This document shows positions 1 through 31,096 of a stretch of 31,096 nucleotides of DNA, one piece after another. Positions within the stretch are counted from its first letter, which is position 1, and each line of letters opens with the position of its first letter. A model generated the notes under the pieces. It was not told the origin of the DNA, made no database searches, and worked only from the letters and a program-made list of their open reading frames with translations. The position numbers were made by a program, and so were the translations under genes. Origin of the DNA: a virus; the IMG/VR virus record IMGVR_UViG_3300008120_000858, positions 1-31,096 of that record, one strand, 5' to 3'.

Positions 1-100
1 ATACAAATCAAGCGAAATAAACTAATACCTCTACTATCTTAATAGTATATACGGATATGAGGATGGTGGGTAAAAGTCACAAGCTACATTAGGGTGCTAA

Positions 101-108
101 TATTTATT
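101..108 (+). promoter_or_regulatory. TATTTATT gene-start motif
   Basis: A variant of the TATTTATA octamer found before many genes here, ending 3 nt before the ATG at 112. It may be a late-promoter element. The very short spacing leaves open another role, such as in translation initiation. Confidence 0.35.
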
Positions 109-111
109 GCC

Positions 112-354
112 ATGAAACATTATAAACTTCCTTTACGCGATAAAGCCGCGTTATTAAATAAATTTGATAAAGTTGGTATCAAGGTGGATAGCTTTGATAT
201 TGTAGATGATAAAATTGACGGTACATTTGAGTTTACTGTTAATGATGATAAAACACAAAAAGCAATAAATGCAGTTTTGAAACAATCACCTAAGATTAAC
301 CAGTTGAAAGAAATGCTACGAAAATTAGTTCGTGAAGAAATAAAAAGAGGATAA
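112..354 (+). CDS. Small hypothetical phage protein (80 aa)
   Basis: I do not recognise this family. The 80-residue product starts MKHYKLPLRD, is rich in Lys and Asp, and ends in a basic amphipathic helix, LRKLVREEIKRG. It has no signal peptide or membrane segment. An in-frame GTG at 94 would add six residues, but the ATG at 112 is preferred because the gene-start octamer TATTTATT (101-108) lies just upstream of it and would otherwise be coding. A terminator-like hairpin overlaps the stop codon, so this looks like the last gene of its transcript. The reading frame is credible because of its codon use and packing. Its function is unknown. Confidence 0.6.
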   Translation: MKHYKLPLRDKAALLNKFDKVGIKVDSFDIVDDKIDGTFEFTVNDDKTQKAINAVLKQSPKINQLKEMLRKLVREEIKRG

Positions 355-375
355 CGAAAGTTATCCTTTCTCTTT
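348..375 (+). terminator. Rho-independent terminator with GAAA tetraloop
   Basis: The arms AGGATAAC (348-355) and GTTATCCT (360-367) form a perfect 8-bp stem closed by a GAAA tetraloop on a C-G pair, a very stable arrangement. A T-rich tail, TTCTCTTT, follows. The stop codon of the 112-354 gene lies inside the left arm. The tail is interrupted by C residues, so termination may be incomplete. Confidence 0.65.
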
Positions 376-412
376 GGAAATACAAGATATTTTTTGTAAC
401 TTCAGCCTACGC

Positions 413-466
413 GGGTTTGGGAATAAGGGGAACGGGGAGAATGGGAGAAACGCCGAGGGGTTGGGG
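413..466 (+). other. G-rich island, possible G-quadruplex
   Basis: Seven runs of three or four G occur within 54 nt: 413-415, 419-421, 427-430, 434-437, 443-445, 457-460 and 463-466. The first five are separated by loops of 3, 5, 3 and 5 nt, which fits the usual intramolecular G-quadruplex rule. The surrounding genome is strongly AT-rich, so the run stands out. It lies in the non-coding gap between the terminator and the next gene. No coding frame or known RNA is recognised. Confidence 0.6.
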
Positions 467-483
467 AACCACAAATTACCATA

Positions 484-491
484 TATTTATA
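484..491 (+). promoter_or_regulatory. TATTTATA gene-start motif
   Basis: An exact copy of the recurrent octamer, ending 14 nt before the ATG at 506. It is the first such signal after the G-rich island and probably serves the 506-984 gene pair. Candidate late promoter by position only. Confidence 0.45.
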
Positions 492-505
492 TATAAACAT
501 ATATT

Positions 506-703
506 ATGAAATTTAAAAACAATGTTCTTGAAAAATTAAACCAATTAGACGCTACTGTTAATAAGGCTAAATTTCAAGTAAATAGAGGAATGGAACAAGA
601 TCAAGTTTTAGAATCTCTAGATCAAGTAAAAGAACAAATTGAAAAAATTAATGAAATCGTTTCTTTAGAACAAGACGATTTTGCACAACAATTTACACAA
701 TAA
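506..703 (+). CDS. Small coiled-coil hypothetical protein (65 aa)
   Basis: I do not recognise this family. The 65-residue protein is almost entirely charged and helical, with heptad-like spacing of hydrophobics (VLEKLNQLDATV, VLESLDQVKEQIEKI), suggesting a short coiled coil. It has no signal peptide or membrane segment. The next gene starts two bases after its stop, so the two are probably co-translated. The neighbour is a membrane-anchored protein with its own helical tail, so a complex between them is possible, though that is inference only. The ATG at 506 follows a TATTTATA motif. Confidence 0.6.
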   Translation: MKFKNNVLEKLNQLDATVNKAKFQVNRGMEQDQVLESLDQVKEQIEKINEIVSLEQDDFAQQFTQ

Positions 704-705
704 TT

Positions 706-984
706 ATGGTAATTGCTTTATGGGTGGTTTTAATCCACATAATTGAATTAACTATTATTGGAGCTGTTTTACTAGTTAGACGTAATAATGCGCTTGAAAA
801 AGCTATTGTTCAACAACGTGAATTTATAGACGCAATTAGTATTATAGTTACTAATTCTGATGAAAAGTTAAGAGAACTAGATATTAATGGGGTATTTGAA
901 GCAGATGATGAAGTTGGTAATTTCTTTAAAAACTTAAAGGAAATCCAAACCATTATAAGCGAATTTAATAATTCTAGAAACTAG
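706..984 (+). CDS. Small single-pass membrane protein (92 aa)
   Basis: An N-terminal hydrophobic segment at about residues 2-24 (ALWVVLIHIIELTIIGAVLL) is followed by two Arg, which suggests a signal anchor. The remaining roughly 65 residues are acidic and helical, containing FEADDEVGNFFKNLKEI. A similar short acidic tail motif occurs, from memory, in small hypothetical proteins of T4-like phages, but I cannot assign a function. An inner-membrane role such as a spanin- or lysis-related protein is conceivable but unsupported: no lipobox or partner is seen. The gene starts 2 nt after the preceding one. Confidence 0.6.
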   Translation: MVIALWVVLIHIIELTIIGAVLLVRRNNALEKAIVQQREFIDAISIIVTNSDEKLRELDINGVFEADDEVGNFFKNLKEIQTIISEFNNSRN

Positions 985-985
985 T

Positions 986-1016
986 TTGGTTACGTGATTT
1001 TTTTTCCTTATATTGG
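986..1016 (+). promoter_or_regulatory. Bacteroidota-type promoter (TTG-N20-TATATTGG)
   Basis: TTG at 986-988 and TATATTGG at 1009-1016 are separated by 20 nt. This resembles the Bacteroidota primary-sigma promoter (TTG at -33, TAnnTTTG at -7), with one mismatch in the downstream box. It would start transcription roughly 15-20 nt before the sigma-factor gene. The same arrangement occurs before the primase at 24842-24872. Confidence 0.5.
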
Positions 1017-1038
1017 GATTAAAAACTAGGAAATCACT

Positions 1039-1812
1039 ATGTCATATTATGATAATTATGGCGCTGATATATTTGCTGATGAAACACTAGCGCTAACTAA
1101 ACGAGGTAAACCGCGTAAGCGTAAACCAAAAGAACCTCGAATTTATTTTACTCAAGATACTGAAGATGCAATTGTAGAATATCTCGTTACTGAAGATATG
1201 TCTGAACGTAATCGTATCTATAATGAACGTATTGAATATGGCTTTTATAAATTAGCCGAAAATATTATTCATACGTTTAAATTTTATTATACCGATACGG
1301 ATACTATTGAGGAACTCAAGCATGAGGTAATTACCTTCTTACTTGAAAAACTTCATCTATATAAACCTGAGAAGGGTAAAGCATTTTCTTATTTTGGTAC
1401 TATTGCTAAACGTTATTTAATTGTATATAACGAAAACAATTATAAGAAACTTCAAGAGAAAGTTGATGTAGATGAAAGTGATGAGGAGCAAATGAATCTA
1501 TATGAAAATGATAAAAATATAGAAAATTTACTTGATGGAAATAGTTTTATGGATCAATATATTAAGTATATAGATACTCATCTATTTAAGTTATTCCCTA
1601 AAAAACAAGACGCTCAAACGGCAGATGCTATTGTTGAATTATTTCGTAAACGTGAAACGTTAGAAATATTTAATAAAAAAGCACTTTACATTTATATCCG
1701 TGAAATAACTGATGTATCAACACCTCAGATTACTAAAATCATTAAAAAACTTAAAGTTATTTACGTTCAGTTATACAATGAATACTATAATCATGGATAT
1801 ATAAAGATTTAA
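1039..1812 (+). CDS. Late-transcription sigma factor, T4 gp55-like
   Basis: A 257-aa phage sigma factor candidate that would redirect host RNA polymerase to late promoters. The N-terminus (about 1-35) is basic and disordered (KRGKPRKRKPKEPR). The middle, about 60-140, resembles sigma region 2: a helical stretch with YGFYKLAENIIHTFKF, then EELKHEVITFLLEKL, then the segment PEKGKAFSYFGTIAKRYLI, which is typical of gp55-type factors in T4-like phages. An acidic linker and a C-terminal helical part with a possible helix-turn-helix (TPQITKIIKKLKVIYVQL) follow. T4 gp55 is shorter (185 aa). The gene has its own host-type promoter, as expected for a regulator needed before late transcription. The family call rests on recalled motifs. 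Confidence 0.72.
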   Translation: MSYYDNYGADIFADETLALTKRGKPRKRKPKEPRIYFTQDTEDAIVEYLVTEDMSERNRIYNERIEYGFYKLAENIIHTFKFYYTDTDTIEELKHEVITFLLEKLHLYKPEKGKAFSYFGTIAKRYLIVYNENNYKKLQEKVDVDESDEEQMNLYENDKNIENLLDGNSFMDQYIKYIDTHLFKLFPKKQDAQTADAIVELFRKRETLEIFNKKALYIYIREITDVSTPQITKIIKKLKVIYVQLYNEYYNHGYIKI

Positions 1813-1819
1813 TTATTCA

Positions 1820-1827
1820 TATTTATT
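1820..1827 (+). promoter_or_regulatory. TATTTATT gene-start motif
   Basis: One-base variant of the recurrent octamer, 13 nt before the ATG at 1841 and just after the sigma-factor stop. It is well placed to start the baseplate operon. Confidence 0.35.
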
Positions 1828-1840
1828 AGTAAACGCATTT

Positions 1841-2230
1841 ATGGCTAATTTTGACGATGTAACAGTATTCGACGGTATGTCCTTATCGGATCTGTTTAAA
1901 AAGATACACAAAAATAATAAAGATATTGATAAGCAAATTGGTGAGTTTATTGAAACAATGAAACCAATGGCAACAACTAACGCAGGCAATGCGGTAATGT
2001 TAATGCCTACTGTTAAAGATTTGATTGATGTTAATGTAAAAAATAACGAACAATTAATTAAGATGGCAGCTATTGCGCAACGTGCTGCTACTGTTAATGC
2101 AAATGCTGGTACTGAATTAATTGACATGGATGAAATTAATGCTTTATTGGAAGAACAAAAAGCAGTACAAGAACAAGGTCAAAAGTTGCTTGAACAAACA
2201 CCTATAGTACAACTAGAACAAGTTAAATGA
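1841..2230 (+). CDS. Hypothetical protein at head of baseplate operon (129 aa)
   Basis: I do not recognise this family. It is a soluble, largely helical 129-residue protein with an Ala/Asn/Met-rich centre (MATTNAGNAVMLMPTV, AAIAQRAATVNANAG) and a Gln/Glu-rich C-terminal helix (LLEEQKAVQEQGQKLLEQ). It has no signal peptide. Its stop overlaps the next start as ATGA, so it is probably translationally coupled to the spike-like protein. Its position suggests a small baseplate component or assembly factor. That is inference from context only. Confidence 0.6.
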   Translation: MANFDDVTVFDGMSLSDLFKKIHKNNKDIDKQIGEFIETMKPMATTNAGNAVMLMPTVKDLIDVNVKNNEQLIKMAAIAQRAATVNANAGTELIDMDEINALLEEQKAVQEQGQKLLEQTPIVQLEQVK

Positions 2231-3399
2231 AAGTAAGAGAAAACCTATCATCAGTTGTTTCCGCTATCGGTAAAAATAACTTTACCCCATCATTCAAAGC
2301 ACAGGTTGGTAGAGTGTATGGTGTTGTTACTACTGAAAATACTCCTACTAAAGAAATGTTTGAAAAGGTAGGTGGATTTAATAGTATAGGAACTGTATTT
2401 TATCTTGATTATGAGCAATCAAAAAATATTGTAGGTACTATAAATGATTCTTTTTTAGATACCTGCAAAACTGCAAAACCATTAAACCCGCAATACCAAT
2501 ATTTCCCTGTATTAGGTGAATTAATATATCTTCAAGAATTACCATCCTCAGCCACTCAAATATCTGATGCTACTTCTCAAAATTATTATATTAACTCAAT
2601 TAATTTGTGGAATAATCAACAACAAAACTCACAACCAGCAAATGATAATGCTAGTTTAGGTATAACGTTTGTTGAAAATCCAAATATTAAATCTCTTTTA
2701 TCTTTTGAAGGTGATCATATTATTCAAGGTAGACAAGGTGCAGGAATAAGATTTAGTTCAACTACTAAATTATATAATGATTTGAATGAATGGAGTTCTA
2801 TTGGTGCTGAGGATAGTCCTATTACTATTATTACAAATGGTTTTAGTTATAATCCTAAAGAAAAATTCCATGTTGAAAAAATAAATAGTGATTTATCTTC
2901 TATTTATTTAACTTCAACTCAACAACTTCCTTTACAAACAGATAAAACAGGAGTTTTAAATCCACTTACTAATCCAACAGACCCAGCAAATTATTTTTTC
3001 TCCCAAATCATCTTAAATTCAGATAGAGTTACTTTAAATTCTAAAAAAGATGAAGTAATGATATTTGCTAAAACAAATGTTGAAATAAATACTAATAATA
3101 TTATTAATTTAAATGCTGGTGAGAGGGTTCATCTTAATAGTAATACTGTTTTTTTAGGTACTGTAAATAATCAATTACCAACAGAACCTTTAGTATTGGG
3201 AGATAAACTTTATATTTTACTAGAAGGATTACTTAGTAGTTTATACACATTTGGAAGTCAACTTTCATCAGTAGTTGGCAGCCCAGAAGGAGCTCCTGCT
3301 ATTGATATAAATGTAGCAGCTGAATCGTTATTAAATGATTTAGACAAAATAGAAGATGGGTTAGAAGGTATATTATCACAACAAAATTTTACAGCTTAA
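2227..3399 (+). CDS. Baseplate spike/hub-like structural protein, gp5-type without lysozyme
   Basis: This 390-aa protein has an N-terminal region (about 27-105: VGRVYGVVTT through GELIYLQEL) that could be an OB-fold like that of VgrG/gp5 spikes. A central segment follows with QGRQGAGIRF at 167-176, SPITIITNG at 197-205 and SSIYLTSTQQ at 224-233, a motif set I associate with virion baseplate proteins of T4-like marine phages. From about 260 the sequence shows short alternating strands (RVTLNSKKDEVMIFAKTNVE), as in the gp5 C-terminal beta-helix. No lysozyme domain is present, unlike T4 gp5. A separate endolysin gene lies 3.9 kb downstream. Placement upstream of gp25- and gp6-like genes supports a central-spike role. 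The exact T4 equivalence is uncertain. Confidence 0.6.
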   Translation: MKVRENLSSVVSAIGKNNFTPSFKAQVGRVYGVVTTENTPTKEMFEKVGGFNSIGTVFYLDYEQSKNIVGTINDSFLDTCKTAKPLNPQYQYFPVLGELIYLQELPSSATQISDATSQNYYINSINLWNNQQQNSQPANDNASLGITFVENPNIKSLLSFEGDHIIQGRQGAGIRFSSTTKLYNDLNEWSSIGAEDSPITIITNGFSYNPKEKFHVEKINSDLSSIYLTSTQQLPLQTDKTGVLNPLTNPTDPANYFFSQIILNSDRVTLNSKKDEVMIFAKTNVEINTNNIINLNAGERVHLNSNTVFLGTVNNQLPTEPLVLGDKLYILLEGLLSSLYTFGSQLSSVVGSPEGAPAIDINVAAESLLNDLDKIEDGLEGILSQQNFTA

Positions 3400-4655
3400 T
3401 GCCTAATAACGTTAATATATCACCTGTTATTTCACCTGATATTTTAAAGAATGTCTCTGCATCTACTGCTATTAAAACTTTTGGTGAACAACTAAAAAAT
3501 AAAGCTAAAGAAAAAATTATAGCTGTTGCTTTAGGTAAAGTAGAACAGTTAAAAAATCAAATAGAAGAAATTGTAAAATTAGAGATTAAAGTTTGGTCTG
3601 ATTACAATACTGAATTAAAACGTTTAGATATTCTTCTTAAGGAAAAACAAATTACTCAAGAAAAGTATGATAAATCTGTTGCTGCTGAAGATGTATCGAG
3701 AGATAAAAAATTAAAAGATTTAGCAAAGTTAAAAGCTAAATTAAGTAAAGATTTAGCTAATATAGTTGCTGATCCTTATAGAAAAATAAAAAATGCTAAT
3801 TTACTTAGAAAAAGAAAACGTGCAAGAAGAAAAGCAAGAAATAAAGCTGAAAGAGCAAAAGCAAGAAGAGATTTAGCTAAAAAAGTAATTAAAAATGCTG
3901 TTAAAACTTTAATACCAATTATAGCATTACAGTTAGCTGGTAAATTAGCTAGTATATTATCTCAAAGATCTCAATTGGAAAAATTAGTAGATCAAGTAAA
4001 TTTATATATTGAAAATGCTTCAACACCTGAAGAAATTCAAATAGCAACTAATTTAAGAAACAATACAATAGCATTAATTAATAATAGTATAAATAAATTA
4101 GATTCATTATCTAGAACACTTCAACAAATATCATTATACATTACTATTTTTAGTGCATTAGTTGCTGTATTATCTTCTATAGCTGTACCTACTGCTGTTC
4201 CTCCTGGAATCGGTGTACCTGTTGCCTTAATTACTCGTATTACAAAGGCATTAGAAAGAGCAAATAAGTTAATAGCATCTTTAGGTGTCTTAGCTGGTAT
4301 AGGAGCTACTATATTAGAAAATGAAGTATTAAAATTAAACGAATTAATTGAAAGATTAAAACAAGTTAGTTTAGACGATAAAGCATTAAGTACTTTAAAT
4401 CAACAAGAATTAACAGGACTAACTAGGTCTTTATTATCTAATACTCAGTTTCCTCCATATAAAGGATTTAATTTTCAAATTAAAGAAGAACAAAATCCGT
4501 CATTTGAAGTTAAAGGAAATAAAAGACATTATGCCGTTGCTGTTGACAGTGATGGAGTTGAAGTATTAAAAAGCGAACTTTCATTTACATTAGATCCACA
4601 AGATTTAGTGGATCAATTAAAACTAATCATCGACCAACGAAACTTACAAGGATAA
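3399..4655 (+). CDS. Basic coiled-coil protein with hydrophobic segments, baseplate module
   Basis: Not assigned to a family. The 418 residues divide into a helical charged N-terminal half with coiled-coil spacing (about 35-125), a very basic patch at about 137-163 (RKRKRARRKARNKAERAK), hydrophobic stretches at about 171-187, 244-279 and 291-305 (including VAVLSSIAVPTAVPPGIGVP), and a more ordinary C-terminal domain from about 335. The start overlaps the preceding stop (TAATG). A soluble baseplate protein would not need such hydrophobic helices, so it may be packed inside the tail and contact the host membrane during injection, in the manner of some tape-measure or hub proteins. That is inference. 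Confidence 0.55.
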   Translation: MPNNVNISPVISPDILKNVSASTAIKTFGEQLKNKAKEKIIAVALGKVEQLKNQIEEIVKLEIKVWSDYNTELKRLDILLKEKQITQEKYDKSVAAEDVSRDKKLKDLAKLKAKLSKDLANIVADPYRKIKNANLLRKRKRARRKARNKAERAKARRDLAKKVIKNAVKTLIPIIALQLAGKLASILSQRSQLEKLVDQVNLYIENASTPEEIQIATNLRNNTIALINNSINKLDSLSRTLQQISLYITIFSALVAVLSSIAVPTAVPPGIGVPVALITRITKALERANKLIASLGVLAGIGATILENEVLKLNELIERLKQVSLDDKALSTLNQQELTGLTRSLLSNTQFPPYKGFNFQIKEEQNPSFEVKGNKRHYAVAVDSDGVEVLKSELSFTLDPQDLVDQLKLIIDQRNLQG

Positions 4656-4657
4656 AA

Positions 4658-4665
4658 TATTTATA
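4658..4665 (+). promoter_or_regulatory. TATTTATA gene-start motif
   Basis: Exact octamer with only 3 nt between it and the ATG at 4669. If it were a T4-like -10 element, transcription would begin inside the gene, so this copy argues for caution about its role. Confidence 0.4.
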
Positions 4666-4668
4666 ATT

Positions 4669-5010
4669 ATGAACACTAAAGCATTTAAAAGATTAATTAA
4701 AGAAGCAGTAATCGATGCTATTCATGAAGAGTTACCATACATTCTTGAAGAGCATATGGCTAAACAAGAAAAAAAAGCATTACGTGAAGGTAGAACAATA
4801 AGTTTTACTAGCGCTGATGTACCAGTAGGTGCAGATACAAAATCTGCTTTACGTAGTAAAATGGGAGCTATGTTTGGGTATGATACACCTCAAGCACAAC
4901 CTAGTTTAAAAGTAGACCCAACTTCAGATAATCCATTTATGGCTTTTATTGAAGACGCTGGTGCTAATATGACTGCTCAAGACTTATCAGGATTAAGAAA
5001 CTTAGGATAA
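4669..5010 (+). CDS. Hypothetical protein upstream of gp25 (113 aa)
   Basis: I do not recognise this family. It begins MNTKAFKRLIKEAVIDAI, an amphipathic helix. A polar, probably disordered C-terminal half follows (PVGADTKSALRSKMGAMFGY, then Pro/Asp-rich sequence). It lacks a signal peptide and membrane segments. The gp25-like gene starts one base after its stop, so the two are almost certainly co-translated. Its context suggests a small baseplate or tail-assembly protein. Confidence 0.6.
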   Translation: MNTKAFKRLIKEAVIDAIHEELPYILEEHMAKQEKKALREGRTISFTSADVPVGADTKSALRSKMGAMFGYDTPQAQPSLKVDPTSDNPFMAFIEDAGANMTAQDLSGLRNLG

Positions 5011-5011
5011 T

Positions 5012-5422
5012 ATGCCAATACCTCAAACAATACGTGTAAATCCGTTAGATTTACAAAAGAATATTGCTATTGGGGTATCATTACCTTTTAATGGTCCTGG
5101 TGTATTTAATAGTACCTTTACTACTAAAGATCAAATTAAATCCAATTTAGTTAACTTGTTGTTAACTGATGTAGGTGAAAGAGTAATGAATCCTTCTTTT
5201 GGGTGTAATTTGAAAAGATTTTTATTTGAAGGAATAACAAATGAAAATTCTAATTTAATAGCTAATAGTGTAGCAAACAGTATAGCAATTTTTATTCCTG
5301 AAATAACTGTAACTGATATTTCTGTTGTTCCTAATACTGACTATAATACAATCGATGTTAATGTTGATTATATTTTAAATATTTCTCAATCTCCTGACCA
5401 AGTAACAGTACAATTTACATAA
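5012..5422 (+). CDS. Baseplate wedge protein, T4 gp25 / GPW family
   Basis: This 136-aa protein is close to the size of T4 gp25 (132 aa), a sheath-initiating component of contractile tails. Characteristic features are the helix TTKDQIKSNLVNLLLTDVGE followed by RVMNPSFGCNLKRFLFEG, the family's Gly-Glu-Arg, Asn-Pro and Phe-Gly signature. The C-terminal strands (ITVTDISVVPNTD, IDVNVDYILNI) match the expected fold. It sits directly before a gp6-like gene (2 nt gap), and a gp25/gp6 pairing is common in contractile injection systems. Family identity is strong. Experimental details are assumed from T4. Confidence 0.88.
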   Translation: MPIPQTIRVNPLDLQKNIAIGVSLPFNGPGVFNSTFTTKDQIKSNLVNLLLTDVGERVMNPSFGCNLKRFLFEGITNENSNLIANSVANSIAIFIPEITVTDISVVPNTDYNTIDVNVDYILNISQSPDQVTVQFT

Positions 5423-5424
5423 TA

Positions 5425-7248
5425 ATGATTAATGAAGATCAAAACATATCATATTTAAACAAATCATTTCCTGATTTTAAATCAGCATTACAGGAATATG
5501 CTAAAACATATTTCCCAACAACGTATAATGATTTTTCAGAAGCATCACCAGGCAATATGTTCATTGAAATGGCATCTTATGTCGGTGATGTAATGTCATT
5601 TTATCTTGATACTCAAACTCAAGAGAATTTTTTACTATATGCTAAAGAAAAAGAAAATCTATATGCTCAAGCATATGTAATGGGTTATAGACCTAAAGCA
5701 TCTTATGCATCAAATACTACAGTAGATATATTTCAACTAATTCCATCTGCTATAAGTGGAAGTATTACATATCCTGATTATATTAATTATGGTTTAATAA
5801 TCCCTACTAATACTTCTTTAACATCAGCAACTACAGGAATTAAATTTCTTACTACTGAACAAATTGATTTTACAGATACAGGAAGTACTGAAATTACTTT
5901 TGTAAATAATAACTATTATCTATTTAAAAAATCAATCCCTGCTATTTCAGCTGAATTAAAATCCACAACACTTAACATACCTGCAAATCAAAAATTTGCA
6001 ACCTCTACTATTACTGATAACAATATTTTACAAGTATTAAATATTACAGGAAGTGATGGAAATAATTGGTATGAAGTTCCTTATTTAGCACAATCTTCTA
6101 TTTTTCAAAAAACAGCTAATACAGGTTCAAATAACAACCAAGTACCTTATTTATTAACTTTACAAAGAGCTCCTAGAAGATTTGTTTCTAGAATTTTATC
6201 TGATAATACATTACAGTTAGAATTTGGAGCTGGTTTATCTTCAAATAAAACCGATTCACAGATTATTCCAACTGCTAATAATATTCAATCTGGATCTGTA
6301 CCTGGTATTTCATTGTTGACTAACAACTATAATGAAGCTGGTTCTTTCTTTACTCAAGAATATGGTTTAGCCCCATCAGGCTCATTAGTAGTAAATTATC
6401 TAATTGGTGGTGGAATTGAATCAAATATACCATCTAATGATTTAACCATTATAGATACATCAGGAATATATTTTAAAAATACTCCTGGTCCTTTATCTAG
6501 TTCTATTTTAGATAGTGTTGTATCTAACAATCCAAGTGCCTCTGTAGGTGGTAGAAATGGTGATACTGTAGAAGAAATTAGACAAAATGCTCTTTATGCT
6601 TATTCAACTCAATTGAGAGCTGTAACTAAAAATGATTATATAGTAAGAGCATTATCAATGCCTTCAGAATATGGTACTATATCAAAAGCTTATATAACAC
6701 AAGATTATTATAACAACCCACAACAAACAGTATCTTATACTCAACCTTATAATCCATTATCTTTAGATTTATATGTTTTATCTTATAATGGAACCAAGCA
6801 ATTAACTACAGGTTCACTTGAATTAAAAAATAATTTAGCTACATATTTGAACCAATATAGAATGGTTACTGATGCTATTAATATTAAAGATGCATATTAT
6901 ATTAATATAGGTGTTAATTTTGATATTACAGTATTAAGTGGATATTCAAATAAAGATATTTTAACTTCTTGTATATCTGTTTTAAAAAATCATTTTAATA
7001 TAGATAATTGGCAAATAAATCAACCAATTATATTATCAGATATAACATCTAAATTACTTCAAGTTAGAGGAGTCCAATCAGTAGTTAAATTAGAAATAAT
7101 AAATAAGCAAGGAGGAAATTATTCTCTATATGCATATGACATAGCAGGGGCAACCAAAAATGGAAATGTATATCCTTCATTAGACCCAGCTATATTTGAA
7201 ATTAGATTCCCAGATACCGATATTCAAGGTAGAGTAGTAGTAAGTTAA
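5425..7248 (+). CDS. Baseplate wedge protein, T4 gp6-like (baseplate J family)
   Basis: This 607-residue protein is close to T4 gp6 (660 aa), which forms the ring of wedge dimers around the baseplate hub. The N-terminus carries the diagnostic segment FPDFKSALQEYAKTYFPTTY, then SPGNMFIEMASYVGDVMSFY and YAQAYVMGYRPKAS, all typical of gp6. A central beta-rich part follows. The C-terminal half contains VGGRNGDTVEEIRQNALYAY and RAVTKNDYIVRALSMP, the baseplate-J core signature. The gene is coupled to the gp25-like gene and followed by a lysin gene. It is complete, with no frameshift. Confidence 0.88.
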   Translation: MINEDQNISYLNKSFPDFKSALQEYAKTYFPTTYNDFSEASPGNMFIEMASYVGDVMSFYLDTQTQENFLLYAKEKENLYAQAYVMGYRPKASYASNTTVDIFQLIPSAISGSITYPDYINYGLIIPTNTSLTSATTGIKFLTTEQIDFTDTGSTEITFVNNNYYLFKKSIPAISAELKSTTLNIPANQKFATSTITDNNILQVLNITGSDGNNWYEVPYLAQSSIFQKTANTGSNNNQVPYLLTLQRAPRRFVSRILSDNTLQLEFGAGLSSNKTDSQIIPTANNIQSGSVPGISLLTNNYNEAGSFFTQEYGLAPSGSLVVNYLIGGGIESNIPSNDLTIIDTSGIYFKNTPGPLSSSILDSVVSNNPSASVGGRNGDTVEEIRQNALYAYSTQLRAVTKNDYIVRALSMPSEYGTISKAYITQDYYNNPQQTVSYTQPYNPLSLDLYVLSYNGTKQLTTGSLELKNNLATYLNQYRMVTDAINIKDAYYINIGVNFDITVLSGYSNKDILTSCISVLKNHFNIDNWQINQPIILSDITSKLLQVRGVQSVVKLEIINKQGGNYSLYAYDIAGATKNGNVYPSLDPAIFEIRFPDTDIQGRVVVS

Positions 7249-7262
7249 AAAATTAAAATAGT

Positions 7263-7838
7263 ATGAACCTAGAAAAATTAAAAGGACACATTCCAGACAG
7301 CGTTATCGCACAAATTCCAGATGTAATGAAAACATTTGGTATTGACACACCAGTAGAAGTAGCTCATTTTTTAGCTCAATGTGGTCACGAATCAGGTGGA
7401 TTTCGTGTTGTAAATGAAAATTTAAATTATAGTGCTAAAGGATTACAAGGAATATTTAAAAAATACTTCCCAACACCAGCTTTAGCTGAACAATATCAAC
7501 GTAAACCTGAAAAAATTGCTAATCGCGTTTATGCATCTCGTATGGGCAATGGTGATGAAGCATCAGGTGAAGGTTTTAAATTCCGTGGACGAGGTAAAAG
7601 TAATTATACAGCTTTTGGTAAAGCAATTAGTGTTGATATTGCTGCTAATCCTGATTTAGTTGCTACTAAATATCCATTGTTATCTGCTGCTTGGTTTTTC
7701 TCTAAAAACTGTTTAGCTAAATGTAAAGATGCTTCTGATGCATCTGTATTAGCCGTAACTAAATGCGTTAATGGTGGAACAATTGGTTTAGCTGATCGTC
7801 AAAAACATTTCAAAGAGTACTACCATTTACTTGCGTAA
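7263..7838 (+). CDS. GH19-type endolysin / lysozyme-like glycoside hydrolase
   Basis: This 191-aa single-domain enzyme is predicted to cleave peptidoglycan glycan chains. It shows the GH19 core: AHFLAQCGHESGGFR with the candidate catalytic Glu43, then NENLNYSAKGLQGIF, the substrate-cleft segment FKFRGRGKSNYTAFGKAI, and a C-terminal AAWFFSKN...CVNGGTIGL stretch. There is no signal peptide, so export would need a holin or delivery inside the virion, and no holin candidate lies beside it. It is embedded in the baseplate cluster, and the spike-like protein lacks a lysozyme domain, so it may be a tail-associated lysin rather than, or as well as, the lysis enzyme. The start ATG at 7263 follows an A-rich leader with no Shine-Dalgarno. 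Confidence 0.85.
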   Translation: MNLEKLKGHIPDSVIAQIPDVMKTFGIDTPVEVAHFLAQCGHESGGFRVVNENLNYSAKGLQGIFKKYFPTPALAEQYQRKPEKIANRVYASRMGNGDEASGEGFKFRGRGKSNYTAFGKAISVDIAANPDLVATKYPLLSAAWFFSKNCLAKCKDASDASVLAVTKCVNGGTIGLADRQKHFKEYYHLLA

Positions 7839-7857
7839 AACAGTTTGGTAGTTACCA

Positions 7858-7865
7858 TATTTATA
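7858..7865 (+). promoter_or_regulatory. TATTTATA gene-start motif
   Basis: Exact octamer, 17 nt before the ATG at 7883, in the 44-nt gap after the endolysin. The spacing would suit a promoter with a short leader. Confidence 0.45.
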
Positions 7866-7882
7866 TGTAGTAATTACTAACT

Positions 7883-8983
7883 ATGGCCGTTTATAAAATA
7901 TTTCCCGAAAAGAGTGCTACCATCTACTCATATTACCCAACACTAAACACGGGTAATGATGAGATATTAGAAATAAGTACGTTTAAATCTGTTAATGATA
8001 GTAACGAGGTATCACGTGCTTTAATTAAGTTTCCACTTTCTGCTATTAATACTGCTATGAATTTAGTTTCAAGTAGTAACTTTACAGCTTCACTAAAGTT
8101 GTATATAGCTAATGCCTCTTCAATTCCAACAAACCTTATATTAGAATCTCACCCATTAGCTCAAGATTGGAGCCATGGTACGGGTAGATTAGGAAATGTT
8201 CCTGCTACTACTGATGGTGTTAGTTGGGAATATAGAACTGAAGATGGTATTAATCCTTGGCCTACAAGTAGTTTCCCTACAGGCACAACAGCATCCTATG
8301 ACCCAACAGGAAATGCAGGTGGTGGACTTTGGTGGACTTCTTCTTTTTATAAAAGCACACAACAATTTCTTCCCCAAATTATTTCTTTAGATACGAGTAT
8401 TAATGTAACTCAAGTAGTAGATGCTTGGCATAACAATGCTATTACTAACTATGGCTTTATAGTTAAACACCAATCATCATATGAATTTTCTACTTCATCT
8501 AAATTTGAATTAAAATATTTTTCAAACCACACTCACACTATTTATCCTCCTTCATTAGATATATTTTGGGATGATAGTTCATTTAGCACAGGCTCATTAA
8601 CAGTAGTAACATCTAGTTATTATGCTGCTGTAATTAATAATAATAAAGCTGAATACCAACAAGACTCAGTTCAGAAATTTAGAATAGCAGTTAGAGATTT
8701 ATATCCATCTGTTGCATTTAAAACATCACTGAGTTTTAATCCAACAAAATGTTTACCTTCTTCTTCATATTGGTCAATAAAAGATTTGGATACTGAAGAA
8801 ATTATCGTAGATTATAGTGGGGTAGGTACTAAAATTAGTTGTGATTCAACAGGTAATTTCTTTACTGTTTATATGAACGGATTAGAACCAGAACGTTACT
8901 ACAAAATTCTTATCAAATCTGTTTTGGCAAATGGTGAGACAGTAGTAATGGATAAAGATTATATTTTTAAAGTTATAAGATAA
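7883..8983 (+). CDS. Tail/baseplate structural protein with DNRLRE-like domain
   Basis: The N-terminal about 210 residues of this 366-aa protein resemble the beta-sandwich domains called DNRLRE: an opening FPEKSATIYSYYPTLNTGND, then SRALIKFPLS, then LAQDWSHGTG with Trp-rich strands and VTQVVDAWHNNAITNYGFIV. Such domains occur in extracellular and virion adhesins. The C-terminal 130 residues are another beta-rich region (VQKFRIAVRDLYPSVAFK, YMNGLEPERYYKILIKS). In T4 the corresponding genome position holds wedge genes 7 and 8, so it may be a wedge or peripheral baseplate protein. Sequence alone does not settle this. Its stop overlaps the next start. Confidence 0.6.
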   Translation: MAVYKIFPEKSATIYSYYPTLNTGNDEILEISTFKSVNDSNEVSRALIKFPLSAINTAMNLVSSSNFTASLKLYIANASSIPTNLILESHPLAQDWSHGTGRLGNVPATTDGVSWEYRTEDGINPWPTSSFPTGTTASYDPTGNAGGGLWWTSSFYKSTQQFLPQIISLDTSINVTQVVDAWHNNAITNYGFIVKHQSSYEFSTSSKFELKYFSNHTHTIYPPSLDIFWDDSSFSTGSLTVVTSSYYAAVINNNKAEYQQDSVQKFRIAVRDLYPSVAFKTSLSFNPTKCLPSSSYWSIKDLDTEEIIVDYSGVGTKISCDSTGNFFTVYMNGLEPERYYKILIKSVLANGETVVMDKDYIFKVIR

Positions 8984-9327
8984 TGTCTCAAATACCAGTA
9001 CAAAAAACTGTATTTAATAAGGATACTTATGGTAGAGTCATTGACACTCAATTTAGTCAATTGTTAAACCAAAATGCTGAAGAAGAACCAGTGTCTTTTA
9101 CAGTAGATGATTTTTTTGATTTATATGATCAATTATTTTATCAAATTCCAAGAGACGGTGATACTAATTCTCATCAATTTATTCTACAACGCGAAGCTGA
9201 TTATTTAGGAGTAAGTATAAGTCAAGATGATATACAAGCATTATTAAATGAAATTACATCTTTAAGACAACAAGTACTTGAAGCACAACAAACAATAAAC
9301 GATTTGACTAGAACTAATGGCAGATAA
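8983..9327 (+). CDS. Small protein with C-terminal coiled coil (114 aa)
   Basis: Unassigned family. Residues 1-80 are acidic and globular-looking (FTVDDFFDLYDQLFYQIP, HQFILQREADYLGV). Residues about 85-110 form a coiled-coil helix (LLNEITSLRQQVLEAQQTIN). It overlaps the previous stop by one base and the next gene by 11 bases, so all three are probably translated together. Its placement directly before the giant wedge-like protein suggests an adaptor or chaperone for that protein. Inference only. Confidence 0.6.
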   Translation: MSQIPVQKTVFNKDTYGRVIDTQFSQLLNQNAEEEPVSFTVDDFFDLYDQLFYQIPRDGDTNSHQFILQREADYLGVSISQDDIQALLNEITSLRQQVLEAQQTINDLTRTNGR

Positions 9328-12300
9328 TATTAAAATAGTAGGTAATATTGTAAATACACAGCAAGTATCTCGTTATGACGAACAAGATACTAATCTGCTT
9401 GTTCCCCAAACTATAAAGGAAGATTTTGGTCAATCAAATGACTATATTGAATATTTTGTTTATGATATAGGAGGAAATTTACTAAACGTAGATTATACTT
9501 ATCAAGATTTTAAATTACCCAATACTTCATTTGTTACTCCTACAGGCTCACTACCTGTTATAGAAATTGATCCTGTTAAAGACTTACAAGGATTGGGATA
9601 TATATCAGGTGAATATAAAGTACAATATAACTTTTTTAATACAAAAATATCTGATCCTAATGCTGGATTATTTATTAAGGAAATTTCAGCTGATAGAACA
9701 GAAATAAGAGTAGGATCTACATCTTTAACTAATGAACAAATTGAAAGTGGATCATTAGCTTTAATAAACGAATCTACAGGTTCTTTATATTTTGTTGATT
9801 ATCTTCTTAATTTTGGAGATAATATTCAAGTTGTATCTGTTAATACTGCTTTAAATAGAGTAGAAACAGGCTATGAAATATTATTTAAATTATATCAACC
9901 ATTACCCGACAATATTGATTTAAAATCAACATTATGGGTAGTATCTGAAAAAGTATCTCCTTATGTTTTTGATATAAATTTAGATACACTTCTTATCCCA
10001 GAACCATTACCACAGCTAAGAGGTCCTAATTTTGATATAGAAATTTATGATCAAAATAATGTAGCTACATCATATCAAACGTATACTAATTTAATAGATA
10101 GTGTACAATCAATTTCAACTTCTTCATATCAACAACTTTTAAGTTTAGTTACTTCTCAAAGCATTAATATTAATGTTGATTATACAGATTATTCTAACTT
10201 TTCTATTTTTGGTTCCGTAGAACAAAGACTAAAAAACTTTTACGATAAGGTAAAAAATATTCAAGATTTACAATATAATATAACTACATATACTGCTTTA
10301 ACTGCTAGTAATCCTACATTAATAAATGATTATAATAAAGCAACGGCTAGTGTTAATAATATTATAAGTAATTTTGATGGATACGAATATTTTTTATATT
10401 TCGAATCTAGTTCATATACATGGCCTAAAACAACCTCAACATTACCATATACATTAGCAACAACAGCATCCGCTGAAACTTGGTATGCAACAAATACAGG
10501 CAGCGCTGATGCTTATGATAATAATAATCCAAGTTATTTAGCATACGCTGTACCTGCTTTTATTAAAGACGATCCTAATAATAATCAGTATATTACTTTT
10601 TTAAATATGATAGGACATTACTTTGATAATGTCTGGATATTTTTACAAGCTGTCACTGATATTAATTTAGCTAATAACAATTTAAATAAAGGTGTATCTA
10701 AAGACTTAGTTTACTATGTTTTACAATCTTTAGGAGTTAATTTGTATAACAAATATGGAGACTCAAACAATGTTAATTTTTTAATTGGACAAAGTGGTAG
10801 TGCTATATTTGATAATAACTTTACAGCAACTGGTTCTTATTTAAATACAATTCCACGTAAAGATTTATTAGCTGAATCTTATAAAAGAATTTATCATAAC
10901 TTACCTTTATTATTAAAAACAAAAGGTACAACTTATGGTTTACAAACATTAATTTCAACATTTGGTATTACAGGCAGTATTTTATCTATTAAAGAATATG
11001 GTGGAGATACAAAGTCAGGGTTACTAAATGAATATAATGATAATAAAATTAGAATTGTATCTGTTGAAAGTACAGGTAGTGTTTTATCACCTTATACAAG
11101 TATTCAACTTCAACCTACATCTTCTACCCTATTTAGAACAAATGATTTACATTATGTAGATATATCATTTTCACCACAAGAAAAAATTGATATATTCGCT
11201 TCAGCATCTATTGCTGCTTCGGCAAGTGCAACTTGGAGTTTAGACGATTTTATTGGTGACCCTAGATTACAATATAGTAGTTCATATATAGAATTAGATA
11301 CTCAAAAAACAATTTATCTTTCCCCATTAAGTGCTTCTTCAATTCCTTATACTGGGTCTACAGCTAGTGGATCGATTGCTGCTACTGACTATAATAGCTT
11401 TATTCGTTTAGTTCAGTTATTTGATAACTCATTATTTAAAATGATTCAGGACTATGTTCCTGCAAGAACTAGTTTATCAACAGGTATTACTATTACTTCT
11501 CCTATATTAGAAAGAAATAAATGGTCTTACGCTAATCCTTCAAAAACCTCTAAAATTGAAGTTAAAGAAGGAACCATTGATCCTATAGAAATAGGAACTG
11601 AATATACTGAATTATATAATAATTTAAATGGAGATAAAGTTGCTTATTATGATGGTAATTTATCAGGCAGTTATATAAATGTATATTCTTATTTTGAAAA
11701 TTCAAATATAAATCCATATTTAATAGGTACTACAGCCTCTTGGAATGCTCAACATTCAGCAAATGAGAGTGCTAACTATAATAAATTTTTACATTCTGAC
11801 TTTAATGTATTATTAAATAATGTTAGTAATAGTTTAGTATCAATTAATAGACAAGATATTCAATTTATTTACGGAACAACTCAAAGTATATTATCACCAG
11901 CTGAATTACAAGATTCATATGAGTCTTTAAAAACTCATCAATTATCACGTTATGAAGGTGTAAAATTATCAAGTGCTACTTATAACACATATACAGATGG
12001 AGATATATCTTATGGTAAAACAGCTGTTATAGATAGAAATACAGTTAAATTAGGATTATTTTCAGAAGTTGTAAGTAATAGATTTTTACCTAAAAGAAAT
12101 AATACTATTTTAAAATATTTAGTTAATATAAATGGTGATTTAACAGAATTAAATCTTCGTAATACACACTGGGAAGAAGTTCAAAATATGTTTGTAGTAG
12201 GAGACACATCAAGTATTTCCCAATTCAATAACCAATTATATAGCAATCAAAAAACTACTGATGGTGAAAAACTAATATTTGATAGTGGATGGACTTATTC

Positions 12301-13642
12301 GCCTATATTATATTTTGCTTCATGTGCTAGTGATCCAAATCTTTCATTCCAAAATCAAGGTAACCCATCAGCATATTTAGCTGAAGCTCAAAATTTAAGT
12401 TCATCTTATTTTATAAGTGGAAGTAGTACAAATGGATATCCTTTACAAGGAGGATATGTATTAAATTTATTTAATTCCCTTAATAATCCCGCAACTTATT
12501 GGACATCTTCAACAATATCTACCCCAGCAACTTACTCTGTACAAGAAACAGGACAATATAAAGTATATGCTAATGTTCAGATAACAACACAGATGTCTGC
12601 TAGTAATAATGCTACTTGGAGTTTAGAAATGTATAAAAACAATGTTAAAATTCAAGAAGTAAGTCAATCATTATATTTTGGTGGTATAGAAGAAAGTTGT
12701 ACTGAAACTCACATTACCAATGAAGGAAGTGATGATGTTAACGTACAATATCTCCAATGTGTTGATGGAGCACCTAGAACTCTTCTTATAAAACCAGGAT
12801 CAACTAGAATAATATGTGCTCGATCTTATGAAATAGTATCTGGTGATTTATGGACAGATATACCAAGTGGTAGCTGTGGTACTTACATAATAGGGGGTGA
12901 TACAACCCAAACAACTACTTTAACTATTAATAACGGATATTCTGGTAATAGTAATTATAGTAGTTTTACTATTGGAGAAAAAGTAGCGTTTAAATTAAGA
13001 TTAGTAAATGCTAGTAGTAATAATATTACTGCTTCATTAGCAACAGGTAATAATGGATTTGTATCTATAGGTTCTTTAGCACTTAGCACTGGATATTCAG
13101 TAGCAAGTATTTGTCCTTATACCTTAAATTCATCAGATTCCTCTTTTAGTTTTAATACGCAAATATCTAGTTTTTATGGATCTCAATATTTCTTTTCACC
13201 AAATCCTACTTCAGGATCTGTGAGTACATTGTATGATGAGTATGGTGATGTAGATTATGCTTTTAATCCTAAACCTTACGATTTATTAATATTATATCTT
13301 TCTGATGATACTATTTTAGAATATACTGTATTAAATGTTAGTATAGTAGGAGGACAATTATCTTTAACGCTTGATGCTCCTTTATCTAATTTAGCTAAAA
13401 CTGACTTAGCAGCAGGATCTTACAAAAGATTTTTATTATTATCAAGAATTAAAGATGAAACTAATGTAATATTAAACTTTACAAAAAGAGATGGTAAAAC
13501 ATCATACGGTTTCCTAATACCAGAAGACATTAGTCAAAGCGTATTAGATAATATAGACACTATTACTCGTGAGGTTAAACAAAAATTACTTAATGATCAA
13601 TCAGTAATTAGTGAGATTAATGGTGGAACCTTTGGACCTTAA
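9317..13642 (+). CDS. Giant baseplate/tail protein, possibly T4 gp7-like
   Basis: At 1441 residues this is the second-largest product in the window. T4 gp7, the wedge protein encoded after gp6, has 1032. The N-terminal 260 residues are beta-rich. Helical segments follow (EQRLKNFYDKVKNIQDLQ near 300). A conserved-looking block near 420-560 contains QYITFLNMIGHYFDNVWIFL and KRIYHNLPLLLKTKGTTYGL, a motif set I associate with large baseplate proteins of T4-like environmental phages. Around 1128-1190 there is a Cys-containing module (QYLQCVDGAPRTLLIKPGST then IICAR) that looks like an inserted surface domain. Complete and uninterrupted. The gp7 equivalence comes from size and position, not from a recognised fold. 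Confidence 0.6.
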   Translation: MADNIKIVGNIVNTQQVSRYDEQDTNLLVPQTIKEDFGQSNDYIEYFVYDIGGNLLNVDYTYQDFKLPNTSFVTPTGSLPVIEIDPVKDLQGLGYISGEYKVQYNFFNTKISDPNAGLFIKEISADRTEIRVGSTSLTNEQIESGSLALINESTGSLYFVDYLLNFGDNIQVVSVNTALNRVETGYEILFKLYQPLPDNIDLKSTLWVVSEKVSPYVFDINLDTLLIPEPLPQLRGPNFDIEIYDQNNVATSYQTYTNLIDSVQSISTSSYQQLLSLVTSQSININVDYTDYSNFSIFGSVEQRLKNFYDKVKNIQDLQYNITTYTALTASNPTLINDYNKATASVNNIISNFDGYEYFLYFESSSYTWPKTTSTLPYTLATTASAETWYATNTGSADAYDNNNPSYLAYAVPAFIKDDPNNNQYITFLNMIGHYFDNVWIFLQAVTDINLANNNLNKGVSKDLVYYVLQSLGVNLYNKYGDSNNVNFLIGQSGSAIFDNNFTATGSYLNTIPRKDLLAESYKRIYHNLPLLLKTKGTTYGLQTLISTFGITGSILSIKEYGGDTKSGLLNEYNDNKIRIVSVESTGSVLSPYTSIQLQPTSSTLFRTNDLHYVDISFSPQEKIDIFASASIAASASATWSLDDFIGDPRLQYSSSYIELDTQKTIYLSPLSASSIPYTGSTASGSIAATDYNSFIRLVQLFDNSLFKMIQDYVPARTSLSTGITITSPILERNKWSYANPSKTSKIEVKEGTIDPIEIGTEYTELYNNLNGDKVAYYDGNLSGSYINVYSYFENSNINPYLIGTTASWNAQHSANESANYNKFLHSDFNVLLNNVSNSLVSINRQDIQFIYGTTQSILSPAELQDSYESLKTHQLSRYEGVKLSSATYNTYTDGDISYGKTAVIDRNTVKLGLFSEVVSNRFLPKRNNTILKYLVNINGDLTELNLRNTHWEEVQNMFVVGDTSSISQFNNQLYSNQKTTDGEKLIFDSGWTYSPILYFASCASDPNLSFQNQGNPSAYLAEAQNLSSSYFISGSSTNGYPLQGGYVLNLFNSLNNPATYWTSSTISTPATYSVQETGQYKVYANVQITTQMSASNNATWSLEMYKNNVKIQEVSQSLYFGGIEESCTETHITNEGSDDVNVQYLQCVDGAPRTLLIKPGSTRIICARSYEIVSGDLWTDIPSGSCGTYIIGGDTTQTTTLTINNGYSGNSNYSSFTIGEKVAFKLRLVNASSNNITASLATGNNGFVSIGSLALSTGYSVASICPYTLNSSDSSFSFNTQISSFYGSQYFFSPNPTSGSVSTLYDEYGDVDYAFNPKPYDLLILYLSDDTILEYTVLNVSIVGGQLSLTLDAPLSNLAKTDLAAGSYKRFLLLSRIKDETNVILNFTKRDGKTSYGFLIPEDISQSVLDNIDTITREVKQKLLNDQSVISEINGGTFGP

Positions 13643-13676
13643 TGGGTTTATTTGGATAACATCTGATAATTTAATA

Positions 13677-13684
13677 TATTTATA
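13677..13684 (+). promoter_or_regulatory. TATTTATA gene-start motif
   Basis: Exact octamer in the 63-nt gap after the giant protein, 21 nt before the ATG at 13706 and followed by GTATATAC. The same extension, GTATAT, follows the copy at 23891. This is one of the better promoter candidates. Confidence 0.5.
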
Positions 13685-13705
13685 GTATATACAACATAAA
13701 GAATT

Positions 13706-14368
13706 ATGGCAATTTTAAATCCTACAACGGTAACTGTAGATGCAATATTAACCACGAAGGGCCGCGAATTATTGGCTCGTAACGATGGTTCTTTTCAGAT
13801 TACACAATTTTCATTAGCAGATGATGAAATCGATTATACTTTGTATAATCCAAATCACCCATCTGGATCTGCATTCTATGGTGAAGCAATTGAAAATACT
13901 CCTGTATTAGAAGCTATTCCAAACGAATCACAAGTAATGCGCTACAAATTAGTAACATTACCTCGTGGTACTTCTAAATTACCAGTTATCAATTTAGGTT
14001 ACAACAGTATTTCATTGCGCCAAGGTGCTTCATTAACAATTACACCTCAAACATTAAATTATTTAGGTGCTACAAGTACATTTGAAGCTAATGGATATAC
14101 AGCTACAATTGCTGATTCTCGTTTAGTATCTGCCTTTACAGGTACAGGTATTACAACTACAACACCAGTACAAGGTTTAAATACAACAACAGGTGCTGTA
14201 TTGTCAGTAACTCAAGTTGGTACTTCATTTACATTAACTGGTACTACAATTAATACTTTATTTGGATCTAATTTAACTACATTAACAACTACAATTACAG
14301 TAATTGGTAGAGATAGTGGTGCTAGAATTACTGTTCCTCTTAATATTCAAAAAGTATCAACAATCTAA
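13706..14368 (+). CDS. Tail structural protein with C-terminal beta/Ig-like domain
   Basis: The N-terminal half of this 220-aa protein (AILNPTTVTVDAILTTKGRELLARNDG, then QFSLADDEIDYTLYNP) resembles a conserved virion protein of T4-like phages of unknown exact role. The C-terminal half, from about residue 95, is made of Thr/Ser-rich strands (TGTGITTTTPVQGLNTTTGA) that suggest an exposed Ig-like or fibre-like domain. It has no signal peptide or membrane segment. The codon choices include more C/G-ending codons at the start than its neighbours. A TATTTATA motif precedes it, and it begins the distal tail/fibre block. Confidence 0.6.
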   Translation: MAILNPTTVTVDAILTTKGRELLARNDGSFQITQFSLADDEIDYTLYNPNHPSGSAFYGEAIENTPVLEAIPNESQVMRYKLVTLPRGTSKLPVINLGYNSISLRQGASLTITPQTLNYLGATSTFEANGYTATIADSRLVSAFTGTGITTTTPVQGLNTTTGAVLSVTQVGTSFTLTGTTINTLFGSNLTTLTTTITVIGRDSGARITVPLNIQKVSTI

Positions 14369-14376
14369 TTTAACAT

Positions 14377-15375
14377 ATGTCATTCTCAAGATACAACCCA
14401 GAAGATTCAGTAATTAGCTCCGAAGCCGTAGTACGTGGTTTATGGAGTGGAGATAATAATACGCTAAATTATTTTTATACATCTAGTACTTTTACTGAGT
14501 ACTATCTAGATGTTTATAATGCTTGTGAATTATGCTCTGGATCAGTAGTACAATTCGCAATCCAATATGGAAATATTAATGGATCAGGATCTAAACTAAT
14601 CAATTCAGCAGTATCAGGTGCTTCACCTTCTAGAATTGTATACGGTGAGTATAGAAATTTAGTTTATGGTACTGAAGATGCTTATTTTAGTTTTGATAAC
14701 AATGCTACAACAGGAAGTGATATTTTTATTATTAATGTAGCTCGTAATCGTTATAAAGAATCTTTACTACCAGGTTCACTTAATTTAGCTTTAACTAGTG
14801 GTAGTAACACAATTAAATTAACAGACGATAGTGGTACTACAAATTTAACTCGTTTTATAGGTGAAAATAGAGTTTTTTATGTTATTAGTGGTAGCAATGG
14901 TGTTGGATATAATTCAGCAGCATCTTCTTCTTATTATGGAATGATGTTCCCTGACCTTAATATTATTATATTAAATGCAAAATCAGGTTCTTCAACTTCA
15001 ATCTTACCTTATATAACATCATCTTTACCTACAACTACAGCTACAGTATCTAATAATCACGCCGTATTATACAGAGCTATAGTTTCTGGTTCTTCTACCT
15101 CTTCATTCCAGTTACAATCAGAAGAAACTGTTTCTTCAAGATATTTCTTTACAAGAGTAAAAAATAGTGATTTTAACTATACTACTAATCCATCTATTAT
15201 AGATGCAAATGGTAACTTATTATACACAACTTTAATTAACAATCCTCAAACATACATTACAACAGTAGGTATGTACAATGATAACAATGAATTGTTAGCT
15301 GTGGCTAAATTAAGTCAACCATTAACAAAAGATTTTACCAAGGAAGCCTTAATTAGAATTAAACTAGACTATTAA
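14377..15375 (+). CDS. Tail structural protein carrying conserved YNDNNELLA module
   Basis: A 332-aa beta-rich protein (MSFSRYNPEDSVISSEAVVR at the N-terminus). Its last 75 residues form a module containing NSDFNYTTNPSI and VGMYNDNNELLAVAKLSQPL, ending in RIKLDY. The same module makes up most of the small protein at 24127-24429, so the two are paralogues. I associate this module with tail proteins of large environmental phages. The role is probably in the virion, near the baseplate-fibre junction, because it lies between the wedge genes and the fibre cassette. Exact function is unknown. Confidence 0.62.
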   Translation: MSFSRYNPEDSVISSEAVVRGLWSGDNNTLNYFYTSSTFTEYYLDVYNACELCSGSVVQFAIQYGNINGSGSKLINSAVSGASPSRIVYGEYRNLVYGTEDAYFSFDNNATTGSDIFIINVARNRYKESLLPGSLNLALTSGSNTIKLTDDSGTTNLTRFIGENRVFYVISGSNGVGYNSAASSSYYGMMFPDLNIIILNAKSGSSTSILPYITSSLPTTTATVSNNHAVLYRAIVSGSSTSSFQLQSEETVSSRYFFTRVKNSDFNYTTNPSIIDANGNLLYTTLINNPQTYITTVGMYNDNNELLAVAKLSQPLTKDFTKEALIRIKLDY

Positions 15376-15378
15376 TGC

Positions 15379-16707
15379 ATGTCGGCGTTCAAAAAACTAA
15401 GCAAATCAGACGTTACGGTAGTACCCTATGCTGCTAATAAGCAATGGACTCTACCTTACTGTTCATATCCGACATCATCTGAGTACATTACAATCTATAA
15501 AGGAACTAATGTAACTGGTAGTTTTGACCTTAATACTGATCCAATTACTAACGGACAATACGAACGTTTAGTATATGATCAAATTAACCACTTATTTTAT
15601 CAAACGTATTCAGCTAGTTTAGATACTTCTTCACTAGCTAATTCTTTGTTTTATGAGTCTGCTTCACAACAGCGACCAACATCTTCTTATTTTATATATA
15701 ATGATAATGCTAATTTAATTAAATCATTCCCTACAGGGGCAATGAATAGCATTAAGGTAGTAGCTATTAATCAAGAAATTTACGGTAATAAAATATTACC
15801 TAACACTTTTGTTTTAACATCATCTGTTTATAATATTACTGATGATGGTTTTGGTAATTTATACAATTACGGTACTACACATATTGGAAATGTATTTTAT
15901 GCTCATGGTTTAGCTATTATAACAAATCAAGATTCACAATCAATATTTCCAGACCCACCATTTGCTTTACCAATTAATTTAACTTTCCCTGCTACAGCAT
16001 CTCCTTCATTTAACTATTCTAGTTATGTAAATGCTAGAGATTTTGAAATTGATGATACAACTTTAGTTTTATCTGGGAGTAATTTATTTGTAGACCAAGC
16101 AGGTCAAAATATTTTACTTAATACTAGTGCTTCAGGTGTATATGAAACATATTATCGAGTTGCAAGTAGAGATTTAGGATGTGGAAACATATATAGCAAC
16201 ACAGCTAAAATTACAGTTACCTTAACTAAAGTTACTGATTGTGATTTTAATGCTACTGGATCTTCATTTATTATAGGATGTGATTTTACAATAAGTGTAT
16301 CTAGTGTTGCACCACCTCCAACAACTCCATCTCCTACAACAGCGGCTCCAACAACTGCTGCTCCAACAACTGCTGCTCCTACAGCTGCACCTACAACAGT
16401 AGCTCCAACACCACCTCCAACACTATCTCCTACAGCAGCACCAACAACTGCTGCTCCAACAACTGCTGCTCCTACAGCATCACCGACAACAGCGGCACCT
16501 ACAACTGCTGCTCCAACAACAGCAGCTCCAACAACAGCTGCTCCAACCACAGCAGCACCGACAACTGCTGCTCCAACAACAGCAGCACCAACAACAGCTG
16601 CTCCTACACCTAACCCAACAACAGCCTCTCCTACCCCTAACCCTACAACTGCAGCACCTACAGCAGCACCATTTATTGACTTTACTATAGAAGAATTTTT
16701 TCCTTAA
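15379..16707 (+). CDS. Fibre/adhesin-like protein with Pro-Thr-Ala-rich C-terminal repeat
   Basis: In this 442-aa protein, residues 1-313 are beta-rich and globular, with an Ig-like or SprB-like stretch near 225-290 (DFEIDDTTLVLSGSNLFV, YETYYRVASRDLGCGN). Residues about 314-432 are almost pure PTTAA-type repeat, interrupted by a few TPPPTLSP and TPNP variants. A short acidic hydrophobic tail, IDFTIEEFFP, closes it. The repeat resembles a stiff, extended mucin-like linker, but here no large domain follows, so the C-terminal decapeptide may dock another protein. Likely a host-recognition component. The start is the ATG at 15379; a TAATG-overlapping ATG at 15375 is in another frame. Confidence 0.65.
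   Translation: MSAFKKLSKSDVTVVPYAANKQWTLPYCSYPTSSEYITIYKGTNVTGSFDLNTDPITNGQYERLVYDQINHLFYQTYSASLDTSSLANSLFYESASQQRPTSSYFIYNDNANLIKSFPTGAMNSIKVVAINQEIYGNKILPNTFVLTSSVYNITDDGFGNLYNYGTTHIGNVFYAHGLAIITNQDSQSIFPDPPFALPINLTFPATASPSFNYSSYVNARDFEIDDTTLVLSGSNLFVDQAGQNILLNTSASGVYETYYRVASRDLGCGNIYSNTAKITVTLTKVTDCDFNATGSSFIIGCDFTISVSSVAPPPTTPSPTTAAPTTAAPTTAAPTAAPTTVAPTPPPTLSPTAAPTTAAPTTAAPTASPTTAAPTTAAPTTAAPTTAAPTTAAPTTAAPTTAAPTTAAPTPNPTTASPTPNPTTAAPTAAPFIDFTIEEFFP
16318..16675 (+). repeat. PTTAA-coding 15-nt tandem repeat (first block)
   Basis: Degenerate tandem copies of a 15-nt unit of the form CCAACAACAGCAGCT encode Pro-Thr-Thr-Ala-Ala. Synonymous codons vary between units, so the amino-acid pattern is better conserved than the DNA. 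Confidence 0.85.
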
Positions 16708-16726
16708 TGATAAAATGATATAAAAA

Positions 16727-16738
16727 TATTTATAAATA
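16727..16738 (+). promoter_or_regulatory. TATTTATAAATA palindromic late-promoter-like motif
   Basis: TATTTATA (16727-16734) overlaps TATAAATA (16731-16738), the exact T4 late-promoter core in the sense direction, giving a palindrome. It ends 3 nt before the ATG at 16742. Confidence 0.5.
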
Positions 16739-16741
16739 ATA

Positions 16742-17791
16742 ATGGCAAGATATTTTAGAATAAGCATAACCGATACCAACCTAAATGGTCCTTTCGATGT
16801 CTATTACGGCATTGACGGTGTAGGTCCTTATGATTTTGCCTCATTATATAATAACCCACCTTTTGATCCTCCTCAAGATGCTGTAAACCAACCAAAATCA
16901 GCATTTACAGGAGGAAATAAACTTGAAGTTATAGTTCCTGATAATGCTTTATTTATATACATAATTCAAAATTCTCCATATGTAGAATCAAGAGTAGCAT
17001 TACCAGCTACCCCAGCTCCAACAACAGCAGCTCCAACTACGGCTGCACCTACAACTGCAGCTCCAACTCCACAACCAACTACAGCTGCACCAACCACCGC
17101 AGCACCAACTACAGCTGCTCCTACAACTGCTTCACCAACTACATCCGCTCCTACGACGGCTGCACCAACAACTGCTGCTCCTACAACTGCTTCTCCTACA
17201 ACTGCTTCTCCAACTACTGCTAGCCCAACTACAGCAGCTCCAACAACAGCGGCACCGACAACAGCAGCTCCAACAACAGCATCTCCTACAACAGCTAGTC
17301 CAACAACAGCATCACCTACAACTGCTTCTCCAACAACTGCAAGTCCAACAACCGCATCACCTACAACAGCAGCTCCAACAACGGCAGCTCCAACAACAGC
17401 GGCACCAACAACTGCTGCTCCAACACCACAACCTACAACTGCCGCACCTACAACTGCAGCTCCAACTACAGCTGCTCCTACTACACCTGCCCCTACTATA
17501 CCTCCAACTGGTGTAAGTTGTTATAATATATTCTTTACTTCATATACTATTGGAGAATGTTATTCTTTCCCTAATGAATATGAAAGTATGCAAACAGTAG
17601 GAATTGAATTATCAGGCTCTTCAATTGTTGATGTTTACATTAGTGGTTCTCTTACAGACGGAACTCCATTTGCCGAAACAATTCCAGCAGGATATAACGG
17701 TACTTATATAATTGCTAATAGAAGTTGTGGATGTTATTATGCTCAATGTTTAACTGGTAATGGTATTCAAGATATTTCTGTAACTGCTTAA
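16742..17791 (+). CDS. Fibre-like protein with PTTAA linker; frame continues past its stop
   Basis: This 349-aa protein has an N-terminal domain of about 88 residues (FRISITDTNLNGPFDVYYGI) related in layout to those at 23226 and 23903. A PTTAA linker spans about 89-258, with PTTAS variants. A Cys-containing C-terminal domain of about 90 residues follows (CYNIFFTSYTIGECYSFP, then SCGCYYAQC). The gene ends in TAA at 17789-17791, but the same frame stays open for 147 nt and runs straight into the next coding region, with sense codons like those of the neighbours. It may therefore be the first part of a longer protein split by a nonsense change, or one that undergoes readthrough. Confidence 0.65.
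   Translation: MARYFRISITDTNLNGPFDVYYGIDGVGPYDFASLYNNPPFDPPQDAVNQPKSAFTGGNKLEVIVPDNALFIYIIQNSPYVESRVALPATPAPTTAAPTTAAPTTAAPTPQPTTAAPTTAAPTTAAPTTASPTTSAPTTAAPTTAAPTTASPTTASPTTASPTTAAPTTAAPTTAAPTTASPTTASPTTASPTTASPTTASPTTASPTTAAPTTAAPTTAAPTTAAPTPQPTTAAPTTAAPTTAAPTTPAPTIPPTGVSCYNIFFTSYTIGECYSFPNEYESMQTVGIELSGSSIVDVYISGSLTDGTPFAETIPAGYNGTYIIANRSCGCYYAQCLTGNGIQDISVTA
17005..17516 (+). repeat. PTTAA/PTTAS-coding tandem repeat (second block)
   Basis: About 34 five-residue units encode Pro-Thr-Thr-Ala-Ala or Pro-Thr-Thr-Ala-Ser. The 15-nt units are imperfect, with frequent synonymous changes, and some neighbouring units (AGCAGCTCCAACAACAGC) are nearly identical, suggesting recent slippage. Confidence 0.85.
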
Positions 17792-17938
17792 AGATTTAAC
17801 TTTACAGGTGGCGTTGCCCCATATTCAGCAAGTATATCTAGAGATGCTAACGGTAATCCTATTTGGGCATATACTAATATTACTTCAACACCATTTGATG
17901 CTACATCAGTACCATCAGGACAAATTTATTATCCTGTT

Positions 17939-18574
17939 ATGAAAGATGCTGTTGGAACAATTGTTGAAGGATCTCCAATGTATGATTGTGCTACGTTAGA
18001 TACAACATTTAAAGTTGTTCCATTAAATAATTTAGCATCAGCTAATATTTACTATCCACCAATTCTTGTTTCTGGTTCACAAAACAAAGGAACAAGCTTT
18101 ACAGCTACAGGAAGTAGAGGAACATTGATAGGAGTAACATCATTGGTTGATTCGGGAACAACGTTTATTGGTTGGTCTTATGATTCTAGCAGTAGATCAG
18201 GCATATTCTCATCATCTACTACACTTCAAGTTCCATTAACAACTACAGGTAGTACTATTTATGCTTTAGTTGATAGAAATGTAATTTCAGCTTCATTCTG
18301 TTATTATAACAGTGATCCAATAGGAACTGCAGAGTGTGAAGCTTGTGCTGTTACTAAAACTCTTTATTATAATGCTTTTTCAGTAACAGGTTCTAACTAC
18401 GCTGGTGTAACATGGTTTAAAGATGTTAACTTAACTACAACAGCAGATGCTGGTTATTATAAATTAGTAGAAAGTATTCCAAAAATTAGTAACCCAATTT
18501 ACCAAGTATCAGCAGGACCTGTACAAACTAGAACATTAACTGGTTTCTGTTTAGATTCAACTCTAACATGTTAA
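17939..18574 (+). CDS. Fibre-like C-terminal fragment, in frame with the preceding gene
   Basis: From the first ATG this would be a 211-aa beta-rich protein with internal Cys (SASFCYYNSDPIGTAECEAC). The frame is open back to 17792, directly after the preceding stop, and the extra 49 codons read like real protein (RFNFTGGVAPYSASISRD, with a GG..PYS pattern recalling SprB-type adhesin repeats). No ribosome site is visible before the ATG at 17939, and only a poor AATTTATTA resemblance to the gene-start motif is present. I think it is the distal part of the 16742 gene, or a gene whose own 5' end was lost, rather than an independent gene starting here. Confidence 0.5.
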   Translation: MKDAVGTIVEGSPMYDCATLDTTFKVVPLNNLASANIYYPPILVSGSQNKGTSFTATGSRGTLIGVTSLVDSGTTFIGWSYDSSSRSGIFSSSTTLQVPLTTTGSTIYALVDRNVISASFCYYNSDPIGTAECEACAVTKTLYYNAFSVTGSNYAGVTWFKDVNLTTTADAGYYKLVESIPKISNPIYQVSAGPVQTRTLTGFCLDSTLTC

Positions 18575-18576
18575 AA

Positions 18577-18584
18577 TATTTATA
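18577..18584 (+). promoter_or_regulatory. TATTTATA gene-start motif
   Basis: Exact octamer in the 18-nt gap, 8 nt before the ATG at 18593, followed by AGTAGTATATG. Confidence 0.45.
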
Positions 18585-18592
18585 AGTAGTAT

Positions 18593-21500
18593 ATGCCCTT
18601 AAATAACTCAACAAATATTAGCTTTTCAGCAGGTAATTTTACCAGCAGTACTCCTATTGGAGGGCAAGAAGCTCTTACTGGATTTGGTGTAAATACTTCT
18701 TCCAATTATAGATGGGCTAATAAAACAGCACAGTTAAATTTAGGTAATACTGATTATGGTTATGTAATGTTTGATATTAGTTATACTGTAACAGGAACAG
18801 CAGATATTGTTGGTATTTCTTTTGCAGGTCCTGACATGCCTGTAAGTTATTCTACAACATTAAGTGGATTATTTAAACCATTAGTGGATGGTACTTATCT
18901 TAAACTTACAGCAGGTGTTACTACAAGAATATATGCTATAGTTAACGCAACTAAAAAATCAAACTTATTACCAATTACTTTAACTGTAGGTAGAAGAGGA
19001 TCTCTTCCATCAAATGTAACAGTTAATATTCAATATAATTGTACTGATGTAGGTCCTTTATATTCTTATTTATGTGGATTACACGTATATTCTCCATATG
19101 ATGCTGCTAATACACCTACATTACAAACTTATTTATATTCTTATACTCCTATAGGTTCATGGGCTAATAATACAGAATTATATGCAAGTCCAAACTTTAC
19201 CCAACCAGCATATCCTTATTATTATAGTTATGGTAGCAATGTTTATAAGGTAGGAGATGAATTAGAAAGATCTTTTGGAGAAAAAAGATATATATATGTA
19301 GAAAAGAAATGGGCTCTTGGAAACACCAGAACATACAATAGAGTAGAAGGTCCTCAATCTTGGAAAGGCAGAGATAGAAATGGTTTTACAACGCAAAACT
19401 TTGTATATCCTACTATGAATAATATAGGAAGGTTAAGACAAATACTACCTGCAGCTTCATTATCTCAACCTTCTTCTTATAGATATTATTTAGGAGCAGA
19501 TTCTAATGCACAGTCTGCTGCTGATTTTTTTACCCAATTTGATTTTAATAATAGACAAGTACATACTGTTACTGGTTACGTACATGCTCTTCAAAGATTA
19601 TCAAGGGGATTTGCAAGTGGATATTATAAAGATTTAAAATTTCAAGATTGGGATAAATTTGCAGTTACTGTAGCATTGCTTGGTCTAGCAGTTTATGATT
19701 TTTTATATGTAGGATTTGATGCAACGGGGTGGGGAAAAATAGCCACATCTTTAGCTAGATTTGATGTTTGGATTAATTCAACTGCTACTAAAAGTGCCGG
19801 AAGTAATTTATTTGGAAATATATTCGGTCCTTTTTCAGTTCCTCTAATCAAAATATTTATAATTGTAGCTGCAGCTTATGCTATATATTTATTAACTCGA
19901 AGTACTAGAGAAACTATTGAAGAACCTTTAATAACACTTAAATATAGATATGCAAATACTCCTTATTTAAATAATGGAACTAGATTATATACCAATACAG
20001 GATTAACAACATATATATCAGAATATTATTGTGATGGTATATATTTTTATAATCAGTTAACAGGAAGCACAATATCTAATAAAGAAATATCTTATTCATT
20101 AAATGCCTTATTAGATTTAGATCCTTTACAAAAAGGATTAGCATATTCAATTGCTGCAGACCAACCAGATTCTGGATCTGTAATTTTTGATTTTAGTAAA
20201 TTATTAGCTTTACCTTATTGTTCTGGTAAGCCTGATACTGTAAGTAGTACAAATACCAATGTATCTCAAAGTGTTTCTTTTCCTCCTTTAAATTTAGGTG
20301 GTGATTTATTAACATATCCTGCATCTGTAACAATATCCCTACCAGAAGGATCAATCGTTACTACTGGTTCTCAAGCAGATGCAAATGCAGAAGCTTTACA
20401 ATATTTAAATCAATTAACAGGATCTTATGTTTCTGGGAGTTATGGTACTCCTAAAACAGGAAGTGCTGCATTTGGTGCTTACTTTACTCATGAAATTAAA
20501 GTAGAAAGTACTCCTAATACAGGAAGTGTTTTCTTTGATAATACTAACGGAGCGGGCTTAACAGTAGGTAAATCTTTATATTATGATATAGGAGGATTCC
20601 AAAAAGTATTTAATGGTTACTATGCTGCAGACTCAGGAAGTGTATCTCCTTATAGTAATTATAGAACATTCTTTAAAACAGTTAATGGTGCTGTAACAGA
20701 TATATTAGCAATGGGATCATCAGGGGCTACAACAGTAACTTCTGTTATTAATAGTGCTACTTATCCTGTACAAACATCAAATCAAAATTATACTAGTGAT
20801 TGGTATTGGTATCAACCATCTTATAATGAATTAAGTGCTGATATTCCTTATGTAACAAATCTTTATGTAAATCCAAATTCATTATATACTACATCTTCTT
20901 TAAAATCAGGATTTTTATTACCAAATACTTCTTCATTTTATACTTATGATAGTATTTCAAGTACTTCAAGTTATACTGAAGCTACACCTGGTTTCTATTA
21001 TGCTTTTACTTCGTATGAAAATGGATATATGTTTGCTTATAGTACAGCAACTACAATATCAATTAATCTAACTGAAGTTTGCTTTACAGATTATGCTGTA
21101 GGTGAACCTTATGGTGTTAACATAAGTGGTGCTACAGGATCTGCTTCATCTTCATTCTACTACCCAGTAAACTTAACATTAAGTGCATATAATGGAGGAA
21201 GTCTATTAACTTCATTCCCAGCAACTGCCTCTTCTGAAGGTGTAACTTATGTCAGCTTTCCAGCTCCAATAACAAAAGATTCAAATGTTACTAATGTAAC
21301 AATGACTATTGACTCTGCTAATCCTAATAACAAAGTATTATACATAACAGGATCATTTGTAAACTGTAACCCAACAACACCTGCTCCAACACCTAATCCT
21401 ACTACAGCTGCTCCAACACCAAACCCAACAGCTCCATTTAGTGCTATTGTTTCATACTCAAATCTAACAGCTCAAGACGCTTGTGATAATCCACAAGGTA

Positions 21501-22981
21501 GCTTTAGCATGACAGGTAATAACGGTACTTTCTGTTTATCATCTGCTTATACAGCAACTAACTGGACTACTCTACCACAAACAACTTACTGGCTTTCATA
21601 TGATGGTCAAGTTAGACAAGTATACCATCCAGCTAATTCTAACACAGTAACAACTATTAATGCATGTGCTGATTGTCCTACTCCAAACCCAACTCCTAAC
21701 CCCACAACAGCAGCTCCAACAACAGCTGCTCCAACACCTAATCCAACAACAGCTGCTCCAACACCAAATCCAACAACTCCAGCACCAACAACAGCAGCTC
21801 CAACACCATTAGTTACTGAATTAAATGGATTTGTAAGTATAATTGGCGGTGCTGAGGCTTGTAGTGGTGGTGAATACGGAGAAGTAAGATTTGATGTTAG
21901 TGGAACTACATTATGTGATGCTACTTCTATAGTATATCTTCCATCATCTGTTTGGTCAGACTTTATTTTCAACCAAGAATTCTATGTAAGTGATAGAGTA
22001 AGTAGTGTGTTTAAATCTAGGAAATTTAGAAGAAATGGTAATAACAATACAGCATCTCCACTTTTAGCTTGTGAAGATTGTCCTACTCCAAATCCAACAC
22101 CAAACCCAACAACTGCTGCACCAACTCCTAATCCAACAACTGCTGCTCCAACAAACCCTCCTACTCCACCACCAACCAATCCTCCAACTCCACCTCCAAC
22201 AGCTCCATTTAGTGCTATAGTTTCTTACTCAAATCTAACAGCTTTAGATGCTTGTAGTAACCCTCAAGGTAGCTTCAGTATGACTGGTAATAATGGTACC
22301 TTCTGTTTATCATCTGCTTATACTGCTACAAACTGGACTTCATTACCTCAAACAACTTATTGGTTAGCTTATAACGGCCAAGTTAGACAAGTATACCACC
22401 CAGCTAACTCAAATACAGTAACAACTATTAATGCATGTGCTGATTGTCCTACTCCAAATCCAACACCAAACCCAACAACTGCTGCCCCAACTAATCCTCC
22501 AACCCCTCCACCAACAAATCCCCCAACTCCACCACCAACCAATCCTCCAACTCCTCCTCCAACACCACCACCAACACCACCACCAACAACACCTCCAACT
22601 CCACCACCAACTAATCCACCAACACCACCACCAACACCAAATCCAACAACAATACCTTATTTCTATTATAATGTAACTCCATGTTTTAGTGGCGGTGGTT
22701 TAATTGCTAGAAGTACAGATGATGGATTAAATGGAGTTTATACTGCAAACGGAACTTGTTATATAATAGATGGAATTGCAATTCCACAAGCATATGACTT
22801 TACTATAGATCCAGCAAACTATGTAGGAGGTTCATGCTTTGTTTCAGCATGTGGATATACACCACCAACACCATCACCAGCACCAGCAGAACTTTATATC
22901 TGTGATCCATTTATAGGATGTTATCAAGATCCATTGGGTGATTCATATAATATAGTATGCTTAAATTGTGATCAAGTTTAA
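18593..22981 (+). CDS. Giant modular fibre/adhesin protein with triplicated Cys modules
   Basis: The largest product here, 1462 residues. The N-terminal about 340 residues are beta-rich. Two hydrophobic segments follow at about 357-376 (FAVTVALLGLAVYDFLYVGF) and 413-436 (VPLIKIFIIVAAAYAIYLLT), unusual in a fibre. Another beta-rich region extends to about 925. The distal third consists of Cys-containing modules separated by PTTAA/PTPNP/PPTNP linkers: a module at about 947-1029, a divergent one at 1072-1164 and a near copy of the first at 1204-1286. A final module (YFYYNVTPCFSGGGLIARST) resembles the end of the 23226 protein. The protein ends in a Cys-rich tail. It is probably the main receptor-binding or adhesive appendage. 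Complete, with no frameshift. Confidence 0.65.
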   Translation: MPLNNSTNISFSAGNFTSSTPIGGQEALTGFGVNTSSNYRWANKTAQLNLGNTDYGYVMFDISYTVTGTADIVGISFAGPDMPVSYSTTLSGLFKPLVDGTYLKLTAGVTTRIYAIVNATKKSNLLPITLTVGRRGSLPSNVTVNIQYNCTDVGPLYSYLCGLHVYSPYDAANTPTLQTYLYSYTPIGSWANNTELYASPNFTQPAYPYYYSYGSNVYKVGDELERSFGEKRYIYVEKKWALGNTRTYNRVEGPQSWKGRDRNGFTTQNFVYPTMNNIGRLRQILPAASLSQPSSYRYYLGADSNAQSAADFFTQFDFNNRQVHTVTGYVHALQRLSRGFASGYYKDLKFQDWDKFAVTVALLGLAVYDFLYVGFDATGWGKIATSLARFDVWINSTATKSAGSNLFGNIFGPFSVPLIKIFIIVAAAYAIYLLTRSTRETIEEPLITLKYRYANTPYLNNGTRLYTNTGLTTYISEYYCDGIYFYNQLTGSTISNKEISYSLNALLDLDPLQKGLAYSIAADQPDSGSVIFDFSKLLALPYCSGKPDTVSSTNTNVSQSVSFPPLNLGGDLLTYPASVTISLPEGSIVTTGSQADANAEALQYLNQLTGSYVSGSYGTPKTGSAAFGAYFTHEIKVESTPNTGSVFFDNTNGAGLTVGKSLYYDIGGFQKVFNGYYAADSGSVSPYSNYRTFFKTVNGAVTDILAMGSSGATTVTSVINSATYPVQTSNQNYTSDWYWYQPSYNELSADIPYVTNLYVNPNSLYTTSSLKSGFLLPNTSSFYTYDSISSTSSYTEATPGFYYAFTSYENGYMFAYSTATTISINLTEVCFTDYAVGEPYGVNISGATGSASSSFYYPVNLTLSAYNGGSLLTSFPATASSEGVTYVSFPAPITKDSNVTNVTMTIDSANPNNKVLYITGSFVNCNPTTPAPTPNPTTAAPTPNPTAPFSAIVSYSNLTAQDACDNPQGSFSMTGNNGTFCLSSAYTATNWTTLPQTTYWLSYDGQVRQVYHPANSNTVTTINACADCPTPNPTPNPTTAAPTTAAPTPNPTTAAPTPNPTTPAPTTAAPTPLVTELNGFVSIIGGAEACSGGEYGEVRFDVSGTTLCDATSIVYLPSSVWSDFIFNQEFYVSDRVSSVFKSRKFRRNGNNNTASPLLACEDCPTPNPTPNPTTAAPTPNPTTAAPTNPPTPPPTNPPTPPPTAPFSAIVSYSNLTALDACSNPQGSFSMTGNNGTFCLSSAYTATNWTSLPQTTYWLAYNGQVRQVYHPANSNTVTTINACADCPTPNPTPNPTTAAPTNPPTPPPTNPPTPPPTNPPTPPPTPPPTPPPTTPPTPPPTNPPTPPPTPNPTTIPYFYYNVTPCFSGGGLIARSTDDGLNGVYTANGTCYIIDGIAIPQAYDFTIDPANYVGGSCFVSACGYTPPTPSPAPAELYICDPFIGCYQDPLGDSYNIVCLNCDQV
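21431..21678 (+). repeat. Intragenic module repeat, copy 1
   Basis: A 248-nt stretch that recurs 771 nt downstream (22202-22449) at the same length. The encoded domain (SAIVSYSNLTAQDACDNPQG to ACADCP) differs by only a few residues from its partner, while many third-codon positions differ, so the duplication is not recent. Confidence 0.85.
22202..22449 (+). repeat. Intragenic module repeat, copy 2
   Basis: Partner of 21431-21678. Between them lies a diverged third relative, about 21807-22084, recognised by its GGAEACSGG and final ACEDCPTPNP. Confidence 0.85.
22450..22657 (+). repeat. Pro-rich PPTNP/PTTAA linker repeat
   Basis: A C- and A-rich low-complexity stretch encoding PTPNPT, PTTAAP and then repeated NPPTPPPT units between the last two domains of the giant fibre-like protein. 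Frames other than the + coding frame give only low-complexity shadows. Confidence 0.8.
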
Positions 22982-22993
22982 AAATAAAACCTT

Positions 22994-23233
22994 ATGATAT
23001 ATTATAAATTAACAACAGATGTAGGTCCCGTTTATAGATCATTTGATAGTGAAAGCTATCTAGTAATAGAATTATTTAATGGGACTAATACACACAAAAG
23101 AATGGCTAAAACACAAACACTAAGTCTTTATAATGCTTTAATGACAAAAACAATTGACAGTGGGTTTGTGGAAACAACAGAAGAAGAATTTACATTGAAT
23201 AAAACTGAAATACTAAGTATTTTAAATGGCTAA
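22994..23233 (+). CDS. Small hypothetical protein in fibre cassette (79 aa)
   Basis: Unrecognised. The 79-residue protein begins MIYYKLTTDVGPVYRSFDSE and ends in an acidic helical part (FVETTEEEFTLNKTEILSIL). It has no Cys, linker repeat, signal peptide or membrane segment, unlike its neighbours. The 8-nt overlap with the next gene suggests coupled translation. A small assembly factor or chaperone for the flanking fibre proteins is plausible from context, similar to the small fibre-assembly genes found beside phage tail fibres. There is no direct evidence. Confidence 0.55.
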   Translation: MIYYKLTTDVGPVYRSFDSESYLVIELFNGTNTHKRMAKTQTLSLYNALMTKTIDSGFVETTEEEFTLNKTEILSILNG

Positions 23234-23888
23234 TTATTACATAACAGTAACCCCAGTTGATGCATTAAGTACTAGTACTTACAGTATTTACTTTGATGAA
23301 GTAAAACCTAGTAATTTAATGTTAAGTGGTGTACCTTTAAGTACATTAAGCGGAGGTCTTCTAGTTTATTTTACGGGAAGTGCTGCTAGTGCAACTTCTG
23401 TTTATGTAAAAAATGAAGATCCTGATTGTTGTTGTTCTGTACAATCTTTTGTATTCCCTACACCATCACCAACAACAGCTCCAACTCCTAACCCAACCAC
23501 AGCCTCTCCAACTACATCTGCACCTACAACTGCTTCTCCAACAACAGCAGCACCTACAACGATCGCTCCAACTACGGCTGCTCCAACAACAGCAGCACCA
23601 ACAACACCAACTCCAACAGCACCACCTCCAGTAGGTCCAACTTATTATTATTATAATGTTTCTAAATATCAGTGTAACTTCCCATCAGGACCTTGTACTT
23701 TAGTAGAAACTGGATTAGTTGCTAGATCAAATAATGTTTTAGTAACAACTGGATATTACTATAATCCATTCGGGGATGGATTTGCATACTTACCAACAAA
23801 CGAAATAACACCAGCACCAATAACATATGATCTTAACTTTGTTGATGCTCCTGGTGATATGGATTGTGTAGCTGCTTGCAGTATATAA
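23226..23888 (+). CDS. Fibre-like protein: N-domain, PTTAA linker, C-module
   Basis: This 220-aa protein has three clear parts. The N-terminal domain of about 77 residues (YYITVTPVDALSTSTYSIYF) ends in a DCCCS motif shared with the 23903 protein. A PTTAA/PTPNP linker spans about 78-136. The C-terminal module of about 84 residues (YYYYNVSKYQC, GLVARSNN, CVAACSI) is related to the end of the giant 18593 protein (YFYYNVTPCFSGGGLIARST). It therefore looks like a minimal version of the modular adhesins in this cassette, and modules seem to be exchanged across the linkers. Probably a virion surface protein. Confidence 0.65.
   Translation: MANYYITVTPVDALSTSTYSIYFDEVKPSNLMLSGVPLSTLSGGLLVYFTGSAASATSVYVKNEDPDCCCSVQSFVFPTPSPTTAPTPNPTTASPTTSAPTTASPTTAAPTTIAPTTAAPTTAAPTTPTPTAPPPVGPTYYYYNVSKYQCNFPSGPCTLVETGLVARSNNVLVTTGYYYNPFGDGFAYLPTNEITPAPITYDLNFVDAPGDMDCVAACSI
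23457..23633 (+). repeat. PTTAA/PTPNP-coding tandem repeat (last block)
   Basis: Degenerate 15-nt units encode PTTAA, PTTAS and PTPNP between two Cys-containing domains of the 23226 gene. Confidence 0.8.
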
Positions 23889-23890
23889 AA

Positions 23891-23898
23891 TATTTATA
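23891..23898 (+). promoter_or_regulatory. TATTTATA gene-start motif
   Basis: Exact octamer in the 14-nt gap, 4 nt before the ATG at 23903, followed by GTATATG as at 13677. Confidence 0.45.
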
Positions 23899-23902
23899 GT
23901 AT

Positions 23903-24127
23903 ATGGCTAAGAAACAAATATTAATTCAAATAACTTCAGGTACAGCAACAGGCCCTTATAATGTTTATAAAACATCTGTATCTGATGATAACTTGCTTGA
24001 AGCAAATGTTTCATTAGCTAATATGCAATCTGGTAGAACATATCGTGTTGATAGTAGTATTAGCAGGATATTAATTACTAATGAAAATAATGATTGTTGT
24101 TGCTCAACTAAAACACTTTCTGTATAA
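23903..24127 (+). CDS. Stand-alone small DCCCS-domain protein (74 aa)
   Basis: This 74-residue protein is essentially the N-terminal domain of the modular fibre proteins without linker or C-module. It has strands ILIQITSGTATGPYNVYKTS and RILITNENNDCCCSTKTLSV. The three consecutive Cys are also present in the 23226 protein at the same place. The domain probably attaches the fibre proteins to a common tail site, or forms a small tip protein. It overlaps the next gene by one base (TAATG). The function is inferred from paralogy only. Confidence 0.6.
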   Translation: MAKKQILIQITSGTATGPYNVYKTSVSDDNLLEANVSLANMQSGRTYRVDSSISRILITNENNDCCCSTKTLSV

Positions 24128-24429
24128 TGGCATATTTAGGTAACTTTACTTTATCATTTAAGAATGAACATGTAATCGAGGAAAACGAGATTAGATGTTT
24201 AATTAATGAAAGTGATTTTAATTTATCTTACAACCCAACTATTGTAACGGGTAGCTACACTGGTGGAGATGTAAAAGATTTTGCAACCGCCTCTTATTTT
24301 ACCCCTTACGCTACTCAAATAGGTTTATATAATGATAATAATGAATTGTTAGCCATAGCTAAATTTGGTAAACCAATTCTTATTTCCCCAGACACTGACA
24401 TGACATTTGTTGTAAAATATGACGTCTAA
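24127..24429 (+). CDS. Small paralogue of the YNDNNELLA tail module (100 aa)
   Basis: Most of this 100-aa protein matches the C-terminal part of the 14377-15375 product: ESDFNLSYNPTI against NSDFNYTTNPSI, and IGLYNDNNELLAIAKFGKPI against VGMYNDNNELLAVAKLSQPL, each ending in a short K-x-D strand (VKYDV against IKLDY). The gene thus closes the fibre cassette with a short copy of the protein that opens it. Likely a small tail structural or connector protein. Its 3' end overlaps the GIY-YIG gene by 11 nt. Confidence 0.65.
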   Translation: MAYLGNFTLSFKNEHVIEENEIRCLINESDFNLSYNPTIVTGSYTGGDVKDFATASYFTPYATQIGLYNDNNELLAIAKFGKPILISPDTDMTFVVKYDV

Positions 24430-24850
24430 ATGGAGAAGTTGGGATGAAATTAATCCCGAAAAATATTTTGGTTTTGTTTATAAAATTACTAATGCAGTAA
24501 CTGGAAAGTTCTATATTGGTAAAAAGGTTTATTGGAATAATAAGAAACATAAACTCACTAAAAAACAATTAGCTGAACAAACAGGACCAGGTCGTAAACC
24601 GACTCATGAAGTAGTCCGTACTGAAAGCGATTGGAAAACATATTGGGGCTCTAACAAACAATTACTTGCTGACATTAAAGAATTAGGCGAGGATAAATTT
24701 GAATGTTGGATATTTAAACAATGTAAAACAAAAAAAGAGTTAACATATTACGAAATGCATTACCAATGTAAAGAAGAAGTTCTAATTGGTAGAAACAGAT
24801 CATATAACGACAATATACTAGGTAAATTCTTTACCAAAGATTTGTTGTAG
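24419..24850 (+). CDS. GIY-YIG family nuclease, possible homing endonuclease
   Basis: The N-terminal GIY-YIG core of this 143-aa protein is clear: GFVYKITN at 18-25 (FVY in the GIY position) and KFYIGKK at 30-36. A Lys-rich segment and ESDWKTYWGSNKQLLADI follow, and then a conserved-looking Glu/Tyr segment (ELTYYEMHYQCKEEVLIG). Such enzymes in T4-like phages are usually site-specific homing nucleases or repair-type nucleases. It stands at the junction between fibre and DNA-metabolism genes. It overlaps the preceding gene by 11 nt rather than sitting in an intron, so it is well integrated. The target is unknown. Confidence 0.75.
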   Translation: MTSKWRSWDEINPEKYFGFVYKITNAVTGKFYIGKKVYWNNKKHKLTKKQLAEQTGPGRKPTHEVVRTESDWKTYWGSNKQLLADIKELGEDKFECWIFKQCKTKKELTYYEMHYQCKEEVLIGRNRSYNDNILGKFFTKDLL

Positions 24851-24872
24851 TCAAAGTTATTTCGTATATTGA
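24842..24872 (+). promoter_or_regulatory. Bacteroidota-type promoter (TTG-N20-TATATTGA)
   Basis: TTG at 24842-24844 and TATATTGA at 24865-24872, 20 nt apart, repeat the architecture found before the sigma-factor gene. The predicted start would be close to the primase ATG at 24877, implying a leaderless or nearly leaderless mRNA. The upstream box lies in the last codons of the GIY-YIG gene. Confidence 0.5.
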
Positions 24873-24876
24873 GGTT

Positions 24877-25815
24877 ATGGATAATACAGCTCTACTATTC
24901 CTAGTCGAATCAGTACTAGGTAAAGGACAATCAACTAGTAAAGGCAACTACGCCTTTAAATGTCCATTCTGTACTCACCACAAAAATAAAATGGAAATTA
25001 GTTTACGCACAACGGCTAAACGTGAAAATTTCTGGCATTGTTGGGTGTGTGGTGCTAAGGGTAAGACTCTACTTACATTATTCAAGAAAATTAAAGCACC
25101 AAAAGGTAAAATAGACGAATTAAATATTTTAATTGTTCCTACTAAAAACGAAGAACACGTTGTTGTTGGTACTCTTGAATTGCCTAAAGAATTTATTTCA
25201 TTATCAAATATAATTGAAGATAAAATCGCTCAAATTGAAGCAAAACATGCTTTAAAGTTTTTAAAGAAAAGAGGTATAACACAAAATGACATTATAAAAT
25301 ATAATATTGGTTTTTGTAAAGAAGGACCTTATGCTGAACGCGTTATTATACCTTCATTTGATGAACTAAGTAAATTAAATTATTTTATAGCTAGATCTTA
25401 TAAAGACTCAGACCGTAAATATAAAAACCCACCTGTAGCAGCTAAAGATGTGATCGGGTTCGAATTATATATCAATTGGGATGCACCAATTATACTTGTA
25501 GAAGGTATGTTTGATGCTCTCACCATTAAGCGAAATGTTATTCCTTTATTCGGAAAAGTAATACATGGTAAATTAATGGAAAAATTAGTAAAGTCTTCTG
25601 TTGATAGAATTTATATTGCTTTAGATAATGATGCTAGACGTGATGCTTTAAAACAAGCTGAAATGTTGATGTCATATGGTAAAGAAGTATATTTGGTTGA
25701 AATGGAAGGTAAAGACGCTAATGAAATTGGTTTTGAACAATTTCTTAACACTCTCGAAAAGACAATCCCTCTGAATCTTCAGAGCTTAATCGAGAAAAAA
25801 TTACAATTAATATGA
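24877..25815 (+). CDS. DNA primase (zinc finger plus TOPRIM), T4 gp61-like
   Basis: This 312-aa primase candidate would make RNA primers for lagging-strand replication. The N-terminal zinc-binding domain has C29-P-F-C32 and H54-C55-W-V-C58-G. The TOPRIM domain has the metal-binding Glu in LVEGMFDA (Glu209) and the DxD-type motif ALDNDARRD (Asp250, Asp252). A GKDANEIG segment follows. Size and domain order fit T4-like primases (gp61, 342 aa) that act with a separate helicase; none is in this window. A host-type promoter precedes it, and it overlaps the next gene as ATGA, so primase and nuclease form one unit, probably expressed earlier than the structural genes. Confidence 0.85.
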   Translation: MDNTALLFLVESVLGKGQSTSKGNYAFKCPFCTHHKNKMEISLRTTAKRENFWHCWVCGAKGKTLLTLFKKIKAPKGKIDELNILIVPTKNEEHVVVGTLELPKEFISLSNIIEDKIAQIEAKHALKFLKKRGITQNDIIKYNIGFCKEGPYAERVIIPSFDELSKLNYFIARSYKDSDRKYKNPPVAAKDVIGFELYINWDAPIILVEGMFDALTIKRNVIPLFGKVIHGKLMEKLVKSSVDRIYIALDNDARRDALKQAEMLMSYGKEVYLVEMEGKDANEIGFEQFLNTLEKTIPLNLQSLIEKKLQLI

Positions 25816-26594
25816 TTGACAAAAGTGCAAACGTTATAAAAGATCCTAAAATCAAACGTATTGTCGAATATTCTGAAGGTGATAAACAAATTAACGTTTT
25901 AGATTCTAGATTTTATAGACGTAACAATGAATACTACCCTTCAGTAACATCTGTTTTAAATTATTTTCCTAAAAATCAATTTTTCCATTCTTGGTTAAAA
26001 GATGTAGGACATAATAGTGATATTATTGCAGCTAAAGCAGCAGGCGAAGGTACTCAAGTACACACAGCCGTAGATGATTTTTTAAATGGTAAAGAAATTA
26101 CTTGGATTGATGAATTCGGAAATGCTAAGTATAATTTAGATGTTTGGAGAATGATTTTACGCTTTGCTGATTTCTGGAATACACACAAACCAGAATTGAT
26201 TGCAACTGAATATCATTTATTCTCAGACGAGCACAAATACGCAGGTACTGCGGATTTAGTTGTTAGAATATTTGATAATATATGGTTGCTAGATCTTAAG
26301 ACATCGAACAGTTTACATACGTCTTATGATTTACAATTAGCCGCTTACGCTACCGCTTGGAATGAAACACACGATGAGAAAGTAACTCATACAGGAATAT
26401 TATGGGTTAAAGCAAGTACTCGTGGAGAAGGAAAGAACGGAAAGATACAAGGTAAAGGATGGGAATTGAAGTTCGTAAACGAAATTGAAAAGAATTTTCA
26501 AATGTTCAAAAATATATACGAAATATACAAACTAGAAAACCCAGATTTTAAGCCTATGACTGAACTATTACCTACATCGGTCAAAATTTCTTAA
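25812..26594 (+). CDS. PD-(D/E)XK nuclease, RecB/Cas4-like
   Basis: This 260-aa protein carries the RecB/Cas4-type exonuclease core: a GEGTQVH motif with His84, GTADLV with Asp148, the D-x-K motif LLDLKTS (Asp161, Lys163), and DLQLAAYA with Gln175 and Tyr179. The N-terminus contains YYPSVTSVLNYFP, also common in phage members of this group. No four-Cys iron-sulphur cluster pattern typical of full Cas4 is visible. It is translationally coupled to the primase, so a role in replication, recombination or degrading host DNA is likely. A terminator-like hairpin follows about 75 nt downstream. Confidence 0.8.
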   Translation: MIDKSANVIKDPKIKRIVEYSEGDKQINVLDSRFYRRNNEYYPSVTSVLNYFPKNQFFHSWLKDVGHNSDIIAAKAAGEGTQVHTAVDDFLNGKEITWIDEFGNAKYNLDVWRMILRFADFWNTHKPELIATEYHLFSDEHKYAGTADLVVRIFDNIWLLDLKTSNSLHTSYDLQLAAYATAWNETHDEKVTHTGILWVKASTRGEGKNGKIQGKGWELKFVNEIEKNFQMFKNIYEIYKLENPDFKPMTELLPTSVKIS

Positions 26595-26596
26595 TA

Positions 26597-26604
26597 TATT
26601 TATG
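26597..26604 (+). promoter_or_regulatory. TATTTATG motif upstream of the receptor gene
   Basis: One-base variant of the recurrent octamer, 114 nt before the receptor ATG and upstream of the hairpin at 26669. If it drives the receptor gene, its transcript must pass the hairpin. Weak evidence. Confidence 0.2.
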
Positions 26605-26668
26605 CTTGAAATCAATAAAAATTTCAATTTTGTTGCAAACGTATTACAATACTGTACATAATTATTTG

Positions 26669-26700
26669 AGCGGAGACTGTGTCTCCGCTTTTTTATTTTT
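26669..26700 (+). terminator. Rho-independent terminator upstream of receptor gene
   Basis: Arms AGCGGAGAC (26669-26677) and GTCTCCGCT (26681-26689) form a perfect, GC-rich 9-bp stem with a TGT loop, followed by a T-rich tract to 26700. It would end the primase/nuclease transcript. It stands only 18 nt before the receptor start codon, leaving no room for a promoter downstream of it, so it may alternatively act as a 5'-leader control element. Confidence 0.75.
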
Positions 26701-26718
26701 TAACCAAAAACAAAACAG

Positions 26719-29700
26719 ATGAAAAAAGCGATTCTATCGTTGATTCTTTCTGCATTCGCATTGGTTGGATTTGGTCAAATCACCACTTCCTCCATTTCGG
26801 GTGTCGTTAAGAATGAGAAGCAAGAAGTGTTAGCTGGAGCTACGATCCATGCTACCCACGTTCCGACGGGTACTGAGTACAAGACCCAAGCAAACAAATC
26901 TGGTGTGTTTGTTTTACCTGCTATTAGAGTAGGTGGACCTTACACTATCCATGCCTCCTTTGTAGGTTACAAAAAAGGAGAAGTAACTGATGTAAACACT
27001 CAATTGGGTGTAACATCAAACGTAGATTTTATCTTAATTGATGAAGCTAAAGCTCTTAAAGAAGTAATTGTTAGCGGTACTCGCAATAACATCTTCTCTA
27101 AAGAAAAAACTGGAGCAGCACAACAATTTGGAAGAAGAGAATTAACTTCTATTCCAATTACAGGTGCTAGAACAATTGATGGTATTACCAAGTACAATCC
27201 ATTTGGTAATGGTTCTTCATTTGGCGCTCAAGATTCTCGTTTGAATAACTTTACAATCGATGGATCTCAGTTTAACAATAACTTTGGTTTAGGATCTTCA
27301 GCAGCAGCTGGTGGTCGTACAGGCGCTTCAGCAATTTCACTTGACGCGATTGAGCAGCTACAAGTTAACGTAGCACCATTTGACATTCGTCAATCTGGAT
27401 TTACAGGTGCTGGTATTAATGCTGTTACAAGATCAGGTACAAACGAAATTGAAGGTAGTATTTATCAAACACAACGTGATAACTCATCTCGTTATGTGGG
27501 TGATAATGCACGTGGTACAACAGTTACAGCAGCTAAATTTGATGAAAAAGTACAAGGCTTTAGATTAGGTTTACCTGTTATTAAAAACAAATTATTCTTG
27601 TTTGGTAACTATGAAGGCATTGTAAGAACTGAACCAGGCACAACTTGGATTTCAGCAGGATCTCCACTTACAGGTACACAAGTATCTCGTGTGAAATACT
27701 CTGATATGCAAACTTTATCTCAATTTATGAAAGATAAGTTTAATTATGTAACTGGTCCTTGGGAAGGTTATTCAAACCAAAACTCATCAAATAAATTTTT
27801 GATTAGAGCTGACTGGAATATTAACGATAAAAATAAATTAACTGCTCGTTATGTTCACCATAATTCATCTGCAGAGATTAATATTTCAAACTCCCAATCA
27901 GCGGGTGCTGGTAACAGAACAACTCAGTTTAATGCTATGAGTTTCCAAAATAGTGGCTACATTATTATGGATAACACTCGTTCAGCAGTATTAGAATTAA
28001 ACTCTAAACTATCTAATACTTTACACAATAACTTAATCGTTTCTTACGATAAGCAAATTGAAGATAGAGCATATATGAGCCAAATGTTCCCAACTATTGA
28101 TATTAGAGAAGGTTCAGCAACTTACACTTCTGTAGGTTTTGACCCATTTACTCCTGGTAACAAATTGAATTATTCAACTATAAATGTAACTAATAACTTA
28201 ACTAAGTATTTAGATAAACATACGTTAGTAGGTGGTTTTAATTTCCAAAGTTATGAATCAAATAACTTGTTCTATCCAGCATCTAATGGTGTTTATATCT
28301 TTAATTCATTAGCAGATTTTTATAAAGCAGCAAACGAAAGTTTAGCTAACGGTGGTAAACCATCTACAACTTTACCTGCTAGATTTCAGTTAAGATATTC
28401 AGCATTACCTGGAGCAGTTGAACCAATGCAAACTTTAAGATCTTATAGAACTGATTTGTATTTCCAAGATGAATACGCAGCAACTAAAGATTTGAAATTA
28501 ACATTTGGTTTAAGAGCAAATATTATTGAATTTGAAAATACAGCTCTAGAAAATCCTGTAATTACATTGATGACTTTTGCAAACGGTGAAAAATTCAATA
28601 CAGGTGACATGCCTAAAACACAATTGTTATTCGAACCTCGTTTCGGATTTAACTACGATGTTAAAGGTGAAAAGAAAACACAAATTAGAGGTGGTACTGG
28701 AGTATTCACAGGTAGACCTCCTTATGTATTCATTTCCAACCAAGTAGGTAATAATGGTAGATTAACAGGATTTATTGATGTTAGTGGTGCTGGTGCTGCT
28801 GGATATGGTTTCACAGCAAACCCAAATCAATATTTTATTCCATCAACTCCAACATTGCCATCAACATTTGATTTAGCTTTAACAGATGCTAATTATAAGT
28901 TTCCACAAGTTTGGAAAAATAATATCGCTGTTGATCAAAAATTACCTTGGTTAGGTTTAATTGCTAGTGTTGAATTATTATATAATAAAACACTTAACGC
29001 AGTTCATTATTATAATGCTAACCTAGATAAACCAGTTGGTAAATTAGGTGGTGTAGATCAAAGACCCCTTTATGCAGGTAATGATAATGGTGTTCGTGTA
29101 AACGATAACGTATCAATGGCTGCTGTGTTAACTAACAGAAATGGTGCTTATAATAAATCAGCAACATTCAAATTAGAAAAACCAGTATCTAAAGGACTTT
29201 GGGGTTATGTAGCTTATACTACATCAGATGCTCAAGACTTTATGGATGCAGGTTCAATTGCAAGTGGTTCTTGGCAATCAGCATTATCAGTTAATGGTAA
29301 TAATGATTTAGGTTTAACAACTTCATCATTTCTAGTAAGAAACCGTATTGTAGGTTTATTAGGATATAGATTAGATTACGGTAAGAAAGGTGGTGGTGCA
29401 ACTACATTCACATTAGGATATGTAGGTTCACAAAACAATCCATTCTCTTATATCGTAGCTGGTGACTTAAATGGTGATAGAGTATCTAATAATGATTTGT
29501 TATTTGTACCAAACAAAGGTTCAGATGTTAAATTTGCACCATTAACAGTGGGTACAACAGTTTATACTGAAGCTCAACAACAAGATGCATTTGAAAAATT
29601 CATCGCTCAAGATCCATATTTGTCAACTCGCAGAGGTCAATATGCTGAAAGAAATGCTTTAGCATTACCTTTCTTACATAGATTTGACTTATCAGTAGCT

Positions 29701-29991
29701 CAAGATGTATTTGTTAAGATTAAAGGTAAGCGCAATGCTTTCCAAATCAGAGCAGATATCTTGAACTTTGGTAATATGTTGAACAATAAATGGGGTGTTT
29801 CTCAAAGAGCTGGTGCTCCACAATTGTTGAACTTTGTAAGCCGCGACGCTGCAGGTGTTCCAACATATAGATTGTCAACTCAAAGAGATGCAACTAGCAC
29901 ATTCCTAGCAAAAGACACATATCAATACAATTCATCTGTATTTGATGTTTGGACTGCTCAGTTAGGTATTCGCTATACCTTCGGTAGATAA
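26719..29991 (+). CDS. TonB-dependent outer-membrane receptor, Oar-like, phage-borne
   Basis: A complete 1090-aa Bacteroidota-type receptor. Residues 1-20 are a signal peptide (MKKAILSLILSAFALVGFGQ). A carboxypeptidase-regulatory-like domain covers about 24-110 (SISGVVKNEKQEVLAGATIH, FVGYKKGEV). The plug follows from about 115 (LKEVIVSGTRN, RRELTSIPITGARTIDGI, NNFTIDGSQFNN, GINAVTRSGTNEIEGSIY). The remainder is a beta-barrel with the usual aromatic strands, a DLNGDRVSNNDLLFVPNKGS loop and a C-terminal strand QLGIRYTFGR. The layout matches Oar-like TonB receptors, which take up or bind large substrates with TonB. The leader (AACCAAAAACAAAACAG) is A-rich, as in Bacteroidota genes. The first about 180 codon-region bases are richer in G+C than the rest. 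Both sides are phage genes on the same strand. Its role in infection is unknown. Confidence 0.9.
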   Translation: MKKAILSLILSAFALVGFGQITTSSISGVVKNEKQEVLAGATIHATHVPTGTEYKTQANKSGVFVLPAIRVGGPYTIHASFVGYKKGEVTDVNTQLGVTSNVDFILIDEAKALKEVIVSGTRNNIFSKEKTGAAQQFGRRELTSIPITGARTIDGITKYNPFGNGSSFGAQDSRLNNFTIDGSQFNNNFGLGSSAAAGGRTGASAISLDAIEQLQVNVAPFDIRQSGFTGAGINAVTRSGTNEIEGSIYQTQRDNSSRYVGDNARGTTVTAAKFDEKVQGFRLGLPVIKNKLFLFGNYEGIVRTEPGTTWISAGSPLTGTQVSRVKYSDMQTLSQFMKDKFNYVTGPWEGYSNQNSSNKFLIRADWNINDKNKLTARYVHHNSSAEINISNSQSAGAGNRTTQFNAMSFQNSGYIIMDNTRSAVLELNSKLSNTLHNNLIVSYDKQIEDRAYMSQMFPTIDIREGSATYTSVGFDPFTPGNKLNYSTINVTNNLTKYLDKHTLVGGFNFQSYESNNLFYPASNGVYIFNSLADFYKAANESLANGGKPSTTLPARFQLRYSALPGAVEPMQTLRSYRTDLYFQDEYAATKDLKLTFGLRANIIEFENTALENPVITLMTFANGEKFNTGDMPKTQLLFEPRFGFNYDVKGEKKTQIRGGTGVFTGRPPYVFISNQVGNNGRLTGFIDVSGAGAAGYGFTANPNQYFIPSTPTLPSTFDLALTDANYKFPQVWKNNIAVDQKLPWLGLIASVELLYNKTLNAVHYYNANLDKPVGKLGGVDQRPLYAGNDNGVRVNDNVSMAAVLTNRNGAYNKSATFKLEKPVSKGLWGYVAYTTSDAQDFMDAGSIASGSWQSALSVNGNNDLGLTTSSFLVRNRIVGLLGYRLDYGKKGGGATTFTLGYVGSQNNPFSYIVAGDLNGDRVSNNDLLFVPNKGSDVKFAPLTVGTTVYTEAQQQDAFEKFIAQDPYLSTRRGQYAERNALALPFLHRFDLSVAQDVFVKIKGKRNAFQIRADILNFGNMLNNKWGVSQRAGAPQLLNFVSRDAAGVPTYRLSTQRDATSTFLAKDTYQYNSSVFDVWTAQLGIRYTFGR

Positions 29992-30006
29992 TATTGCAAT
30001 TCCGAA

Positions 30007-30014
30007 TATTTATA
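30007..30014 (+). promoter_or_regulatory. TATTTATA motif fused to hairpin
   Basis: Exact octamer just downstream of the receptor stop. Its final A is the first base of the following hairpin, so a transcript starting from it would begin within the hairpin. Confidence 0.35.
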
Positions 30015-30050
30015 GGTGGCTTGGTCTATCCAAGTCACCTATTTATTTTT
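30014..30050 (+). terminator. Rho-independent terminator after receptor gene
   Basis: Arms AGGTGGCTTGG (30014-30024) and CCAAGTCACCT (30030-30040) form an 11-bp stem with one G-T pair and a TCTAT loop, followed by ATTTATTTTT. It closes the receptor transcription unit. With the hairpin at 26669 it isolates the receptor gene from its neighbours. Confidence 0.8.
30040..30047 (+). promoter_or_regulatory. TATTTATT motif before kinase gene
   Basis: Variant octamer formed by the T-rich tail of the terminator, 7 nt before the ATG at 30055. A dual use of the tail as terminator and gene-start signal is possible, but the tract is low complexity. Confidence 0.25.
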
Positions 30051-30054
30051 ACGT

Positions 30055-30822
30055 ATGATCAAGTTACTAGATTTATTAAAAGAAGCACAAATCAAACCAA
30101 AAGCCATATTCCTGGCTGGTCCTGCGGGATCTGGTAAGACATTCACTTCTGCTCAATTAATACCGAAAAATTTAACTGTTATTAATGTTGATGACACTTA
30201 TGAGGAATTACTTAAAGCAGCAGGTTTAGGCTTAAAAGTAGCAGATTTCGATCAGGATCAATTATCGCAAGCGGGTAAATTAATGGGTCAAGCTCAAAAA
30301 GCTACTAAAGAAAAATATGCACAATTATCCGCTGCTAAACAAAATATTGTTATAGATGGTACAGGTGCTGCTAGTAAACCACTATTAAAGAAAAAACAAG
30401 AATTAGAAGCATTAGGCTACGATACAATGATGATTATGATTTGGGTTTCACCTTATACATCATTACAACGCAATGCTGATCGTATCAAAGCGGGAGGCCG
30501 TTCATTACCACCTGCTATTGTTATTAAAACATGGGCTGGGGTAAATGCTAATATAGACAATTATAAACAAGCATTTGGTGATAAATTTGTATTAATTAAT
30601 AATGATCCTGAAGGTGAATTAGAATATGATCCTGCTGTTGCTAGAGAAAGATTCTTTAAAACAGTTAAAGGAAGTGGTAAGGTTTATACACCAGATGAGA
30701 AAGCAAAGCGCGACAAAGAAATATTAGACTTAAATACTGCAGTACAAACATTAGTTAAAAGAACACCAGAATTTACATCTATAGACGATGCTAAATCTAA
30801 AATAAGTAACTTTCTCAAATGA
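30055..30822 (+). CDS. P-loop kinase, zeta-toxin / polynucleotide-kinase-like
   Basis: This 255-aa protein has a Walker A motif GPAGSGKT at residues 22-29, a following INVDD segment, a hydrophobic NIVIDGTGA strand at about 98-106 (candidate Walker B-like region), and an Arg-rich lid (SLQRNADRIKAGGRSLP). This layout fits the zeta-toxin/AAA_33 small-molecule or nucleic-acid kinases common in large phages. The substrate cannot be told. The ATG at 30055 is chosen over an in-frame GTG at 30016, because that GTG lies inside the terminator stem. The N-terminus, MIKLLDLLKEA, is nearly identical to that of the next protein, suggesting a shared targeting or cleavage peptide. The stop overlaps the next start (ATGA). 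Confidence 0.75.
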   Translation: MIKLLDLLKEAQIKPKAIFLAGPAGSGKTFTSAQLIPKNLTVINVDDTYEELLKAAGLGLKVADFDQDQLSQAGKLMGQAQKATKEKYAQLSAAKQNIVIDGTGAASKPLLKKKQELEALGYDTMMIMIWVSPYTSLQRNADRIKAGGRSLPPAIVIKTWAGVNANIDNYKQAFGDKFVLINNDPEGELEYDPAVARERFFKTVKGSGKVYTPDEKAKRDKEILDLNTAVQTLVKRTPEFTSIDDAKSKISNFLK

Positions 30823-31096
30823 TTAAGCTATTAGATATATTGAAAGAATCTATATTAGAAGCTAAGTATGAAGATGTAGCAGTTATACCTGCAAAAGGTA
30901 CCCAAAGAGGCACATCAGAATCAGGCGTTAAATCATTTGACATTAATATTGGAAATATTGACGTTATTAAAAAAATGGCTAAAACACCTATGGGTAGTGC
31001 AGGATCAGCAAAATCCTTTAGTTACGAAGGTCCTGGAGGTAAAACATATTCAGATTTTAGTTGGGAAGAGAATACAAGTCAATGGGATGTTTGGAA
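30819..31096 (+). CDS. Partial hypothetical protein sharing the MIKLLD-LLKE leader
   Basis: The gene starts at 30819 by ATGA overlap with the kinase stop and runs off the end of the window, leaving 92 complete codons. The visible part begins MIKLLDILKESILEAKYEDV, matching the kinase's MIKLLDLLKEA. It continues as a polar, Gly/Ser-rich domain (PMGSAGSAKSFSYEGPGGKT) with no recognised motif. The shared N-terminal helix followed by unrelated sequence suggests a detachable leader. The function and total length cannot be known from this window. Confidence 0.6.
   Translation, partial: MIKLLDILKESILEAKYEDVAVIPAKGTQRGTSESGVKSFDINIGNIDVIKKMAKTPMGSAGSAKSFSYEGPGGKTYSDFSWEENTSQWDVW

Follow-up and report, generated by a model that had tools for sequence, protein, structure and literature searches.

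The leader and its two genes

Why do two adjacent, otherwise unrelated phage proteins begin with nearly the same ten residues? The proteins that phages inject into their hosts are mostly unknown, because finding them has required virion proteomics of cultured phages. If an injection tag could be read from sequence, thousands of uncultivated genomes would yield lists of predicted injected effectors, counter-defence candidates among them. The locus lies in IMG/VR record IMGVR_UViG_3300008120_000858, which we analyzed over its entire 31,096 bases (the window). This T4-like phage contig encodes a baseplate wedge protein, tail-fibre genes, a primase, an outer-membrane-barrel gene and, at its right end, the two leader genes. 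Several consecutive tail-region proteins (16300 to 23800) carry long (P)TTAAPTTA-type threonine/proline repeats. Directly before the leader genes, positions 26719 to 29991 encode a 1,090-aa outer-membrane beta-barrel protein with a carboxypeptidase-regulatory domain (PF25183, PF13620), a type typical of Bacteroidota hosts. A terminator-like hairpin on the plus strand at 30012 to 30042 (13-bp stem, 5-base loop, and the T-run tail TTATTTTT) stands between this upstream gene and the leader genes.

Translation from the ATG at 30055 gives a 255-aa P-loop kinase (N-terminus, MIKLLDLLKEAQ), whose first ten residues, MIKLLDLLKE (30055 to 30084, plus strand), form a predicted capsid-targeting sequence with a predicted cut after E10, giving the junction MIKLLDLLKE↓AQIKPKAIFLAGPAGSGKT (arrows mark the cut position). 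The predicted mature kinase body (30085 to 30819, plus strand) is of the Zeta_toxin/AAA_33 type, with matches to PF06414 (E = 9e-14; 51.8 bits against a cut-off of 22.3) and PF13671 (E = 9e-8) and the Walker A motif GPAGSGKT. The second leader, MIKLLDILKE (30819 to 30848, plus strand), is likewise a predicted capsid-targeting sequence; its start codon and the kinase stop codon share an ATGA overlap. The protein that it opens begins MIKLLDILKESILEAKYED (MIKLLDILKE↓SILEAKYED), and its reading frame runs off the contig end, so that only the beginning of this second cargo protein (30849 to 31094, plus strand; about 233 aa in relatives) is present. It has no assigned function, it had no match in PHROGs or Pfam, and its AlphaFold model (mean pLDDT of 36) was too poor for a fold search. 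Both leaders end in an (L/I)-x-E motif, LKE↓A and LKE↓S. The near-identity of the two N-termini, first noticed in a sequence-only reading of this DNA, was confirmed: a degenerate codon pattern for the leader matched the window at 30055 and 30819 only and at no site in 100 shuffles.

The leader occurs on dozens of unrelated protein families

Whether other proteins share this N-terminus bears directly on the earlier suggestion that it is a targeting peptide, and the answer is clear, since dozens of unrelated families carry it. We gathered 80 related contigs by kinase similarity and compared the N-termini of their proteins. The leader sits on many unrelated proteins in these contigs; under a stricter pattern, 190 distinct proteins fell into 34 clusters with no similarity beyond the leader detectable by blast. 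We also scanned all of IMG/VR, independently of the kinase, with a degenerate DNA pattern of the leader, using the peptide in reversed order as the control. The leader pattern matched at least 120 stretches, compared with 3 for the control. In 80 loci among the matches listed, each of the 98 leader matches coincided with the beginning of a reading frame; 92 of the encoded proteins reached a length of 45 aa, and these formed 39 blast-unrelated families. A propeptide-like N-terminal leader of about ten residues is thus common to otherwise unrelated proteins in both searches (about 34 and 39 families). Chance was considered as the origin of the leader and rejected on the shuffles, the reversed-order control, and an internal-methionine control (below).

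The same pattern gave 10 matches in a 257-Gb collection of cellular genomes, mostly in metagenome-assembled contigs. Three leader matches lie on one 5.3-kb contig binned as Rickettsiaceae (JAIOYD010000128.1), which is probably a misbinned phage fragment. No earlier report of the leader in environmental phages was found in the literature searched, which lay outside subscription journals and preprints.

The leader follows the residue grammar of the T4 capsid-targeting sequence

In phage T4, ten residues of internal protein IPIII are enough for packaging, and mutagenesis of the capsid-targeting sequence has assigned targeting to residues 4 and 7 and processing to residues 8 and 10; the prohead protease gp21 cuts after (L/I)xE, and Asp at position 10 blocks processing (PMC9026906). 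We expressed these rules as a position-locked pattern, M-x-x-phi-x-x-phi-phi-x-E (hydrophobic at 4, 7, and 8; Glu at 10). Both window leaders fit it, with the targeting residues (4 and 7), the processing residues (8 and 10), and the terminal (L/I)-x-E all in place. Across the leader families, position 8 is L or I in 99% of family weight. When position 10 was left free, Glu was found there in about 34 of the 45 families (~75%; binomial P of ~1e-28 at a 7% background), and Asp was rare, in line with the Asp10 block of T4 processing (PMC9026906). The sequence-only reading had also pointed to the protein at 4669 (MNTKAFKRLIKEA) as a possible further bearer of the leader. This was not supported: the protein belongs to a baseplate operon, and we excluded it because its Glu is residue 12 and is part of a longer, conserved helix, which does not fit the position-locked pattern.

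On T4 itself, the pattern selects six predicted frames: IPII, IPIII, Alt, gp24 (the gp21-cleaved vertex protein), gp61.1, and a 68-aa frame at 9 kb. T4 IPI is not matched by the position-locked pattern; its leader, judged by sequence, is longer and of the STITE↓A type. The gp61.1 protein (NC_000866, 18966 to 19130, minus strand) starts MKTFKEFIKE↓D, which fits the capsid-targeting grammar; the protein may be an internal head component that has gone unrecognised.

The leaders described here share with those of IPI, IPII, IPIII, and Alt a length of ten residues at the N-terminus, hydrophobic side chains at positions 4, 7, and 8, a Glu10, an (L/I)xE end, and attachment to unrelated proteins, in genomes with an S77 protease and gp22/gp23 (here, in relatives). 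They differ in sequence (MIKLxDILxE, compared with MKTYQEFIAE in T4), in being clustered beside head genes, and in being found on roughly 40 families, spanning many kinds of enzyme, rather than on four proteins. Head packaging is known in T4 and is predicted here.

The ten-residue rule is not universal, since some leaders have Asp at position 10 (MIKLTEILQD) or place the motif at other offsets. The 4/7/8/10 grammar also accommodates a second class of leader, RMQxLAGI(I/L)TE, which occurs in L145, at other scaffold loci, in the Flavobacterium phage immuto (MW353175.1; 25061 and 111675), and in genomes G005 (54916, 58919, and 152021) and G004 (100178). In the same genomes, a near-identical peptide (RWQMLAGIK, WQKLAGIIK, or NRMQFYAGIKK) forms the end of a gp22-like scaffold protein and of another cluster protein, and this cargo leader may mimic the scaffold peptide.

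Leader genes are clustered beside the prohead protease and capsid genes

Because the 31-kb record ends before the protease and capsid region, we assessed the S77 protease and gp23 in relatives. In five near-complete relatives, the genes with leaders occupy the interval from the kinase to the capsid gene, and the order leads into the large terminase, portal (gp20), S77 protease (gp21), scaffold (gp22), and gp23. The prohead protease and capsid that the earlier reading had called for are thus present, about 20 kb downstream, and gp23 carries a conserved propeptide whose end, L-V-(T/Q)-E↓A, falls where T4 gp23 is cut. The protease was found in 14 of 20 and 14 of 28 leader-bearing records, including all 8 of the 8 records of at least 105 kb.

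Strict leaders begin 18 of the 148 genes in the kinase-to-capsid cluster of the five genomes and 4 of the 760 genes elsewhere (P = 1e-11), with a shuffled expectation of 0.2 and an internal-Met control of 4/3365. The looser motif [LI]xE occurs within residues 5 to 24 of 91/148 cluster genes and 151/760 others (P = 6e-23). A tighter form, [LIVMFA][LI]xE, is clearly enriched at residues 5 to 26 of cluster proteins and showed no enrichment at residues 80 to 102 of the same proteins in the five genomes. An unbiased positional profile of the cluster proteins revealed an excess of Glu at positions 10, 13, and 16 and, at 7 and 8, an excess of hydrophobic residues that was only modest; many cluster proteins therefore appear to have leaders of other lengths.

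The cluster also adjoins the baseplate genes on its other side, and contractile injection systems have short N-terminal cargo signals, so the leader might instead direct assembly into a different part of the virion (the tail tube, baseplate, or portal) and be left uncut by the prohead protease. We regard this as unlikely. The S77 protease accounts for the Glu10 requirement and the (L/I)xE end, which a tail signal would leave unexplained; the T4 internal head proteins and gp24 have this grammar, and the capsid propeptide has a similar end, VTE↓A.

Longer propeptides are found on the head ejection proteins of phiKZ and SPN3US. As predicted here, many ejected head proteins of these phages are cut after Glu by a gp21-related protease (PMC9026906). 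The motif is (S/A)xE in phiKZ, and the proteins belong to a giant-phage inner body. Another comparison is offered by Immutovirus (Flavobacterium phage vB_FspM_immuto_2-6A), a cultured relative with a 62% identical capsid. It has leaders such as MIKLIDLLTE, MISIYNILKE, and MGNLADLLLE but fewer of the MIKL type, and no homologue of the kinase was found in it by tblastn. Its availability on Flavobacterium makes the capsid-targeting reading testable now.

The peptide, rather than its DNA, is conserved

The two window leaders differ at 5 of 30 nucleotides, of which 4 are silent and 1 changes L to I. The 30 nucleotides upstream of each leader have no evident similarity, and a recent duplication of the 5' DNA was rejected on that ground. 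The kinase leader is kept in most of the 80 related loci. In full-length homologues of the second protein the leader is also kept, with L4, L8, K9, and E10 invariant; E14, A15, and K16 of this protein are invariant as well (n = 5 sequences), and an additional cut after residue 14 (ILE↓A, around 30860) is possible.

These comparisons bear on a second alternative, in which the leader is a cis-acting 5' coding element (for translation initiation or coupling, or as a recombination cassette) and the peptide has no targeting role. The two leader genes are indeed translationally coupled through the ATGA overlap, and leader genes are modular, with the same downstream domains found with different inserts behind the leader. 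However, the leader DNA varies mostly at silent sites while the peptide is kept, leaders of identical peptide sequence differ between families at about 4 of 30 nucleotides, and the leader is N-terminal in overlapping and non-overlapping genes alike. In distant phages, homologues also keep the grammar with other residues: the kinase homologues of Methylophilales and Pelagibacter phages start MKTFAELQE↓G and MIPFILKE↓G, with a similar end, and a cyanophage cytidylyltransferase starts MKNFSSFLTE↓A. We consider a purely cis-acting role very doubtful.

Proteins with similar leaders are present in cyanophage virions

According to Table 3 of PMC10665884, mass spectrometry of S-CREM2 virions detected a SAM hydrolase, an APH-like kinase, a cytidylyltransferase, and several unknowns. 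The first two start MKDFDSFLEE and MKRFDAFLTE, the cytidylyltransferase has the start given above, and the virion-detected gp13 and gp136 start MKDLHSFLTE and MQTFSMFFSE. Among annotated S-CREM2 proteins, 5 of the 7 that have a position-locked leader were in virions, compared with 47 of the 212 others (P = 0.009), and the S-CREM2 capsid carries LLTE↓A. Near the N-terminus of a Cas9-like protein reported in S-CREM2 virions (OR473000, 7704 to 10313, minus strand) is a leader-like FASFMAE↓A. The NMNAT in the S-SCSM1 virion list (PMC9602691) starts MKSFLQFLKE↓A, and S-SM1 virions are listed as also holding a cytidylyltransferase (PMC3037559). The non-structural virion proteins of these three cyanophages resemble the predicted cargo here in that they include NMNAT/cytidylyltransferases, kinases, and other enzymes, many with M(K/Q)xFxxFLTE-type leaders, which are phenylalanine-rich and fewer per genome than those described here. 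The authors of the virion papers did not describe the leaders in the text consulted, and they caution that virion lists may include abundant contaminants. If the present reading is correct, the tag would explain the virion enzymes reported there as possible contaminants (NMNAT, kinases, and SAM hydrolase).

A proposed model for head packaging and injection

Sequence, gene context, T4 genetics, and cyanophage mass spectrometry converge, and we consider it highly probable that the leader is a T4-type capsid-targeting sequence, cut by the S77 protease, on proteins packaged with DNA and ejected into the host. The earlier suggestion of capsid targeting is supported, as a prediction, by the 4/7/8/10 grammar, the cluster position, the gp23 propeptide, and the cyanophage virion proteins. 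T4 work has shown that a leader of this grammar targets and is cut (PMC9026906), and cyanophage work places proteins with such leaders in virions; for the phages studied here, we infer binding, cleavage, and injection. During prohead assembly, the leader would bind the scaffold core, mainly through its hydrophobic residues 4 and 7, and would pull unrelated enzymes into the head, here the P-loop kinase and its translationally coupled neighbour. The S77 prohead protease would then cut after Glu10 of (L/I)-x-E, the leader would be lost, and the mature proteins would be packaged with DNA and ejected at infection. The dozens of tagged families in the cluster beside the head genes would constitute a predicted set of injected effectors.

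The leader helix is amphipathic (by eye, from sequence), but it is highly improbable that the helix serves to hold proteins close to the inner membrane or to a replication compartment in the infected cell, given that it has no signal-peptide-like hydrophobic core, that strict Glu10 would be left unexplained, that the tagged genes adjoin head genes, and that proteins of such grammar occur in purified virions.

Under the capsid-targeting reading, these aquatic phages probably carry an enzyme set injected together with their DNA, because the tag is on about 40 unrelated families and follows the T4 head-packing rule. A broader proposal, which we find plausible and on balance favor, is that the 4/7/8/10 grammar serves T4-like phages generally as a capsid-import code, readable from sequence, that would predict the injected proteins of each phage, including a large exchangeable set in the uncultivated phages related to Immutovirus. 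That set would comprise kinases, a class III nucleotide cyclase, NMNATs, and ADP-ribosyltransferase-like and Acb1-like proteins.

Predicted cargo

The leader families include P-loop kinases, the NMNAT/cytidylyltransferase family, a class III nucleotide cyclase, and many proteins of no assigned function, a set that resembles effectors more than structural proteins. Weak matches, to be taken as leads only, were to a polyvalent-protein-type kinase, a 2H/Acb1-like phosphoesterase, a Tpt1-like protein, and a PBECR3 nuclease-like protein. The 2H-phosphoesterase-like protein (L291, 96 to 635, minus strand) weakly matches the anti-CBASS protein Acb1 (E = 4e-4). Leader proteins with WYHGS or YHAT motifs are ADP-ribosyltransferase-like by eye only, and the AlphaFold model of the WYHGS family (mean pLDDT of 47) was too poor for a fold search. 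In locus L002 (14438 to 15088), MIKLLDILKE stands on a class III adenylate/guanylate cyclase (PF00211; E of about 2e-23) that is ended by the contig edge and is possibly an injected phage cyclase. Within the cluster, an NMNAT-like gene whose leader is MNLGQYLVQQLLE↓A comes after the kinase, and in genome G004 it does so directly.
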